Below are positions 1 to 64,000 of a stretch of 64,000 bases of DNA, in pieces. The stretch comes from Streptomyces antimycoticus. Lineage in GTDB: Bacteria; Actinomycetota; Actinomycetes; Streptomycetales; Streptomycetaceae. Numbering within the stretch: position 1 is the first letter of the stretch; every line of letters begins with the position of its first letter. The position numbers and the translations under genes were made by a program. The DNA is taken from NCBI RefSeq assembly GCF_005405925.1, contig NZ_BJHV01000001.1, forward strand, positions 620,001 through 684,000. Reading direction: 5' to 3'. The notes under the pieces were generated by a model. That model was given only the letters and a program-made list of their open reading frames with translations, did not search any database and was not told the origin of the DNA.

Positions 1-401
1 TGGACGCGGTGGCCGCACACCCCTCCCCCACCCCGTTCATCGAGGTCGAGTTGAGGGCCGAGGGCACCACCGCGGTACTGCGGGTGAGCGACACCGGTCC
101 GGGGGTGCCACCGGGGATGCGCGAACAGATCTTCACCGAGGGCTGGTCCACCAAACGGCCCGCCCGCACCGGCTTTCCGGACTCCGGACCCGATGCCCAC
201 GCGGGGCCCACCGTGGTGTCGCCACGCGGCCGGGGCATCGGACTGGCCCTGGTACGGCGGCTGGCCGAGCGATACGGAGGCATGGCCCGGGTCACCGCCC
301 GGGCGGGCGGCGGGGCGGTGTTCACCGTCGTCCTGCCCGAGGCCCTCACCGGGGACGACACACCCACTCATGAGTTCACCGCAGCAGGAGAGTCACGATG
401 A
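1..401 (+). CDS. Sensor histidine kinase, C-terminal part (5' end outside window)
   Basis: Only the ATP-binding (HATPase_c) end of a two-component sensor kinase is in the window; the reading frame is open to the left edge (first full codon at base 3). The G1 box DTGPGVP and G2 box GRGIGLALV are visible, and the protein ends shortly after the last strand (GGAVFTVVLPEAL). The stop overlaps the start of the response regulator (ATGA), so the two are translationally coupled and form a cognate pair. The CitB/DpiA-type partner suggests a CitA/DcuS-like kinase that senses a small carboxylate, but the sensor domain is not visible. Confidence 0.9.
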   Translation, partial: DAVAAHPSPTPFIEVELRAEGTTAVLRVSDTGPGVPPGMREQIFTEGWSTKRPARTGFPDSGPDAHAGPTVVSPRGRGIGLALVRRLAERYGGMARVTARAGGGAVFTVVLPEALTGDDTPTHEFTAAGESR

Positions 402-1090
402 TTGACGTTCTTGTCGTGGACGACGACTTCCACGTCGCCGAGATCAACGCCGCGTATGTGGCCCAGGTGCCCGGCTACCGGGTCACCGCCCGCGCCCATA
501 CCGCCGCCCAGGCCCTCGCGGCCCTCGAACGCACCCCGGTCGACCTCGTCCTGCTCGACCACTATCTGCCGGACGAGACCGGGCTGACCCTGGTGCGTCG
601 GATGCGCCAGCTCGGCCACCACGCCGACGTCATCATGGTGACGGCCGCCTGCGATGTGGCCACCGTCCAGGCCGCCATGCGCCATGGCGCACTGCAGTAC
701 CTGGTCAAGCCGTTCAGCTTCGCCGGGCTACGGGCCAAGCTGGACGGCTACGCGGGGTTGCGCCGCACCCTGGAGGGCGTCGGCGGGCGCGGCGAGACCG
801 GCCAGGAGAGGGTGGACCGGATCTTCGGCGCCTTCGCAGCCGCCGACACTTCCGGCCCCGCCCTCCCCAAAGGCCACTCCGCGCCCACCGTCGACCTCAT
901 ACGGCGGGTCCTGGACCAGGCCGACCAGCCGCTCTCCGCCCACGAAGTGGCGGAGCGCACCGGTATCAGCCGCTCCACGGCCCAGCGCTATCTGAAGTAC
1001 CTCGAACATGCGGGCCGCATCAGCCTCACCCTCAAGTACGGGGACACCGGCCGTCCCGAACACCGCTACACATGGGTGGCGGTGAACTGA
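398..1090 (+). CDS. CitB/DpiA-family response regulator
   Basis: A 230-residue response regulator with an N-terminal receiver domain (about 1-120) and a C-terminal DNA-binding region (about 170-226). Receiver residues are all present: acidic pocket D8-D10, phospho-acceptor D54 (LLDHYLPDE), T82 and K104 (LVKPF). The C-terminal part (HEVAERTGISRSTAQRYL) is the helix-turn-helix typical of CitB/DcuR/DpiA regulators, which usually control carboxylate uptake or catabolism. It overlaps the upstream kinase by four bases, so they are co-transcribed. The stop lies 8 bp from the convergent stop of the next gene. The target genes are not evident here. Confidence 0.92.
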   Translation: MIDVLVVDDDFHVAEINAAYVAQVPGYRVTARAHTAAQALAALERTPVDLVLLDHYLPDETGLTLVRRMRQLGHHADVIMVTAACDVATVQAAMRHGALQYLVKPFSFAGLRAKLDGYAGLRRTLEGVGGRGETGQERVDRIFGAFAAADTSGPALPKGHSAPTVDLIRRVLDQADQPLSAHEVAERTGISRSTAQRYLKYLEHAGRISLTLKYGDTGRPEHRYTWVAVN

Positions 1091-1098
1091 CGGCGCCC

Positions 1099-1917
1099 TC
1101 AGCTGGTGGCCGAGGCCTCGTACAGGCCACGGCCGGAACGCTGGGCCCGGTCCGAGGAGCGCAGCCGCTCGAGGGTGTTGCGCACCGAGTTCACATTGGT
1201 GCGGGTCTCGTCGCGGCCCAGGGCATCGTTGACCTCGGAGGCCCGCATGGGACGGCCGGCCTTGCGCAGCGCGGCCAGCACGCTGTCGGCGAGCCCCGTG
1301 GAGCGCTCGGAGGTGGTGGCCGTCTCCTTGGTGGCCTTCTCCGCGGGCTTCTCGGCGGCCTTGGTGGCCTTGGCGGGCTTCGCGGTGGCCTTGGTGGTGG
1401 CCTTGGTAGTGGCCTTCACCGTGGCCTTGGTGGCCTTGGGAGCCTTCGCCGCGGCCTTCGCGGCGGTCTTCTTGGCGGCGGCGGTCTTCTTGGCCGCCGT
1501 CTTGGTGGCCCGCCCGGTGGCCGGCGCCTTGGCCGCCTTGCCCCTGCTGCGCTGACGGCCGATGGCCGCCTTGCGCGTGGCGGCGGAGGTACGGCCGGTG
1601 GAGCCAGTGTCCTCGGCGGTCTCCGACTCGGTCTCGGCCGCGGCCTCGGTGGCCGGCTCCGCGGCCGGCTCGGCCGGGGTGGCCTCGGCCACGGGCTTCG
1701 CCACCGCCACCGGGGCGCCGTCCACGACCTGCTCCGACGCCGTGGCGATGGAGAGCGTCTGCAGGCTGCTCAGGGCGGTGCTGACCGCCTCCAGCCGCTT
1801 GGTGACGGCCTCCAAATCACCCTTGAGTGCCTCCTGTTGCTTCTGCAGTTGGGGGAGTTCGGCCTCCAGTACCTCAATGGTCGAACCCACACTGCTGTCC
1901 GCGCTCAACGCGTTCAC
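1099..1917 (-). CDS. Histone-H1-like, Lys/Ala-rich DNA-binding protein
   Basis: GTG start at 1917 preceded by AAAGGGGA, giving 272 residues. Three parts can be seen: an N-terminal amphipathic coiled coil (about 12-60, with ELPQLQKQQEALKGDLEAV), a low-complexity middle very rich in K, A and T with repeated AAKKT/KATKAT units (about 115-205), and a compact C-terminal domain (about 210-272, VLAALRKAGRPMRASEVNDA) that looks like a winged helix. The basic tail resembles eukaryotic H1 and the tail of streptomycete HupS, so I infer a nucleoid-associated role, with the coiled coil for oligomerisation. It faces the two-component pair. A longer reading back to 2076 has poor codon use and no ribosome site. 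Exact family not recognised. Confidence 0.8.
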   Translation of the reverse strand: MNALSADSSVGSTIEVLEAELPQLQKQQEALKGDLEAVTKRLEAVSTALSSLQTLSIATASEQVVDGAPVAVAKPVAEATPAEPAAEPATEAAAETESETAEDTGSTGRTSAATRKAAIGRQRSRGKAAKAPATGRATKTAAKKTAAAKKTAAKAAAKAPKATKATVKATTKATTKATAKPAKATKAAEKPAEKATKETATTSERSTGLADSVLAALRKAGRPMRASEVNDALGRDETRTNVNSVRNTLERLRSSDRAQRSGRGLYEASATS

Positions 1918-2214
1918 TTCACTTCGTCCCCTTTCTGGGCGTCTGCGCCCATCGCAGCTGTGATTATGCCTGCTGTTCAGACGGTGCGGTGCCCTGTGTG
2001 CCACTACGCAAAACAACCACACGTGTCTCAGCACCCCTTGAGAAGCCAACTTTCGGTGAAAACACACGCCTGTCACACCGCGATCGCACGGCCGATGTCA
2101 TCCGGAAGGGTGGCGCCGCAAACGCGGTGACGACGTGTCAGGCCCCGGTTTTCCGGGTGGCTTCACACGGGTGGTAGAAACACCGTACCCGTCCGAGGAA
2201 ACAGAGGTAGTCCC

Positions 2215-3183
2215 ATGAAGCTGCGCTGCGCCGTGCTCGACGACTATCAGGACGTGGCGCTGTCGGCGGCCGATTGGTCCGGTGTGCTCGACGCGGTGGA
2301 GGTGGCGCCGTTCCATGAGCACATCGCCGGTGAGGAGGCGGTGGCCGAGGCGATCGGGGACTGCGAGATCGTGGTCATCATGCGGGAGCGCACGCCCTTT
2401 CCCGCATCGCTGTTCGCCCGGCTGCCACGGCTGAAGCTGCTGGTGACCACGGGGATGCGCAACGCGTCGGTCGACCTGGAGGCCGCCGCCCACCACGGCG
2501 TCACCGTGTGCGGCACGGGCGGTGCCTCGGAACCGACCACCGAGCTCACCTGGGCGCTGATCCTGGGGCTCGCCCGCCATGTGGTGCCGGAGAACACGGC
2601 GCTGCGGGACGGCGGGCCATGGCAGAGCACCGTCGGCACCGATCTGCACGGCCGCCGTCTGGGGTTGCTGGGGCTGGGGCGGATCGGTACCCAGGTGGCG
2701 CGGGTCGGCCGGGCCTTCGGCATGGAGGTGGCCGCCTGGAGCGAGAATCTCACGGCCGAGCGCGCGGAGGCGGAGCGGGTGCGACCGGCCGGCTCCAAGG
2801 AGGAGTTGCTGGAGACCAGCGACATCGTCTCGGTGCATCTGGTGCTCAGCGACCGCACCCGGGGGCTGCTGGGCGCGGCGGAGCTGAGGCGGATGCGTCC
2901 CACGGCGCTTTTGGTGAACACCTCCCGCGCGGCGATCGTGGACCAGGCGGCGCTGGCGGAGGCGCTGCGGGAGGGCTGGATCGCGGGTGCGGGGGTCGAT
3001 GTGTTCGAACGGGAGCCGCTGCCGCCGGGCGATCCGTTCCGCTCCCTGCCGAATCTGCTGGCCACCCCGCACCTCGGTTATGTCACCCGGGACAACTACG
3101 AGCGGTTCTACGGCGATGTGGTGGAGGACATCCGCGCCTATCTGGACGGGGCGCCGATCCGCCGGCTGAGCCCTCCGGCCTGA
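2215..3183 (+). CDS. D-2-hydroxyacid dehydrogenase family protein
   Basis: 322 residues, full family length. The Rossmann signature GLGRIGTQVARVGRAFGMEV is near residue 150. Catalytic elements follow in order: Arg in NTSRAAIVD, Glu in GVDVFEREPLP and His in TPHLGYVT. The family reduces 2-keto acids or oxidises D-2-hydroxyacids with NAD(P)H; phosphoglycerate dehydrogenase is a relative, but no ACT domain is present. The start is ATG with GAGGTAG upstream. It stands alone, with about 300 bp before it, so the substrate cannot be inferred. Confidence 0.9.
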   Translation: MKLRCAVLDDYQDVALSAADWSGVLDAVEVAPFHEHIAGEEAVAEAIGDCEIVVIMRERTPFPASLFARLPRLKLLVTTGMRNASVDLEAAAHHGVTVCGTGGASEPTTELTWALILGLARHVVPENTALRDGGPWQSTVGTDLHGRRLGLLGLGRIGTQVARVGRAFGMEVAAWSENLTAERAEAERVRPAGSKEELLETSDIVSVHLVLSDRTRGLLGAAELRRMRPTALLVNTSRAAIVDQAALAEALREGWIAGAGVDVFEREPLPPGDPFRSLPNLLATPHLGYVTRDNYERFYGDVVEDIRAYLDGAPIRRLSPPA

Positions 3184-3447
3184 CCGCCCGGATCGGCGTC
3201 CTGCCTCAAGGGGGCTCATTCCAGGGCGCGTTGGGCCCATCGGGGGCCCGGCCGCCCTCGTTCGCGCATTCCACGCCCATCCACCGGTCGTCTTCCCGGG
3301 CTGAAAGCGACGCATGCCCCCGCCCGGTGGACACTATTCCGTTTCGCCTTCGTCATACCGGACAGGCTGCCTGGCACGGACAACCCATCGGCCCGCACAA
3401 CAGACCGGTGCCCGGTCCACCGACCCGGCACCGCGGACGGAGGGAAC

Positions 3448-4521
3448 GTGGCTCACAGCACACCCGGAATGCCGGCAACCGACGGGGCATCGGCCGGACA
3501 GGACGCCCTGCGGCACGGCGACGGCGGCGGCGGATCGGGGACACCGCCACCGACCCGGCGCGGCATGCTCTCGGTGGCCGCGGCGGCCGGGATCGGCCTG
3601 CTCGCCGGCTGCGGCGAGGAGTCGGCCGGCTCGCCCTCCGGAGCGGGCCCGCAAGGCTCCGGCAAGGCGGAGCGCTCCCCGTCCGCCACTCCATCAAAGA
3701 GTTCCCCCTCCCCCACCCCGAAGCCGCGGCCCGAGCTGCCCCGGGGCGGCCGGGAGCTGTCCCGCTACCGCCTGGTGGGCTACTGCGGACTGCCCGGGGC
3801 CGCCGCGCTCGGCCGGCTCGGCATCGGGGACCTCGACGACCGGGTGCGCCAGATCGAGAAGACCGCCCGCGCCTACGCCGCGGACCGCGAACCGCAGCCG
3901 GTGCTCGAACTCCTCGCGACCGTCGCCAACAGCAGCGCGGGCCCGGACGGCACCTACCGCTCGCGCACCTCCCCCGACACGATCCGCCGCTTCCACGACG
4001 CGGCCAAGCGCCATCGCGCCCTGCTGCTGCTGAACATCCAGCCGGGCCGGGCCTCGGTCCTCGGCGAGGTCAAGGCGTTGCGCGAATGGCTGGTCCACCC
4101 CGACGTCGGCATAGCCCTGGACCCGGAATGGGAGATGGGGCCGGGCGAGGTGCCGGGGAACACCTACGGCCACACCAGCGGCAAGGAGCTCACCGATGTG
4201 GCCCGCTATCTCTCCGGGATCATCGACGAACACGATCTGCCGCAGAAGCCGCTCGTCTTCCACCAGGTGGCCGTGTCCGTCGTCAGCGACCAGTCCGCGC
4301 TGCGCCCGCAGCCCGGTGTGGTGGTCATCAAGAGCGCGGACGGCATCGGATCGCCGGGCATGAAGCGGGACACCTGGCGGCAGTTGGTCAGGAACCAGCC
4401 CGAGGGCGTGCGCACCGGCTTCAAGCTCTTCTACGAGGAGGACACCGAGGGGAGCCGGCTGATGACCCCGGAAGAGGTGCTGGCCCTGCGGCCACGCCCG
4501 GATTACGTCATGTTCGAGTGA
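3448..4521 (+). CDS. Tat-type lipoprotein of unknown function
   Basis: GTG start with GGAGGG upstream; 357 residues. The N-terminus carries a twin-arginine pair (TRRGMLSVA) and a lipobox LLAGC with lipidated Cys at about residue 55, then a Ser/Pro/Thr-rich linker (about 60-92). The folded part (100-357) is predicted globular; stretches such as LLNIQPGRASVL and IALDPEWEMGPGE, with alternating strands and acidic residues, suggest a TIM-barrel glycoside-hydrolase-like fold, but I cannot name the family. It is expected to be anchored on the outer face of the membrane. It stands alone and converges on the next gene across a strong hairpin. Confidence 0.85.
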   Translation: MAHSTPGMPATDGASAGQDALRHGDGGGGSGTPPPTRRGMLSVAAAAGIGLLAGCGEESAGSPSGAGPQGSGKAERSPSATPSKSSPSPTPKPRPELPRGGRELSRYRLVGYCGLPGAAALGRLGIGDLDDRVRQIEKTARAYAADREPQPVLELLATVANSSAGPDGTYRSRTSPDTIRRFHDAAKRHRALLLLNIQPGRASVLGEVKALREWLVHPDVGIALDPEWEMGPGEVPGNTYGHTSGKELTDVARYLSGIIDEHDLPQKPLVFHQVAVSVVSDQSALRPQPGVVVIKSADGIGSPGMKRDTWRQLVRNQPEGVRTGFKLFYEEDTEGSRLMTPEEVLALRPRPDYVMFE

Positions 4522-4548
4522 GAGCGGCGGCGCGCGCCACCAACGCGG

Positions 4549-4579
4549 CCGCCCCCGGCCGGAAGGCGGCCGGGGGCGG
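4549..4579. terminator. Bidirectional hairpin terminator
   Basis: Perfect 12-bp inverted repeat (CCGCCCCCGGCC at 4549-4560 and its complement at 4568-4579) with a 7-nt loop, between two convergent genes. No T-run, which is normal for Streptomyces terminators. Confidence 0.75.
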
Positions 4580-4594
4580 CGGGAAGAGGGGCGC

Positions 4595-6646
4595 TCAGGG
4601 GCGTGGCGCCGTTTGCACGGTGAGTGGCTCATGGCTGGTGACATCGCCGGAGCCGCGGCGGGTGAAGCGCATGGCGACACAGGCACCCGCGTACAGCACC
4701 GCCACGACCAGCAGCAGCGCCTGATAGCCCGTGAGCAGGGCCAGATACTCCAGGGTGCCGCCGAACAGGGAGCCCAGCAGGTTGGCGCCGAAGGCCGCCG
4801 TGGGGTCGGAGGTCGCCGCCAGCCGGTCGGAGAAGATGAGGTTGGCGCAGAAGATGGGGGCGAAGGCCAGCGCGATCGCGGCGGCCAGCCGGGGGGCGAA
4901 GGGCAGCCCCAGCACCAGATGGGACGGGATCAGCCAGGCGATCGCGAGGCTGGCGAAGAGCATCAGCTGCAGCACGAGCTGATTGACCCGGCGCAGCCTG
5001 CGCCGCACCTCCACCGCGCACAGCACGGCGACCAGCACCCCCGCGAAGACCATGGCGTTGACCAGCCAGGTGGTGCCGAAATAGAGGGCGAAGCCGATCA
5101 CGTTCTTGGTCTCCAGCAGCATGAACGCCGCGCCGAGCAGGAACATGTCCACATAGCGGGCGGTACGCCGCAGCCGGACCCCGGTCAGCCGTACCGACAC
5201 CAGGGTCACCAGCAGGATCGCTCCCAGGACCCCGATGTAGAGGGTGGGGATGGTGCGGTGCAGCAGATACGGGAACGGATGGTCGTCGCTGGCGGCCGAG
5301 GGCACCGGGCCCGAGGGGCGCCAGGCGGAGGCGGTGCAGGACTGGTCGCTCGAGGTGACACCCGCCACCAGGATGGCCGCCTTCTTGCCTCCGTAGTGGG
5401 TGATGCAGGGGGCGTGTCCGAAGACGGAGGTGAGCGTGGAGCCGAACCGGTCGATGAGCCAGTTCTGCCGGTAGTAGTTGTACATGGCGAACGCACCGCC
5501 GGGGGCGAGGTGGCGGTGTGCCGCCTCGAATGCCTGCCGGGTGAACAGATAGCTCTCCAGGCGCAGGTTGCTCGCGCCCGACACCAGGGTCAGGGAGTCC
5601 GGCAGGGCGAGGACGACCAGGTCGTAGCGGGTCTTGGTGCGTTCGAGGAAGGCCCGGCCGTCGTTGATGTGCACGTGCACCCGGGGGTTGGCGTAGGGCC
5701 GGGCCGGATGCAGTGACGCACCGATCTCCTGCAGCCGGGGGTCGATCTCCACCGCGTCCACCCGCTGGGCGCCGTTGGCCAGCGCCATCGCCACGTCGTT
5801 GCCGTTGCCGGCGCCGATGACCAGCACCCGGCGGTGGGAGTTCCTCGGGGTTTCGCGGTAGGGCTGCTCGTACGGGGAGCCGGGCCGCCCGAGCACCTTC
5901 AGCGGGGCGATGGACTGATGCGGTACGCCATTGGCGGAGATCTTGTAGTCCCGGCTGCCGGTGGTCGGCCTGGTCACCTCGATCTTGTAGTACGGGGACC
6001 AGGAGATGCCGCTGGCCGCCGTCTCCAGCGCCAGGACGCCCACCATCAAGGCGAGCGGGACCGCATACCGGATGCTGTTGCGGCGGCCGCCGAGGGTCAG
6101 CAAGGCCACCGCGGCGAGCACGCCCCACACCACCGACGGTGCGCGCAGCCAGGAGAGCAGCGCGAAGGACACCGAACCGGTGAGCGAGCCCAGCAGGTCG
6201 TAGCGGTACGCCTCCAGCGAGGGCAGCTGACGGAACTGATCCGCCGTCATCTTCCCGATCGCCATCATGATCAGCGCGGTCAGTCCGAAGAGCACCGGCA
6301 GGGTCACCCACTGGGGCAGACCGGTGGTCTTCACGGCGGTGAAGTAGATGACCTCGCCGCTGGTCTGCCGCACCTGCACGGGGAACTCGCGCACCAGGAC
6401 GACGAGAACGGCGAGCGGGATGGGCGCCCAGCGGGTGAGCCACTGCCCGCGGCCGGCGGGCATGAGGAATCCCAGGCCGATCCCGAGGAACGAGCCCAAG
6501 AGGATGAAGTTCGAGAAATAGCTCAGATGGACGATATTGGCGCCGGTCCACCGGATCAGCGCGAGCTCGACGAAGAGCATGGTGGCGCTGGCCAGCAGCA
6601 GCCTCGCGCGCACGTTTTGCGGTCCTGGGCTGTGCTCCATGTCGGC
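4595..6646 (-). CDS. Polytopic membrane protein with spermidine-synthase-like domain
   Basis: 683 residues from a GTG at 6646 (GGA 7 nt upstream; an ATG two codons further in at 6640 is the alternative). About six hydrophobic segments (15-235) precede a cytosolic Rossmann domain with the nucleotide-binding loop VLVIGAGNGNDVA near residue 270 and acidic VEIDPRL, followed by several more membrane segments (about 480-660). This arrangement is that of the membrane-embedded spermidine synthase/SpeE-like family, whose aminopropyltransferase activity is mostly untested. No SpeD or other polyamine gene is adjacent, so the substrate is unknown. Confidence 0.82.
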   Translation of the reverse strand, partial: ADMEHSPGPQNVRARLLLASATMLFVELALIRWTGANIVHLSYFSNFILLGSFLGIGLGFLMPAGRGQWLTRWAPIPLAVLVVLVREFPVQVRQTSGEVIYFTAVKTTGLPQWVTLPVLFGLTALIMMAIGKMTADQFRQLPSLEAYRYDLLGSLTGSVSFALLSWLRAPSVVWGVLAAVALLTLGGRRNSIRYAVPLALMVGVLALETAASGISWSPYYKIEVTRPTTGSRDYKISANGVPHQSIAPLKVLGRPGSPYEQPYRETPRNSHRRVLVIGAGNGNDVAMALANGAQRVDAVEIDPRLQEIGASLHPARPYANPRVHVHINDGRAFLERTKTRYDLVVLALPDSLTLVSGASNLRLESYLFTRQAFEAAHRHLAPGGAFAMYNYYRQNWLIDRFGSTLTSVFGHAPCITHYGGKKAAILVAGVTSSDQSCTASAWRPSGPVPSAASDDHPFPYLLHRTIPTLYIGVLGAILLVTLVSVRLTGVRLRRTARYVDMFLLGAAFMLLETKNVIGFALYFGTTWLVNAMVFAGVLVAVLCAVEVRRRLRRVNQLVLQLMLFASLAIAWLIPSHLVLGLPFAPRLAAAIALAFAPIFCANLIFSDRLAATSDPTAAFGANLLGSLFGGTLEYLALLTGYQALLLVVAVLYAGACVAMRFTRRGSGDVTSHEPLTVQTAPRP

Positions 6647-7174
6647 CACGCTGTCATCCGGGACGGGGCAGGTCGAGCACCCACACGGCCCGTGCCGTCG
6701 GCCGGATGGCGGGCGTCCAAGGCATCGGGAAGCGGCCCCGGCCACTTGTCTTCCGTCCGCGCGACGCCTCGCCACCTCGCCACCGCCGAGACCGTTCGTG
6801 CAGGTCAGCCGCGTGGCTTGGGGCGTGGTGCACCGGCCGTGCGGCGTGTGGTGGCCGCGCCGCGGCACGCGGCACGGGCCTGCTGCCCGGGTCACCGCCG
6901 TACGGCATTCGGGTCATGGCCCGGCCGGTGTCCGTCACCTGCCCGGGCCAACGCCGGACGCCCACGCGGAGGAGGCGGAGCCCGAGTGGGTGGTCGTGTC
7001 GTTCGCGAACCGAGCACACCGCTGCCCGCCGAACGGCTCGGCACCCGGACATGCGCCGAGGCCGGTGCCCTGGCGGGTACGGTCGTCCGCACCACGCCGG
7101 GCACCGGCCCCGAACGGCCGGACGGGGATCCGGGGCAGGGAGAACACCGCTTCGGTCAGCGGACGTTCACCCGG
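6647..7174. other. Intergenic stretch without a supportable gene
   Basis: About 530 bp between two leftward genes. Open frames exist on both strands, but none has a convincing ribosome site, Streptomyces codon bias over its length or recognisable protein similarity. It must hold the promoter of the membrane synthase-like gene at its left end. It could contain decayed coding DNA, but I see no identifiable remnant. Confidence 0.5.
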
Positions 7175-8347
7175 TCAGCTCCTCCCGGTGGCGAAGTAGG
7201 GCTTGCACACGGTGCCCACGTAGTCCGTGGCGATCTCCAGCACCCGGCTGCCGTCCTCCGAGGGCAGCAGCGCCGAGCTGTAGTTGGGACACCAGTCGAC
7301 CACCTTGGAGTCCACCCGCACCGGTGCGGGGATCGAACGCCACGCCCCGGTGCCACCGTTGCTGTTGGTCCACACGGTGGCACCGCTTTCGGCGGCGGTG
7401 CTGCCGTCGGCGTTGTTCAGCACCTGACCGATGAGGAACAGCTTGCCCCGGGGATTGCCGGCCTCGGGGGCCCAGGCGAGGTTCGGTGTGTGGGTGAAGT
7501 ACTTGCCGTCGGCGGTTTCTGGACGGTAGCCGAGGTGAGCGGGGTCGCCCCAGTTCCAGCCGTCCTGCGAGGTCCGGTAGTGGACCACACATGAGTACTG
7601 CCCCTGGGCGGCACAGATCTCGTACGCCATGAAGTACTGGCCGCCGGGCAGCTTGCGCACGATGGGCATACCGGGCCGGTCGGAGGCGAGGTTGCTGGCG
7701 ACGGTGGCGTGGTGGCCCTCCCAGGTGACCCCGTCCGCGCTGCGGGCGGCGATCAGCTTCTGGCTGTGGGCGGGGTCGGTCTCGTCCGAGTAGTGGGCCA
7801 CCAGGCGCCCACTGGAGTCGATGGAGAACTCCGGCTCCCACAGCCCCTTGGTGCTGGGGGAGGTGGCCACGGTGGACAGATAGGACCAGGTGCGGCCCTG
7901 GTCATTGCTGCGGAAGACCCGGATGGCCATCCGGCGGTCCGGCTCGTCCTGGCCGATGGAGGCGGACCACAGCAGGGTCCCGGCGGGCATGCCGCCGACG
8001 GCCTGCGGCAGTTCGTACAGGGTGGCGCAGCATTCGCCCTGTCCGCCCGACGCCTCGGGGTCGGCCACCTCGCCCACCTGGCGGAAGGTGGCGCCGTCGT
8101 CGGTGCTCTCGTAGATGGCGCCGATCCCGTCCGAGCCGCGGAAGGTGACCACCGAAGCGAGGACGCGGCCGTTGGCGGCGCCGTTGTGCGCGAGTCGCAG
8201 GGCGCGGGGGTAGAGGCCGGTGCCGTCGCGCAGCAGGGTGCCGGAGGCGGCCGCGGCCGGGGGCGCCTGGACGGTCAGGAGCGAGCCCAGGACGGTCAAG
8301 AGGGTCAGCAGAGCGGGCAGGAGGTGTCTTCGGTACGGCGTGGTCAT
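7175..8347 (-). CDS. Secreted sialidase/BNR-repeat glycosidase-like protein
   Basis: 390 residues with a clear Sec signal peptide (basic MTTPYRRH, hydrophobic core, cleavage near AAAAS at about 33). Asp-box (BNR) motifs of the form S-x-D-x-G-x-T-W repeat through the protein: STDDGATF, SNDQGRTW, RSADGVTW and a degenerate SQDGWNW, which indicates a beta-propeller. The family includes exo-alpha-sialidases and other glycan-cleaving propellers; the substrate is not determined. A pair of CAACGTT elements just upstream suggests sugar-responsive control by a LacI-type repressor. A strong hairpin lies further upstream. Confidence 0.85.
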   Translation of the reverse strand: MTTPYRRHLLPALLTLLTVLGSLLTVQAPPAAAASGTLLRDGTGLYPRALRLAHNGAANGRVLASVVTFRGSDGIGAIYESTDDGATFRQVGEVADPEASGGQGECCATLYELPQAVGGMPAGTLLWSASIGQDEPDRRMAIRVFRSNDQGRTWSYLSTVATSPSTKGLWEPEFSIDSSGRLVAHYSDETDPAHSQKLIAARSADGVTWEGHHATVASNLASDRPGMPIVRKLPGGQYFMAYEICAAQGQYSCVVHYRTSQDGWNWGDPAHLGYRPETADGKYFTHTPNLAWAPEAGNPRGKLFLIGQVLNNADGSTAAESGATVWTNSNGGTGAWRSIPAPVRVDSKVVDWCPNYSSALLPSEDGSRVLEIATDYVGTVCKPYFATGRS

Positions 8348-8406
8348 GCACGCTCCCTCGGGAGGAGTGGTGGTGGGGGAAGAGCGGCCCGGGCCGTGCG
8401 TGGCGC

Positions 8407-8431
8407 AACGTTAAAGAGAATTTCCAACGTT
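8407..8431. promoter_or_regulatory. Paired AACGTT operator-like sites
   Basis: Two copies of AACGTT (8407-8412 and 8426-8431), each within a larger CAACGTT direct repeat and spaced 19 bp, about two helical turns. They lie 60-85 bp upstream of the sialidase-like gene. A central CG step inside an A/T-flanked palindrome is typical of LacI/GalR-family operators. The binding protein is inferred, and no LacI gene is adjacent. Confidence 0.45.
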
Positions 8432-8510
8432 GTAAATCCCTCGCGCACGCTTCCGCGAGAGCCGAGCGGGGACGAATGAGAGCCAAGCCGGGCCGAGGCG
8501 GGCACACGCC

Positions 8511-8544
8511 CCCGCCCCGTTACGCCGTGGCGAAACGGGGCGGG
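8511..8544 (-). terminator. Hairpin terminator after the SDR gene
   Basis: Inverted repeat CCCGCCCCGTT (8511-8521) and AACGGGGCGGG (8534-8544) enclosing a 12-nt loop that can itself pair (CGCC/GGCG). It lies just downstream of the stop of the leftward SDR gene. Confidence 0.7.
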
Positions 8545-8566
8545 CGGGGTGGCTGGGGCAGGCGGG

Positions 8567-9364
8567 TCAGTGCTCCTGGGCGGTGGGGCGCACCATGATT
8601 TCGTTGACGGCGGCATGCGCGGGCTGGAGGACCATGAAGGCGATCGCGCGGGCGATGTCCTCGGGGTGCAGCCAGGACTCGCGCGCCATGCCACGTGCGA
8701 CGGTGGCCGTCCTGTTGTCGGCCGTCATCTCGGTGACGGTCATGCCCGGCTCGACCAGCCCCACCCGGACACCGCGGGCGGTCACCTCCTGGCGCATCGC
8801 CTCGCTGAAGGCGCCCACCGCGTGTTTGGTGGCCGAGTAGACGCTGTTGCCGGGCCGCGCCACCCGGCCGCCCACCGAGCTGACGTTCACCAGGTCCGCC
8901 ACCCCCCGCGGACCCTCGGACGCCGTCCGCAGCAAATGCGGCAGCGCCTGCCGGGAGGTGTGCAGGACGGCCTCGATATTGAGGGCGATCATCCGCTGCC
9001 AGGCCTCGGGGTCGCTCTCCTCGACCGTGCCGGCGGCCACATAACCGGCGTTGTTCACCAGCACATCGAGCCGTCCGCACTGCTCCACCGCGTCCTCGAC
9101 GCACTGACGGGCCTGCGCCGCGCTCTGCAGATCGGCGGTGAGGACGGCGCAGGAGCGGCCCTCCTTGCGGAGGGTGGCGGCCAGGTCCTCCAGCCGATCG
9201 GTGCGGCGGGCCACCAGTGCGAGATCGGCTCCCTCCCGGGCCAGTGCCAGGGCGGTGGCCGCTCCGATGCCGCTGGACGCGCCGGTCACCAGCGCCGCGC
9301 AGCCCGACAGCGGGCCATCGGAGGGCGCGGCGCTCCCGGCCCGCCGGTCGTTCCCGATGTTCAT
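8567..9364 (-). CDS. Short-chain dehydrogenase/reductase (SDR)
   Basis: 265 residues from ATG at 9364 (AGGG upstream; a GTG three codons earlier at 9373 is also plausible). Classical SDR features are present: cofactor loop TGASSGIG near residue 27, NNAG, catalytic Ser in NVSSVGG and the YSATK active-site Tyr/Lys pair. The absence of an acidic residue and the presence of Arg-Arg after the second strand (LVARRTDR) favour NADPH. The substrate is unknown. It lies downstream of acdS on the same strand with a 135-bp gap, so they may be co-transcribed. Confidence 0.9.
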   Translation of the reverse strand: MNIGNDRRAGSAAPSDGPLSGCAALVTGASSGIGAATALALAREGADLALVARRTDRLEDLAATLRKEGRSCAVLTADLQSAAQARQCVEDAVEQCGRLDVLVNNAGYVAAGTVEESDPEAWQRMIALNIEAVLHTSRQALPHLLRTASEGPRGVADLVNVSSVGGRVARPGNSVYSATKHAVGAFSEAMRQEVTARGVRVGLVEPGMTVTEMTADNRTATVARGMARESWLHPEDIARAIAFMVLQPAHAAVNEIMVRPTAQEH

Positions 9365-9499
9365 GTCCGTCACCCTGGCTCCCTGGTCTCGCGGGGGTGG
9401 GGAGGCCACGGGGCCGCGTGGCCCGGGCCCCACTTCGGGTACCCGGTGAAGCCCCGCTCATCACCTCGCGTTCCTCCTTCATGCCTCCCCTCGGACCAG

Positions 9500-10507
9500 T
9501 CAGCGAAAGGCGCCGCTGTAGGCGTTGAGCGCGGGCTGGCCGCCGAGGTGGGCGTAGAGCGCGTTGGAGTCCTTGGGTATCTCCCCCTCGCGGACCAGGT
9601 CGATGAGCCCGGCCATGGACTTGCCCTCGTAGACCGGGTCGAGGATCACCCCTTCGAGGCTTCCGGTGAGCCGGATCGCGTCGAGGGTGGAGTCGACCGG
9701 GACACCGTAGAGATCCCCGGCCCAGCCCTCCAGCACGGTGATCTCCTCATCGCGCAGCTCCCGGCCGAGGCCGATCAGAGCGGCGGTCTCGCGTGCGATC
9801 TTCGCCACCTGGGCATGGGTCTCGGCCACCTTGGCGGAGGCGTCGATGCCCAGGACGCGGCGGGGGCGGTCCTGGCCCGCGAAGCCCGCGATCATGCCCG
9901 CCTGGGTGGAACCGGTGACGCTGCACACCACGATGGTGTCGAAGAAGACGCCCAGCTCCCGCTCCTGCGCCTGGACCTCGCGGGCCCAGTTGGCGAAGCC
10001 CAGCCCGCCCAGCGGATGGTCGGAGGCCCCGGCGGGGATCGGATACGGCGTGCCGCCCGCGGCGCGGACGTCCTCCAGGGCGCGGGCCCAGCTGTCCTTG
10101 AAGCCGATGCCGAACCCGGCGTCGACCAGTTGCACCCGCGCGCCCATGATCCGGGAGAGCAGGATGTTGCCGACCTTGTCGTTGACGGAGTCGGGCCAGT
10201 CCACCCAGCTCTCCTGCACCAGGACGGCCTTCAGCCCCAGCTTCGCCGCCACCGCGGCGACCTGGCGGGTGTGGTTGGACTGCACACCGCCGATGCTCAC
10301 CAGGGTGTCCGCGCCCTTCCGGAGCGCGTCGGGGACGAGGTACTCCAGCTTGCGGGTCTTGTTGCCGCCGAAGGCCAGCCCGCTGTTGCAGTCCTCGCGC
10401 TTGGCCCAGATACGCGCCCCGCCGAGACGCTCGCTCAGCCGGTCCAGGGGATGGATGGGGCTGGGACCGAACAGCAAGGGGTGGCGCTCGAAGTCATCGA
10501 GGGACAT
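9500..10507 (-). CDS. acdS: 1-aminocyclopropane-1-carboxylate (ACC) deaminase
   Basis: 335 residues with a strong AAGGAG ribosome site. It cleaves ACC, the plant ethylene precursor, to 2-oxobutyrate and ammonia using PLP. The PLP lysine is K50 in [11 protein letters not shown], and [12 protein letters not shown] matches the family core. The two residues that separate true ACC deaminases from D-cysteine desulfhydrases are present: Glu at 294 (PVYEGKS) and Leu at 321 (YAHLGG), equivalent to E295 and L322 of the Pseudomonas enzyme. It is a single gene with no adjacent Lrp-type acdR. The gene is common in plant-associated actinomycetes, where it lowers plant ethylene. Confidence 0.95.
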
Positions 10508-10803
10508 GGGTGACTCCTTATGGGTGGTGCCGGATGCGCGCATGAGTGGTGCCGGATGTCCGCCGATCCCTACCCCGCCGCTCCCCGCCGGCACACGAGC
10601 CGGAACCTCCCCAATGCCTGCCCTTCGGCACACGACCGGCGTATGCCTGTAGGCCGTTGGGGTCCCGCTGCTGTCCAGCCTGAGCACCCTGCCGCCGGGT
10701 CGCGGAGACGATCTGTTCCTGAGCCCTCATACCGCTGCCGCCGAGACGGCGCTCGACCGCCGAGTCCGCCCCGTCCGCCCCACTCGCCCAGGGAGCCGAG
10801 TTC

Positions 10804-11802
10804 ATGCCCCAGTACTTCCGCGACTCGCCCGAGTCCCTCGTTCCCGACGCGCTCGCGGGCTTCGCCGCCGCCCATGCCGATCTCGTCGCCTACCACCCCG
10901 ACCACGGATACTTCCGCACCCGCCACTGCGCACCCACCCGCCGCGTCGGGCTGGTCTCGGGAGGCGGTTCCGGCCATGAACCCCTGCACTCCGGCTTCCT
11001 CGGTACCGGGATGCTGGACGCCTCCTGTCCCGGGCGGATCTTCGCCTCGCCCCACAACCGGCAGATCTTCGAGGCCAGCCGGGCCGTCGCCCGGCCCGAT
11101 GGTGTGCTGCACATCGTCAAGAACTACACCGGTGACCGCATCAACTTCAGCATCGCCGCCGAGCGCCTCGCCCATGAGGGCATCCGCTGCGCACGTGTCC
11201 TCATCGACGACGACATCGCCAGCGACTCCGATGACATCGCGGTCGGCCGGCGCGGCACCGGCGCCACCCTGATCATCGAGAAGATCCTCGGCGCCGCCGC
11301 CGACGAGGGGCGCGGCCTGGAGGACCTGGTCGCCCTCGGCACCGATGTGACCCGGCGGGCCCGCAGCCTCGCCGTCGCCTCGGCCGCCCACAACACACCC
11401 GCCTCAGGGGCACCGGCCTTCGCCCTTCCCGACAACATCCTGGAGTTCGGGGTCGGCATCCACGGCGAGCGGGCCGAGGGGACCACCCCGCACGCACCGC
11501 TCGGCAAGCTGGTCGAGACTATGACGGACCAACTGCTCGCCGCGCTGCCCGACACCGCGGGGACACGGGTGCTCGCCCTGGTCAACGGGCTGGGCTCGAT
11601 CACCTCGCTGGAGCTGTACGGCATCCGCCACGCCGTTGCCAAGGCCCTCGACGACCGTGGGGTCGGCCTCGACCGGTCCCTGACCGGCACCTTCGTGAGC
11701 GCCCTGGACATGCGGGGCTTCTCGCTGACCCTGTTCGCCACCGACGCGGAGGTGCTGCGGCTGTGGGACGCCCCCGCCCGCACCCCCGCCTGGCCGTTGT
11801 GA
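10804..11802 (+). CDS. dhaK: Dihydroxyacetone kinase subunit DhaK
   Basis: 332 residues. DhaK binds dihydroxyacetone covalently through a histidine; H220 in GVGIHGERAEG is that residue. SGGGSGHEPLHSGF (about 52-65) is the family signature. ATG follows a weak GAG-rich leader. It is followed after 65 bp by dhaL, which supplies the ADP/ATP-binding part. In PTS-dependent systems phosphate comes through DhaM, but no dhaM gene lies here, so it must be elsewhere in the genome or the pair works differently. Confidence 0.93.
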   Translation: MPQYFRDSPESLVPDALAGFAAAHADLVAYHPDHGYFRTRHCAPTRRVGLVSGGGSGHEPLHSGFLGTGMLDASCPGRIFASPHNRQIFEASRAVARPDGVLHIVKNYTGDRINFSIAAERLAHEGIRCARVLIDDDIASDSDDIAVGRRGTGATLIIEKILGAAADEGRGLEDLVALGTDVTRRARSLAVASAAHNTPASGAPAFALPDNILEFGVGIHGERAEGTTPHAPLGKLVETMTDQLLAALPDTAGTRVLALVNGLGSITSLELYGIRHAVAKALDDRGVGLDRSLTGTFVSALDMRGFSLTLFATDAEVLRLWDAPARTPAWPL

Positions 11803-11867
11803 CCCCGCCTCCTTGACCCCGTCCGGCCCCGTTGACCCCGCCACCGCCCCGAGGAGTTGCCCCGCTC

Positions 11868-12568
11868 ATGTCCGATCAGCCCGGCCCGAAGGGCCTTACG
11901 CACACAGCCGTCATGGACTGGCTCACACGGTTCGCCGCCACCGTACGCTCCGTGGAACCCGAGCTCACCGCGCTCGATCAGAAGGCGGGCGACGGGGACT
12001 TCGGCGGCAATCTGGTCACCGGGATGGACGGCGTCCGCCGTGCGCTGGACGCCCTGGCGGCGGGCGCGGGGAACGGCGAGCGAAACCGGAGGGGCCGGAC
12101 GCGCCGCTCGACGCCGCCGCGCGGGTCTTCCTCGACGATGTCGGCGGCACCAGCGGCCCCCTGTTCGGGCTGCTCTTCCAGGAGCTGGCCGACGCGCTGG
12201 GGATGGCCGCCGCCCCGCCCGGGACCGCCGCGCTGGCCCTGGGCACCGCCGCGGGGGCGGCCGCGATCCAGCGGGTCGGCGAGGCCGAGGTGGGCGACAA
12301 GACGATGGTGGACGCCCTCGTGCCCGCCGCGCGGGCCCTCGCTTCCTGTGAACCCACCGCCGACCCCGCGTATGCGCTCCATGTGGCCGCGGTGGCGGCC
12401 CATCGGGGCGCCCGCTCCACGACCGATCTGCGCGCCCGGCGCGGGCGTGCCAGCTATACGGGCGACCACGCCCGCGGCGTCCCGGATCCGGGTGCCCTGG
12501 CCGTCGCCCTGCTGTTCGCGTCCGCACACGCCGAGCTGACCTCGCTGAGCCGGCTCCCCGTGTCCTGA
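11868..12568 (+). pseudogene. dhaL: Dihydroxyacetone kinase subunit DhaL, frameshifted in this sequence
   Basis: The frame from ATG 11868 encodes the DhaL start, including the metal-ligand loop KAGDGDFGGN, to about residue 68, and then runs into a nonsense frame. The rest of DhaL (AARVFLDDVGGTSGPLFG, then VGDKTMVDAL, to SRLPVS) is in the -1 frame and ends at 12568. Adding one base in the GGGG run at 12068-12071 joins the two and gives exactly 702 bp (233 residues), normal for DhaL. There is no slippery heptamer, so programmed frameshifting is unlikely. A sequencing indel is the simplest explanation; a recent null mutation is the alternative. Confidence 0.85.
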
Positions 12569-12735
12569 GGAGGCCGAGGTCATGAGCGGACCCCCGGACG
12601 TGCCGCCCGCCGGTGAACGCCGCGGGCGGGCCGCACGTACTGGGATCCGAGTCCTGGGCCCGCATGGGACGGGCAGAGCGGGGCAGACGACCAGGATTCG
12701 ACTGTCGGCTCGATCGAAGGGGTCCGGGAGAAGCT

Positions 12736-13821
12736 GTGCAGCAGGAGACCTCCATCCGTGTGACCACAACACCCCCGGCCGTGCCACGACCGCGCGAGGG
12801 CGGCGCGTCGGGCGGCCGGACGCGCGACCCGTACTTCGACAATGCGAAGTACCTCACCATCGTGCTGGTGGCGTGTGGCCACGCATGGGAGCCCCTCACC
12901 TACGGCAGCCGGGCGGCCACCGCGATCTACCTGCTGGTCTACGCGTTCCACATGCCCGCGTTCGCCCTCGTATCGGGCTACTTCTCGCGGAGTTTCGATA
13001 TGGCGCCGGGCCGGGTGAAACGGCTGCTCACGGGTGTCGTCGTGCCGTATGTGGTCTTCGAGATCGCGTACACACTCTTCTACCGCTGGGCACAGGACGA
13101 TCCGGGTTATCCGATCAGCCTGCTCGACCCCTGGTATGTGATGTGGTTCCTGGCCGCGCTGTTCATCTGGCGGATCACCACCCCGCTGTGGCTCGCGCTG
13201 CGCCATCCGGTGCCGGTCGCGCTGGCGGTGGCGGCACTGGCTTCCATCTCACCCGAGGCCGGTGGGGACCTCGGCCTGCAGCGGGTGCTGGCGTTCCTCC
13301 CGTTCTTCGTGGTCGGACTCACCCTGCGACCGGACCACTTCACCCGGCTGCGGACCCGGCGGACCCGGCTGATCGCCCTTCCGGTGGCGGCCTTCGCCCT
13401 GTGCACGGCGTACGCGGTGGCGCCCTGGATGGACGCGGAGTGGTTCTACCACCGCAAGAGCGTGGCGGCGCTGGACGGCGTACCGTCCTGGGCCGGGCTG
13501 CTCACCACGCCCGCCCTCTTCGGCCTGGCGCTGGTGCTCACGGCCTGCTTCCTGGCCTGGGTGCCGGGGCGCCGGACCTGGTTCACCGCGCTCGGTTCGG
13601 GGACGCTGTACGGCTATCTGCTGCACGGCTTCATCATCAAGTCGTCCCGTTTCTGGGACTGGTACGACCATCCGTGGCTGCACACCCCGCTCGGGGAGCT
13701 CGCCGTCACCGCGGCCGCGGTGCTCATGATCACCGTGCTGTGCACGGGACCGGTGCGACGGGTCCTGCGCACGCTGCTGGAGCCACGCATGGACTGGGCG
13801 TTCCGGCGCACCGGTTCCTGA
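12736..13821 (+). CDS. Acyltransferase-3-like integral membrane protein
   Basis: 361 residues from GTG 12736 (GGGAG 5 nt upstream). The opening DPYFDNAKYLTIVLVACGH and the pattern of about ten hydrophobic segments match the acyltransferase_3 / fucose-4-O-acetylase-like family. The conserved His in VACGHAWEP and Arg-containing SGYFSR are where the family's catalytic and acyl-CoA-handling residues lie. Such proteins O-acetylate surface glycans or antibiotics; the acceptor here is unknown. It begins 167 bp after dhaL and has no related neighbours. Confidence 0.82.
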   Translation: MQQETSIRVTTTPPAVPRPREGGASGGRTRDPYFDNAKYLTIVLVACGHAWEPLTYGSRAATAIYLLVYAFHMPAFALVSGYFSRSFDMAPGRVKRLLTGVVVPYVVFEIAYTLFYRWAQDDPGYPISLLDPWYVMWFLAALFIWRITTPLWLALRHPVPVALAVAALASISPEAGGDLGLQRVLAFLPFFVVGLTLRPDHFTRLRTRRTRLIALPVAAFALCTAYAVAPWMDAEWFYHRKSVAALDGVPSWAGLLTTPALFGLALVLTACFLAWVPGRRTWFTALGSGTLYGYLLHGFIIKSSRFWDWYDHPWLHTPLGELAVTAAAVLMITVLCTGPVRRVLRTLLEPRMDWAFRRTGS

Positions 13822-13876
13822 GGGCGGACCGGCCCCGAGGGAGGACCGGTTCCCCGAGTGGGCTGCGGGGCCGCCG

Positions 13877-14524
13877 TCAGCGGCGGCGGACCTTGAGGGT
13901 GTTGTCGGTGCGAGTGGCCGGCTGTCCGTCGGGAGCGGTCATGTTCTCCACATGCACATCGCTGACGAGGACGTCCCACTCCCCGTCCGCGAGGTCGAGC
14001 CCGGCGAGCACCTCCTCGGGCGTGGGGAAGTGGAACTCCGGACCGGGGTCCGGCGCCCAGGACGGGAATGCGGCGTGTCCGGTGATCAGCAGCACTCCGC
14101 CCGGTGCGACGGCCGCCGCCGCGGTGCGCAGGATCTGGTCCCGGGGCAGTTCCAGCCGGGAGTGGAAGAAGTAGGCGGAGACGAGATCGAAGGTGCCGTC
14201 CGGGAAGGACTCGGACAGGTCGTGCCGCTGCCACTCGATATGGTCGCCGACACCTTCCGACGCCGCGTGTCCGGCGGCGCGGTCCAACGCCACCTGTGAG
14301 ACGTCGACGGCGGTGACCCGCCAGCCCTGCCGGGCGAGCCAGATCGCGTCGCCGCCCTCACCGCAGCCGAGGTCCAGCGCCCTGCCAGGGGTCAGCCCGG
14401 TGGTCTCGCGCACCAGAGCGGCATTGGGCTTGCCGCTCCAGACGCGGTCCTCGGCGCTGTAGAAGGTGTCCCAGAACTCCTCGGGCGAGGTGTCGGGCGA
14501 GATGGTGTGCGGGTCGGTGGTCAT
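13877..14524 (-). CDS. Class I SAM-dependent methyltransferase
   Basis: 215 residues. Motif I is LDLGCGEGGDAIWLA (about 50-64), followed by acidic AVDVS and the post-motif LLITGHA. The protein resembles the tellurite/thiopurine-type methyltransferase group (opening EEFWDTFYSAEDRVWSG), whose members often detoxify small electrophiles or metalloids. It is divergently transcribed from the XRE-cupin regulator across an 81-bp gap, so that regulator is the likely controller. Confidence 0.87.
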   Translation of the reverse strand: MTTDPHTISPDTSPEEFWDTFYSAEDRVWSGKPNAALVRETTGLTPGRALDLGCGEGGDAIWLARQGWRVTAVDVSQVALDRAAGHAASEGVGDHIEWQRHDLSESFPDGTFDLVSAYFFHSRLELPRDQILRTAAAAVAPGGVLLITGHAAFPSWAPDPGPEFHFPTPEEVLAGLDLADGEWDVLVSDVHVENMTAPDGQPATRTDNTLKVRRR

Positions 14525-14605
14525 GTCAGATGCGCTCCCTTCGTTCCTGGCAAGAGAGTGCACACGGCCGCGCCCACTTGACAAACTTCTTTGCCGGGGT
14601 AGCAA

Positions 14606-15211
14606 ATGAAGAGTATGGCTGACGAAGACCTCAGCGAGGTACTGACCGCCGTAGGACCCCGGCTGCGGGCGTTGCGGCGCACCCGTGGCACCACATTGGC
14701 CCAGCTCAGCGAGACGACCGGGATCTCGCTGAGCACCCTGTCGCGACTGGAGGCGGGGCAGCGCAAGCCGACCCTGGAGCTGCTGCTGCCGCTGGCCAAG
14801 GCGTACGGAGTGCAGTTGGACGAGCTGGTGGGGGCGCCGGCCACCGGGGATCCCCGGGTCCATCCGCGGCCGTTCACCCGGCACGGCCAGACGTTCGTGC
14901 CGCTGACCCGCTATCTGGGCGGGCTGCACGCCTACAAGCAGATCATGCCGCCCCGGCCGCCGGGCGGGCGCGACGAACCGCTGGAGCAGCGGGTGCACGA
15001 GGGCTATGAGTGGCTCTATGTGCTCTCGGGGCGGCTACGGCTGGCGCTGGGCGAGCACGATCTGGTGCTCACGTCCGGTGAGGCCGCCGAATTCGACACC
15101 CGTACGCCCCATGGCTTCGCCAACGCCGGGGACCAGCCGGTGGAGTTCCTCTCCCTGTTCGGGGCGCAGGGCGAGCGCATCCATGTCCGCGCCCGCCCTG
15201 CCGGTACCTGA
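14606..15211 (+). CDS. XRE-family regulator with C-terminal cupin domain
   Basis: 201 residues. An N-terminal helix-turn-helix (about 20-75: GTTLAQLSETTGISLSTLS) is joined to a cupin_2 sensor domain (about 125-190, LYVLSGRLRLALGEHDL and HGFANAG). Such two-domain proteins bind a small ligand in the cupin and act locally. ATG 14606 has GGGG six bases upstream; an ATG three codons in (14615) is possible. It is transcribed away from the methyltransferase, so it probably controls itself and that gene. A TTGACA at 14578 could be a -35 element, but the -10 is weak. Confidence 0.88.
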   Translation: MKSMADEDLSEVLTAVGPRLRALRRTRGTTLAQLSETTGISLSTLSRLEAGQRKPTLELLLPLAKAYGVQLDELVGAPATGDPRVHPRPFTRHGQTFVPLTRYLGGLHAYKQIMPPRPPGGRDEPLEQRVHEGYEWLYVLSGRLRLALGEHDLVLTSGEAAEFDTRTPHGFANAGDQPVEFLSLFGAQGERIHVRARPAGT

Positions 15212-15213
15212 CC

Positions 15214-15237
15214 CGCCCCCGTCGCACGCCGGGGGCG
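15214..15237. terminator. Short hairpin terminator
   Basis: 8-bp inverted repeat CGCCCCCG / CGGGGGCG with an 8-nt loop between two convergent genes. Confidence 0.55.
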
Positions 15238-15238
15238 C

Positions 15239-15484
15239 TCACCCCGAGGGCTCGTCCGGGACGGGCCGCTCGGGGTGCACGCTTCCGGTCTGCGGCTTCC
15301 CCTGACGTCCCGTGCCGGACTCATCCGTCTCGGGGACGTCGTCCCCGAGATCCGGCTCCTGGCCGGCGCCCGCCACGTCCAGGTGGTCGGGGCCGTCCTG
15401 CGCCTGCTGATCGGGGAGGTCCCTGGGGATCCCGCCCCGGTCCTCGCGCTCCTCGCGTTCCTCCGGTCGCCGGTCGTCGCTCAC
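15239..15484 (-). CDS. Small acidic hydrophilic protein, unknown function
   Basis: 81 residues from GTG 15484, with a strong AGGAG 8 bases upstream, which is the main reason for calling it. The protein is highly charged (opening MSDDRRPEEREERED), rich in D, E, G and P, with no hydrophobic core, and is probably disordered. No family recognised. It converges on the XRE-cupin gene and lies 131 bp from the cupin gene, outside any obvious operon. Confidence 0.6.
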   Translation of the reverse strand: MSDDRRPEEREEREDRGGIPRDLPDQQAQDGPDHLDVAGAGQEPDLGDDVPETDESGTGRQGKPQTGSVHPERPVPDEPSG

Positions 15485-15615
15485 GATGCCGCTCCTTTCG
15501 TCGATTCGTCGATGGAGGGGGCACAGCAGGGGCGATTACCCGCGAGCGTCGGCGGAATGCATGGTCAGCGCCGATTGGACGCGGTCACCTGTACACCACG
15601 TGTCCGTGCGGGCGG

Positions 15616-16130
15616 CTATTCCCCCGGCTCCAGCACATACAGCTCCGGCAGGTTGACCACGATGGCCTCCTGGGTGCTGCGGGCGATGACCACCACCGCC
15701 TCGTCGTCGGGGTCCGGGTTCTCCTCCCGGTGCGGCACAAACGGCGGAACGAAGATGTAGTCACCCGGGCGGGTGCGCAACCGGACCTCCTCGACACGTC
15801 CGTCCCGCTCCTCGGCGAAGACGAACTCGGGGTGGCCCCGCACCACGAAGATGGCCGTCTCGGACTCGCCGTGGTGGTGGTTTGCGGAGGCGGTGTCCGG
15901 CGCCACATGCGTCTGGCCCATCCAGAGCCGCTCGGACCCCACCGACTGACCGCTGATCGCGGCGAACCGCCGCATGCCCTCGGTCTGGGCGGTGCCGGGG
16001 TCGACGTCCTCGGTGCGGATGTGGTGCAGCCGCATCCGCAACGGACTGTCGGGGCGGTGGCCTTCAGATCCTTCAGATGCGGATGGAACGCGTCGTGCTG
16101 CTGCGCGGGGTCGCCGCCGGGCGTCGTCAT
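15616..16130 (-). pseudogene. Cupin-domain protein, frameshifted in this sequence
   Basis: Reading from ATG 16130 gives a natural N-terminus (MTTPGGDPAQQHDAFHPHL), then the frame breaks; the conserved part (MRLHHIRTEDVDPG onward) continues one frame over to 15616. One extra base in the GGGG run at 16051-16054 joins them as KATAPDSPLRM and makes 516 bp (171 residues). The cupin core shows metal ligands HHHGESE and PFVPHREENP. The function may be a small-molecule dioxygenase or sensor; not assignable. It has its own promoter facing Rrf2, so Rrf2 control is likely. If the break is real, a short form from ATG 16035 would still keep the cupin. Confidence 0.75.
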
Positions 16131-16137
16131 GACACCG

Positions 16138-16167
16138 ACCGTAGAAAGCCCGGGTAATGGATGTCAA
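16138..16167 (-). promoter_or_regulatory. Promoter of the cupin gene (leaderless type)
   Basis: On the minus strand, TTGACA (16162-16167) and TACGGT (16138-16143) are separated by 18 bp, and the cupin ATG at 16130 lies 7 bp after the -10 box, so transcription probably starts at the ATG. Directly upstream of the -35 box is GGACACCTG, which shares AGGTGTCC with the operator-like palindrome at 17604. Confidence 0.55.
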
Positions 16168-16226
16168 CAGGTGTCCTTTCTCCCACCAGGCACAACACCA
16201 TGAAATCCACGTTGCATAATGGCCGT

Positions 16227-16637
16227 ATGCAGATCTCGGCGAAGGCGGACTACGCGGTCCGGGCGCTGGCGGAGCTGGCCGCGGACCCGGGCAGGCCACT
16301 CACCTGTGAGGCGATAGCCACCTCCCAGGACATCCCCTTCCGGTTCCTCAAGGGGGTCTTCCGGGATCTGCGCCAGGCCGGTCTGGTGCGCAGTCAGCGC
16401 GGCTGCGAGGGTGGCTACTGGCTGGCTCGCGACCCCGCCGAGGTGACCCTCGCGGACATCGTGCTCGCCGTGGACGGGGCGTTCCTGACGCTGCGCGGCG
16501 AGCGGCTGGACGACCTCGGCTACCACGGCCCGGCGGCCGGACTGCCCGGGGTGTGGCGCGGGATGGAGGACCATGTGCGCCAGGTGCTGACCTCCACCGC
16601 CCTGAGCGATCTGGTCCGCGAGCGGCTGGCGGCATGA
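16227..16637 (+). CDS. Rrf2-family transcriptional regulator
   Basis: 136 residues beginning MQISAKADYAVRALAEL, the typical Rrf2 opening. The winged helix covers about 1-80 (QDIPFRFLKGVFRDLRQAG, then QRGCEGGYWLA). Rrf2 sensors such as IscR, NsrR and RsrR ligate an Fe-S cluster through three cysteines near residue 90-110. Here that region has none (two Cys lie earlier, at CEAIA and GCEGG), so it resembles the cluster-free members, which include the cysteine regulator CymR. A CATAAT box ends 6 bases before the ATG, implying a leaderless mRNA. It overlaps the next gene by ATGA. Confidence 0.87.
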   Translation: MQISAKADYAVRALAELAADPGRPLTCEAIATSQDIPFRFLKGVFRDLRQAGLVRSQRGCEGGYWLARDPAEVTLADIVLAVDGAFLTLRGERLDDLGYHGPAAGLPGVWRGMEDHVRQVLTSTALSDLVRERLAA

Positions 16638-17569
16638 CGCCCGCGAGCCCGGACCGGCCCCGGAGCACCGAGGCGGACGGCCGCGGGGCCGTCGAGATCG
16701 TGGAGTACACCGATCCGGCCTGCCCGTGGGCCTGGGGTTCCGAGCCCGCGTTCCGCCACCTGCGGGCCCTCACCGCGGGGCGGGCCCACTGGCGCCGGGT
16801 GTTCGGCATCCTCTTCGACGACGGCGACGACCCGGCGCCGGATCCCGCGGCCGAGACCGCCTGGTACAGCCGCTATATCGCCGATATCGCCCGCCATACA
16901 CGGGCGCCCTACGCCCACCGGCTGCGCTGGGTGGCGGCCACCAGCCGGCCGGCCTCGCTCGCCGCGAAGGCGGCCGAGCGGCAGGGCGCGATCGCCGCGG
17001 AGCGGGTGCTGCGACGGCTGCGCGAGACCACGTTCGTACTGGGCACTCCGGCCGATACGGCGGAGCGGGTGCTCGATGCCCTGGCGGGGCTCGACGGTGT
17101 CGATGTCGAGCGGCTGGGCACGGAGATGGGCGAGCCGTCGGTGGTGGCGGCCGTCCGGCAGGACCACGCCGAGGCCCGCGACCCGATCCCGGAGGCGCAT
17201 GCCTTCCGCGCCCCGGGACCGCATGGCACGGGCGTCAAGGAAACCGACGACGGGGTGCGCTACGCGCTGCCCACGCTGGTGTTCTCCGGCCCCGGCGGGC
17301 GCGTGACCGCCCCGGGGTGGCGGAGCATGGCCGAGTACACGGCCGCGCTGCGCACGGTGGCTCCCGGCCATCTCTGGCAGGCGGCCCTCATCGGCCCCGA
17401 GGAGGCCCTGGCGGAGCACCGCAGCCTGACCGGGCCCGACCTGTCACTGCTGACGGGCCGGACCACTCCCCCACCTGCGGCCGTACAGGTGGAGACGGCG
17501 GGCGGGCCGCTGTGGCTGCATCCGGACGAGGCCGCCACCCATCCGGTGCTCGCCGCCCGTCAGGGCTGA
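16634..17569 (+). CDS. DsbA/FrnE-like thioredoxin-fold protein
   Basis: 311 residues, translationally coupled to the Rrf2 gene. The active-site region is EYTDPACPWAWGSEPAFRHL (about 25-44), aligned with the FDxxCPWCW of DsbA/FrnE proteins, but the second cysteine is replaced by Ala (CPWA). That leaves a one-cysteine site, as in glutathione-transferase-kappa-like or HCCA-isomerase-like members, not a disulfide oxidoreductase. A helical insert and a second short domain (LPTLVFSGPGGRVTAPG) follow. There is no signal peptide, so it is cytosolic. The operon with Rrf2 suggests a redox or thiol stress role. Confidence 0.82.
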   Translation: MTPASPDRPRSTEADGRGAVEIVEYTDPACPWAWGSEPAFRHLRALTAGRAHWRRVFGILFDDGDDPAPDPAAETAWYSRYIADIARHTRAPYAHRLRWVAATSRPASLAAKAAERQGAIAAERVLRRLRETTFVLGTPADTAERVLDALAGLDGVDVERLGTEMGEPSVVAAVRQDHAEARDPIPEAHAFRAPGPHGTGVKETDDGVRYALPTLVFSGPGGRVTAPGWRSMAEYTAALRTVAPGHLWQAALIGPEEALAEHRSLTGPDLSLLTGRTTPPPAAVQVETAGGPLWLHPDEAATHPVLAARQG

Positions 17570-17603
17570 AAATCCCCAGGTCGTTAGCCGTCTTACCCGA
17601 TGA

Positions 17604-17619
17604 GACACCTAAAGGTGTC
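17604..17619. promoter_or_regulatory. 16-bp palindromic operator-like site
   Basis: GACACCT-AA-AGGTGTC, perfect arms of 7 bp, immediately upstream of TTGACT (17622-17627), a possible -35 box. With a weak CACCAT at 17646-17651 as the -10, transcription would begin near the leader peptide ATG at 17658. Placed to act as a repressor or activator site for the operon that follows. Confidence 0.5.
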
Positions 17620-17657
17620 CATTGACTTCGCCGACCCTCGCCCCGCACCATGGGCAC

Positions 17658-17732
17658 ATGCTGACGACGCACCCCGGTGTGGTGTGCCGATACGTGGACT
17701 TCCGGCGCACCGCCAGCGCCATCTGTCGCTGA
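17658..17732 (+). CDS. Leader peptide (24 aa) of the sulfur-type ABC operon
   Basis: An ATG-to-TGA frame of 24 codons ending CRYVDFRRTASAICR. The pattern R-x-V-D-x-x-R-x-x-S-A-x-C-R at the C-terminus is that of the short peptides annotated as putative leader peptides in many actinobacterial genomes, typically upstream of sulfur assimilation or cysteine-linked operons. Such peptides are thought to report cysteinyl-tRNA supply through ribosome stalling. This one lies 217 bp upstream of the transporter genes and seems to start at or very near the transcription start. It has two Cys codons, at 17685-17687 and third from the stop. Confidence 0.72.
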   Translation: MLTTHPGVVCRYVDFRRTASAICR

Positions 17733-17742
17733 TCGCCCCTTT

Positions 17743-17768
17743 CGCCGACGCGATCCGCCGACGCGATC
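17743..17768. repeat. 13-bp tandem duplication in the leader region
   Basis: CGCCGACGCGATC occurs twice head to tail just downstream of the leader peptide stop. It may contribute to alternative RNA pairing in the leader, but no clear terminator/antiterminator pair was found in 17733-17949. Confidence 0.6.
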
Positions 17769-17949
17769 TGCCACGTCCCGAGCGCCTTGTGCCGCTCGTT
17801 TTCCCTCGCTTTCCTCCCCGGGCCCCACCGCCTCCGGCCCTCATGACCGCTGCCCGTCCGCGTGTCCTCGCTGACGTTTGCGGACGTGTACGGCCGTGTG
17901 CTCATCGCCGTCCGGGGGCAGTTGACACCACGAAAGGCGACGTCCCGTC

Positions 17950-19527
17950 ATGACTTCCGCCGCCCCGCCCTTCCCCGTCCGCCGTCCGCCCGATCCGCCA
18001 CCGCGCCTCGCCCCGGACCGGCGCTCCGTGCTCGGGCTCGCACTGGGGGCGGGTGGCTCCCTGCTGCTGTCCGCCTGTGGCGGGGTGGCGACGACCGGGG
18101 CGGGCGGCGGGGGCGAGACCCTGCGCTGGGGCTGGGATCTGCCCTCCAGCTGGGACCCGGTGTTCTCCTCCAAGGGCTGGGACGTCCATCTGCTGTCGCT
18201 CGTCTACTCCGGGCTCACCCAACTCGACGCCAAGGGCGGCGCCAAGCCCGCGCTCGCCTCCTCCTGGCGCTACTCCCACGACGGGCGGCGCCTCACCTTC
18301 ACCCTCCGCCGTGGCCTGCGGTTCGCCGACGGCACCCCGGTGAACGCCGAGGCCGTCAAGAAGAGCCTCGAGCGCGGCAAGAACCACCCCAAGTCCCTGA
18401 TCGCCTCCCAACTGACCAGCATCGACACGGTACGGGCCCCCGACGCGCACACCGTCGTCCTCGAACTCACCGAGGCCGACTACCAGTTGCCGGCACTCCT
18501 GGCCGGGAAGACCGGCATGGTGGTCAGCCCCACCGCGTTCGGGAAGGACGAGGCGCGGCTGGCCACCGGACCGGTCGGCCACGGCCCGTTCCGGCTGGTG
18601 TCCTACACCCAGAACTCAATGGCGAGCCTGCGCCGCGACCCCGGCTACTGGAACGCCGAACACATCGCCGTCGAGCGCTTCGAGGCGTATCCGAAGCCCG
18701 ATGAGACCACGGCGCTCGCCGCGCTGCAGTCCGGGCGGCTCAATGTGGCCCAGATCCCGTTCAGCCAGGTCGAGGCGGCGCGCGAGGCCGGTTTCACGGT
18801 GCAGCTCATCCCGTCGATGGTGGTGCGCGTCCTGGATGTGAACACCGCCATGAAGCCCTTCGACGACCCCGCCGTCCTCAGGGCCCTGAAGTACGCCGTG
18901 GACCGCCAAGCCCTGCTGGACAGCGAGCAGTTCGGCCATGGCGAGGTGGACCACCAGCCCTTCCCGCCCGGCTATACGGGTTTCGACCCGTCGCTCGGCG
19001 CGGTGTACCGGCACGACCCGGAGCGGGCGCGCGCACTGCTGCGGGAGGCCGGGTACCACGACGGCGTCGAGGTGACCATCACCACCGCCCAACCGCAGGG
19101 CGCGCCCGAGCAGTTGCAGGCGCAGCTCAACCGGGCCGGGTTCCGGGCCAGGATCGAGGTCATCCCGGAGGCGCGGGCGTCCCAGGTGGTGTACGTCCAG
19201 CACTCCCGCGCCCTGTACCTCGACCAGTTCGCCGGACGGGAGTCGCCGGTCCAGGCGATGCAGGTGCTCTTCGGCGCGGAGGGGCTGATGAACCCCTCCC
19301 GCCGTACGACGCCCGAACTGGACGCGGCGGTGGCCGCGGTGCGCCGCACCCCGCTGGAGTCGCCGCGCTATCCGCAGGTGCTGCGGGCGGCCACCGCGGT
19401 GGCGGTGCGCACGATGCCGAATGTGTTCCTCTACACGGTGCCGCGCGCCCTCGCCCGTACGTCCTCCGTCTCCGCCATCCCCTCGCTCCCGGTGGTGCAG
19501 CGGTTCGAGGGGGTGACGGCCGGATGA
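17950..19527 (+). CDS. ABC transporter substrate-binding lipoprotein (SBP family 5)
   Basis: 525 residues. It has a twin-arginine/lipobox leader (DRRSVLGLALGAGGSLLLSAC, lipid-bearing Cys at 43), then the SBP_bac_5 fold used for peptides, nickel and glutathione-type ligands (YSGLTQLDAKGG, LRRGLRFADGTPVNAE, the family's characteristic segment). It is the first structural gene of a six-gene unit and overlaps the next gene by ATGA. The leader peptide upstream and the flavin monooxygenase at the end suggest an organosulfur ligand, which is an inference. Confidence 0.93.
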   Translation: MTSAAPPFPVRRPPDPPPRLAPDRRSVLGLALGAGGSLLLSACGGVATTGAGGGGETLRWGWDLPSSWDPVFSSKGWDVHLLSLVYSGLTQLDAKGGAKPALASSWRYSHDGRRLTFTLRRGLRFADGTPVNAEAVKKSLERGKNHPKSLIASQLTSIDTVRAPDAHTVVLELTEADYQLPALLAGKTGMVVSPTAFGKDEARLATGPVGHGPFRLVSYTQNSMASLRRDPGYWNAEHIAVERFEAYPKPDETTALAALQSGRLNVAQIPFSQVEAAREAGFTVQLIPSMVVRVLDVNTAMKPFDDPAVLRALKYAVDRQALLDSEQFGHGEVDHQPFPPGYTGFDPSLGAVYRHDPERARALLREAGYHDGVEVTITTAQPQGAPEQLQAQLNRAGFRARIEVIPEARASQVVYVQHSRALYLDQFAGRESPVQAMQVLFGAEGLMNPSRRTTPELDAAVAAVRRTPLESPRYPQVLRAATAVAVRTMPNVFLYTVPRALARTSSVSAIPSLPVVQRFEGVTAG

Positions 19528-20543
19528 CCGCGCTCGCTCCGCACGTCGCGGGCACGCGGCGGAAGCCCGTGCGGGCGGGCCGTGTCCCGCGCTCGCTCGG
19601 CCGTGTCCTCGCCACGGCGGGCACGGTCTTCCTGCTGTCCTCCGCGCTCACCTTCGGTCTCGGCGCACTCTCCGGGGCGAATCCGGCGGCGGCGGTGCTC
19701 GGCGAGACGGCGACGCCCGCCGACATCGCCCGGATGAACCGCCAGTTCGGCCTCGACCGGCCGCTGTGGGAGCAGTACGTGTCCTGGCTGGGGCATGCCT
19801 TCACCGGGGACCTGGGCCGCTCGTGGTTCACCACGGTCCCGGTGGCCGACAGCATCCGGCAGGCGATGCCGGTGGACCTGTCCATCGCGGGGCTCGCGCT
19901 GCTGATGGCGGTGGTGCTGGGCGGAGCCGCCGGTGTGTCCGCCGCCCTCCGGGCCGGCGGACGGCTGGACCGCGCCGTCACCGCGCTGTGCGCGCTGCTC
20001 GGTACCCTGCCCGGTTTCGTCGTGGCCATCGCGCTGGTCACGGTGTTCTCGCTGAAGCTGGGGTGGCTGCCGTCCGGCGGCTATGTGCCACTGGACATGG
20101 ACCCCGCGCAGTGGCTGCGGTACACCGTGATGCCCGCGCTCGCACTGAGCCTGGAGGCCGCTGCCGCCATCGCCCGTCAGCTGCGCACCTCGCTGGTGGG
20201 GACGTTGCGGGAGAACTATGTGACGGGCGCGGTGATGCGCGGACTGCCCGCCCGGCGGGTGGTGTTCGGCCACGCCCTGCGCAACGCCGCCGGACCGGCG
20301 CTGACGGCGCTCGGGATGAGCGTGCCGATGCTGCTCGGCGGTGCGGTGGTCACCCAGCAGATCTTCGCGCTGCCCGGTCTCGCCCAGCTCACCCTGCAGT
20401 CGGCGGAGCAGCACGACATCCCGGTCATCCAGGGGACGCTGCTGGTGACCATCGCGGTGGTCCTGGTCGTCAACGTGGCCGTCAACGCGGCGCTGCTCGC
20501 GCTGAATCCGGCCGCCCGGCGCCGGGAGGTGACGCGCCCATGA
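19524..20543 (+). CDS. ABC transporter permease, DppB type
   Basis: 339 residues, about six membrane helices. The inner-membrane-component signature region (RENYVTGAVMRGLPARRVVFGHALRNA, EAA loop) that docks on the ATPase is at about 230-258. The N-terminal part has the usual DppB-type extracytoplasmic segment (ADIARMNRQFGLDRPLWEQY). It forms the channel with the next permease. Overlaps with both neighbours (ATGA) show tight co-translation. Confidence 0.93.
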   Translation: MTALAPHVAGTRRKPVRAGRVPRSLGRVLATAGTVFLLSSALTFGLGALSGANPAAAVLGETATPADIARMNRQFGLDRPLWEQYVSWLGHAFTGDLGRSWFTTVPVADSIRQAMPVDLSIAGLALLMAVVLGGAAGVSAALRAGGRLDRAVTALCALLGTLPGFVVAIALVTVFSLKLGWLPSGGYVPLDMDPAQWLRYTVMPALALSLEAAAAIARQLRTSLVGTLRENYVTGAVMRGLPARRVVFGHALRNAAGPALTALGMSVPMLLGGAVVTQQIFALPGLAQLTLQSAEQHDIPVIQGTLLVTIAVVLVVNVAVNAALLALNPAARRREVTRP

Positions 20544-21463
20544 GGACGTTGCGACGGGCATGGGGACATCCCTCCGCCAAGGTGGCGCTGCTGGTGCTGC
20601 TGGCCATCGCGCTGCTGGCGGCGTTCGGCGGCCGGCTCGCGCCGCATGACCCGCTGGCCCAGCACCCCCGGAACATGCTGCGCGGCCCCGGCCCCGGCCA
20701 TCTTCTGGGCACCGACTATCTGGGCCGCGATGTGCTCAGCCGACTGCTGGAGGGCAGTGGCCGCTCGGTGGCGGGCGCCGTGGAGGCGGTGGCCGCCGCG
20801 ATGGCGGTGGGGGTGCCGACTGGGCTGGCCTCGCTGTGGATGGGGCGGGTGGGCGAGTGGATCGCACAGCGTGCCGTCGACGCGCTGATGACGCTGCCGT
20901 TCACCGTGTTCGCCATCGCGGTCGTGGGCGCGCTGGGCAACGGGATGCACCAGGCCATGCTGGCGCTCGGGGTGCTCTACGCCCCGCTGTTCTTCCGAAT
21001 GACCCGCGCCGCCGCGCTGAGCCTGCGGCATGCCCAGTACGTGGAGTCGGCCGAGCTGTTCGGCGCTTCGGTCGGGCGGGTGCTGCGCACCCACATCTGG
21101 AGCAAGGTCCTGCCGACGGTCATCGTCACCGCCGCCCACGCGCTGGCCACCTGTCTGCTGGTGGTCTCCTCGCTGACCTTCCTCGGGGTCGGTGTGCAGC
21201 CCCCCGCCGCCACCTGGGGCGGCATGCTCGCCACCGATCTGGGCTTCCTCACCCAGCAGATCTGGGCACCGGTGTTCCCGGCCGCCCTGATCGTCATCAC
21301 CGCCGGCGCGCTCAACCTGCTGGCCGATGCCGTACGGGACGCCGGGGCGGACGAGTTGCTGCCCGGCGGCGCACCGGATCCGGCCACCGGCTCCCCAGGC
21401 GCCACCGCCGACACCCCCGACACCACCAAGGAGCAGGCCGATGCCGCACTCCCCGCCGTCTGA
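20540..21463 (+). CDS. ABC transporter permease, DppC type
   Basis: 307 residues. The N-terminal helix is followed by the DppC-type linker (GPGPGHLLGTDYLGRDVLSR), a diagnostic feature of this subfamily, and five more helices with the EAA loop (AQYVESAELFGASVGRVLRTH). It pairs with the DppB-type permease. The C-terminal 30 residues are Ala/Pro/Asp-rich and hydrophilic. It overlaps the following ATPase gene by 23 bp. Confidence 0.93.
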   Translation: MRTLRRAWGHPSAKVALLVLLAIALLAAFGGRLAPHDPLAQHPRNMLRGPGPGHLLGTDYLGRDVLSRLLEGSGRSVAGAVEAVAAAMAVGVPTGLASLWMGRVGEWIAQRAVDALMTLPFTVFAIAVVGALGNGMHQAMLALGVLYAPLFFRMTRAAALSLRHAQYVESAELFGASVGRVLRTHIWSKVLPTVIVTAAHALATCLLVVSSLTFLGVGVQPPAATWGGMLATDLGFLTQQIWAPVFPAALIVITAGALNLLADAVRDAGADELLPGGAPDPATGSPGATADTPDTTKEQADAALPAV

Positions 21464-22508
21464 CCCCGCCACGCCCGACGGCCCCGGCGCCCTGGGCCAA
21501 CGGCCCGCTGCGCTGGCGGTCGAGGGGCTCGGCGTCACGGTCGCGTCCGGACGGCTGACGGCCGTACGCGATGTGTCGTTCACCGTGGGCCGCGGTGAGG
21601 CCGTCGGCCTGGTCGGCGAGTCCGGCAGCGGCAAAACCCTCATCTGCCGGTCGGTGCTCGGACTGCTGCCGCCGGGCTGCGCGGTGTCCGAGGGCGAGAT
21701 CGCCCTGTCCGGTGAGGCGCTGACCGGGCTGTCGCGCCGGGAGTGGGACCGCGTACGGGGCACCCGGGTGGGCGCCGTCTTCCAGGATCCCGCCTCGTAT
21801 CTCAACCCCGCGCTGACCGTGGGCCGTCAGCTGACCGAGGTGCTGAGGGTGAAGTTGGGTCTGGACCGCGCGCGGGCCGCTGAGCGGGCCGTCGAGCTGT
21901 TCGCCGCCGTCGGGTTGCACGACCCCGCCGAGGTCGCCCGGCGCCATCCGCACGAGCTGTCCGGCGGGATGCTGCAGCGTGTGCTGATCGCCGTGGCGGT
22001 GGCCTGCGCCCCGGATCTGCTGGTGGCCGACGAGGCGACCACCGCGCTGGATGTGGTGGTCCAGGCCGAGGTCCTGGAGTTGCTGGCCCGGATGCGCGCC
22101 GAGCAGGATCTGGCGCTGCTGCTGGTCAGCCACGATCTGGCGGTGATCGCCGAGGTGTGCGACCGGATCCTGGTGGCGTACGCCGGGGAGCTGGTCGAGG
22201 ACGGCCCGGCCGAGCGGGTGCTCAACGATCCCCTGCATCCGTACACCGAGGCGCTGTTGCGCGTGGCCACGGTCGGCGACTGGGAGCGGCGGGAGCTGGA
22301 GGTGATCCCCGGCGCGCCGCCCGAGGTGGGCGCGCGGCTGCCGGGCTGCCGGTTCGCCGACCGCTGCGCGTTCGCCGCGCCCGAGTGCCGCAGCGGTCCG
22401 GTGCCGCTGCGGGAGACGGCCGACGGGCGGCGGGTGCGGTGTGTCCGCGGCGAGGAGATCGAGCGGTCGCGGGCCGGGGCGTTCGGCACCCGGGAGGTGG
22501 CGGTATGA
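21441..22508 (+). CDS. ABC transporter ATP-binding protein, DppD type
   Basis: 355 residues from ATG 21441 (AAGGAG 7 nt upstream, inside the previous gene). Walker A GESGSGKTL, Q-loop FQDPASYLNP, signature LSGGMLQRV (a common variant of LSGGQ in this subfamily), Walker B LLVADEATTALD and H-loop SHDL are all present. The C-terminal oligopeptide/dipeptide-transporter domain has the cysteine cluster GCRFADRCAFAAPEC, a possible Fe-S or Zn site typical of DppD/OppD. Confidence 0.94.
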   Translation: MPHSPPSDPATPDGPGALGQRPAALAVEGLGVTVASGRLTAVRDVSFTVGRGEAVGLVGESGSGKTLICRSVLGLLPPGCAVSEGEIALSGEALTGLSRREWDRVRGTRVGAVFQDPASYLNPALTVGRQLTEVLRVKLGLDRARAAERAVELFAAVGLHDPAEVARRHPHELSGGMLQRVLIAVAVACAPDLLVADEATTALDVVVQAEVLELLARMRAEQDLALLLVSHDLAVIAEVCDRILVAYAGELVEDGPAERVLNDPLHPYTEALLRVATVGDWERRELEVIPGAPPEVGARLPGCRFADRCAFAAPECRSGPVPLRETADGRRVRCVRGEEIERSRAGAFGTREVAV

Positions 22509-23557
22509 GTGGGCTGCTGGAGCTCTCCGGCCTGACCGTGGCCTTCGGCCGGCGGGACGCGCGGCCGGTGCTGGACGGGGTGGAGCTGTCCGTGGCCGAG
22601 GGGGAGATCGTCGGGGTCATCGGGGAGACCGGCTCCGGCAAGACCACGCTGGCCCGTACGGCCGTGGGCCTGGTCCCTCCGCGCTCGGGGCGGGTGGTCT
22701 TCGACGGGCGCGAGATCTCCGGGCTCCGGGGGCGATCGCTGCGGGCGTTCCGCCGTTCGGGGCGGTTGAGCTACGCGTTCCAGGATCCGCTGCGGGCTCT
22801 GGACCCGGAGCTGACGGTCCGGCGGGCGGTGGCCGAACCGCTCGCCGTCGCGGGGGATCTCGGCGATGCGGAGATCGCCGCACGGGTGGACGAGGCGCTG
22901 GAGACGGTGGGCCTGGACGCGGCGCGCCTCGGCGACCGGCTGCCGGGCGCGATCTCCGGCGGTCAGCGCCAGCGGGTGCTGCTCGCGCGGGCGATCGTCA
23001 CCCGGCCCCGGCTGCTGATCGCCGATGAGCCGGTGAGCGCCCTGGACGCCTCCAACCGCAACCGGGTGCTGCGGCTGCTGGACCGGCTGCGCACCGAGCG
23101 CGGGATGGCCGTCGTCGTCATCTCGCACGACCTCAGCTCGCTGGCGGGCATCGCCGACCGGGTGGCGGTGCTCTATCGCGGCCGGGTGGTGGAACAGGGG
23201 CCCGTACGGGAGGTGTTCGGCCGGCCGCTGCATCCGTACACCGCGCTGCTCATCGCCTCCGCGCCGAGCGTACGGGCCGGGGACGGACCGGGCGCGGCAG
23301 CGCTGCGCCCGTCGGCCGAACCGCCCGCCTGGACGGCGCGGGAGGGCTGTGTCTTCGGCCACCGCTGCCCGTTCGTCATCGGCTCCTGCCGCACCGCGCC
23401 CGCGCCGGCCCCGGTGGGCCAGGGGCGCACCGCCGCCTGCCACCGGGTTCCCCAGTGGCGTGAGCTGGTGGCCGGGGCGACTCCCCCGGTCACCGCGAAA
23501 GGGCCGCCGGAGCTGGTGGCGGCCGCCGGAGAAACAGACAAGGAAGCCGGGCGGTGA
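22505..23557 (+). CDS. ABC transporter ATP-binding protein, DppF type
   Basis: 350 residues. Walker A GETGSGKTTL, Q-loop FQDPLRALDP, signature ISGGQRQRV, Walker B LLIADEPVSALD and H-loop SHDL. The C-terminal oligopeptide domain carries GCVFGHRCPFVIGSC. It is the second ATPase of a heterodimeric motor, overlapping the first by ATGA. A small gap (43 bp) separates it from the monooxygenase gene. Confidence 0.94.
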   Translation: MSGLLELSGLTVAFGRRDARPVLDGVELSVAEGEIVGVIGETGSGKTTLARTAVGLVPPRSGRVVFDGREISGLRGRSLRAFRRSGRLSYAFQDPLRALDPELTVRRAVAEPLAVAGDLGDAEIAARVDEALETVGLDAARLGDRLPGAISGGQRQRVLLARAIVTRPRLLIADEPVSALDASNRNRVLRLLDRLRTERGMAVVVISHDLSSLAGIADRVAVLYRGRVVEQGPVREVFGRPLHPYTALLIASAPSVRAGDGPGAAALRPSAEPPAWTAREGCVFGHRCPFVIGSCRTAPAPAPVGQGRTAACHRVPQWRELVAGATPPVTAKGPPELVAAAGETDKEAGR

Positions 23558-23600
23558 CCATCCCCCCGGCCGCTTCCCGCCCCTCGGAGAAAGGCTGACG

Positions 23601-24731
23601 ATGTCCGTCGAGTTCATCGGAATGATCGGCACCCATGAGGTGTCCGAGATCCACCCCGCCCGTGGCCCCGTCGTGGACGCCGAGTACACCCTGCGGTTCG
23701 CCCGCGCCCATGAGGACGCGGGCTTCGACCGGGTGCTGATCGGCTATGGCTCCGCCACCCCGGACGGCGCCCAGGTGGCCGCGTATGTCGCCGCGCGCAC
23801 CGAGCGGCTCGGGCTGCTGGTGGCCCATCGGCCCGGCTTCGTGGCCCCCACCCTGGCCGCCCGTACGTTCGCCACCCTCGACCAGTTCTCCGGCGGACGG
23901 GTGGCCGTGCACATCATCAGCGGCGGGCGCGACGCCGAGCAGCGGCGGGACGGCGACTATCTGGGCAAGGACGACCGTTACGCCCGCACGGATGAGTATC
24001 TGGAGATCCTGAAGCGGGCGTGGACGGATGAGGAGCCGTTCGGACACGACGGCCGCTTCTACCGCTTCGAGGACTTCCACGCCGAGGTCCGCCCCCATCA
24101 GCGGCCGCGCATCCCCCTGTACTTCGGGGGCTCCTCCGAGGCGGCGTACACCGTGGGCGGCAGGCACGCGGACACCTTCGCGCTGTGGGGTGAGCCGCTG
24201 GCGGAGACGGCGGAGCAGATCGCCTCCGTGCACCGGGCCGCCAAAGCCGCGGGCCGGACCGAGCCGCCCGGTATCAGCGTGTCCTTCCGGCCCATCCTCG
24301 GCGCGACCGAGGAGCAGGCGTGGGAGCGGGCGCACCGGATCCTCGACACCATCAGGGCCCATGGCCCGGCGGGCTCCTTCACCTCCTCCCGGTGGGGCCG
24401 CGAGGCGCTCGGCTCACCCACGACCGGGGGCACCGACCCGCAGAACGTCGGCTCCCAGCGGCTGCTGGCCGCCGCCGCCCGGGGTGAGCTCCACGACCGG
24501 GCGCTGTGGACGGCGACCGCGGCCGCCACCGGGGCCGCCGGGAACTCCACGGCGCTGGTCGGCACCCCGGAGACGGTCGCGAAGGCACTGCTGGACTATG
24601 TGGACATCGGTGTCACGACCCTGCTGATCCGTGGTTACGACCCGCTGGACGACGCCGTCGGCTACGGCCGTGAGCTGCTGCCGCTGGTCCGCCAGGAGCT
24701 GGCCCACCGGGCCGGTGGGGGCGCCGCGTAA
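23601..24731 (+). CDS. SsuD-like FMN-dependent (LLM class) monooxygenase
   Basis: 376 residues, bacterial-luciferase fold. GRVAVHIISGGRDAEQRRDG and RIPLYFGGSSEAAY correspond to the SsuD segments NLVTGSD and PPLYFGGSS, placing it close to alkanesulfonate monooxygenase, which releases sulfite from organosulfonates using FMNH2 and O2. No FMN reductase (ssuE) is adjacent, so reduced flavin must come from elsewhere. Placement after a complete importer and a cysteine-type leader peptide indicates import and desulfurisation of an organosulfur compound. AAAGG ribosome site. Confidence 0.88.
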   Translation: MSVEFIGMIGTHEVSEIHPARGPVVDAEYTLRFARAHEDAGFDRVLIGYGSATPDGAQVAAYVAARTERLGLLVAHRPGFVAPTLAARTFATLDQFSGGRVAVHIISGGRDAEQRRDGDYLGKDDRYARTDEYLEILKRAWTDEEPFGHDGRFYRFEDFHAEVRPHQRPRIPLYFGGSSEAAYTVGGRHADTFALWGEPLAETAEQIASVHRAAKAAGRTEPPGISVSFRPILGATEEQAWERAHRILDTIRAHGPAGSFTSSRWGREALGSPTTGGTDPQNVGSQRLLAAAARGELHDRALWTATAAATGAAGNSTALVGTPETVAKALLDYVDIGVTTLLIRGYDPLDDAVGYGRELLPLVRQELAHRAGGGAA

Positions 24732-24841
24732 AGATCTCCTCAATCTCTCTGAACGCAACTCGTGCGCCGCCCGTATCCACTGCGGGGTCCTGCTCGTCGC
24801 GGATGAGCGGATCCCGTAACCCCCCAACAGGAGGTCATGAG

Positions 24842-26011
24842 TTGAGCCATAAACGCGTACCCAAGCGAAAGATCGTGTTCGCGGGGGCCGGGGCCGCCGC
24901 CGTCGCGGCGGCCGCGATACTGCTGCCCAACGCCAACGCCTCACAGGACGACAAGACCGAGGCCGCCCAGCCCAGGAAGGTGGACGCCGCCTCGGCGGCG
25001 GACATCGCGGCCCAGCTCGCGTCACAGCTGGGCGAGGCGTTCGGCGGGGCCTACTACGACAAGGACAAGCAGCAGGTCATCGTCAATGTCGTCGGCGACA
25101 ACAACAATGTGAACGTCGAGGTCAAGAGCGCCGGCGCGGTGGCCAGAAGCGTCGAGAACAGCACCAAGGCGCTGCAGACCGCCGCGAAGACGCTCACGAC
25201 CAAGGCCACCATCCCGGGCACCGCCTGGTCGGTGGACCCCAAGACCAATGAGCTGCGGGTCACGGCTGACTCCACCGTCACCGGGGCGAAGTGGGACACC
25301 CTCGAGTCCACCGTGAAGTCGCTGGGCGACGGCATGGCCACCCTCAAGAAGTCCACGGGCGAGTTCAAGCCCTTCGTCGCGGGCGGCGACGCCATCTTCG
25401 GCGGCGGCGCGCGCTGCTCGCTCGGCTTCAACGTCACCACGGACAGCGGCGCCCCGGCGTTCCTCACCGCCGGCCACTGCGGCGTCGCCGCCGAGCAGTG
25501 GTCGGACTCCCAGAACGGCACGCCGATCGGCACCGTGCAGGACGCCACCTTCCCCGGTGACGGCGACTTCGCGCTGGTCACCTACGACGACGCCAACACC
25601 GAGGCCCCGTCCACGGTGAACACCGGCGACCAGAACGTGGACATCGTCGGGGCCGCCGAGGCCGCGGTGGGCCAGCAGGTGCAGCGCATGGGCAGCACCA
25701 CCGGGCTCAACGACGGCTCGGTCACCGGCCTGGACGCGACGGTCAACTACCCCGAGGGCACGGTCAGCGGGCTCATCCAGACCGATGTCTGCGCGGAGCC
25801 CGGCGACAGTGGCGGCCCGCTGTTCAGCGCGGACGGCAACGCCATCGGCCTGACCTCCGGCGGCAGCGGTGACTGCACCTCCGGCGGTGAGACCTTCTTC
25901 CAGCCGGTGACGACCGCGCTGGAGGCGGTCGGTGCGCAGATCGGGGACGGCGGCGCGGCCGGAGACGGCGCGGGCGCGGACGGCGCCGGTGGGGCTGCCG
26001 AGAACGGCTGA
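24842..26011 (+). CDS. Streptogrisin-like S1 serine protease (pre-pro form)
   Basis: 389 residues from TTG 24842, chosen because AGGAGG is 7 bases upstream; the nearby ATG at 24838 is followed at once by a stop. Signal peptide 1-33, alpha-lytic-type propeptide about 34-180, mature protease starting near GGDAIFGGGARC. Catalytic triad: H212 (TAGHC), D242 (DGDFALV), S323 (EPGDSGGP). A disulfide-bearing SGDCTSGG loop follows. The last 20 residues are Gly/Ala-rich. It is a secreted, autoprocessing enzyme, unrelated to the operon before it. A paralogue is at 41982-43313. Confidence 0.92.
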   Translation: MSHKRVPKRKIVFAGAGAAAVAAAAILLPNANASQDDKTEAAQPRKVDAASAADIAAQLASQLGEAFGGAYYDKDKQQVIVNVVGDNNNVNVEVKSAGAVARSVENSTKALQTAAKTLTTKATIPGTAWSVDPKTNELRVTADSTVTGAKWDTLESTVKSLGDGMATLKKSTGEFKPFVAGGDAIFGGGARCSLGFNVTTDSGAPAFLTAGHCGVAAEQWSDSQNGTPIGTVQDATFPGDGDFALVTYDDANTEAPSTVNTGDQNVDIVGAAEAAVGQQVQRMGSTTGLNDGSVTGLDATVNYPEGTVSGLIQTDVCAEPGDSGGPLFSADGNAIGLTSGGSGDCTSGGETFFQPVTTALEAVGAQIGDGGAAGDGAGADGAGGAAENG

Positions 26012-26024
26012 CCCCACGCGACCC

Positions 26025-26055
26025 GGGTGTCCCGCGCCGTCACCGCGGGACACCC
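26025..26055. terminator. Hairpin terminator between convergent genes
   Basis: Perfect 12-bp repeat GGGTGTCCCGCG / CGCGGGACACCC with a 7-nt loop. Confidence 0.75.
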
Positions 26056-26083
26056 CGAGAGCCGCGACGGGCCGGGCGGCCGC

Positions 26084-28186
26084 TCAGTGGGCGGACATCC
26101 CCGCGCGCACCCGCTCCAGCGTAATCGGCAGATCGCGCACCCGCACCCCCGTGGCGTGGTACACCGCGTTGGCGACGGCCGCCGCCGTGCCGACGATGCC
26201 CAGCTCCCCGACGCCCTTGCTGCCCATCGGGTTGAGCTCGTCGTCGTCCTCGTCGAGCCAGTGCGCCTGGACATCGCGCACATCGGCGTGGGCCGCGATG
26301 TGATATGTGGCGAGGTCGTGGTTGGCGAAGTCACCGAACCGCGGGTCCGTCTCCAGGTTTTCGTACAGCGCCATCGACAGTCCCATGGACATGCCGCCGC
26401 GCAGCTGCGAGCCCGCCGTCCGGGGGTTGATGATGCGTCCGGCGGCGAACATCCCCAGCAGCCGGTCGACCCGCACCTGACCGGTGACGGCGTCCACCCG
26501 CACCTCCGCGAACTGGGCGCCGTATGCGTGGCGCGAGAACTCCCGGCGCGCCTCGACGTCCTCGGCGGTGTCCGCCCGTTCCTCCAGCCCGCCGGGCGGG
26601 ATCGCGCGGGAGACCTCGTCGAGTCGCTTGGCCAGCGCCCGGCACGCCTTGGATACCGCCCACCCCCAGGAGCTCAGGCCCATCGAGCCGCCCGCCCACG
26701 GTGCCTGGCCGTAGGCGCTGCGGCCGATGTCGAGGGTGACCCGGTCGATCTCCACACCGAGTTCGTCCGCCGCCACCTGGGTCAGCGCGGTACGGGCCCC
26801 GGTGCCGATGTCGGCCGCGGCGATCCGTACGGTGAAACCTCCGCCGGGCTCGGCGCGGGCGGTCGCGGTGGACGGCCAGGTGAGGGCGGGGTAGTTGCTC
26901 GCCGCCACTCCGGTGCCGACCAGCCAGCGCCCCTCCCGACGGCGCCCCGGTGCGGGGTCGCGGCCCGCCCAGCCGAAGCGCGCCGCGCCCTCCCGCAGAC
27001 ACGCCACCAGGTTGCGGCTGCTGAAGGGGCGACCGGTCTCCGGTTCCACCGACGGCTCGTTGGCCATCCGCAGGTCGATGGGGTCGATGCCCAGTCCCAC
27101 GGCCAGTTCGTCCATCGCGCTCTCCAGCGCGAACATCCCGGGCGCCTCACCGGGGGCCCGCATCCACGAAGGCGTCGGCACATCCAACTGCGCCAGCCGA
27201 TGGGTGGTCCGGCGGTGGCGCGCGGCGTACATGACGCGGGTGGGGGTGACCGTCTGCTCGCAGTACGGGCTGAGTGTGGAGCTCTGCTGCAGCGCGTCAT
27301 GCCAGATGGCGGTGATCCGGCCGTCCCGTTCGGCGCCGAGCCGGATGCGCTGCAGGGTGGGTGTGCGGTACGAGACCATGGTGAACATCTGCTGCCGGGT
27401 GGCCGCCACCTTGACCGGGCGGCCCACGGCGCGGGCGGCCAGCGCGGCGAGCACCGTGGGCGGGCGGGGAATCGCCTTGGAGCCGAAGCCGCCGCCGGTG
27501 TGGTCGGCGACGATCCGGACGGCGCCCTCGGGCAGGCCGAACAGCTCGGCCACCCGGGTGGCCGTCATCCAGGGGCCCTGGTCGCCGTTGTAGAGGGTGA
27601 GCGAGTCCCCGTCCCAGACCGCGATGGTGGCATGCGGTTCCATCGTGGCGGTGTGCTCCGGGGGCGTGGTGTACGTGACGTCGAGGACGACCGGCGCCGC
27701 GGCGAGGGCGGCCTCCACATCGCCGGTCTCGGTCTGCCCCGGGTAGCCGCCGTTGACCGTGTCGGGGACGAAGATGCGCGGGTCGCCGTCCTTCAGCTCG
27801 GCGTCGTGGTCGTCCACGTCGTACTCGATCCGCAGGGCCGCCGCGGCCTGACGGGCCGTCTCGAACGTGTCCGCCACCACGGCGGCCACGATCTGCCCCC
27901 GGTAGGCGATCTCGGGGGACTGCAGCACGGCGAGTTCGGGGGCGTCGGTCGGGCGCAGCCGGAAGGCATTGTGGCTGTCGAGCACGGCGATCACCCCGGG
28001 CAGGGCCAGCGCCGCGGCGGCGTCGACGGCGCGCACCCTGCCGCGCGGGATGGTGGACTGCACCGCCCACGCGTACAGGGCGTCCGGCACCGGGTACTCA
28101 TAGGCGTAGAGCGCGGTACCGGTGACCTTCTCGCGTCCTTCGACACGGGTCACCTCCGCGCCCACGGTCCGCTGGAGCGTGGTCAT
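26084..28186 (-). CDS. Molybdopterin subunit of aldehyde oxidoreductase (PaoC/YagR-like)
   Basis: 700 residues. It is the large subunit of a xanthine-oxidase-family enzyme that hydroxylates aldehydes or purines at a molybdenum-cytosine/pterin centre. GGGFGSKAIPRPP (pterin contact), MRAPGEAPGMFALESAMDE and the C-terminal catalytic Glu in GSKGVGELGIVG are present. Its length matches the YagR type. It starts at 28186, overlapping the FAD-subunit stop by ATGA. The small-subunit operon order (2Fe-2S, FAD, Mo) is that of E. coli paoABC. Confidence 0.92.
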   Translation of the reverse strand: MTTLQRTVGAEVTRVEGREKVTGTALYAYEYPVPDALYAWAVQSTIPRGRVRAVDAAAALALPGVIAVLDSHNAFRLRPTDAPELAVLQSPEIAYRGQIVAAVVADTFETARQAAAALRIEYDVDDHDAELKDGDPRIFVPDTVNGGYPGQTETGDVEAALAAAPVVLDVTYTTPPEHTATMEPHATIAVWDGDSLTLYNGDQGPWMTATRVAELFGLPEGAVRIVADHTGGGFGSKAIPRPPTVLAALAARAVGRPVKVAATRQQMFTMVSYRTPTLQRIRLGAERDGRITAIWHDALQQSSTLSPYCEQTVTPTRVMYAARHRRTTHRLAQLDVPTPSWMRAPGEAPGMFALESAMDELAVGLGIDPIDLRMANEPSVEPETGRPFSSRNLVACLREGAARFGWAGRDPAPGRRREGRWLVGTGVAASNYPALTWPSTATARAEPGGGFTVRIAAADIGTGARTALTQVAADELGVEIDRVTLDIGRSAYGQAPWAGGSMGLSSWGWAVSKACRALAKRLDEVSRAIPPGGLEERADTAEDVEARREFSRHAYGAQFAEVRVDAVTGQVRVDRLLGMFAAGRIINPRTAGSQLRGGMSMGLSMALYENLETDPRFGDFANHDLATYHIAAHADVRDVQAHWLDEDDDELNPMGSKGVGELGIVGTAAAVANAVYHATGVRVRDLPITLERVRAGMSAH

Positions 28187-29181
28187 CGACGCTGCCCTCC
28201 CACGAGGTCACGCACGGCCGAGGTGATGACATCCACGGCGAGGTCGATCTTGAACGCGTTCTGCGGCAGCGGGCGCGCCGAGGCGAACTCGGCCCGTGCC
28301 GCCTCCCGCAGGGTCTCCTCGGTCGGCTGCCGGCCGAGAAGCAGCCGCTCGGTCTCCCGGGCCCGCCAGGGGCGGGCGCCCACCCCGCCGAGCCCCAGCC
28401 GGATCTCCCGCAGTGTGCCGTCGGCGTCCGTGACGGCCACGACGGCCACTGACACCACCGCGAACGCGTAGGACCAGCGGTCGCGGACCTTGCGGTAGGA
28501 CATGGCGGCGCCCTCGGGGGGCGGTGGCAGCTCGACACCGGTGATCAGATCACCCGGTTGCAGCACCGTCTCGCGGTCCGGTGTGTCACCGGGCAGCAGA
28601 TAGAAGTCGTTCAGCGGCACCGCACGGGGACTGCCGTTCACCCGCCGCAGATGGACGACCGCGTCGAGCGCGGCCATCGCCACCGCCATGTCCGAGGAAT
28701 GGCTCGCCACGCAGAAGTCGGAGGTGCCGAGCACGGCCAGGTCGCGGTGGAGGCCCTGGATGGCCGAACAGCCGGTTTCCGGCCGCCGCTTGTTGCAGGG
28801 TTTGGTGACGTCCTGGAAGTACACACAGCGGGTGCGCTGCAACAGATTGCCGCCGGTGGTGGCCACCGTCCGCAGCTGCCCGGAGGCCCCGGACAGCAGC
28901 GATTCGGCCAGCGCCGGGAAGCGCTCGCGGACGCCCGGGTCTCCGGCGAGCCGGCTGCCCCCGACCAGCGCGCCGATGAGCACACCGCCGTCAGGGCGGT
29001 GCTCGATGGTGTCGTACGGGAGCTGGGTGATGTCGACGAGCATGGCGGGCTCGGTCACCCCGAGCTTCATCAGGTCCACCAGGTTGGTGCCCCCGGCCAG
29101 GTACACCGTCTCGGTGGAGTCGGCCACCAGCGTGGCGGCGGCCTGGGGGTCGGTGGCGCGCTCGTAGGCGAACGGCTTCAT
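28183..29181 (-). CDS. FAD/[4Fe-4S] subunit of aldehyde oxidoreductase (PaoB/YagS-like)
   Basis: 332 residues. FAD-binding loops YLAGGTNLVDLMK (about 29-41) and ATTGGNLLQRTRC (about 104-118). A Cys-rich insert follows (TRCVYFQDVTKPCNKR, then ETGCSAIQGLHR), the extra [4Fe-4S] loop that marks PaoB/YagS-type subunits among this family. The middle gene of the operon, it overlaps both neighbours by ATGA and has a GGGAGGGG ribosome site. Confidence 0.92.
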   Translation of the reverse strand: MKPFAYERATDPQAAATLVADSTETVYLAGGTNLVDLMKLGVTEPAMLVDITQLPYDTIEHRPDGGVLIGALVGGSRLAGDPGVRERFPALAESLLSGASGQLRTVATTGGNLLQRTRCVYFQDVTKPCNKRRPETGCSAIQGLHRDLAVLGTSDFCVASHSSDMAVAMAALDAVVHLRRVNGSPRAVPLNDFYLLPGDTPDRETVLQPGDLITGVELPPPPEGAAMSYRKVRDRWSYAFAVVSVAVVAVTDADGTLREIRLGLGGVGARPWRARETERLLLGRQPTEETLREAARAEFASARPLPQNAFKIDLAVDVITSAVRDLVGGQRR

Positions 29182-29763
29182 CGCGCCCCTCCCGCCGCGC
29201 CGGCGCGGGCCGGGGCCCCCCGTCGGCCCCGGCGACCTCGCGGATGGCGGCCACGATGCCGGGGTAGGCCCCGCAGCGGCACAGGTTGCCGCTCATCCGC
29301 TCCCGGATCTCGTCGGCGTCCAGGTCGTCCGGCGCGCCGACCCCGGCCGCCATGTCCTCGGTGACATGGCTGGGCCAGCCGCGCGCGGCCTCGGTCAGCG
29401 CGCCGATCGCGGAACAGATCTGGCCCGGTGTGCAGTAGCCGCACTGAAAGCCGTCATGTTCCAGGAACGCCCGCTGCAGCGGATGGAGTTCTTCCGGGGC
29501 GGCGAGCCCCGCCACGCCCTCGATGGTGGTGATGTCGCGGCCCTGGGCGGCCACGGCGAACACCAGGCAGCTGTTGACCCGCTCCCCGTCGATCAGGACG
29601 GTGCAGGCCCCGCACTGCCCGTGGTCGCACCCCTTCTTGACCCCGGTCAGCGCCAGGTGTTCGCGCAGGGCGTCCAGCAGGGTCACCCGGTGGTCGAGGG
29701 TGAGGGGCGGTCGGCACCGTTGACACGCAGCGTGAGATCGCTGTGAAACGCGTGAGCTGTCAC
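29178..29763 (-). pseudogene. 2Fe-2S subunit of aldehyde oxidoreductase (PaoA/YagT-like), two frameshifts
   Basis: The conserved core is one frame from about 29702 to 29220: KKGCDHGQCGACTVLIDG (plant-type 2Fe-2S), CGYCTPGQICSA and NLCRCGAYPGIV (second cluster). The N-terminus (GTG 29763, then SDLTLRVNGADRP) and C-terminus (GGAPARAGAAGGAR, stop overlapping the FAD-subunit ATG) lie in other frames. One base added at GGGG 29704-29707 and one at the C6 run 29216-29221 restore a single frame of 588 bp (195 residues) with the expected ATGA coupling. Without correction the core frame would run 190 bp into the next gene. Very likely intact in the organism. Confidence 0.82.
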
Positions 29764-29807
29764 ATCACTCAGCCTGGCATCGGGGCGGGCACCCCGCATC
29801 TTCGGCG

Positions 29808-30898
29808 TCACTCTCCGTGTTCCGCCTCCGGAGGCAGGGGCTCCGTAGGCAGGGGATCGAAGGCCAGCCGCAGATGCGCCAGGTCCGGGGGGACCGGGGA
29901 GCGGGGGTGGTAGAACGGCGGCGCCGCGTCGGCGGCCGGCGAGTCGGCCAGCCGGAAGCGGTCCCGCAGCCGGTGGTAGAACCGCGTCGGCGCGAGCCGG
30001 ACCAGCCGCAGCCGGTTCGGTGCCCGGTAGGCGGCCACCCAGTCGCCCGGATCCAGCACCCCGCGCAACTGCCCGTCGAGGCTGACCGCCACCTGCCCCG
30101 AGGTGGGCAGGACCCGCACGGCGACGGCCTCGTCCACCGCGGCCACCACGGTGCGGTCGAAGGCGATGTGCGGGGCGACCGGGGTGAAGACCACCGCGTC
30201 CATATGCGGGGAGACCACCGGCCCGCCGGCGGCGAAGCTGTAGGCGGTGGAGCCGGTCGGGGTGGCCACGATGATCGCGTCGGCCGAGTACGAGGCGAGC
30301 AACTGCCCGGACACATACACGCCGAGCCCCGCCTGGCGGTCACGGGCGAGCTTCTCGAAGACCACGTCGTTGACGGCGATGACATCCAGCGGAATGCCCC
30401 AGCCGACCTCCTCGGGGCCCTGGCCGGGGCGGACCTTGGGCGGGGCGGCAAGGGGCCCCGTCCGTACCGCAGCAGCGCCTCCATGCCCTCGGGCATTTCC
30501 AGCGGCCGGGACGCCCGCAGGGTGAGCAGCATCCGCTCCTCGATCGTGGCACGGCCGTCGTGAACGGTGTCCAGCGCGTCCTCCACCTGATCGACGGTGA
30601 TCTCGGTGAGGAAGCCGACCCGCCCCACGTTCACCCCCAGCGCCGCGGCCCCGTTCACGGCGGCGAGCCGGGCGCCACGCAGAAAGGTGCCGTCGCCGCC
30701 GAAGGTGACGATCAGGTCGGGGTGGCCCGCGGCCGCGGCCTCCTCCTTGGCGCTGCGCCGGGGCTGGCCGCCGCGCCAGACGTCCAGTTCGTAGCAGGAG
30801 ATGTCATGGGCAGCGGCCCATGCGCGGGCGGTGTGCGCCGCCGCGACAGCGGTGGGGCGGGCCTGGTGGACGACCATGCCGAGCCGATTGACAGCCAT
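29808..30898 (-). pseudogene. nadK: NAD(+)/NADH kinase, frameshifted in this sequence
   Basis: Phosphorylates NAD to NADP. The N-terminal domain from ATG 30898 has the GGDG catalytic motif (VTFGGDGTFLRGAR, about 64-77). After about residue 153 (LLRYGRGPLPPRP) the frame is lost. The C-terminal NAD-binding domain (VFEKLARDRQAGLGVYVSG, then ATPTGSTAYSFAAGGP) continues in a second frame to 29808. One base added at GGG 30438-30440 joins them as PRPKVRPGQGPEEV and gives 1092 bp (363 residues). Streptomyces carry more than one NAD kinase gene, so a truly broken copy could be tolerated, but an indel error is more likely. Confidence 0.83.
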
Positions 30899-31075
30899 GG
30901 CCCTTCCACCGTAGATCGGCCGGCCCCGAGGCGCCCGCCAGGCCGGCACGCGGTCATGGCGACCGGCCGGGCGTGGCGAGGCAGGCACCCTGGAGCTGAA
31001 CATCCACGCTGATCTATGGTGTTGATCGGCAGATGGCCTGCGGGGGAACCACACGGCGTCCATACGGAGCCAGGG

Positions 31076-32419
31076 ATGGGGCAGCAGATGGCGAGCCAGA
31101 GACGAACCGAGCTGGTCGAGGGCCTGATGGCGAGCTTCCCCCAGGTGCCCAGGGAAGCCGTGATCAAGGAGGACCTGCTGCGCGGCGGCATGGCCTTCGA
31201 CGAGTCCGCGCTCAGCGGCAACGAGGACGGCGACGTCAAACCGAAGTCGTATTTCATCTTCTCGTTCGACCACCGCACCCTTCCGGAACTGGGCGCCGCG
31301 GCCCTCAACCGGCCGCCCGAGGAGATCGTGCTCACCGGCGGGCCGTACGAGCTGCGCCGCACCGTGGTGTCCGTCCGCGTCAACCCCGCGTCGCCGTATG
31401 TGGTCCGGGCCGGGGAGGACGGTGCGCTGGGCCTGTATCTGGACGGTGCGCGCATCGCCGATGTGGGGCTGCCCCCGATGCCGGACTACTACCGCCACAC
31501 CCTGTCGAACGGCAAGTCGGTGATGGAGGTCGCGCCGACCATCCAGTGGGGCTATCTGGTCTATCTGACGGTCTTCCGGGTGTGCCAGTACTTCGGCGCC
31601 AAGGAGGAGTGCCAGTACTGCGACATCAACCACAACTGGCGTCAGCACAAGGCGGCGGGCCGTCCGTACACCGGAGTGAAGCCGGTCGAGGAGGTACTGG
31701 AGGCGCTGGAGATCATCGACCGCCATGACACCGCCCGCACCTCCCAGGCGTACACCCTCACCGGCGGCGCGATCACCTCGCATATCGGCGGCCGGGACGA
31801 GGCCGACTTCTACGGCCAGTACGCGAAGGCCATCGAGGAGCGCTTCCCGGGCCGGTGGATCGGCAAGGTGGTGGCGCAGGCGTTGCCCAAGGACGACGTC
31901 CAGCGGTTCCACGACTACGGGGTGCGGATCTACCACCCCAACTTCGAGGTTTGGGACCGGCGGCTGTTCGAGCTGTACTGCCCGGGCAAGGAGCGCTACA
32001 TCGGCCGCGACGAGTGGCACCGCCGGATCCTGGACTCGACCGAGGTGTTCGGCGCCCGGAATGTGATTCCCAACTTCGTCGCGGGCGTGGAGATGGCCGA
32101 GCCGTTCGGCTTCTCCTCCGTGGGCGAGGCGATCGACTCCACCGCCGAGGGGCTGCGGTTCTTCATGTCGCACGGTGTCGTGCCCCGGTTCACCACGTGG
32201 TGTCCCGAGCCGACGACACCGCTGGGCAAGGCCAATCCGCAGGGCGCCCCGCTGGAGTACCACATCCGGCTGCTGGAGACCTACCGGGCGACGCTCGAGG
32301 ACTTCGGGCTGGCCTCGCCGCCCGGATACGGCCCGCCGGGGCCGGGGCGGGCGGTGTTCTCGGTGAGCTCGTTCATGGACAGCCTGCCCGCCGCGGAGCA
32401 GGAGCCGGTGGCGCCCTGA
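31076..32419 (+). CDS. Radical SAM protein with atypical CX8CX2C cluster motif
   Basis: 447 residues from ATG 31076 (GGAG upstream). The cluster-binding triplet is Cys170, Cys179 and Cys182 (CQYFGAKEECQYCD), that is CX8CX2C instead of CX3CX2C. The usual aromatic residue before the last Cys is kept, and a downstream glycine-rich strand (YTLTGGAITSHIGG) corresponds to the SAM-binding GGE-type motif. NPNFEVWDRRLF-like and FVAGVEMAEPFGF barrel strands complete the half-barrel. About 150 residues precede the core. The reaction is unknown. It is divergent from nadK and has no precursor-peptide gene beside it. Confidence 0.8.
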   Translation: MGQQMASQRRTELVEGLMASFPQVPREAVIKEDLLRGGMAFDESALSGNEDGDVKPKSYFIFSFDHRTLPELGAAALNRPPEEIVLTGGPYELRRTVVSVRVNPASPYVVRAGEDGALGLYLDGARIADVGLPPMPDYYRHTLSNGKSVMEVAPTIQWGYLVYLTVFRVCQYFGAKEECQYCDINHNWRQHKAAGRPYTGVKPVEEVLEALEIIDRHDTARTSQAYTLTGGAITSHIGGRDEADFYGQYAKAIEERFPGRWIGKVVAQALPKDDVQRFHDYGVRIYHPNFEVWDRRLFELYCPGKERYIGRDEWHRRILDSTEVFGARNVIPNFVAGVEMAEPFGFSSVGEAIDSTAEGLRFFMSHGVVPRFTTWCPEPTTPLGKANPQGAPLEYHIRLLETYRATLEDFGLASPPGYGPPGPGRAVFSVSSFMDSLPAAEQEPVAP

Positions 32420-32452
32420 CGCCGACGGCCAGCTCCGGCTCGGGGGACCTCG

Positions 32453-34462
32453 TCAGCCGACGTGGACGTGGGGGCGGCGGCCGCGGTCGGGTTCGGCCTC
32501 GCGGAGGACCTCACGGGTGACGGGGGCGACCTCCCCTTGGCCGAAGAGGAAGAAGCGCAGGAAGTGGGCCAGCGGATGGCCCTCCGTCCACTCGAAGTAG
32601 ATGTGCGGGCGCTGCCCGGTGGCGTCCCGCACCCACAGCAGCAGTGCGGCGAGGGCGTTGGGGATGGTGGCGCTCTGCAGGGTCAGCACGCGGTAGCGGC
32701 CGTGCACCACCTCCCCGCACACCTGCAGCTCGCTTTCGAACTCGGACGGGTCGGCGACGGTGACCTCGACGAAGATGATGTCGTCCTCGGGCGGGATGTC
32801 GTTGTCCGCGCGGATCTGGTGTTGCTTCTCCCGGTATTCGGCCAGGTCGCGGCGTTCCGGCTTATTGGCGATGAAGCGGATCCTGCGGTGGGCGGTGTCA
32901 CGGATGAACCGCTCGGCCAGGGGGTCGAACGTCACGCTGGTGACCCGCAGCTCGAACGCCCTGGCGACCCGGGACAGCAGCGATACGGCCAGGATGCCCG
33001 CGATGAAGCAGGCGCCGATCTTGACGCCGTCGGGCCGTTCGATGACGTTGACCCCGGTGGTGTACAGAAAGATCACCGCGATCACACCGAAGCCGATGGT
33101 CCAGCCGCGCTGCCGGGCGCGCCGCGCGGCGATGGTGACGGCGATGGCGGCGGAGGTGATGAGCACGAGCACACCGGTGGCATAGGCGCCACCCTGGGCG
33201 TCCACATCCGCCTTGAAGAGCCAGGTCACCAGGAACGCCACGGCGATGAACACCAGCACCATCGGGCGGACCGCGCGCGCCCAGTGGGGTGCCATGCCGT
33301 AGCGCGGCAGATAGCGGGGCATCAGGTTGAGGAGTCCGGCCATGGCCGAGGCGCCGGCGAACCAGAGGATGGCGATGGTGGAGGCGTCATAGACGCTGCC
33401 GAAGGCCGAGCCCAGGTACTCATGGGCGAGGTAGGCCAGGGCGCGCCCATTGGCCTCGCCGCCGGGTTCGAACTCCCGCTGCGGGATCAGCAGGGTCGTG
33501 ATGAAACTGGAGGTGATGAGGAAGATGCTCATGATCACCGCGGCGGTGGTCAGCAGCTTCCTGGCGCCCTGGATACGTCCGGCGGGGCGCTCCGGGGTGT
33601 CGCCCGGCTTGCCCTCGATATGCGGCATGACGGCCACGCCCGTCTCGAACCCGGACAGGCCCAGGGCCAGCTTCGGGAAGATCACCAGCGCCACGCCGAT
33701 CATCACCAGGGGACTGCCGCGCTCGGCGACCAGCGCCTGGGACCAGTCGGGGATCGCATGCGGCGCGGTGCCGAGATGCCAGAGCCCGACCGCCACCACG
33801 ACCGCGTTGAGCAGCAGATAGGCCGCGACAAGCACGACCGCGATGCCGATGGCCTCGGTGAACCCCTTGAGGAACACCGCGCCGAGCAAGCCCACCAGAA
33901 TCAGCGTGACGGCCACCTCATGACCGTGCAGGGCCGAGGTGAGATGCGGATTCTCCACCAGGTGGGCGGTGGCGTCGGCGGCCGAGAGGGTGATGGTGAT
34001 GAGGAAGTCGGTGGCCGCGAACCCCAGCAGGGTGAGGACGAACAGCTTGCCCTTCCAGAAGGTCAGCAGCCGCTCCAGCATCGCGATCGAGCCCTGGCCG
34101 TGCGGACTCTCCTCGGCCACCCTGCGGTACACCGGCAGCGCGCCCACCAGGGTCACCACCACCAGCACCACGGTGGCCAGCGGGGAGAGCAGCCCGGCCG
34201 CCAGGGCGGCGATACCGGGCTGGTAACCGAGGGTGGAGAAGTAGTCCAGACCGGTCAGGCACATGACCCGCCACCACGGCCGGCCGTGGTGTGCGCTTTC
34301 CGGCTCGGCGTACGGGCCGGGCTGCCGCTTGGCGATGTCGGTCAGGCCCGCCAGCAGCCATCCGCGCAACCGGTGCCGTGCCCCGCCGTCGGAGGCGCCG
34401 TCGCCAGAGGTGGAGGAGACCACGGGGTACTCCCGTCGTACAGCGAAAGGGTCCCCGGCCAT
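32453..34462 (-). CDS. APC-superfamily amino-acid permease with long cytosolic tail
   Basis: 669 residues. About twelve membrane segments between 65 and 510 ([20 protein letters not shown], then [20 protein letters not shown], matching APC helices), then a soluble 150-residue C-terminal domain (from [11 protein letters not shown]) with alternating strands and helices ([35 protein letters not shown]). Many Streptomyces share this APC-plus-tail form; the substrate is undetermined. ATG with GAAGGG. Convergent to the radical SAM gene with a 33-bp gap. Confidence 0.87.
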
Positions 34463-34582
34463 CGGGTGAGACCCTTCGGCCAGCGTATGCGGGCCGGCCG
34501 GCCACCACCCGGCCGGTGCCGCCGCCCGAAGGACATCGCTTTCTCAGTGGGTTTTCATCTTCGGTCCGTACGGTTGCGGCAC

Positions 34583-35191
34583 ATGGACACCACCAAGACC
34601 GACCAACCGACCGACACCGCAGCACGGCCCGCGGAAGGCGAGGAAGCCACGGCTGAGGGCGCCCCGAACGCTGTTGCGGACCCGCAGGAAGCACCGGACC
34701 TCGAGGACGCATCGGACCTCGAGGAAGCGTCGGACCTCGAGGAAGCGTCCGACGACCGCGGAACCCCTCCCCCGGCCACCACGCCGAGCGTCGTCCCCGG
34801 CGCCGCCGCGGTCGTCGGCGCCGGTCTCGGGCTCGCCTCGCTCTCCGGCACCTGGCTCGGCACCATGCTGCAGGAGCGCAAGCAGCTGACCGGCCAGATC
34901 AAGGCCCAGTCCGGGGCGGCCGCCGATCAGATCGCCACGGTGTACGGCACTCCGTGGCACACCACGGCCCTCGTCAACGGGCTCTTCGCGCTGGCCGCCG
35001 TGGTGATCGCCGGTGTGGTGCTGCTGCGGCAGCAGCGTCCCGTCACAACCGGGGCACCCTGGGTGACCGCGGTGGCCTGGGGAGCGGTGGCGCTCGGCGT
35101 GATCGGTCTGCTGATCGCGGCCGCCATGGGGCTCGACATCTTCAGCGAGCTGCCGAAGGTGCCCGCCTCCCCGAACACTCCGGCCGGCTGA
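34583..35191 (+). CDS. Small membrane protein with acidic repeat N-terminus
   Basis: 202 residues. The N-terminal 65 are disordered and acidic, including three copies of D-L-E-[DE]-A-S; then three hydrophobic segments (about 72-95, 130-150, 160-185). There is no clear ribosome site; TACGGT at 34569-34574 ends 8 bases before the ATG, as in leaderless promoters. No family recognised. Possibly related to small two- or three-helix actinobacterial membrane proteins of unknown role. Divergent from the APC permease. Confidence 0.72.
   Translation: MDTTKTDQPTDTAARPAEGEEATAEGAPNAVADPQEAPDLEDASDLEEASDLEEASDDRGTPPPATTPSVVPGAAAVVGAGLGLASLSGTWLGTMLQERKQLTGQIKAQSGAAADQIATVYGTPWHTTALVNGLFALAAVVIAGVVLLRQQRPVTTGAPWVTAVAWGAVALGVIGLLIAAAMGLDIFSELPKVPASPNTPAG
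34697..34750 (+). repeat. Three in-frame 18-bp tandem repeats
   Basis: Three units beginning GACCTCGAGGA, differing at one to three positions, encoding D-L-E-D-A-S / D-L-E-E-A-S / D-L-E-E-A-S inside the membrane-protein gene. Likely to vary in copy number between strains. Confidence 0.85.
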
Positions 35192-35398
35192 CCGGACCGG
35201 CTGACCCGATCAGAGCGCGCCCCGTGGTCCGGATGGCTCCCGCGGGGCGCGCTCCGTCGTCGGGGCGTGTCACGATGTGCACGTCACGATTGAGGTCCCG
35301 GCATCGGGACACCCGCGAGGGGGACAGGCCGTCCGGCCGCCCCAGGCGGAGAGCGCCACCAGGACGGCACGGACTTCCGCCTACGGAGTTTCCCGCCG

Positions 35399-36567
35399 AT
35401 GAGCCGTTCCTCAACACCTCCCTCCGACTGGCATGGCGCACCGCGCCCGCCGCATACGCCGGACCGACCAGAGCCCTCGCGCGCACCAGAGCCCTCGCGC
35501 GCACCGCAGACGCCGGACGCACCGGACAGCCGGCCTGAGCCGGACGGGCCCAAGGCGCAGGGGGCCAGGACGCCCGGACCGCCGTTACGGTCTTCGTCGC
35601 GCTCGGCGCCAATCTGGTCATCGCGCTGGCCAAGGCCGTCGGCGGCGTCTTCGCCGGTTCCCCCGCGCTGCTGTCCGAGGCGGCCCACTCGGTCGCGGAC
35701 AGCCTCAACGAGGTGTTTCTGCTCGCCTCCCTCAAACGCAGCAAGCGGGCGCCCGACGAACAGCACCCCTTCGGCTACGGCAAGGAGCGCTACTTCTGGG
35801 CGCTGCTGGCCGCCGTCGGCATCTTCGTCATGGGCGGCTGCTTCTCCTTCTTCCAGGGCGCCGAGGCGCTGAGCGCGGGCAGTTCCGAGGATCACAGCGG
35901 CTATCTGGTGGGCCTCGGGGTCCTGGTCCTGGCGCTCATCGCCGAGGGCTCCTCGCTGGTCCGGGCGCTGTTCCAGGTCCGCGGGCACGCCCGGGAGGCG
36001 GGCCGTGGCATGGCGGCCGAACTGCGCAGGGGTGACGACCCCACGCTGCGCACCGTCCTGGCCGAGGACTCCACGGCCTGTCTCGGTGTGGTGTTCGCCC
36101 TGCTCGGCATGTGGCTGCACATGGTCACCGGCGAGGTGGCCTACGAGGCCACGGCCTCCTTCCTGATCGGGGCGCTGCTGGTCTATGTGGCCTACCGGCT
36201 GGCCCGGGAGTCGCGCGGGCAGCTCATCGGCGAGGCGATCGACCCGGTCCAGCGCCGGGAGTTCCGCCGGTTCCTCGAGGGACAGCCGGAGATCGACACC
36301 GTGACCAGTCTGCTGACGATGCGTCTGGGCAATGATTCGACACTGGTGGCGGCCCGGGTCGATCTCTTCCCCGGTCTCGACAGCGAGGAGGTCGAAGAGG
36401 TCCTGGTCCGCGTCAAGACGGCGATGGCGGAGATCTGGCCGCACGCCGACCAGATCTTTCTCGATGTCACCGACGCCTCGGCCAGGGACCGGGCGAAGGC
36501 GCGCGAGGACCGCCAGGCACTCGACGAGACGGTGGCGGCCGTGGAACGAGAGGACCTCGGGGCATGA
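35399..36567 (+). pseudogene. Cation diffusion facilitator (CDF) transporter, frameshifted in this sequence
   Basis: The N-terminal tail is a low-complexity Pro/Ser/Asp stretch from ATG 35399. The transporter core (TAVTVFVALGANLVIALAKAV onward) is one frame over and runs to 36567. One base added to the G5 run at 35560-35564 joins them as AQGGQDARTAVTV and gives 1170 bp (389 residues). CDF metal-site residues are visible: H and D in LLSEAAHSVADSLNE and a conserved D/E in the second helix bundle. The C-terminal cytosolic domain is present. It probably exports Zn(II), Fe(II) or Mn(II). The break is probably a consensus indel. Confidence 0.83.
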
Positions 36568-36642
36568 GATTGGCACCGACGGGCCTGGGTACCCGGTGAA
36601 GACCAGCCCACAACAGCGAACTCATGTACGGAGGCAGAACTG

Positions 36643-36879
36643 ATGGGCCTCGGCGGTTGCATATTGATGATCGCGGTGGGAGGGATTCTCACCTTCGCCA
36701 CCGACTGGAACGCCAGCGGCTTCAACGTCCAATTGGTCGGCCTGATCCTGATGGCCGTCGGCATCATCGGCACATCGGCGTATGTGAGTGTGTACAAGCG
36801 CCGGCGTGTCGTCGAGCCGACCGCAGTGGCGCCCCCCGTGGTCGAGGAGTCCGACCACCACCGGCACCACCACTACTGA
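36643..36879 (+). CDS. DUF6458-type small membrane protein with His-rich tail
   Basis: 78 residues, GGAGG ribosome site 8 bases upstream. Two hydrophobic segments (MGLGGCILMIAVGGILTFAT, and QLVGLILMAVGIIGTSAYV) and a short cytosolic tail ending DHHRHHHY, seven of whose last 12 residues are His or aromatic. This size and pattern is that of the actinobacterial DUF6458 family, unknown function. The His-rich tail next to a CDF metal exporter suggests metal binding, which is an inference. Confidence 0.85.
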   Translation: MGLGGCILMIAVGGILTFATDWNASGFNVQLVGLILMAVGIIGTSAYVSVYKRRRVVEPTAVAPPVVEESDHHRHHHY

Positions 36880-36898
36880 TTGCCGGTCAGCCCCTTTC

Positions 36899-36939
36899 CG
36901 ACGAGGTGGCCCCCGCCGCGGGCGGGGGCCACCTCGTCG
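36899..36939. terminator. Strong hairpin terminator (19-bp stem)
   Basis: Perfect 19-bp inverted repeat (36899-36917 and 36921-36939) with a 3-nt loop GCG, immediately after the DUF6458 stop. Confidence 0.85.
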
Positions 36940-36989
36940 TCGTACGACTCCCCGGGAGCTGACCGGCGTTGAGCTCTCCGCGAGACCCT

Positions 36990-37015
36990 TGACAGTTCCC
37001 TGTTTAAAACTGTCA
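36990..37015 (+). promoter_or_regulatory. Promoter with overlapping dyad operator for the GH2 gene
   Basis: TTGACA (36990-36995) overlaps an inverted repeat GACAGTT (36992-36998) and AACTGTC (37009-37015) separated by 10 bp that contains TTTAA. The dyad would block RNA polymerase, so a repressor site is inferred, about 80 bp before the glycosidase gene. The matching -10 element is uncertain. Confidence 0.5.
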
Positions 37016-37092
37016 GTATCTGTTAGGCGAAGGGCTGTTGTGGTCGGTCACGTGCCCTTCTCCATCACACAATCGAAAAGAAGGGGATCGCG

Positions 37093-40000
37093 ATGGCGGT
37101 CACGCGCAGATCGATATTGATCGCAGGCACCGCCGCCCCGATGGCCGGGGCACTTGTCACGGCCAATCCCGCTCAGGGCGCCACCGCGTCCCGCGCCCTG
37201 GGGGGACGGACGATCCCGCTCACGGACGGCTGGCGCTTCGCCCTCGTCAACCCCGGTGGGACCACCGACCCGACCGGCGCGTACGAGACCGCCCATGACC
37301 CGGCGTACGACGACTCGGGCTGGCGCGAGGTCGCCGTTCCGCACGACTGGAGCATCGAGCTCTCCCCCACCACCGACCACGGCACCAGCGGCGGCACCGG
37401 ATTCCTGCCCGGCGGGCTCGGTTGGTACCGCACCACCTTCACCCTGCCGCGCGCCCTCGAGGGCAAGCGGATCTCCGTCGAATTCGACGGCGTCTACATG
37501 GACTCGTCCGTGTACTGCAACGGACGGCTCCTCGGTGAACACCCCTACGGATACACCGGCTTCGCCCTCGATCTCACCGAGGTGGCCCACACCGACGGCA
37601 CCACCCCCAATGTCCTCGCCGTCAAGGTGCGCAACCGGCTTCCCAGCAGCCGCTGGTACTCGGGCAGCGGCATCTACCGCCACGCCCGGCTCGTCGTCAC
37701 CGACCCGGTCCAGGTGGCCCGGTGGGGCACGCAGATCACCACCCCCGGCCTGGCCACCGCCCTGCGCGCCGGACATGCCGCGGTGCGGGCGCGGACCCTC
37801 GTCGTCAACGCGTCGGACGGCCGGAAGCCGGTGACCGTGGTCTCCACCGTCAAGGACCCCGACGGGCGCACGGTGGCCCAGGCGCACTCCACCGTCACCG
37901 TCGAGGCGGGTGACACCCGCGCCACCACCCAGGAGCTCAGGATCGACCGGCCGCGGCTGTGGTCGTTCGACACCCCGGAGCGCTATGTCCTGGAGACCGA
38001 ACTGCGGGTCGGCCAGGACACCACCGACCGGTATCGCTCCCCCTTCGGACTCCGCCATGTCACCCTCGACCCCGACCGCGGATTCTCACTGAACGGCGAG
38101 TACGCCAAGCTCCAGGGCGTCGATCTCCACCATGACCTGGGCGCCCTCGGCGCCGCCGTCAACACCGACGCCGTGCTGCGCCAGCTGACCATCATGAAGA
38201 GCATGGGTGTCAACGCCCTGCGCACCTCGCACAATCCGCCCTCACCGGAGCTGATCGAGGTCTGCGAGCGGCTCGGCATCGTGATGCTGGTGGAGGCGTT
38301 CGACTGCTGGCGCACCGGCAAGAACACCTACGACTACGGGCGCTTCTTCGACGAGCACTGGGAGGCGGACATCACCGAGATGGTGCGCGCCGCCCGCAAC
38401 TCCCCCGCCGTCGTCATGTGGTCCATCGGCAACGAGATCCCCGACTCCACCAGCGCCGCGGGGCTGGGCATGGCCCAGCGGCTCATCGACGCCGTCCGCG
38501 CGGCCGATGACACCAGACCCGTCGTGATCGGCTCGGACAAGTACCGTGGCCTGCCCACCGAGGGCTCCCCCGCCGACCTGATGCTCGCCAAGCTGGACGG
38601 GCTCGGCCTCAACTACAACACCGCCGCCTCGGTGGACGCCCTGCACGCCCGCTACCCGCGGCTGTTCCTCTTCGAGTCCGAGTCCTCCTCGGAGACCTCC
38701 ACCCGCGGGGCCTATCAGGAGCCCGAGCACCTCAACACGGGCGAGAACCACACCCCCGGCAGGCGCGAGACCTCCAGTTACGACAACAACCTCGCCTCCT
38801 GGACGATGAGCAGCGAGTACGGGCTGAAGAAGGACCGGGACCGGAGGTTCTTCGCCGGGCAGTTCCTGTGGTCGGGCATCGACTACATCGGCGAGCCCAC
38901 GCCGTACGACGTGTTCCCGGTGAAGGCGTCGTTCTTCGGCGCGGTGGACACCGCGGGCTTCCCCAAGGACATGTACTACCTCTTCAAGAGCCAATGGACC
39001 AGCGAACCGATGGTCCATCTGGTCCCCATGGACTGGACCGGCCACCGGCCGGGCGAGACCGTGGAGGTGTGGGCCTACTCCAACGTCGGCACGGTGGAGC
39101 TGTTTCTCGACGGCCGGTCGCTGGGGGTCCGCGAGTTCGACGCCAAGAAGACCACCGACGGCCGCGCCTACCTGGAGACCACCGAGCCCACCGGCGACGA
39201 CAAGACCGTCACCTCCGGCCCCTACCCCGGCAGCTACACCAGTCCGGGCGGCAGCGCCGGAAAGCTCCACCTCACCTGGAAGGTGCCGTTCGCACCGGGT
39301 GAGCTGAAGGCCGTGGCCCGGCGTGGCGGCCGGATCGTGGCCACCGATGTGCTGCGCACGGCGGGACGCCCGCACACCGTACGGCTCACCCCCGACCGCG
39401 AGAGCGTCGACGCCGACGGCCGCTCCCTGTGCTTCGTGACCGCCGAAGTCGTGGACGCCCACGGTGTGGTGGTGCCCGACGCCGGCCATCTGATCGCCTT
39501 CAAGGTCACCGGAGGCTCCCTGGCCGGGGTCGACAACGGCCGCCAGGAGAGCGCCGAGCGCTACCAGGCGAGCACCCGCACCGCCTTCCACGGCAAGGCC
39601 CTGGCCATCGTCCGCTCCGGCACCAAGGCCGGGCCGCTGACCATCACGGCCCGCTCGGCGGGCCTGCGCACCGCGACCACCACCGTCCGCGCCACCGGCG
39701 GGACATCGGAACCGGTCACCCGCCCGGTGTCCTTCGCACCCGATCCCGGCCCCGGCACCCCGGACGATCCACACGCCGACGCGAGCTATTCGGGCGCGCC
39801 GACTACCCTGCCCGCGGCCATGTTGGACGGCGATCCGGCCACCGGCTGGTCCAACGCCTTCCACAAGCCCGCAACCGCGCTGCTGCCCGCCTTCGACGGC
39901 GCCCGGAAGGTCGACTGGGTCTCGGTGACCTGGAGCGGGAGGCGGCGGCTGCGCCGCGTCGAGGTGTCCTTCACCGTCGACGCCACGCACACCCTGCCCG

Positions 40001-40203
40001 CCTCGATCGAGGTCTCCGCCTGGAACGGCCACGCCTACGTCCCGGTGCGCGGGGCGTCCGTCGAGTGGGCCACCGTCTCCGGCACCCCGACGGTCATCAC
40101 CTTCGACCCGGTCCGCACCTCCCGGCTCCGGCTGGACCTCACCAGCCGTCATCCGGGCGCGGCCGACGGCGCCCAGCGCATCGTCGCCTTCGAGGCCCGG
40201 TGA
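37093..40203 (+). CDS. Secreted glycoside hydrolase family 2 protein (beta-galactosidase-like)
   Basis: 1036 residues with a signal peptide (RRSILIAGTAA, cleavage about residue 30), possibly Tat. Domain order: GH2 sugar-binding jelly roll (about 35-215), Ig-like (about 225-330), catalytic TIM barrel (about 335-620), DUF4982/Ig-like segments (about 630-860) and an F5/8 type C carbohydrate-binding domain at the end (about 880-1036). Acid/base Glu is in WSIGNEIPD (about 446); the nucleophile is probably Glu in LFLFESESSS (about 528). It cleaves terminal beta-linked galactose or similar residues outside the cell. AAGGGG ribosome site. Confidence 0.88.
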   Translation: MAVTRRSILIAGTAAPMAGALVTANPAQGATASRALGGRTIPLTDGWRFALVNPGGTTDPTGAYETAHDPAYDDSGWREVAVPHDWSIELSPTTDHGTSGGTGFLPGGLGWYRTTFTLPRALEGKRISVEFDGVYMDSSVYCNGRLLGEHPYGYTGFALDLTEVAHTDGTTPNVLAVKVRNRLPSSRWYSGSGIYRHARLVVTDPVQVARWGTQITTPGLATALRAGHAAVRARTLVVNASDGRKPVTVVSTVKDPDGRTVAQAHSTVTVEAGDTRATTQELRIDRPRLWSFDTPERYVLETELRVGQDTTDRYRSPFGLRHVTLDPDRGFSLNGEYAKLQGVDLHHDLGALGAAVNTDAVLRQLTIMKSMGVNALRTSHNPPSPELIEVCERLGIVMLVEAFDCWRTGKNTYDYGRFFDEHWEADITEMVRAARNSPAVVMWSIGNEIPDSTSAAGLGMAQRLIDAVRAADDTRPVVIGSDKYRGLPTEGSPADLMLAKLDGLGLNYNTAASVDALHARYPRLFLFESESSSETSTRGAYQEPEHLNTGENHTPGRRETSSYDNNLASWTMSSEYGLKKDRDRRFFAGQFLWSGIDYIGEPTPYDVFPVKASFFGAVDTAGFPKDMYYLFKSQWTSEPMVHLVPMDWTGHRPGETVEVWAYSNVGTVELFLDGRSLGVREFDAKKTTDGRAYLETTEPTGDDKTVTSGPYPGSYTSPGGSAGKLHLTWKVPFAPGELKAVARRGGRIVATDVLRTAGRPHTVRLTPDRESVDADGRSLCFVTAEVVDAHGVVVPDAGHLIAFKVTGGSLAGVDNGRQESAERYQASTRTAFHGKALAIVRSGTKAGPLTITARSAGLRTATTTVRATGGTSEPVTRPVSFAPDPGPGTPDDPHADASYSGAPTTLPAAMLDGDPATGWSNAFHKPATALLPAFDGARKVDWVSVTWSGRRRLRRVEVSFTVDATHTLPASIEVSAWNGHAYVPVRGASVEWATVSGTPTVITFDPVRTSRLRLDLTSRHPGAADGAQRIVAFEAR

Positions 40204-40334
40204 TGGCCGGGTGAGCGGCTGGGCGAGTGACTGAGTCCAACGGTGCCACGCCGGACGGGTGGAAGCCTCGCTCGGTCGTTTGTCCGCGATACGAAGAGGG
40301 CACCCGACCTCTCCGACGTCGTGCTGGAGGCGAG

Positions 40335-40979
40335 ATGACTCTTTCCCGTATGCCGGTGACCCGTGCATGGCGGCGGTGGCGGCGGCCACGCGATCTGGAG
40401 GTGCCGCGCAACGCCGTGGACGTCGAGGACGCCAATCGGCGGTTCCTGATGTACGGGGTGATGCCGCTGTGGTTCGTCCCGGCGGTGGCGGACTGGATCA
40501 TGCACCGGCGGACCAGGATCGAGGAGACCTCGGGCACCAGGGAGTCGGCGATCCACGCTCTGATGATGACGGAGGCGGGCATGCCCGTCGCGATGGGTCT
40601 GCTGGCCCGGGTCAATCCGCTGGTGCTGTCGGTGATGGGAGGAGCGGCCGTCGCCCACGGCGCCACCGCGCTGTGGGATGTCAGCCTGGCCACCGGGGAG
40701 CGCGAGGTGCGCCCGGTGGAGCAGCACATCCACAGCTTCCTGGAGGTCCTGCCGCTGTCGGCGATGGCGTTCACCTCCTGTCTGCACTGGGACCAGGTCC
40801 GTGCCGCGCTGCGCGGCGGGGACCGGCCCGAGGACTGGAAGCTGCTGCCCAAGGACAACCCGCTGCCCGCCCGCTATCTGGCGGCCATCGGCCTCGGCGT
40901 CGGAGCCTTCGTGGCACTGCCCTACGCCGAGGAGATGACGCGGTGCCTCAGGGCCGCCCGGGCCCGTAAGGCGGTGTGA
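40335..40979 (+). CDS. Putative integral membrane protein, unknown
   Basis: 214 residues from ATG 40335 (GGAGG upstream). Four hydrophobic segments can be seen, with conserved-looking polar residues between them (NAVDVEDANRRFLMYGVMPL, then IEETSGTRESAIHALMMTE, and HIHSFLEVLPLSAMAF). The mixture of His and Glu inside or near membrane segments hints at metal binding, but no family is recognised. It precedes the SMP-30-like gene by 4 bp, so the two are co-transcribed. Confidence 0.75.
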   Translation: MTLSRMPVTRAWRRWRRPRDLEVPRNAVDVEDANRRFLMYGVMPLWFVPAVADWIMHRRTRIEETSGTRESAIHALMMTEAGMPVAMGLLARVNPLVLSVMGGAAVAHGATALWDVSLATGEREVRPVEQHIHSFLEVLPLSAMAFTSCLHWDQVRAALRGGDRPEDWKLLPKDNPLPARYLAAIGLGVGAFVALPYAEEMTRCLRAARARKAV

Positions 40980-40983
40980 GCCC

Positions 40984-42003
40984 ATGCCGCGCATACGACC
41001 CCGGACCCGGACGGGCGTGGCGCCCGAACCGCTGCCGGATCCGCGGGTGCTGGCGCCGGAGGCGCACGGGCCGGAACATGTCGCCATCGACGCGGACGGC
41101 CGGATCCTGACCGGGACCGCGGACGGGGCCATCCGGCGGCTGACGTTGTCCCCGGACCATGAGCTCGTCCGCTCCGAGGTGCTCGCGCACACCGGCGGCC
41201 GGCCACTGGGCCTCGTCCCCTGCCCCGACGGCGACCTGCTGGTGTGCGACGCGCGGCGCGGACTGCTGCTGGTCGGGCCGGACGACGGGTCCGTACGGGT
41301 GGTCGCCGACACGGTGGCCGGGAAGCCGCTGCGGTTCTGCAGCAATGTCGCCACCGCTGCGGACGGCACGGTCTACTTCACCGTGTCCAGCCGCCGTCAC
41401 GGCTTGGAGAACTGGCTCGGCGACATCGTCGAGAACACCGCCACCGGGCAGCTGCTCCGGCTGCGGCCGGGCGGCCGGCCGGAGGTGGTGCTGGACGGGC
41501 TGCGGTTCGCCAACGGGGTCGCGCTCGCCGCCGACGACTCGTACGTCGCCGTGGCCGAGAGCGGCGCCTACCGGATCAGCCGGCTGTGGCTGACCGGCCG
41601 CCGGGCGGGGACACGGGACCTTCTCATCCGCGATCTGCCGGGGTTCCCGGACAATCTCACGCGTGGCCCCGACGGCGTCCTCTGGGTGGCCCTCGCCGCT
41701 CCGCGGCAGCCCGCCGTGGATCTGCTGCACCGCGCACCCGCCCCGCTCAGGAGGGCGGCGGTGCCCGTCGTCACCGGGCTCCGGCTCAGCCCGCGGCCGA
41801 CGGTGCGAGCCCTGGCGATCGGGCCCGACGGCCGGGTCGTCCGCCATCTGGTGCGGCACCGGGCCCCGTACCGGATGGCCACGAGCGCGTGTGTGCTCGG
41901 TGGCCTCCTCATCCTGGGCAGCCTCCTGGAACGGGGCATCGCGGTGTGCGCGCTGCCGCCCCGGGACGCCACCGCACCGGCTCATCCCCAGCCGGCGGGA
42001 TAG
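40984..42003 (+). CDS. SMP-30/strictosidine-synthase-like beta-propeller protein
   Basis: 339 residues. Six-bladed propeller repeats (ADGRILTGTADGAIRRL, PDGDLLVCDARRGLLLV, and the metal-site segment FCSNVATAADGTVYFT followed by LRFANGVALAADDSYV). FANGVAL and NLTRGPDGVLWVA are family signatures. Members are lactonases or strictosidine-synthase-like hydrolases; the substrate is unknown. There is no signal peptide. Its 3' end overlaps the convergent protease gene by 22 bp. Co-transcribed with the membrane protein before it. Confidence 0.85.
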   Translation: MPRIRPRTRTGVAPEPLPDPRVLAPEAHGPEHVAIDADGRILTGTADGAIRRLTLSPDHELVRSEVLAHTGGRPLGLVPCPDGDLLVCDARRGLLLVGPDDGSVRVVADTVAGKPLRFCSNVATAADGTVYFTVSSRRHGLENWLGDIVENTATGQLLRLRPGGRPEVVLDGLRFANGVALAADDSYVAVAESGAYRISRLWLTGRRAGTRDLLIRDLPGFPDNLTRGPDGVLWVALAAPRQPAVDLLHRAPAPLRRAAVPVVTGLRLSPRPTVRALAIGPDGRVVRHLVRHRAPYRMATSACVLGGLLILGSLLERGIAVCALPPRDATAPAHPQPAG

Positions 42004-43313
42004 CGGCGGTAGCGGCGGCTCCGTGGCCGGATGGCCAGCGTGGACAGCAGACCGGCGAACCCCACCACGATGACCACCAGGCCGGGGCCCAGGCTCTGGG
42101 CGTACGCCACGACGTCGTCGAGCGTCGAGACGCCGTCATCGATCCCTGAGGTGCCGGGCGCGGCGCCGGTCTGGCCGCCGGACGCGATGGACGGGTTGGC
42201 GCTCTGGGCCTTGGCGCCCGGGATGCTCACCCCGAGCGCGCTCAGCGCCTTGGTCACGGGCTGGAAGAACGTCACTCCGCCCTTGGTGCAGTCGCCGCTG
42301 CCGCCGGAGGTGACGCCGAGCGCCACGCCCTGGGCGAAGAGCGGGCCGCCGCTGTCGCCGGGCTCGGCGCACACGGTGGCCTGGACCAGGCCGGTGACCG
42401 TGCCCTCGGGGTAGTTGACCGTCGCGTTGAGCCCGGTCACCTTGCCCGAGCGCAGCCCGGTGGTGCTGCCGCTGCGGAACACCTCCTGGCCCACGACGGG
42501 GTCGGCCACGCCGGTGACCCGCACCTCCTGGCCGCCACCGACGTTGAGCACACTGCTCTGGTCCAACGAGGTGTTGTCGTACCGCACCAGCGAGAAGTCA
42601 TTGCCGGGGAAGCTGGTCTGGACCGTGGTGCCGATTCGGGTGCGGCCGGTGCCGTCGGTGAACCAGGGGGTGCCGGGGGGACCGCAGTGCCCCGCCGTCA
42701 GGATGAAACCGGTCTGGCCGTTGGTGACGTTGAAACCGGCCGAGCAGCGGCTGCCGTTGGTGAACATCGGGGAGGCGCCGGCAATTCGGGTGGTGAAGGA
42801 CTCCGTCGTCCGCTGTGTGCGCACCTCGTCCCCCACCTGCGCGGCGAGGTCCTTCATCCTCGACCAGCGGGCGGTGGAGACGGTGCTGTCGCCGACCAGC
42901 ACGACCTGGTTGGACTTGGGGTCCACCATCCACGCGGTGCCCGCAACCCGGGGCGCCGAGCGCAGCTTCTCGGTCGCGGAGTCCAGCTCTTCCATGCTGT
43001 ACCGCACCCGTTTGGCGGTGGCCCCGGCCCGGCTGACCTCGCCCGCCGCCGTGTCGTCCGTCACCGCGACCACCGGACGGCCGTCGGCGCCGATCCAGTT
43101 GCCCGCCGTACGGGAGGTGCCGAGCGCGGACACCAGCCGTCCGCCCACATCGTCGGTCTGGCGCGCGGTCAGGGCTCTCGAACCGTCGCTTCCGGTCGTC
43201 CCGTGGGCCGCTCCGCCCGGCACGGCCTGCGAGACCATCACCCCGCCACAGACCAGTGCCCCGACAGCCGCGAACCGCACGACCCGGCGCACTCCTCGCC
43301 GCATGTGCTTCAC
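41982..43313 (-). CDS. S1 serine protease with C-terminal membrane anchor
   Basis: 443 residues from GTG 43313 (AAGGAG 8 bases upstream; a GTG directly before it at 43316 is possible). Signal peptide about 1-40, prodomain about 45-190, mature protease with TAGHC, NDFSLV and EPGDSGGP (His, Asp, Ser). Unlike the protease at 24842, it carries a Ser/Gly-rich linker and a hydrophobic segment (GLVVIVVGFAGLLSTLAI, about 405-428) followed by Arg-rich residues, so it stays bound to the membrane facing out. No LPXTG. The two proteases share NYPEGTV and the FFQPVT segment. Confidence 0.88.
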   Translation of the reverse strand: MKHMRRGVRRVVRFAAVGALVCGGVMVSQAVPGGAAHGTTGSDGSRALTARQTDDVGGRLVSALGTSRTAGNWIGADGRPVVAVTDDTAAGEVSRAGATAKRVRYSMEELDSATEKLRSAPRVAGTAWMVDPKSNQVVLVGDSTVSTARWSRMKDLAAQVGDEVRTQRTTESFTTRIAGASPMFTNGSRCSAGFNVTNGQTGFILTAGHCGPPGTPWFTDGTGRTRIGTTVQTSFPGNDFSLVRYDNTSLDQSSVLNVGGGQEVRVTGVADPVVGQEVFRSGSTTGLRSGKVTGLNATVNYPEGTVTGLVQATVCAEPGDSGGPLFAQGVALGVTSGGSGDCTKGGVTFFQPVTKALSALGVSIPGAKAQSANPSIASGGQTGAAPGTSGIDDGVSTLDDVVAYAQSLGPGLVVIVVGFAGLLSTLAIRPRSRRYRRYPAGWG

Positions 43314-43450
43314 CACCCTGTCTCCTTACGTCGATCCAGCCGGGGCCTCGGACGGCGAAGGCCCTGCCCCTCATACGTAAGGAAGCGGCGTCCTGCTCAC
43401 TGCCCGGACGGAGCGGGGGCCACGGTTTCGCGGCCCGCGGGAGACGGGGA

Positions 43451-43812
43451 TCAGCGCCGGTCGCCGTAGCGCTTGCCGAGGAACCCCCCGACCAGGGCGG
43501 CCGTGCCACCGCCGAGGATGGCCGCGCCCTGAGTGGCGGCGTCATGGGCGAGGAAGTACGTGGCCACCCAGATGTATGCCACGACCGTGCCCGCGCCGAG
43601 CAGCGAGCCGAATGCCTGCAGTCCCGTGTGGACCCAGTCCATGCGGCGCCGGTGCTCGCGCTCCCGCTGGAGCTCGGTGAGCATCCACTCCACCGTGCCG
43701 GGCCGGACCGCCTCCCACTCCTTGGCCTGTTCCACCGGCAGCCGGTCGCCCCAGGGCACCGCCGTCTCCGGGGGCTGCCCGGGGCGGGGTTCTCACTCGC
43801 GTTCTCGGTCAC
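43451..43812 (-). pseudogene. Small membrane protein coupled to the kinase, frameshifted
   Basis: GTG 43812 overlaps the kinase stop (GTGA) and begins VTENASENPAPG, then the frame breaks near 43771-43789, a G/C-run region. The rest (PWGDRLPVEQAKEWEAVRPG, two hydrophobic segments, ending GKRYGDRR) is one frame over. One base makes 363 bp (120 residues). A charged helix (LTELQREREHRRRMDW) precedes the membrane segments. Unknown function, probably accessory to the kinase. Confidence 0.7.
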
Positions 43813-45230
43813 GGCGCCTCCCCCGGACGGTCCGGACGGGATGGGGGATCCGCGGCCGCGGACCGTGGCGGAGGCGGACCGAGGGCGGTGAGGAAGTCGG
43901 CCATGTCCCGCTCCATCTCTCGCTCCACCGGACGTCGCGCCCGCCGCACCGGGGGCTGAGGGATCGCCAGGGACGCCAGATATCCCTCGCGCAGCGCCTG
44001 CCAGGGCCCGGCGGGCCGGTGGGCGGCCGCCTCCGCGGCATCCGGGTGCAAGGCGTCCAGCCACCGGGCCCGGCGGTCCCGCTGTCTGGCCGACGCGAAG
44101 CCGCGCGCCGCGAGCGCCAGCCACAGCAGGCCGAGACACCCGAGCCCCACCCATCCGGGAACGTCGTCCAGGGAGCCGGAGCGCAGCGAAGGCAGGGCCA
44201 CGGCCCCCGACACGGCGAGGAGGATCCCCAGCACGACGACGATCGAGACGAGGGCTCCGACGCTCACCGCACTCGCCCGGGGGGCCAACCGCATCGCCCC
44301 CACGGAGACCGGGGCGGCCCTCGCCCGGGCCGGCGGGTCGGGCCAGGGCGGCTCTTCCCGGGCCACGGTGCGCAGCAGCGCCTCGGCCTGCTCGGCCGTC
44401 AGCCGCCGTTCCGGATCCTTGACCAGCAGACCCTCGATCAGCGGCCGCAGCGGACCCGCGTATCTCATGGGCTGCGGCGGGTCGTTGAGCACCGCGCTCA
44501 TCAACTCGCCCACGCTCTCCCCCTGGAACGGCACGACGCCTTCGACGGCCTCGTACAGGGTCACGCCCAGTGACCACAGATCGGCCTCGAGCATCGCTTC
44601 CGCGGCCGCCGGATAGGGCGAGGGTGTGAAGCGCTCGGGCGCCATGTAGGCGGGCGTTCCGACCACCGTGTCCTCGTCCACGAAGGTCAGGCCGAGATGG
44701 TCCACGAGCACCGCGGGGCCGTCCGGGCGGAAGAGAATATTGCGCGGTTTGACGTCCCGATGGGCGACCCCCGCCGCGTACAGCGCCCGTAACCCCCGCA
44801 GCACCTCCAGGCCGATCCGGGCGATCTCGGGCGCGTACGGCCGTCCGTCCCACTCGCGCATCCGGTCCGCCAGCGAACGCGGGTCGAGGCGCTCCATGAC
44901 GATCCAGACCCGGCCGTCCCACTCGCCCAGGTCATAGATGGTGGCCAGATGCTGATTCACCGTCGCGGCGAGGACGCGGACCTCACGGCGCAGCCGTTCG
45001 CGCCACCGCCGGTACGCCTCCGGGTCCGGATCGCCGCCCGGTCGCAGCTCCTTGACGACGACGGGGCGATCGAGCGCCACGTCGTAGGCGTCCCAGACCA
45101 GGCTCATACCGCCCGCGCCCAGGCGCCCGCGCAGCTCGTACCGGCCGCCGAGCACGCTCCCGTGCGGCGAACCCCGCTCGGAGCCGTGCTCGTGCCGATC
45201 GTCGCCGGATGTTCCCCCGGTCGTCCCCAT
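43809..45230 (-). CDS. Serine/threonine protein kinase, membrane-associated, variant DFG
   Basis: 473 residues from ATG 45230. The kinase domain (about 30-315) has the Gly loop LGAGGMSLVW, VVVK (K60), E83 and HRDVKPRN (D159). The DFG motif is replaced by DHL (177-179, VLVDHLGL); the metal-binding Asp is kept, so activity is still possible. Two hydrophobic segments follow (about 320-345 and 353-372), then an Arg/Ala-rich tail. There are no PASTA repeats, so it is not a cell-wall-sensing PknB. It is operonic with the small membrane protein downstream. Confidence 0.88.
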   Translation of the reverse strand: MGTTGGTSGDDRHEHGSERGSPHGSVLGGRYELRGRLGAGGMSLVWDAYDVALDRPVVVKELRPGGDPDPEAYRRWRERLRREVRVLAATVNQHLATIYDLGEWDGRVWIVMERLDPRSLADRMREWDGRPYAPEIARIGLEVLRGLRALYAAGVAHRDVKPRNILFRPDGPAVLVDHLGLTFVDEDTVVGTPAYMAPERFTPSPYPAAAEAMLEADLWSLGVTLYEAVEGVVPFQGESVGELMSAVLNDPPQPMRYAGPLRPLIEGLLVKDPERRLTAEQAEALLRTVAREEPPWPDPPARARAAPVSVGAMRLAPRASAVSVGALVSIVVVLGILLAVSGAVALPSLRSGSLDDVPGWVGLGCLGLLWLALAARGFASARQRDRRARWLDALHPDAAEAAAHRPAGPWQALREGYLASLAIPQPPVRRARRPVEREMERDMADFLTALGPPPPRSAAADPPSRPDRPGEAP

Positions 45231-45335
45231 CCGCCACCCCCTCACCAGCCGACTGACGCCCACAGTAAGGCGTCGGCCGGGCCCGGCGAAGAGGGTCGCG
45301 CGCACACGGACACGAGTGCGGTTTCGCGCCGCGGC

Positions 45336-46817
45336 TCAGGAGGCGCCCTTCTCGTACGGCGCGCTCGTGAACACCACCTTGTCATGGGTACCGTCGGTCA
45401 CCCAGAACCGTCGCGGCTTCTCCCCGTAGAGCGCGAAGAGCGGGTCCGGCCCCCAGGCCAGCACGACCTCGTCCTTGCCGTCGTGGTCGAAGTCCTCGGC
45501 GTCGAAGAGCTTGACGGCGCGCTGCTTCTTCGGCACCTTGCGGTCGTCCACGCGGGCCGGGACGGTGCGGTCGAGGGTGCGGCGGTGGGCGATCTCGCCG
45601 GGGGCGTCCGGGCGGATCGTCAGCAGTTCGGTGCCGCCGGTGCGCAGCGAGACGGCCAGTTCGTCGGTGCCGTCTCCGTCGGTGTCGGCCGCGGCGAGGA
45701 CATCGCCGCCCAGGGCGGGGATTTTGATCGCCGGAGGCGTCGATCCGGCCGCGCGCTTGGTGTACACGCTCACCGACTGGCTGACGTCCGCGGGTTCGGT
45801 CTCATAGCCCGGTTCGTCGTTGCGGCTGCCGGTGTCGGCGACCGCGACATCCCGCTTCTCGTCGCCGTCGAAGTCGCCGAAGGCGATCGCGTTGCCCTTG
45901 CGGAGAGTGCGGCCGGTGGTGGCGAGGCCGTCCGGGCCCGCCGTGAGGAGCGCGGACTCCATCTGGTCGTCGTCGCCCTGTGCGTGCACCACCAGGTCGG
46001 TGGGCCGATCGCCGTCGATGGCGTCGGCGTACAGTTCCGCGATCTGGCCGCTAGGCCCGAGCGGATTGGCGTACGTCTCGGTGCGGGCGGCCCTGCCGTC
46101 GCGGCCGAACGGGCCGTACATCACGTGGAAGTCCTTGCCGCTCTGGCGCACGGCGGCCAGATCGTGGTGTCCGTCCCCGTTGAAGTCACCCGCCGTCAGG
46201 GGCCGTGGGATCTCCAGGCCGTCGTCGGCGTCGGCCAGCCGCACGGGAGTGGCGGGGGCTCCCCGGCGCGGCCCTTCGGGGCCGCCCCAGGTGATGTAGG
46301 GGAGGGTCTGGGTGGTGATGTGAACGCGCTCGGTGCCGGCCGGATCGCGCTCCTTGGTGGCGGTGGCGATCACATCGGCGAAGCCGTCGCCGTCGAGGTC
46401 CGCGGTGGTGGCGGAGTGCATCTCGCCCGCGTTGCGCTCCTGCCATCCGGCGCCGGTGGGCAGGCCGAGGTCCGCACGGCCGAGCACGGTGCGGACGGCG
46501 GGGTCGACGCCCTTCGCCGCACCGTACACATAGGCGATACGGCGCAGGCTGCCGAGTTCCTGGTCGGAGGCGAGCGGGATTCTGAGCTCGGGGCGGCCGT
46601 CGCCGTTGAGGTCGTCCGGCAGCGCGCTGCCCGTGCCCCGGGTGACGGGAGCGGTCGCGGTGGGCGTGACGGCGGGTGAGGCCGTGCTCTTCCCGGCCCC
46701 GTCGCCGCCCTTCTTCGCATCGTCTCCACCGCCACCGCCACACGCGGTGAGCAGCGCCAGCGCGGCGGCGCAGAGGGTGGTCGTGACGGGGCGGAGCCTG
46801 GTGCCGGGGGATGCCAT
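45336..46817 (-). CDS. FG-GAP/VCBS repeat lipoprotein
   Basis: 493 residues from ATG 46817, chosen because a lipobox follows directly (ALALLTACGGGG, Cys26); ribosome site weak, and in-frame ATGs further upstream cannot be excluded. Repeated calcium-binding-like units D-x-D/N-G-D-G-x-x-D (DLNGDGRPELRIP, TADLDGDGFADVIATA, DFNGDGHHDLAAV, DFDGDEKRDVAVA, DTDGDGTDELAVS) spell an integrin-alpha-like beta-propeller. It is a surface protein, probably binding. The role is not clear. Confidence 0.88.
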   Translation of the reverse strand: MASPGTRLRPVTTTLCAAALALLTACGGGGGDDAKKGGDGAGKSTASPAVTPTATAPVTRGTGSALPDDLNGDGRPELRIPLASDQELGSLRRIAYVYGAAKGVDPAVRTVLGRADLGLPTGAGWQERNAGEMHSATTADLDGDGFADVIATATKERDPAGTERVHITTQTLPYITWGGPEGPRRGAPATPVRLADADDGLEIPRPLTAGDFNGDGHHDLAAVRQSGKDFHVMYGPFGRDGRAARTETYANPLGPSGQIAELYADAIDGDRPTDLVVHAQGDDDQMESALLTAGPDGLATTGRTLRKGNAIAFGDFDGDEKRDVAVADTGSRNDEPGYETEPADVSQSVSVYTKRAAGSTPPAIKIPALGGDVLAAADTDGDGTDELAVSLRTGGTELLTIRPDAPGEIAHRRTLDRTVPARVDDRKVPKKQRAVKLFDAEDFDHDGKDEVVLAWGPDPLFALYGEKPRRFWVTDGTHDKVVFTSAPYEKGAS

Positions 46818-46867
46818 CAGGCCACGACAGCGCATCCGGTGGAGCAGCGCCATCGGAGAGATCATTT

Positions 46868-46970
46868 CGTTACGGCACAGCCCCATTACGGATCGGGTCC
46901 CACTGCGGCGCGCCCCGTCGGCGCAGGTGCCCGCGTTACGGCAGGCGCCCCGTCAGAGCGCGTTACGGCA
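46868..46970. repeat. Three copies of CGTTACGGCA
   Basis: Exact 10-mers at 46868-46877, 46934-46943 and 46961-46970, with a fourth variant ATTACGGAT at 46885. They lie between the FG-GAP lipoprotein and the phosphatase-like gene and may be regulatory sites or RNA structure. The last copy overlaps the TAA stop of the latter. Confidence 0.55.
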
Positions 46971-47568
46971 CGCTCCCCGCCAGCGGGTGTCCGCAGCGCA
47001 GATTCCACCGGCCCGCACGGCCGCTGAGCTCCGTCGCGGTCAGCGGGGCGACGTCCAGCCGCCAGAACGCGGGCGCGGGAAGGCCGAGGGCGTGGACGAG
47101 CGCGGCGCGGACCACGGCCGGTTCCACGACGGCGAGCAGCCGCCCCGCGCGGGCGGGGGCGGGCGGCACGCCCGGTGACGGGCTCTCCGGGTGCGCCTCC
47201 AGCCAGGCCCCGATCCGCTCCACCAGCTCCAGCAGCGACTCGCCGCCGTGCGGCGCCGCGGCCGGATCGGACAGCCACGCGGCGACCTCCTCCGGCGCCT
47301 CCTGCCCCACCTCGTCCAGCGAACGGCCCCGCCAGCGGCCCACGTCGAGATCGCCCAGCTCAGGCGCCACGGCGGCGTCGAGCCCCAGGGCCTGGGCGGT
47401 ACCGCGGCAGCGCGCGGAGGGCGCGGTGAACGCCGTGTCGTGGTGGGGCAGCGCCGCGGCCGCCGCCTCGGCCCGGCGCAACCCGGCCGGGTCCGGCGGC
47501 GCGTCGTCGAACCGCACCTGCCGCAGCGCCGCGTTGACGGCGGGCGCGACCAATGTGAACCGCACCAC
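46963..47568 (-). CDS. Histidine-phosphatase-like protein lacking RHG motif
   Basis: 201 residues. The fold of the phosphoglycerate-mutase-like family is suggested by TAPSARCRGTAQALGL, LDVGRWRGRSLDEV, PHGGESLLELVERIGAWL and LLAVVEPAVVRAALVHALG. The catalytic RHG at the start is absent (LVAPAVNAALRQVR), so the transferred-phosphate His is missing and activity is doubtful. Genes of this type are found beside cbtAB in actinobacteria, as here, where it is divergent from the cobalt cluster. Role possibly B12-linked, inferred only from position. Confidence 0.75.
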   Translation of the reverse strand: MVRFTLVAPAVNAALRQVRFDDAPPDPAGLRRAEAAAAALPHHDTAFTAPSARCRGTAQALGLDAAVAPELGDLDVGRWRGRSLDEVGQEAPEEVAAWLSDPAAAPHGGESLLELVERIGAWLEAHPESPSPGVPPAPARAGRLLAVVEPAVVRAALVHALGLPAPAFWRLDVAPLTATELSGRAGRWNLRCGHPLAGSVP

Positions 47569-47671
47569 CCAACCCCCTCATCCGCACCATTCGCCCACCT
47601 AGAAGCGCACATTCCGGCATCCGCGCCGTAGCGGCGGACGACCGTCGCGCGCTACGGTCTCATGACAAGAC

Positions 47672-47780
47672 GACGGCGTGACGGAAGCCCGGTGAGATTC
47701 CGGCACGGTCGCGCCACTGTGTGTCCGGCGGAGCACCCGTACGCGGGCCGCCCGCCGGGCGAGTCAGACCCAGCGCCGTC
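47672..47780 (+). ncRNA. Cobalamin (B12) riboswitch
   Basis: The B12-box-like string CCGGTGAGATTCCGGCACGG, the GCGCCACTGTG core and GAGTCAGACC occur in the standard order. The closing stem is GACGGCG (47672-47678) with CGCCGTC (47774-47780). It lies 47 bp upstream of the cbtB start, where B12 binding would lower expression. It is a compact version of the family. Confidence 0.9.
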
Positions 47781-47827
47781 GCATGAGTACCAACGACCGG
47801 GACGCGTGTTCCCCTGGAGGTTCCGCC

Positions 47828-48052
47828 ATGGCACAGTCCGCCATTCCCGCACCCAGCGCTCAGCCGGTGCCGGAGATCACCCCCATCTCGCTGAAGGCCA
47901 TCGCCCCGTGGGCGCTCTTCTTCGGCCTCCTCATGCTGATCCTCCTGTATTTCATCGGCGCCGAGCAGGGCGCCACCGCCGTCGTCTCCGGCGAGGGTGT
48001 GCACGAATGGGTCCACGACGGACGCCATCTGCTCGGCTTCCCCTGCCACTGA
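47828..48052 (+). CDS. cbtB: Cobalt transporter subunit CbtB
   Basis: 74 residues, one membrane helix (ALFFGLLMLILLYFIG) and the conserved His/Cys tail VHEWVHDGRHLLGFPCH that binds cobalt. GGAGG ribosome site. It is the first gene after the riboswitch and is followed 55 bp later by cbtA. CbtAB is a B12-regulated cobalt importer of actinobacteria and proteobacteria. Confidence 0.93.
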   Translation: MAQSAIPAPSAQPVPEITPISLKAIAPWALFFGLLMLILLYFIGAEQGATAVVSGEGVHEWVHDGRHLLGFPCH

Positions 48053-48107
48053 CCTTCGACCTCCGCTTTCCGCCGCAGGTCTCGTCCCCAGGGGAATCGA
48101 AACATTC

Positions 48108-48887
48108 ATGAACTCCATATCCGTCCGGGCATTGCTCGTCCGGGGCATGCTCGCGGGCCTCGCCGCCGCGCTGCCGGCGCTTGCCGTGGCCTATCTGCTC
48201 GGCGAGCCACGCGTGGACTCGGCCATCGCGTTCGAGGAAGCGCACAGCCATGAGCACGGCGGCGCCGAGCTCGTCAGCCGCACCATGCAGTCCACCGCGG
48301 GGCTGAGCACCGGCGTCCTGGTCTACGGTGTCGCCTTCGGCGGCATCGCGGCCCTCGCGGTCTGTGTGGCCCTCGGCCGCATCGGCCGGTTCGGGCCGCG
48401 CGCCACCGCCGCGCTGGTGTCGCTCGGCGCGCTGGTGGCCGGCTATCTGGTGCCGTTCTTCAAATACCCCGCCAATCCGCCGGCCGTCGGCGATCCGAGC
48501 ACTCTCGACCAGCGCACCACGCTGTACTTCCTGATGGTGGTGCTCAGTGTGCTGCTGTCCGTGGGCGCGGTCATCCTGGGCAAGCGGCTCGCGCCGAGGC
48601 TGGGCAACTGGAACGCCACGGTGGCCGCTTCGGTCGCCTTCATCGTGGCGGTGGGTCTGGCGTACGCCTTCCTGCCGTCGTTCAACGAGGTGCCCGAGGG
48701 GTTCCCGGCGACGGTGCTGTGGCAGTTCCGGCTGGCCGCCCTGACGGTCCAGTGCACTCTGTGGGCGTCGTTCGGCCTGGTCTTCGGGCATCTGGCCGAG
48801 CGGCTGCTCGCGCCGCGCCCCACGGCGGCGGACCAGGTGGCGGCCACGGGCGCCACCGGTCTAGCCACCCCGGCGGAACGGCCCTGA
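48108..48887 (+). CDS. cbtA: Cobalt transporter subunit CbtA
   Basis: 259 residues, about five to six membrane helices. The cytoplasm- or exterior-facing loop after helix 1 has the metal-ligand run EEAHSHEHGG. Other conserved parts are FFKYPANPPAVG and DQRTTLYFLMVVLSVL. It is transcribed with cbtB under B12 control. It is followed by a hairpin terminator at 48903. Confidence 0.92.
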   Translation: MNSISVRALLVRGMLAGLAAALPALAVAYLLGEPRVDSAIAFEEAHSHEHGGAELVSRTMQSTAGLSTGVLVYGVAFGGIAALAVCVALGRIGRFGPRATAALVSLGALVAGYLVPFFKYPANPPAVGDPSTLDQRTTLYFLMVVLSVLLSVGAVILGKRLAPRLGNWNATVAASVAFIVAVGLAYAFLPSFNEVPEGFPATVLWQFRLAALTVQCTLWASFGLVFGHLAERLLAPRPTAADQVAATGATGLATPAERP

Positions 48888-48902
48888 TCACACCGGCGTG
48901 AC

Positions 48903-48927
48903 CCGGGTGGCGGATCCCGCCACCCGG
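48903..48927 (+). terminator. Hairpin terminator after cbtA
   Basis: Perfect 11-bp repeat CCGGGTGGCGG / CCGCCACCCGG with a 3-nt loop, 15 bp after the cbtA stop. Confidence 0.75.
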
Positions 48928-49012
48928 CAAGCGCAGCCGCGGATGCACATCAGCACGAACCCCCACACGGTGGAGATATCGGACATCACCGACCGGGTTG
49001 GGGTGCTGTGGT

Positions 49013-50569
49013 ATGCGCGTGACCGGACTTGGGCATGCTGGGCTGTTCATCGAAACCGCGGCGGGGTCGGTGCTCTGCGATCCATGGGTGAATCCCGCCT
49101 TCTTCGGCTCGTGGTTTCCGTTCCCGGACAACACCGATCTGGACTGGGCGCACTATGGGCGCGCGGCGGACTATCTGTATGTCTCCCATCTGCACCGCGA
49201 CCATTTCGACGCGGAGAATCTGCGCCGGAACGTGCGCAAGGACGTCACCGTGCTGCTTCCGGCCTTCGCCACCGATGAGCTGGAGCGCGAGCTGAGAGCG
49301 CTCGGCTTCACGAACTTCCTCCACACCCGCACGGGCACACCGGTCGAGCGCGACGGCCTGCGCATCATGATCACCGCGCTGACCGGCCCCGGGGACGGCC
49401 CCATCGGCGACTCGGCGCTCTCGCTGGACGACGGCGATACGGTGCTGCTCAACCAGAACGACGCCCATCCGCTGGACATCGCGGCGATCCGGGAGTTCGG
49501 CGAGGTGGACGCGTACTTCGTCCAGTTCTCCGGGGCGATCTGGTACCCGATGGTGTACCAGCTGCCGGACTCCGCCAAGAAGGAGTTCGCCGCGCGCAAG
49601 CGGCAGGGGCAGTTCGACCGGGCGCTGCGTTATATCGACGCGGTGGAGGCCAAGCATGTGTTCCCCAACGCGGGCCCGCCCTGCTTCCTCGACGACGAGC
49701 TCTTCGAGCACAACGGCACCGGCCGGGACGGGACGAGCATCTTCGTGGACCAGCTGGAGTTTCTGCGCCAGCTGGGCCGGGCGCGCCCGGAGGTGAGGGC
49801 GCGTCTGCTGCTGCCGGGGACGGTGGCGGAGCCGGAGGACACGGCGTGCAAGCTCACCCACCGCTACACCGAGTCGGAGATCGAGCACATCTTCGGCGAG
49901 AAGCGCGCGTATCTGCGGGACTTCGCCCGCCGGCAGCAGCCCGTGCTCGCCGCCGAGCGCGCCTCGCGGGCCCCGGCGCTGCCGCGCGAGCGGCTGCTGG
50001 CCGAGCTGAAGCAGTGGTGGGAACCGCTGTTGACCCGGGCCGACCGGATCTGCGCGGGCATCGGCGGCCCGGCGAGGCTGGACGTGGGCGAGGTGCCGAT
50101 CGTGATCGACTTCCCGGCGCGGGAGGTTCGTCTCTGGGACGGTGAGCGCTGCCGCTACACGCTGTCCACCTCGGCCGACCTGGTGGCCACCAACATCGAG
50201 CGGCGCGAGGTGGACTGGTCCAACAGCCTGCTGCTGTCGATGCGGTTCACCGCCAGCCGGATCGGGCCCTACAACGAGTTCCTGTATGTGTTCCTCAAGT
50301 GCCTGTCCATGGAGCGCATCGAGTACGTGGAGAACTACTACGACTCATGCCAGGACGACGGCCAGGACATCGAGCTGGACGGCTGGCGGGTGCAGCGGCG
50401 CTGTCCCCATCTGCGCGCCGACCTCGGCCGGTTCGGGCAGATCGAGGGCAATGTGCTCACCTGCACCCTGCACGGCTGGCGCTACGACCTGTCCACGGGC
50501 CGCTGTCTGACCTCGGACGGACACGACATCCGCGCATCGGCCACGTCCTCCCCCGCCGCCGGATCCTGA
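49013..50569 (+). CDS. MBL-fold hydrolase fused to a C-terminal Rieske domain
   Basis: 518 residues. N-terminal metallo-beta-lactamase-fold domain (about 1-230) with the metal motif SHLHRDHFD (H59, H61, D63, H64) and the UlaG/PhnP-like opening GLGHAGLFIETAAGSVLCD. A middle region (about 240-440) has helical and beta parts of no known type. The C-terminal Rieske 2Fe-2S motif is complete: C464-P-H466 and C484-T-L-H487-G-W. CMP-sialic acid hydroxylase joins the same two folds but with Rieske first. The reaction is unknown. ATG 49013 was chosen at the start of the MBL fold. Confidence 0.85.
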   Translation: MRVTGLGHAGLFIETAAGSVLCDPWVNPAFFGSWFPFPDNTDLDWAHYGRAADYLYVSHLHRDHFDAENLRRNVRKDVTVLLPAFATDELERELRALGFTNFLHTRTGTPVERDGLRIMITALTGPGDGPIGDSALSLDDGDTVLLNQNDAHPLDIAAIREFGEVDAYFVQFSGAIWYPMVYQLPDSAKKEFAARKRQGQFDRALRYIDAVEAKHVFPNAGPPCFLDDELFEHNGTGRDGTSIFVDQLEFLRQLGRARPEVRARLLLPGTVAEPEDTACKLTHRYTESEIEHIFGEKRAYLRDFARRQQPVLAAERASRAPALPRERLLAELKQWWEPLLTRADRICAGIGGPARLDVGEVPIVIDFPAREVRLWDGERCRYTLSTSADLVATNIERREVDWSNSLLLSMRFTASRIGPYNEFLYVFLKCLSMERIEYVENYYDSCQDDGQDIELDGWRVQRRCPHLRADLGRFGQIEGNVLTCTLHGWRYDLSTGRCLTSDGHDIRASATSSPAAGS

Positions 50570-50599
50570 CCCACGGCCGGATCGACCGGTCGCGCACCC

Positions 50600-50661
50600 G
50601 CGCTGTCCCGGACAGGACACAGACGCCCAGGCCACGGCCGTGAGGCTGTCCGGGACAGCGC
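50600..50661. terminator. Long inverted repeat, probable terminator
   Basis: Perfect 15-bp arms, GCGCTGTCCCGGACA (50600-50614) and its complement (50647-50661), with a 32-nt loop, 30 bp after the MBL-Rieske stop. The loop length is more than ideal, so an operator or RNA element is an alternative. Confidence 0.55.
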
Positions 50662-50737
50662 TCAGCACCACCATCGGCCCCGGGCGCTGGCACATTCGTC
50701 TCCGTCGACCTCGCTCACTCGTAACGGAGGCAATGTG

Positions 50738-51096
50738 ATGACAGGCAAACTGCGCCGGCTCTCCCTCGCCGCGGCCGGGGCATGCTCTCCCTGGGGGCGG
50801 TGCTCACCACCGCGGGCCACGCGAACGCCGCGCCCACCGCGACGTACTACGGCACGTACGAGCATCGCGACGGCTGTGTGTATCTGGTGACCTCGAGCGG
50901 CACCCCGTACTACCTCCCCGGCTACACCATGGGCGGCAACGGCGGCCTGTACAAGCAGGGTGGTGGCTTCATCGCCTACCCCGGCTGGAACATCAAGGCC
51001 AACGGAACCGCCTACACCAGCTCCGGGGGGACCACCCTCTGCACGACATGGGGCACCGACCACCGGATCAAGGCGACGTCGATCTACTCCTACTGA
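50738..51096 (+). pseudogene. Small secreted protein, frameshifted in this sequence
   Basis: ATG 50738 (GGAGG upstream) opens a signal peptide (MTGKLRRLSLAAAG) and the frame is lost at the GGGG run 50777-50780. The rest (GMLSLGAVLTTAGHANAAPT, then tyrosine- and glycine-rich mature part to KATSIYSY) is one frame over to 51096. One added base gives 360 bp (119 residues) with an intact signal peptide and cleavage after ANA. The mature part has two Cys (DGCVYLV, TTLCTTW). No family recognised. Confidence 0.75.
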
Positions 51097-51258
51097 GACC
51101 GACCGCCCGAGGGGGCAGCCGTGGCGGCCATCGCCGCCACGGCCGGACGTACTGCCCGGAGCGCGCTCGGTGTCGGCGCGAGCCGCGCCTTGGTGGCCCG
51201 GGCCGTCCCTACGATGGGTGGGGCCAGCGACGATCGGTACGACAGGAGCGATATCCCC

Positions 51259-51966
51259 ATGCCCGAGGCCCCGAAGCCGACCGGCTCCCCCGCCCGTCAA
51301 AATGTCACCTTCCCCAGCGCGGACACCACCGCCCACGGCTATCTGGCGCTGCCGCCCTCCGGACAGGGGCCCGGGGTGATCGTCATTCAGGAGTGGTGGG
51401 GCCTGGACCACCACATCGCCGATGTCACCGACCGGCTGGCCCGCGAGGGCTTCGTCGCGCTGGCGCCCGATCTGTACGGGGGCAGCGTCGCCCATGACGC
51501 CGAAGAGGCGCACCGGATGATGGCGGATCTGCCGGTGGAGCGCGGCGTCGAGCTGCTCTCCGGGGCGGTCGGCCATCTCCTCGGCCGGCCCGAGGTCACC
51601 TCCGCCACCGTGGGGGCGGTCGGGTTCTGCATGGGCGGCGGCTTCGTGCTGTATCTGGCCGCCACCGATGCCCGGGTCGGCGCGGCGGTGCCCTTCTACG
51701 GTGTGATTCAGGGCGACCTGCCGGACTTCTCGGGGCTGCGGGCCGACATCCTGGGCCATTTCGGGGAGAACGACAACGCTGTGCCGCTGGACGGTCTGGA
51801 GCGGATGCGCCTGGCCATCCGGGAGCAGTCGGGGGTGGACCCGGATTTCCGGCTCTATCCCGCCGGTCACGCCTTCTTCAATGACGAGCGGCCGTCCTAT
51901 CACGCTCAATCCGCCGCGTCGGCCTGGCGGAGCACGGTGGACTTCCTGCACCAGCGGCTGGGCTGA
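51259..51966 (+). CDS. Dienelactone hydrolase family protein
   Basis: 235 residues from ATG 51259 with AGGAG 11 bases upstream. Alpha/beta hydrolase with the nucleophile Cys in VGFCMGGGFVLY, the triad Asp in LGHFGENDNAVPL and the His in YPAGHAFFND. The family hydrolyses dienelactone in aromatic degradation or related lactones and esters. No ring-cleavage genes are nearby, so it is probably a general hydrolase. Ends 19 bp before a strong terminator. Confidence 0.9.
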   Translation: MPEAPKPTGSPARQNVTFPSADTTAHGYLALPPSGQGPGVIVIQEWWGLDHHIADVTDRLAREGFVALAPDLYGGSVAHDAEEAHRMMADLPVERGVELLSGAVGHLLGRPEVTSATVGAVGFCMGGGFVLYLAATDARVGAAVPFYGVIQGDLPDFSGLRADILGHFGENDNAVPLDGLERMRLAIREQSGVDPDFRLYPAGHAFFNDERPSYHAQSAASAWRSTVDFLHQRLG

Positions 51967-51985
51967 GGAAATCGGCTTACGCCCG

Positions 51986-52023
51986 AAAGGGCCTTAAGGC
52001 TTCATGAAGCCTTAAGGCCCTTT
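51986..52023 (+). terminator. Perfect palindromic terminator with T-run
   Basis: 38-bp perfect palindrome, centre TTCATGAA, arms rich in GGCCTTAAGG, followed by TTTT at 52021-52024. A textbook Rho-independent terminator and A/T-richer than its surroundings. Confidence 0.9.
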
Positions 52024-52153
52024 TAAGGTGAGGCCCGGAAGACCTCAGCACCGTTTAACCCTCAATCACATTCGTCAAAAAAATTCCGCCGGCCATGAGA
52101 CGACTCCGGCATCCGCCCGTATGGGATGACGGGCAGCTCGAAAAGGAGTCGAA

Positions 52154-52810
52154 ATGACACGCAAAAGGACACTCAGCGGCAAGAAGAAGCTCGGCCTGAT
52201 GGTCGGTGCGCTGGCGCTGGCGGGCACCGGCGCCGGGGTTCTGGCGGCCACCAGCAACGCCAGCACCGACAACGCGGCGCAGTCCTCCACGGCCTGCACC
52301 GGGCTGGACCAGGCGCTGGCCAACAACCAGAAGTTCATCGCGGACCAGCAGGCCAACCCGGACGCACAATCGGAGGCGCGGATAGCCAATCGCCAGGCCG
52401 TCATCGAGGAGATCAAGCGAAAGCAGCAGGCGTCGGGGTGCGCCGTCGACGAGGCGGCCGGGCAGGGGGAGGCGGCGGCCCCGTCCGACGGCGGCGCCTC
52501 GGCCTCGGCTCCCGCCTCGACTGCCCCCTCGGACTCCGGTGCCGACGATTCCGGCGCCTCCGGCGAGGTCGTCTGCGCGGGGTCGACCGTCACCTTGTCC
52601 GGTGAGGGTGGGGCCCCGGCCGCCTCCAGCAATCAATTCCCGGTCGGCACCAAACTCAAGGTGACCAATCTGGACAACGACAAGTCGACAACGGTCTCCG
52701 TCGCCTCGACCTCGGGCAGCTGCGCCCTGCTCAACAACGCCGCCTTCGAACAGGTTCGCGAGCCGGGCAAATTCCTGATCCGTAACGCGCGCATCGAACG
52801 CGTGGGCTGA
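52154..52810 (+). CDS. Secreted Ala/Ser-rich protein, unknown function
   Basis: 218 residues, AAGGAG ribosome site. Signal peptide (KKKLGLMVGALALAGTGAGVLA, cleavage about 36), a helical region with repeated Gln/Ala (about 50-95, ANNQKFIADQQANPDAQSE), a low-complexity linker (about 105-138) and a compact C-terminal domain (about 140-218) with VVCAGSTVTLSGEGG and a second Cys in SGSCALLNNAAF. The C-terminal part looks like a double-psi beta-barrel or small beta domain. Not assignable to a family. Confidence 0.75.
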   Translation: MTRKRTLSGKKKLGLMVGALALAGTGAGVLAATSNASTDNAAQSSTACTGLDQALANNQKFIADQQANPDAQSEARIANRQAVIEEIKRKQQASGCAVDEAAGQGEAAAPSDGGASASAPASTAPSDSGADDSGASGEVVCAGSTVTLSGEGGAPAASSNQFPVGTKLKVTNLDNDKSTTVSVASTSGSCALLNNAAFEQVREPGKFLIRNARIERVG

Positions 52811-53345
52811 ACCGACGGCACCGAGGGCAGGCCGTGGACGCGTCGCAGATCGCCGACGTCTCCACGGCCTGCCCTCACGCGGGCGTGAACCGCACCCGGG
52901 CATGAACCGCCGATCTGACCGCCATGTCCGACTGTGACCGGTATCGCAGGGTGAGCGTGCCGCGCCTGGGTACCCGCTGCCCATGAACAGAAATGAGCAG
53001 CCACTGCTCACTCCCGATCTGCCGCCGGTCGTCGACGTACCGGACCTGACCTTCCCCGCTCGTGGACGTCAGTCCGATGAGTCGAAGCGCGCGGCGGAGC
53101 GGAACGGTGACAAGCAAACCCCCAGCTCTGCCTCCACCCCCGCGCCCTCCCCCGACCAGCGCCGCATGGCGGCGTAACGGACGTCTTCCCCGTCGCCGCC
53201 CCGACGGCCCGAGCCCGTCGGGATGATCTCGCGCAGTCCCCGTGTTGTCGGGATGATCTCGCGCACTCCCCGTGTTGAGGATGAGCACGGGGAGACGTCA
53301 GGCGAGTCTTCGCATCAGGGACAACGCAGCAAGGGGACGGACATC
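52811..53345. other. 535-bp region with no confident gene
   Basis: Contains a 64-codon frame at 52983-53177 that has no ribosome site and poor third-position bias, and a 30-bp tandem repeat at 53217-53276. A longer leftward frame also crosses the repeat. Nothing else is recognisable. Confidence 0.5.
53217..53276. repeat. 30-bp tandem repeat, two copies
   Basis: Two head-to-tail units starting GTCGGGATGATCTCGCGCA, with one mismatch (CAGTCC against CACTCC). No spacer between the units, so not CRISPR-like. Confidence 0.8.
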
Positions 53346-53791
53346 ATGCCGTTGCAGGGTGAGTACGAGCCGAGCCCGGAGAAGTTCGTACGGGATCAGG
53401 TCGAGCTCTTCGAGAGCTCCGGTGGCACCGAGGGAACGACCATGCGGGGCATGCCCGTGGTCCTCCTGACCACGCGGGGCGCGAAGAGCGGAAAGATCCG
53501 CAAGACCCCGCTGATGCGGGTGGAGCACAACGGCACCTACGCCGTCGTCGCCTCGCTGGGCGGCTCCCCAAACATCCGGTCTGGTACTTCAACGTCCTGG
53601 GCGACCCGCGGGTCGAGCTGCAGGACGGCCCGGTGCGGCAGGACATGACCGCGCGCGAGGTCACCGGCGAGGAGAAGGCCCTGTGGTGGGAGCGCGCGGT
53701 CGAGGCGTACCCGGACTACGCGGATTACCAGAAGAAGACCGACCGCCAGATCCCGGTCTTCGTCCTGGAGCCGACGCCCGCCGGGCACTGA
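53346..53791 (+). pseudogene. Deazaflavin-type nitroreductase family protein, frameshifted in this sequence
   Basis: ATG 53346 opens [20 protein letters not shown] and the family stretch [20 protein letters not shown] (F420/Ddn-type split-barrel), then the frame breaks at the CCCC run 53566-53569. The continuation ([19 protein letters not shown] to VLEPTPAGH) is one frame over. One base makes 447 bp (148 residues), normal for this family. Members bind F420 or FMN and reduce nitro or quinone groups. The break is likely an indel error. Confidence 0.83.
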
Positions 53792-53799
53792 CCTGCGAC

Positions 53800-53831
53800 G
53801 GGGCCCGGCGCCTCGCACCGCGCCGGGCCCC
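53800..53831. terminator. Hairpin terminator
   Basis: 12-bp repeat GGGGCCCGGCGC / GCGCCGGGCCCC, loop 8 nt, 9 bp after the nitroreductase stop. Confidence 0.75.
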
Positions 53832-53937
53832 TGTGGATCACCGGGAACCCCTGTGTGATCTACGCCAAAGCATGACCGTTCGATAGATCGGGTAGCCGGG
53901 GGCTGACCCCGAATCCGTAGCCAAGGAAGTGCGCCAC

Positions 53938-54093
53938 ATGACCGCGACCGACAAGCCCGACTTCGTGCCGATCTACGACAGCCTCGTGGCGGAGCACGGC
54001 GACGTCCCCGCCGAGGCCCGGGAGGCGGCCGAGGTCATCCAGCGGGAGGCCGCCGAAGCCCTGGACTGGAGCAAGGTGCACGGCGGCGGCTGA
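53938..54093 (+). CDS. Small conserved-looking protein (51 aa), upstream of htpG
   Basis: ATG 53938 with AAGGAA upstream, stop TGA at 54091. Helical and acidic: opening MTATDKPDFVPIYDSLVAEH and a second helix VPAEAREAAEVIQREAAEAL. Good third-position bias supports translation. Unknown function; lies 156 bp before htpG, on its own. Confidence 0.65.
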   Translation: MTATDKPDFVPIYDSLVAEHGDVPAEAREAAEVIQREAAEALDWSKVHGGG

Positions 54094-54249
54094 CGCACTC
54101 CGGCCCCGCGCCCGGGCACCGTAGCCGTGTCCCGTGAGCGGCCGTCCGTCATCTACCCGGAAGGCCGCTCGGCACCCCTCACCTTCGATAAACTGCCGAT
54201 GACGCACGGTGCTTGATGCCGTCGACACTTATCTCATGAGGGGAAACAG

Positions 54250-56196
54250 TTGACTACAGGGGTCGAGACTTTCGAGTTTCAGGTCGAGGCGCGGCAGCTT
54301 CTGCAGTTGATGATCCATTCGATCTACTCGAACAAGGACGTCTTCCTGCGCGAGCTCATCTCCAACGCTTCCGACGCGCTGGACAGACTGCGGCTCGAAT
54401 CGCTCCGTGACGGAAACCTTCAGGCGGACACCTCTGATCTCCATATCACCATTGAGGTCGACAAGGAGTCCCGCACGCTGACCGTTCGCGACAATGGCAT
54501 CGGCATGTCGCATGACGGAGTCGTGGAGCTCATCGGCACGATCGCGAACTCCGGCACCGCCACATTCCTCAAGGAGCTGCGGGAGTCGAAGGACGCGGCC
54601 GCTTCCGCGGACCTCATCGGGCAGTTCGGGGTGGGTTTCTACTCCAGCTTCATGGTGGCCGACGAGGTGACCCTGCTGACTCGTCACGCCGGGGAGAGCC
54701 AGGGCACCCGCTGGGTTTCCAGCGGTGAGGGCACCTACACCCTCGAACCGGCCGACGACGCGCCCCAGGGCACCTCCGTCACGCTGAAGCTCAAGCCGGA
54801 GGACACCGAGGACCATCTCTACGACTACGCCTCGCCCTGGAAGATCCGGGAAATCATCAAGCAGCACTCGGATTTCATCACCTGGCCCATCCGGATGGCC
54901 CCCACCCAGGCCCCGGTCACGACGGACGAGGCGGACGAGGCGGAGCAGGGCGAGGAGAAGGCGCCCGAGCTCGAGACCGTCAACTCGATGAAGGCGCTGT
55001 GGGCCCGTCCCAAGGACGAGGTCACCGACGAGGAATACCACGAGTTCTACAAGCACATCAGCCACGACTGGGTCGATCCGCTCGAGACCATCCGCATGCA
55101 GGCGGAGGGCACCTTCGAATACCAGTCGCTGCTCTTCATTCCGGCCCGCGCACCGCAGGACCTGTATATGCAGGACCGCAAGCGGGGTGTGCAGCTCTAT
55201 GTCAAGCGCGTCTTCATCATGGACGACTGCGAAGCGCTGATGCCGGAATATCTCCGCTTCGTCAAGGGCGTGGTGGACGCCGCGGATCTCTCGCTGAATG
55301 TCTCGCGGGAAACCCTTCAGCAGGACCGCCAGATTCAGCTGATGCGGCGTCGCCTGGTGAAGAAGGTGCTCTCGACGGTGAAGGACATCATGTCCTCCGA
55401 CGCGGAGCGCTACGCGACCTTCTGGACGGAATTCGGCCGCGTTCTCAAGGAAGGTCTCCTCAGCGACCTGGAAAACCGCGAGGCGATCCTCGAGGTGTGT
55501 TCGTTCGCCTCGACCCATGACGCCGAGCAGCCGACCACGCTGCGCGGTTACACCGAGCGCATGAAGGACGGGCAGGAGCACATCTACTACATGACGGGCG
55601 AGTCCCGCTCGATCGTGGAGAGCTCGCCCCATATGGAGGCGTTCCGGGACAAGGGCTTCGAGGTGCTCCTCCTCACCGACCCCATCGACGAGCTGTGGGT
55701 CGACGCCGTGCCGGAGTTCGAGGGCAAGCAGCTGCGTTCCATCGCCAAGGGGCAGGTCGACCTCGACTCCCAGGACGAGAAGGACGAGGAGGCGGAGGCC
55801 GAGCGGGAGCAGCGGCAGAAGGACTTCGCCGAGCTGCTCTCCTGGATGACGACGACGCTGAGCGAGCAGGTCAAGGAGGTGCGGCTGTCCACGCGGCTGA
55901 CCACCTCGCCGGCCTGCATCGTGAGTGACACCTTCGATGTCACCCCGGCCCTGGAGAACATCTATCGCTCCATGGGTCAGAACCTGCCCCAGATCAAGCG
56001 CATTCTGGAGCTGAACCCCACCCATCCACTGGTCAGCGGGTTGCGCAAGGCCCATGGTGAGCGCAAGGACGACAGCGGTCTCGCGGAGACGGCCGAGCTG
56101 CTCTACAGCATGGCGCTGCTCGCCGAGGGCGGTGAGCTGAGCGACCCGTCGCGATTCATCAAGCTGGTGGCGGAGCGGGTGCAGCAGACGCTGTAA
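54250..56196 (+). CDS. htpG: Molecular chaperone HtpG (Hsp90)
   Basis: 648 residues from TTG 54250 (GAGGGG upstream; an overlapping ATG is followed at once by a stop). The GHKL ATPase N-domain opens EFQVEARQLLQLMIHSIYSN and has ELISNASDALDRLR, DNGIGMS and IGQFGVGFYSSFM. The middle domain holds the catalytic Arg (LNVSRETLQQ). The C-terminal dimerisation part is present. Folds client proteins under stress. No HspR or other HAIR-type operator was seen directly upstream. A charged linker lies at about 225-240 (DEADEAEQGEEKAPE). Confidence 0.97.
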   Translation: MTTGVETFEFQVEARQLLQLMIHSIYSNKDVFLRELISNASDALDRLRLESLRDGNLQADTSDLHITIEVDKESRTLTVRDNGIGMSHDGVVELIGTIANSGTATFLKELRESKDAAASADLIGQFGVGFYSSFMVADEVTLLTRHAGESQGTRWVSSGEGTYTLEPADDAPQGTSVTLKLKPEDTEDHLYDYASPWKIREIIKQHSDFITWPIRMAPTQAPVTTDEADEAEQGEEKAPELETVNSMKALWARPKDEVTDEEYHEFYKHISHDWVDPLETIRMQAEGTFEYQSLLFIPARAPQDLYMQDRKRGVQLYVKRVFIMDDCEALMPEYLRFVKGVVDAADLSLNVSRETLQQDRQIQLMRRRLVKKVLSTVKDIMSSDAERYATFWTEFGRVLKEGLLSDLENREAILEVCSFASTHDAEQPTTLRGYTERMKDGQEHIYYMTGESRSIVESSPHMEAFRDKGFEVLLLTDPIDELWVDAVPEFEGKQLRSIAKGQVDLDSQDEKDEEAEAEREQRQKDFAELLSWMTTTLSEQVKEVRLSTRLTTSPACIVSDTFDVTPALENIYRSMGQNLPQIKRILELNPTHPLVSGLRKAHGERKDDSGLAETAELLYSMALLAEGGELSDPSRFIKLVAERVQQTL

Positions 56197-56213
56197 CCAC
56201 ACCGCGGCGCGAG

Positions 56214-56244
56214 GCGGGGCGGGCCCAGTCGGGGCCCGCCCCGC
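56214..56244. terminator. Hairpin terminator between htpG and tetR
   Basis: 13-bp perfect repeat GCGGGGCGGGCCC / GGGCCCGCCCCGC with a 5-nt loop, in a convergent gap. Confidence 0.8.
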
Positions 56245-56253
56245 GGGCGCTGG

Positions 56254-56904
56254 TCACCGTCCGGGGCAGGCCGCCGCCGAGGCGTCGATCAGCTGCCGCA
56301 GCGCGCCGCGGTAGACCTCGTGGTCGGTCAGCGCGGGCACGACGACGCCGAGGTTCCCGGTGAGGGCCGGGAATTCCTCGGGGTCCAGGGCGGCGAGCGC
56401 CGTGCGCGCGGCGGTGCGCACCCTCTTCGCGTCGCGGTGGTCGACGAAGGCGACGGCGCCGAGGGTGAGCAGATACAGCCGGCGGTAGACCCGGATCGCG
56501 GCCTCGGGCGCCATTCCGGCGGCGATGCTGTGCGCCAGCTGCGGCTCCACGAGACGGCTCAGCAGATGCGGGCCCCACCAGGCGCGGCCCGACCGCAGCG
56601 CCACCAGCCCGGGATGCTCGATCAGCACCTCGTAGAACGCGGAGAAGCGGGCCTCGGTGGCGGTGGCCCAGTCGAGGTCCTGCCCCACCAGCGGCATCCG
56701 CGCGGCCAGCCGGTCCGCGCACGCGTTCACCAGACCGTCGAAGTCGCCGCAGCGGCGGAAGACCGTGGCATGGGAGACGCCCAGCAACTGCGCCACCCTG
56801 CGGAAGCTCAGCGCCTCGGGCCCCTCGTCGTCGACGACGGACAGAGCGGCCTCGGCGATGACCTCCAGGGTGGGCTGATCGGCTCGGTCCCGGCTGCTTC
56901 GCAT
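56254..56904 (-). CDS. TetR-family transcriptional regulator
   Basis: 216 residues. N-terminal helix-turn-helix FRRVAQLLGVSHATVFRRCG (about 34-53); the rest is a helical ligand/dimer domain. It starts at ATG 56904, 35 bp from the divergent dehydratase start, and seems leaderless (TACGCT ends 6 bases before). Its operator therefore probably overlaps both promoters, and it likely controls the dehydratase. Ligand unknown. Confidence 0.9.
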   Translation of the reverse strand: MRSSRDRADQPTLEVIAEAALSVVDDEGPEALSFRRVAQLLGVSHATVFRRCGDFDGLVNACADRLAARMPLVGQDLDWATATEARFSAFYEVLIEHPGLVALRSGRAWWGPHLLSRLVEPQLAHSIAAGMAPEAAIRVYRRLYLLTLGAVAFVDHRDAKRVRTAARTALAALDPEEFPALTGNLGVVVPALTDHEVYRGALRQLIDASAAACPGR

Positions 56905-56939
56905 GGCTTGAGCGTACCAGTGGTTGTTACAGTGTTTCA
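56905..56939. promoter_or_regulatory. Divergent leaderless promoter region
   Basis: 35 bp between two starts. On the plus strand TACAGT (56928-56933) is 6 bases before GTG 56940; on the minus strand TACGCT (56911-56916 in plus coordinates AGCGTA) is 6 bases before ATG 56904. There is no room for ribosome sites. Three copies of CAGTG (56918, 56930, 56938) could form regulator contacts. Confidence 0.6.
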
Positions 56940-57893
56940 GTGACTCTTTCCATCGAGGACGTACGAGCCGCGGCCCAGCGGGTCGCGGGACATATCCGGC
57001 CGGTGGCGCTCGCTCCGGTGGAGCAGGGGGCATGGGGTGCGGCCGAGGGATGGCTGGCCCTGGAGTTCCTGCAGCACACGGGCACCTTCAAGGCGCGTGG
57101 CGCGTTCAATTTCGTCAGGGCCCACCAGGAGGCGGGCACCCTGCCGGACACGGGTGTCACCATCGCCTCCGGCGGAAACGCCGGGCTCGCGTGCGCGTGG
57201 GCGGCGGCGCGGCACTCCGTGCCCGCCACGGTGTTCGTGCCCGAGACCGCGCCCCAGGTGAAAGTGGACCGGCTGCGCCGGCTCGGCGCCGAGGTCCATC
57301 AGATCGGCACCGAGTACGACGACGCGCGGGAGGCCGCGCAGAAGCACGCCGCCGAAACCGGTGCGCTGCTGTCGCACGCGTACGACCATCCGCTGATCGC
57401 CGGCGGGGCGGGCACCGTGATGGAGGAGATCCTCCAGGCCCGGCCCGACCTGGACACCGTGGTGGTGGCGGTCGGGGGCGGCGGGCTGTTCACCGGTGTC
57501 GCGGTATCCGCCCTGGAGCACGGGGTGGGGGTCGTCGCCGTGGAGCCGTACGGGTGCCGGGCCCTGAACGCCGCGCTGGAGGCCGATGCGGTGGTCGATG
57601 TCCCGGTGGACTCGGTCGCGGCGGACTCGCTGGGGGCGCGCCATGTGTCCTCGGACGCGCTGGAGTGGGCCCGCAAGGACGGCGTGCGGTCCGTCCTGGT
57701 GTCCGACGAGGCGATCGTCGCCGCACGGCAGGCCCTGTGGGACGACCGCAGGATCGCGGTCGAGCACGCGGCGGCGACGGCGCTTTCGGCCCTCACGTCC
57801 GGCGGATACCGGCCGCGGCCCGGGGAGAAGGTCGCCGTGCTCCTCTGCGGCGCCAACACCGACCCCGCGGACCTCGCCCACGGCCACCAGTAG
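56940..57893 (+). CDS. PLP-dependent threonine/serine dehydratase-like protein
   Basis: 317 residues, fold type II. PLP lysine K51 in GTFKARGAFNF, the phosphate-binding SGGNAG (about 77-82) and the glycine-rich GGGGLFTG (about 179-186). It deaminates hydroxyamino acids such as Ser or Thr to the 2-oxo acid. There is no ACT regulatory domain, so it is a catabolic or racemase-like form. Probably controlled by the divergent TetR. Ends just before the transposase remnant. Confidence 0.9.
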   Translation: MTLSIEDVRAAAQRVAGHIRPVALAPVEQGAWGAAEGWLALEFLQHTGTFKARGAFNFVRAHQEAGTLPDTGVTIASGGNAGLACAWAAARHSVPATVFVPETAPQVKVDRLRRLGAEVHQIGTEYDDAREAAQKHAAETGALLSHAYDHPLIAGGAGTVMEEILQARPDLDTVVVAVGGGGLFTGVAVSALEHGVGVVAVEPYGCRALNAALEADAVVDVPVDSVAADSLGARHVSSDALEWARKDGVRSVLVSDEAIVAARQALWDDRRIAVEHAAATALSALTSGGYRPRPGEKVAVLLCGANTDPADLAHGHQ

Positions 57894-57894
57894 G

Positions 57895-58330
57895 ACCCCG
57901 CCAAGTCGCTCTGGCTCTGGGGTGTGGGCGGGTGGTGGATGTTCTGGGCAGGGGGCGGTGGCAGGTGGTGGAGGTGCCGGTCCAGCGGTTCGGAAGGTTC
58001 TGGAGGGTGTCGAGGATCTGGTGGAGGGTGAGTCCGCACCATGCGAACGCATGAGCCCGCGGGAGCCGTCGCGCCAGGTCACCTCGGTGAACGCCTGCCG
58101 CCCGAGGCCGGACGCGAGCGCGGCCACCGGGGACGGCTGGTCGCGGTAGCGGGGCTGCGACACCCGACGCGAACACATCAGCGGGCGGATGGCCGTGGTC
58201 GCCCGCTGGGCGCTCGACCATCTCGTCCACGACCCGTTCAACGGCCTTACCCGGCAGAAAGGGAAGTGCCGTTCCTACGGCACCGGGGCTCACGGACACA
58301 GCCTCTGACCTGGCCATCAGTCAGGGCAAG
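57895..58330 (-). pseudogene. IS701-like transposase remnant
   Basis: Two out-of-frame pieces on the minus strand look like a transposase C-terminal half: AFTEVTWRDGSRGLMRS (WREG-type motif near the second catalytic region) and, after a small deletion, FAWCGLTLHQILDTLQNL with WTGTSTTCHRPLP at the end. No full frame, no terminal inverted repeats and no target duplication were identified. It lies at the edge of the broken-gene region. Confidence 0.55.
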
Positions 58331-58343
58331 CGCCGTTGCAGTA

Positions 58344-58811
58344 CTAAGCGTCGACGGCTGCCAGGAGTTGGAGCTTTTCGTAGCTCGGTGAGCCGGGTAG
58401 GGCGGAGAAGACCAGCAGTTCCTGGGCCTGGTCCGGGTCCACCAGTCGCTGGCAGTACAGCTCCAGCTCGCCCAGCTCACGATGCCGGTAGCGCTTGAGG
58501 TCCTGATGGTGGGTGACGTCCACCTCGTGCGACCGCCAGAGCTCGGCGAACTCGGGGCTGCCCTCCAGCAGCGCCGCGACGATCTCCTCGGCCCTGCCCG
58601 TGGTGTCCGCCGTGTACGCCGTCCGGAGGTCCACGGTGAAGACCCTGTCCCGCAGGGCGTGGTCCTCGACGGGATAGAGGTCGCGCTGCGCCGGGTCGGT
58701 GAACCAGCGGTAGACCAGGTAGCGGGACAGTCCGCTGAACCGGGTGTAATCGCCCAGCAGAGCAACCGCCGGGCGGGTCTGCGGGAGCGTCTCATTGAAC
58801 CGGGACATCAC
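58344..58811 (-). pseudogene. MmyB-type C-terminal regulator fragment, HTH missing
   Basis: 155 residues matching the ligand/MmyB part of actinobacterial XRE regulators (LVYRWFTDPAQRDLY, then SPEFAELWRSHEV and GELELYCQRL, VFSALPGSPSYEKLQLLA). Full-length members are about 280 residues and begin with a helix-turn-helix, which is absent here. ATG 58811 is merely the first available start. A 5'-truncated relic. Confidence 0.75.
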
Positions 58812-58998
58812 ACCAACGCGGGCGTATCCGAAAGCCGTTCCACGATGCGCATCATGGTGGGGCTGACGTGATCCTCACGGAGCACCCGTCGTGGCGCGGG
58901 GTGCCCGCCGAGGTCAAAGCCAGCCTGCTCCGGCACGCGGTCGAGCAACAGCTACGCGAAGCCGGCGACCGCAGCTACATCCAGTTCCAGCTGCCGGC

Positions 58999-59271
58999 TA
59001 CCAGGTAGGCCTGCTCGAGAAGGCGGGCCTGGTCGTGCGCACGCCCTCTCCGGACGACGAGCGGAGCATCACGGTCACCATCACCGACGCCGGACGCACG
59101 CTGCTCGGGAAGGTGCTGCCGGGTCACATCAAGGTGGTCAGCGGCCTCCTGTTCGAGCCGCTTTCGCGCGATGACGTCAAGGCTCTCGCCGGCCTGCTGG
59201 CGCCGGTGAGCGACCACATGCGCTCCACGCCACCTCGTTCAGCGGCGCCGCGCCGCAAAGCCGGATCGTAG
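58999..59271 (+). pseudogene. MarR-family regulator, C-terminal remnant
   Basis: YQVGLLEKAGLVVRTPSPDD followed by ERSITVTITDAGRTLL is the wing and dimer helix of a MarR protein; the first half is missing. An unrelated 45-codon frame (58869-59006, starting VILTEHPSWRGVPAEVKA) is joined to it by an apparent deletion. Relic. Confidence 0.6.
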
Positions 59272-59354
59272 GAACCCGGCCCGGTCTACGTCGAAGCGCC
59301 TCACCAAGCGGATCTTCGACGCCACGATGGACCTGACGAGAGGAGGAGCCCGGT

Positions 59355-59660
59355 TTGGGTGCGACGGGACTGGCGACCCGGTTGGCCGAGGCACGCGCCG
59401 GGGCGCTGGTGGGCCGGGAACCGGAGCGGGCGGTGCTCGACCGGATGCTGTCGGGAGCGGGGGGCGCTCCGCTTGTGGCGTATCTCCACGGGCCCGGCGG
59501 CATCGGCAAGTCCTCGCTGGTGCGCTACGCCGCCTGGCGGGCGGAGCTCGCCGGGCGCCGTGTAGTGCAGGTCGACGCCCGGTTTCTGGACGCGGATACG
59601 CGGCGCCTGGAGGAGACCGCCGCACCCGCCTGCGCCGAGCCCGGCGCGGTGCTCCTTCAT
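59355..59660 (+). pseudogene. ATPase/LuxR-type regulator N-terminal fragment
   Basis: TTG 59355 with AGGAGG upstream opens about 100 residues with ARAGALVGREPERAVLDRML and a Walker A HGPGGIGKSSLV, as in large AAA/LuxR or SARP-type regulators (usually 700-1000 residues). It ends abruptly and runs into hydrolase sequence, so only the nucleotide-binding start remains. Confidence 0.65.
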
Positions 59661-60090
59661 GACCGAAGAACTGCCCGAGCTGCTTCTCGGGGGTCCGGAG
59701 AGCGACTTCCTTACCTGGTGGTTCGACTGGTTGCCCGCGGTACCCGGGACTTTCCCGCCGGAACAGGTCGCCACCGTCGCCTCCTCCTACCGCGGATACG
59801 AGGCACTGCGCGCCGGTTTCGCGCACTACCGCACCCTCCTTGAGGACGGCCGCGTCAACCGGGCCTGGCACGAAACCGAAGGAGCCCTTCCCATGCCCGT
59901 ACTCGCCGTCGGCGGCGAGCACAGCACAGGCGCCCGACTCGCCGACAGTCTGAACACGGTCGCGCCGCGGCTGACCGGTGCCGTGATTGCGGGCAGTGGC
60001 CACTTCGTGCCCGACGAACGTCCCAATGCCTTCCCCGACGAGCTCCTCCCCTTCCTGTCTGCCCCGCTCCGGCGCGCCGGGCGCGTCTGA
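59659..60090 (+). pseudogene. Alpha/beta-hydrolase C-terminal fragment
   Basis: 143 residues matching the C-terminal half of epoxide-hydrolase-like proteins (lid and last strands: FLTWWFDWLPAVPG, MPVLAVGGEHS, then GSGHFVPDERP with the catalytic His). The nucleophile half is absent. It abuts the ATPase fragment, so the two were joined by deletion. Confidence 0.65.
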
Positions 60091-60201
60091 AGAGAGACGT
60101 GGCCGGGCCGCCGACCGGTTCGAGGGAAAGGTCGACAACGGAGGAGCGACTTAACGGAGTCCTGCTAGTGGCGCGCTCGCCAGCCGGGACCGTACGACCC
60201 T

Positions 60202-60250
60202 GGGGCGGGCCCGTACGGCAGCCTGACCGCATGCCGTACGGGCCCGCCCC
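60202..60250. terminator. Long hairpin terminator after the VOC gene
   Basis: 19-bp perfect arms (60202-60220 and 60232-60250) with an 11-nt loop, extendable by a few pairs beyond a one-base bulge. 10 bp downstream of the leftward VOC gene. Confidence 0.85.
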
Positions 60251-60259
60251 CAGGGCCGG

Positions 60260-60742
60260 CTACGCGCCGTCGTACGCCGCCTGCAGCGCGGCGATGTCGA
60301 GCTTGCCCATCTTCATCATCGCGTCGGTGGCCCGCTTGGCCTTCTGCGGGTCCGAGCCGGTCACCATGTCGAGGAACGCGCTGGGGACGACCTGCCAGGA
60401 CACCCCGAACTTGTCCTTCACCCAGCCGCAGGGGCCCTCCTCGCCGCCCTCGGAGAGCCTGCTCCAGTAGTAGTCCACCTCGTCCTGGTCCGCGCAGTGC
60501 ACCTGGAAGGAGATGGCCTCGCTGAAGGTGAACTGCGGCCCGCCGTTGAGCCCCACGAACTTCTGTCCGTTGGCCTCGAACTCGACGGTCATCACGGATC
60601 CCTCCGCGCCGCCGGGCTCGACCCCGGTGTAGTGCGCGATCCGTCCGAGCCTGGAGTTCTTGAAGATCGAGATGTAGTGCTGCGCCGCCTCTTCGGCGTT
60701 GCCGTCGAACCACAGGCATGTGGTGAATCCGTCGGTGGCCAT
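60260..60742 (-). CDS. VOC-family (PhnB-like/3-demethylubiquinone methyltransferase-like) protein
   Basis: 160 residues, AGGAGG ribosome site 5 bases before ATG 60742. Glyoxalase-type beta-alpha-beta-beta-beta modules: CLWFDGNAEEAAQHYISIFK, GEEGPCGWVKDKFGVSWQVV and MKMGKLDIAALQAAY. PhnB-like proteins have unknown physiological substrates. Single gene. Confidence 0.9.
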   Translation of the reverse strand: MATDGFTTCLWFDGNAEEAAQHYISIFKNSRLGRIAHYTGVEPGGAEGSVMTVEFEANGQKFVGLNGGPQFTFSEAISFQVHCADQDEVDYYWSRLSEGGEEGPCGWVKDKFGVSWQVVPSAFLDMVTGSDPQKAKRATDAMMKMGKLDIAALQAAYDGA

Positions 60743-60800
60743 CGGTTCCTCCTGCGCTTGGGGAGCGTTTACCCCTATCGACCGCTCCCGCGCCGAGAAC

Positions 60801-61535
60801 TCATCGGTCCTCGGCCGACCGATTTTCCGTGAGGTAGTGGTGGAGCCGGCAGGAGCCCTCGAGCATGGCCGCGGCGCGTTGGGCGAGCCCCTCCTGACGT
60901 CGGGCGATGACCGTGCGCAGGGCCTCGCTGCTGCCGGTGCGGCGCAGGCCCTCGAGGACGGGCCAAATCTGGGGCAGCGGATAGCGGACCTGGCGCAGCA
61001 GGTCGATCATCCGGGCGTCCCGGATGTCGGACGGGCCGTAGACGCGGTAGCCGGTGCCCCGGTCGCGGCGCGGGCGCAGCAGACCGGCGGACTCCCAGAC
61101 CCGGAGGGCCGAGGTGCGCACCCCGATCCGGGCGGCCACCTCGCCGATCCGCAGTGGCCCGGGGCGTGACGGCGCCGAGGGGTCCGGGGGCTGCCCGGCG
61201 ACCGTCTCCAGCGCCTCCCCCGCCGCCTGGAGGGAGAGCCGTTGGTCGTGGAGCGCGGCATGGCCGGCGTTGACGAGGGTGAGCGCCAGGGCGATGTCCT
61301 CGGCGTGGACGGCCCGCATGACCGCGCGGGCGGTCTCCGTGCCGTATCCCGGCATCAGGGCCCGGTAGGTCACCAGGGCTCTGCGGTGCCGGTCCTCGAA
61401 CCTGCGGTAGCCGGCGGGGGTGCGGGCGGCCGGGGGCAGGACGCCCGCGTCGACGTAGTTGCGGATCTGCTGGGTGGAGACACCCGCTATCCGGGCCAGA
61501 TCGACGGGACGCAGCGCGGCGTCCGTAGGGCTCAC
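60801..61535 (-). CDS. Transcriptional regulator with two MerR helix-turn-helix domains
   Basis: 244 residues from GTG 61535 (GGAAGG upstream). The first MerR domain is at about 8-75 (VDLARIAGVSTQQIRNYVDA, then TPAGYRRFEDRH); a second is at about 128-195 (RIGEVAARIGVRTSALRVWE, then GTGYRVYGPSDIRDARMIDL). MerR proteins normally have one such domain plus a ligand domain. It is divergent from the UvrA-like gene by 133 bp, so it probably controls it, likely in response to a drug. Confidence 0.85.
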   Translation of the reverse strand: MSPTDAALRPVDLARIAGVSTQQIRNYVDAGVLPPAARTPAGYRRFEDRHRRALVTYRALMPGYGTETARAVMRAVHAEDIALALTLVNAGHAALHDQRLSLQAAGEALETVAGQPPDPSAPSRPGPLRIGEVAARIGVRTSALRVWESAGLLRPRRDRGTGYRVYGPSDIRDARMIDLLRQVRYPLPQIWPVLEGLRRTGSSEALRTVIARRQEGLAQRAAAMLEGSCRLHHYLTENRSAEDR

Positions 61536-61668
61536 GGTTCGTCACCTTCCCGGCAAGGGTTCACGGGCGAGTTGAAGGTTAGCGCGACGCTGTCGCAGCA
61601 TATCCAGCGGATGTGGGGGGAAATCCGCGAAAAGTCTCAACCGCTACTTCAATGAAACACTTGAAGGC

Positions 61669-63918
61669 ATGGATGTCAGCGAAATCAAGGTCCGTGGCGC
61701 CCGGGAGAACAATCTCCAGGGCGTGAGTGTGGACATTCCCAAGCGAAGCCTTACGGTCTTCACCGGCGTCTCCGGCTCCGGTAAGTCCTCGCTCGTCTTC
61801 GACACCATCGCCGCGGAGTCGAGGCGGCTGATCAATGAGACCTATACGGCGTTCGTCCAGAACTTCATGCCGACGCTCGGCCGTCCGGATGTCGACTCGC
61901 TGCGGAATCTGAGCGCGGCGATCATCGTGGACCAGGAGCCGATGGGCTCCAACTCCCGTTCCACGGTGGGCACCGCCACCGACGCCCACACCCTGCTGCG
62001 GATCCTGTTCAGCCGGATCGGCAGTCCTTATGTCGGCCCTCCCCTCGCCTTCAGCTTCAACACGGCCGAGGGCATGTGTCCGCGGTGCGAGGGGCTCGGC
62101 AGGGTCACCGACATCGACATCGCCCAACTCATCGACAGGGAGAAGTCGTTGAAGGAGGGGGCGATCACCGTCCCCGGATTCGAGGTGGACAGCTGGCACT
62201 GGCAGGTTATGGCGGCCTCCGGCCTTTTCGACCCCGATATCAGGCTCCGGGACTACTCCCCCGCCCAGTGGGAGGACTTCCTCCACAAACCGGCCACCAA
62301 GATCAAGGTGGGGAAGAACAACCTCACCTACGAGGGGCTGGTGACCAAGGTCCGCCGGCTGTACCTCGCGAAGGACCGGGAGGCGATGCAGCCGCGGATG
62401 CGGGCGTTCGCCGACCGGGCCATGGCCCTGACCGAGTGCGCCGAGTGTGAGGGCGCCCGGCTGTGCGAGGCCGTCCGGTCCTGCCGGATCGACGGTCGCT
62501 CCATCACGGAGTGCTCGGCCCTGCAGATCAGCGATCTGGCGGAGTTCGTGCGCGGGATCCGGCACGATTCCGTCGGACCGGTGCTGGAGAGCCTGCGGGC
62601 GCTTCTCGACTCACTGGTCGAGATCGGCCTGGGCTATCTGAGCCTGGACCGGGAGTCCTCCACCCTGTCCGGTGGCGAGGCCCAGCGGGTGCGGATGGTC
62701 CGGCATCTGGGCTCCAGTCTGACCGATGTCACCTATGTCTTCGACGAGCCCACGGTGGGCCTGCATCCGCATGACATCGAGCGCATGAACCGTCTGCTGC
62801 TCCAGCTGCGGGACAAGGGCAACACGGTGCTCGTCGTGGAGCACAAACCGGAGACCATCCGGATCGCGGACCATGTGGTGGATCTGGGGCCCGGCGCGGG
62901 GGTGGCGGGCGGGCGGATCTGCTACCAGGGCGATCTCGCCGGCCTGCGCGCCTCGGACACCCTGACCGGGCGCCATCTGGACCACCGGGTGCGGCTGCGG
63001 GAGACGGTGCGGCAGCCCAGTGGGCAGCTGCCGGTCCGGGGCGCGCGGCTGCACAATCTGCGGGATGTGAGCGTCGACATCCCCCTCGGTGTGCTCACCG
63101 TCGTCACCGGTGTCGCCGGATCGGGCAAGAGCTCCCTGATCCATGGGTCGCTGTCCGGGCGGGAGGAGGTGATCGTCGCCGACCAGTCGGCCATCCGTGG
63201 CTCCCGCCGCAGCAACCCGGCCACCTATACGGGGCTCCTCGATCCGATCCGGGCGGCGTTCGCCAAGGCCAACCACGTCAAACCGGGTCTGTTCAGCGCC
63301 AATTCCGAGGGTGCCTGCCCCCGGTGCAAGGGCATCGGGCTGATCTACACCGATCTCGCGATGATGGCCGAGGTGGCCTCGGTGTGCGAGGACTGCGAGG
63401 GGAAGCGGTTCCGGCCCGAGGTGCTGACGTACCGGCTGCGCGGGCGGAACATCAGCGATGTCCTGGGCATGTCGGTGGCCGAGGCGCGGGAGTTCTTCAC
63501 CGACGGTCAGGCCCGGCCGATCCTGGACCGGCTGGGCGCGGTGGGGCTGGGCTATCTGGGGCTCGGCCAGCCGCTCACCACGCTCTCCGGGGGTGAGCGC
63601 CAGCGGCTGAAGCTGGCCATCCATACGGCGCGGAGCGGTACGACGTACGTCCTGGACGAGCCGACCACCGGACTGCATCTCGCCGATGTGGACCAACTGC
63701 TCGCGCTGCTCGACCGTCTTGTCGACGCGGGCAACACGGTCGTCGTCATCGAGCACCACCAGGCCGTGATGGCCCATGCGGACTGGATCATCGACATGGG
63801 CCCGGGGGCGGGCCATGACGGCGGTCAGGTGGTGTTCACCGGCACCCCCGCCGACCTCGTGGACACCGGCGGCTCCCTCACCGCCGTCCACTTGCGCGAC
63901 TACGTCAAGCGGGCGTGA
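61669..63918 (+). CDS. UvrA-like ABC protein, short form (drug resistance type)
   Basis: 749 residues, against about 950 for true UvrA; it lacks part of the first zinc/UvrB-interacting region. Two ABC halves: Walker A VSGSGKSS and VAGSGKSS, signatures LSGGEAQR and LSGGERQR, Walker B VFDEPTVGLH and VLDEPTTGLH. Zinc-finger pairs: CPRCEGLG with CAECEG, and CPRCKG with CEDCEG. Short UvrA paralogues such as DrrC give resistance to DNA-binding drugs by removing them from DNA. Inferred to be induced by the divergent MerR. Not the housekeeping repair gene. Confidence 0.9.
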   Translation: MDVSEIKVRGARENNLQGVSVDIPKRSLTVFTGVSGSGKSSLVFDTIAAESRRLINETYTAFVQNFMPTLGRPDVDSLRNLSAAIIVDQEPMGSNSRSTVGTATDAHTLLRILFSRIGSPYVGPPLAFSFNTAEGMCPRCEGLGRVTDIDIAQLIDREKSLKEGAITVPGFEVDSWHWQVMAASGLFDPDIRLRDYSPAQWEDFLHKPATKIKVGKNNLTYEGLVTKVRRLYLAKDREAMQPRMRAFADRAMALTECAECEGARLCEAVRSCRIDGRSITECSALQISDLAEFVRGIRHDSVGPVLESLRALLDSLVEIGLGYLSLDRESSTLSGGEAQRVRMVRHLGSSLTDVTYVFDEPTVGLHPHDIERMNRLLLQLRDKGNTVLVVEHKPETIRIADHVVDLGPGAGVAGGRICYQGDLAGLRASDTLTGRHLDHRVRLRETVRQPSGQLPVRGARLHNLRDVSVDIPLGVLTVVTGVAGSGKSSLIHGSLSGREEVIVADQSAIRGSRRSNPATYTGLLDPIRAAFAKANHVKPGLFSANSEGACPRCKGIGLIYTDLAMMAEVASVCEDCEGKRFRPEVLTYRLRGRNISDVLGMSVAEAREFFTDGQARPILDRLGAVGLGYLGLGQPLTTLSGGERQRLKLAIHTARSGTTYVLDEPTTGLHLADVDQLLALLDRLVDAGNTVVVIEHHQAVMAHADWIIDMGPGAGHDGGQVVFTGTPADLVDTGGSLTAVHLRDYVKRA

Positions 63919-63926
63919 ACCCCCTC

Positions 63927-63992
63927 GCCCCGGTGGTCCTGTCCCGTCCCGGGCCGTCCCGGGCCGACGGCTCGGGACGGGACCACCGGGGC
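63927..63992 (+). terminator. Hairpin terminator after the UvrA-like gene
   Basis: 13-bp arms GCCCCGGTGGTCC (63927-63939) and GGACCACCGGGGC (63980-63992), with further near-complementary G/C pairing inside, 9 bp after the stop. Confidence 0.7.
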
Positions 63993-64000
63993 GCCCTCGC

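Follow-up and report, generated by a model that had tools for sequence, protein, structure and literature searches.

A conserved leader peptide and a palindromic dyad precede a peptide-type importer and a luciferase-like monooxygenase in a probable organosulfur locus of Streptomyces antimycoticus

We describe a locus that is probably one arm of a small regulon for scavenging organosulfur compounds, under two layers of sulfur control, one exerted by an Rrf2-family regulator and the other by a 24-codon leader. The locus lies in the window, by which we mean the whole 64-kb stretch of DNA analysed here. An earlier note on this DNA had placed a palindrome, the 24-codon frame, five ABC genes and a flavin monooxygenase in one unit, which was confirmed, the genes being contiguous; that note made no mention of rrf2, of the DsbA-like gene or of a second cassette elsewhere in the genome. 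The features, in window coordinates, are as follows.

15616..16053 (start approximate), minus strand: cupin-domain protein (PF07883), divergent from rrf2
16161..16637, plus strand: Rrf2-family regulator (PF02082, 110 bits), candidate dyad binder
16631..17569, plus strand: DsbA/thioredoxin-like protein (PF13743, 34.6 bits), conserved neighbour
17598..17626, plus strand: extended dyad, candidate operator, consensus cAATGAGACACC-N4-GGTGTCCATTGAC
17622..17651, plus strand: predicted promoter, with -35 TTGACT (17622-17627), 18-nt spacer and weak -10 CACCAT (17646-17651)
17658..17732, plus strand: 24-codon leader MLTTHPGVVCRYVDFRRTASAICR with its stop codon
17733..17900, plus strand: C-rich, G-poor stretch, possible Rho-entry region (suggestive)
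17779..17798, plus strand: terminator-like hairpin CGAGCG-N8-CGCTCG followed by TTTT
17950..19527, plus strand: substrate-binding protein, SBP_bac_5 (PF00496, 227 bits; best PDB match 1uqw, YliB)
19524..20543, plus strand: importer permease, DppB/OppB type (PF00528, PF19300)
20540..21463, plus strand: importer permease, DppC/OppC type (PF00528, PF12911)
21441..22508, plus strand: importer ATPase, DppD/OppD type (PF00005, PF08352)
22505..23557, plus strand: importer ATPase, DppF/OppF type (PF00005, PF08352), with an ATGA overlap with the preceding gene; profile-scanned from 22502
23601..24731, plus strand: luciferase-like flavin monooxygenase (PF00296, 251.6 bits), related to MsuD/SsuD

The five ABC genes overlap from 17950 to 23557 and are followed, after a 43-nt gap, by the monooxygenase gene. 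Upstream, the Rrf2 protein, which may in fact begin at residue 23, an internal ATG, shares with CymR and other Rrf2 proteins the Rrf2 domain, linkage to sulfur genes and the lack of a C-terminal Cys triad, but it scores 69.2 bits on the CymR model NF047409, against an equivalog cut-off of 195. Fe-S Rrf2 regulators (IscR, NsrR, RirA) are recognised by three conserved Cys, the number that published abstracts give for NsrR and RirA, whereas the protein encoded here has two in all, C49 and C82.

The core palindrome at 17604-17619, GACACCT-AA-AGGTGTC, has 7-base arms on either side of a central AA and is symmetric at 14 of its 16 bases. Its exact form occurs once in the window and at two places in the 11.2-Mb genome. 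Once mismatches are allowed, the bare 16-mer is not enriched, either in the window (two sites with up to three mismatches, against 3.1 expected) or in the genome (25 places with up to two mismatches, against 42 for a control), and it was rejected as a regulon marker; only the exact dyad together with its -35 is therefore informative. Searching 295 Streptomyces genomes for the dyad joined to CATTGAC, with up to two mismatches, gave 33 sites spread over 30 genomes, and the reversed control pattern gave one site. A generic promoter scan found no promoter in the region. The spacing of the promoter elements is kept in relatives and, because the distance from -35 to ATG is near-fixed, transcription is predicted from sequence to start at or beside the leader ATG, giving a leaderless transcript.

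Across 84,980 species genomes the exact motif occurs at 96 loci, and at 91 of these the leader lies 37-41 nt past the palindrome. The first downstream match, counted with 17 query proteins, is a peptide-type substrate-binding protein at 70 loci and an organosulfur-type oxidoreductase at 13, with the remaining 13 too short. The importer had been called unusual; with a Dpp/Opp-type binding protein first at 70 of 96 cassettes, it is instead the rule there. An rrf2 gene usually lies upstream of the cassette, and the cupin gene is a neighbour of most rrf2-linked cassettes and, in G073 and G088, of related monooxygenases. The motif is present in 30 of 34 Streptomyces genomes with a related Rrf2 protein and in none of 261 without one, and three of the four motif-less Rrf2 bearers have the leader behind a worn palindrome. 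Rrf2-bearing here means at least 157.9 bits and at least 60% identity, the next match having 142.3 bits and 57%; this cut was chosen after inspection of the list, so the Fisher value for the co-occurrence is descriptive only. The co-occurrence is largely physical linkage.

The company kept by sister cassettes supports the proposal that a cysteine-type leader here heads a unit for sulfur scavenging. The second exact cassette of the same genome (L046), 9.8 Mb away, precedes an SfnB-like dehydrogenase, whose best match is TIGR04022 at 108 bits (cut-off 430.9), and another monooxygenase. A sister operon in another locus (L093) encodes SsuE (217.1 bits on TIGR03567, cut-off 164.05), an NtaA/DmoA-type monooxygenase above its cut-off and a second monooxygenase with 270 bits on TIGR04027 (cut-off 413). 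BisC-like genes, too, are found behind cassettes of this kind. The SsuE of the window's own genome (222.8 bits on the same model) is encoded at most 0.8 kb from another Cys leader. In four genomes of another family, the leader core and a diverged dyad stand before a gene for a substrate-binding protein.

In the model that we favour, the upstream Rrf2 protein would bind the dyad beside the -35 and, positively or negatively, adjust transcription to a signal related to cysteine, a task that CymR performs elsewhere. The transcript would have the leader ATG at its 5' end. A shortage of Cys-tRNA would slow ribosomes at Cys10 and Cys23, and with the ribosomes so displaced the operon may become open to RNA polymerase or to later ribosomes, either because the C-rich stretch is hidden from Rho or because the next start site is uncovered. 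Through the importer the cell would then acquire a small organosulfur compound, and the monooxygenase would release sulfite for cysteine synthesis from it by cleaving the C-S bond, with FMNH2 from an SsuE-type reductase whose gene lies elsewhere in the genome. For the first layer there is a parallel in Rhodococcus IGTS8, where a CymR-like Rrf2 protein is seen only under organosulfur growth, according to the accessible part of PMC8557817.

Conservation of the leader frame in relatives, which the earlier note had named beforehand as a point on which its reading could fail, was found. Cys occupies positions 10 and 23, the latter the next-to-last codon, and additionally position 19 in 28 of 88 leaders. 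An unlikely alternative to Cys-codon starvation is that the leader acts through its nascent chain, THPGVxCRYVDxxRTxSAxCR, which would stall the ribosome on sensing cysteine or a sulfur metabolite. Nine residues besides Met1 (V8, C10, R11, V13, D14, R17, T18, S20 and C23) are invariant in all 88 leaders of 24 residues, and synonymous codons vary at R11 (four codons), D14, R17 and T18 while the residues stay fixed. The pN/pS ratio of 0.34 and the retention of the HPGVVCRYVDFRRTSSALC core in another family point the same way. Shared ancestry, however, reduces the weight of this conservation, and selection on the peptide leaves unexplained why the codons of S20 (AGC) and C23 (TGT) and the TGA stop are fixed in all 73 distinct leader DNAs.

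These fixed codons, with an invariant or nearly invariant CGC, would fit a constraint on RNA or DNA instead of peptide, the working element being the hairpin CAGCG-N8-CGCTG, which spans the final codons and the stop. This second hairpin of the leader RNA pairs in 99.7% of cells across the 73 distinct leaders. Yet covariation is almost lacking, the outer pair showing a single C/T change; the hairpin slid by -3 columns still pairs in 80%; folding gains nothing over synonymous recodings (26 leaders, mean z of -0.17); and in other Cys leaders of the same genome the ...GCGC....TGT end is retained but the closing CGCT is missing. We give this explanation little credence. Hairpin 1 is 91% paired, and its variation breaks pairs instead of compensating. 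Shuffling costs the 303-nt leader region nothing in folding, 55 of 100 shuffles doing at least as well (z 0.15). An Rfam scan returned one weak, irrelevant match (Plant_SRP, 20.1 bits against 105).

Past the leader, the terminator-like hairpin keeps its stem in six close relatives and mostly loses its T-run. An attenuator of the intrinsic-terminator kind was rejected, since 2 of 89 post-leader stretches pass against 1.7 expected from shuffles. Over the 200 nt past the leader, C minus G has a mean of +0.21 at 87 loci. The controls came from 65 loci, where a single intergenic stretch, read in both directions, gave -0.10 upstream of rrf2 and +0.10 upstream of the cupin gene; an earlier control had used random stretches, coding DNA included. 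This composition is suggestive of a Rho-entry region. The two non-adjacent Cys codons, the lack of a conserved terminator, folding that is no better than in shuffles or synonymous recodings, and the largely physical nature of the Rrf2 co-occurrence count against the two-layer model.

That no attenuator structure is conserved, and that dyad and Rrf2 gene travel together, would also suit control by the Rrf2 layer alone, with the leader translated to no regulatory effect. We regard this as very unlikely, as a functionless frame would hardly keep its length, start, stop and nine residues across 88 leaders, or its core in a second family. Returning to two-layer control, we venture, with more doubt than confidence, that a cysteine-sensing arrest peptide of 24 residues and a dyad-bound, uncharacterised Rrf2 protein may together form a portable two-signal sulfur switch serving several unlinked organosulfur operons in Streptomyces and relatives.

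Cys-ending actinobacterial leaders are already annotated (NF042934 cis_reg_atten; NF042933 Ms5788A). Like the present leader they are short frames, predicted leaderless, with an SAxCR-type Cys-motif end and a place upstream of sulfur genes. On NF042934, 'putative leader peptide', the present leader scores 19.2 bits and those of two relatives 23.2 and 15.9, all below the cut-off of 27. Unlike these families and the mycobacterial leaders, it is conserved over most of its length and bound up with one particular dyad and Rrf2 lineage, and its two Cys are spaced where mycobacterial polycysteine leaders have contiguous runs. Canestrari et al. reportedly treated such leaderless polycysteine short ORFs of mycobacteria in 2020. 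In the portions of the sources available, they are described in PMC9031893 and PMC13236596, and Cys-responsive leaderless leaders are reported for mycobacteria in PMC9031893 and PMC4633059. The accessible text of PMC8079986 lists eight leaders for S. lividans, none of them for cysteine. In the open-licence literature we found no published description of this cassette and, in the text accessible there, no test of a Cys-ending leader outside mycobacteria. The subfamily is unusually clean: its spacing hardly varies, it goes with a single dyad and a single regulator lineage, and one genome carries unlinked copies, so that codon, peptide, RNA and regulator hypotheses are separable with small reporters.

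The importer has the full Dpp/Opp set: SBP_bac_5, two BPD_transp_1 permeases and two oligo_HPY ATPases. Every listed match of its five proteins misses the named Dpp, Opp, Gsi and Nik equivalog cut-offs (for the two ATPases, among the best 25 model matches listed). The best models for the binding protein and permeases, all under cut-off, are of the GsiB, NikA and Opp1/2 families; that this is an ordinary peptide or nickel importer standing beside the monooxygenase by chance is nonetheless highly improbable, as an importer followed by one or more monooxygenases recurs under a Cys-type leader in several lineages, accompanied by SsuE, SfnB-like and BisC-like genes. The sulfonated or sulfur-containing peptide or glutathione-like substrate proposed earlier gained no specific support, and a glutathione or peptide substrate was dropped, the matches of the binding protein to GsiB and YliB lying far below cut-off. 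In the pair TIGR04027/TIGR04028 (LLM KPN_01858, SBP KPN_01854), locus numbers suggest a binding-protein gene near a luciferase-like monooxygenase, but the window proteins fall far below both models (47 against 468 and 22 against 413).

The earlier label of the monooxygenase as SsuD-like holds at the level of the family (PF00296) and fails at the SsuD model TIGR03565, on which it scores 213 bits against an equivalog cut-off of 518.2. In common with SsuD/MsuD it keeps R126 and Y127 of the FMN site and the flavin-stacking W196 (MsuD W195), a Trp found in 31 of 31 sequences. The sulfonate-binding R225 and R296 (RGGA loop) of MsuD align to S226 and T310, and none of the 31 aligned monooxygenases has Arg at either position; invariant F229-R230-P231 and R344 stand in place of the MsuD arginines and RGGA loop, and H123 is replaced by Lys in the enzyme of the window. 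Because these arginines are absent, the sequence indicates that the enzyme is not an alkanesulfonate monooxygenase proper, and the locus leads to a subfamily with an active site unlike that of SsuD/MsuD.

The Pseudomonas sfn/msu sulfone pathway (SfnG, MsuC, MsuD, MsuE) likewise joins several FMNH2-dependent monooxygenases and an FMN reductase in stepwise C-S cleavage; the accessible part of PMC8234197 describes no such leader for it, and the SfnB-like protein found here is distant (108 against 431 bits). The missing R225 and R296 also count against the two-layer model, as does the finding that in L052 and L059-L062 homologs with 57-60% identity have no importer of the present kind alongside. 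Two distant genomes have monooxygenases with 66-75% identity to that of the window in stretches that lack a Dpp/Opp-type importer, and in one of these genomes a gene for an NMT1-type binding protein stands divergently beside the monooxygenase gene.

The locus lies in the 11.17-Mb genome of Streptomyces antimycoticus, and its parts, followed by those of a second locus in the same genome, are ordered as follows.

Upstream end, minus strand: cupin gene
16161-16637, plus strand: Rrf2 regulator gene (rrf2)
Next: gene for a DsbA-like protein
17604-17619: dyad GACACCT-AA-AGGTGTC
Next: CATTGAC with the -35 inside it, then a weak -10
17658-17732: 24-codon Cys leader, followed by 217 nt
17950-23557: importer genes, namely SBP_bac_5 (substrate-binding protein, SBP), two permeases and two ATPases with oligo_HPY ends
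23601-24731: luciferase-like monooxygenase
Second locus (L046), 2224-6345: second cassette, then SfnB-like dehydrogenase, alpha/beta hydrolase and luciferase-like monooxygenase

The importer genes overlap, which supports a single transcription unit. The closest named cassettes to that of the window are found in S. endocoffeicus, S. iranensis and S. sabulosicollis. One GACACC half-site is located 5' of rrf2 (16131-16136), and a hairpin, CGAGCG-N8-CGCTCG (17779-17798), recurs in close relatives (L048, L117, L130, L142, L150 and L166) at a varying distance from the leader.

The dyad plus -35, with up to two mismatches, was detected in 30 of 295 Streptomyces genomes, at 33 sites versus one for a reversed control; the bare 16-mer with mismatches permitted was not enriched in the S. 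antimycoticus genome (25 places versus 42 for the control). A search of the genome collection for the exact pattern GACACCNNNNGGTGTCCATTGAC gave 96 loci, several from some genomes. Among the 80 loci listed with titles, 78 belong to Streptomyces, Kitasatospora or Actinacidiphila, and the other two are titled only 'Actinobacteria' and 'Actinomycetes bacterium'. The leader frame proposed in an earlier note is conserved among these relatives: at 91 of the 96 exact-motif loci its ATG lies 37-41 nt past the palindrome and opens a peptide of 24 (88 loci), 23 (two) or 25 (one) residues. The remaining five comprise a locus that ends early, a leader with an altered stop, one frameshifted after a like start and two that have diverged. 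V8, C10, R11, V13, D14, R17, T18, S20 and C23 are invariant in all 88 24-residue leaders. Across 73 distinct leader DNAs, R11 and A21 each use four codons, T18 three, and D14 and R17 two, and S20 (AGC), C23 (TGT) and the stop (TGA) are fixed. Given the fixed residues with varied codons, the fixed terminal codons and a pN/pS of 0.34, the peptide seems to be under constraint, as do the nucleotides close to its end, with sequences uncorrected for kinship.

The leader core HPGVVCRYVDFRRTSSALC extends to a second family of this order, where 4 of 14 searched genomes (G074, G077, G082 and G085) have it. All four leaders end in CC plus a tail, are preceded by a diverged dyad (GACAYY-N5-GTATC) and ATTGACAG, and have an SBP gene next after them; a DsbA-like gene lies 5' in the three genomes whose upstream stretch was read. 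These clusters carry extra monooxygenases, and one that was scanned (L051) encodes a BisC-like molybdopterin S/N-oxide reductase, whose 937 bits fall short of the subfamily cut-off of 1017.55.

Genes behind the cassette were surveyed at the 96 loci using 17 query proteins, taking the first match within 900 nt past the motif. This was a peptide-type SBP at 70 loci, an SsuD-like monooxygenase at four, an SfnB-like protein at two, another monooxygenase at one and a BisC-like reductase at one (L171, whose leader has diverged); 13 loci were too short for a call. At five more it was a monooxygenase with a weak match (26-28%) to LLM3 of locus L053. A protein with the same weak match in L093, a locus of the common form, scores as NtaA/DmoA family (461 bits versus a cut-off of 279.7), a score belonging to that protein; L093 combines it with the importer, a TIGR04027-like monooxygenase, a hydrolase and SsuE (217 bits versus 164). 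The motif of G010 (L097), which has CGTTGAC and falls outside the 96, precedes an FMN-reductase-like protein. Because the cassette genes are organosulfur-type enzymes, the predicted role of the regulon in sulfur is well supported.

S. antimycoticus has two exact copies of the 16-mer. The one outside the window (L046) is 9.8 Mb off, with leader MHSTHPGVLCRYVDYLRTSSALCR 38 nt after it, the same distance as in the window. The best NCBIfam match of the acyl-CoA-dehydrogenase-like protein behind it is SfnB, at 108 bits, below the cut-off of 431. Locus L099 carries one cassette followed by importer, SfnB-like, SsuD-like and hydrolase genes in a single stretch, and because it unites both gene sets, the two S. 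antimycoticus cassettes seem to have come from the splitting of a single operon. In this genome the core of a different Cys leader, MKRQDLTRRRHVDLARVSSASCCCRA (L218), lies 0.77 kb ahead of the start of SsuE (223 bits), and between them is a frame, FAYWVPNVSGGLV, resembling a monooxygenase start. L218 is one of five further Cys-type leaders with a GCGC....TGT end (also L219, L220, L222 and L223); that in L222 is followed by a gene for a small protein and by a PALP gene. A further luciferase-like monooxygenase, 43% identical (L047, 3025-5693), adjoins a protein with an AMP-dependent-ligase-like start.

Among solved structures, the nearest to the window monooxygenase are those of MsuD (181 bits; 7jv3 and others) and of SsuD, at 135 bits. 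As excerpted, PMC8234197 describes R225, R296 and W195 of MsuD as binding methanesulfonate and the RGGA loop as consensus, with sulfite not measurable for R225A, R296A and W195A. The tryptophan (W196 here) is retained in 31 of 31 aligned sequences, as are FMN-site R126 and Y127 in the window enzyme. However, R225 and R296 align to S226 and T310, with Arg there in none of the 31, and H123 is replaced by Lys. V227, F229-R230-P231 and R344 are invariant in the 31. The SsuD-like assignment of the earlier note thus stands as to relatedness but not as to the sulfonate-binding arginines; judged by alignment, the enzyme is in a sister subfamily to MsuD/SsuD, and it may act on something other than an alkanesulfonate.

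Enzymes 66-75% identical to it in G073 and G088 had no Dpp-type SBP or permease match within 16-19 kb stretches. Beside them are a divergent NMT1-type binding protein (G073) and a BPD_transp_1 permease of unsettled type (G088). Homologs of 57-60% identity (L052 and L059-L062) likewise occur without this importer, and because of these occurrences the importer seems to be the exchangeable component. A cupin accompanies the monooxygenase in G073 (L109/L054) and G088 (L058), and other Cys-type leader frames start near 5467 (+) and 5535 (-) of L109.

Both Rrf2 and DsbA-like genes lie upstream of 66 of 96 cassettes, a tally that excludes four extra motif loci, and a DsbA-like gene is seen before the locus end in 13 more. 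Neither is in view in 17, of which nine have under 1.7 kb of upstream sequence and eight have more; the latter eight are apparently not linked to rrf2. A close Rrf2 (identity of at least 60%, a cut chosen after the fact) is encoded in 34 of 295 Streptomyces genomes, including all 30 with the motif; in three of the other four a worn palindrome precedes the leader, and G279 has no leader in the stretch read. Much of this co-occurrence is due to linkage. More independent evidence for the tie is provided by cassettes distant from rrf2 in Rrf2-bearing genomes: S. antimycoticus (9.8 Mb), G143 (1.3 Mb) and G010 (15 kb). The window Rrf2 holds just two Cys and therefore lacks a Cys triad. Rrf2 proteins bind dyads of roughly 27 bp; the extended dyad spans ~27 bp with imperfect outer arms. 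The core dyad lies at ~-54 to -39 relative to the predicted start, a position compatible with an activator as well as a repressor. A second Rrf2 paralogue, 55% identical, is encoded at G000:C1:1762563-1762961 in S. antimycoticus.

By analogy, Cys-leader control has a mycobacterial precedent: in excerpt, PMC9031893 credits Canestrari et al. with attenuation dependent on cysteine availability, and PMC13236596 terms such control translation attenuation. An excerpt of PMC1262725 proposes Rho for terminator-less cys leaders, a prediction it calls rather weak. The post-leader stretches of the cassettes are C-rich and have no conserved terminator, a combination that would fit either Rho or translational coupling and does not decide between them. 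Two cassettes show decay. G197 (L105) lacks the greater part of the operon and a portion of the DsbA-like gene, and retains the leader with a monooxygenase fragment. In G143 (L213), the dyad and leader start are lost, importer matches are partial and the DsbA-like frame continues into the leader end.
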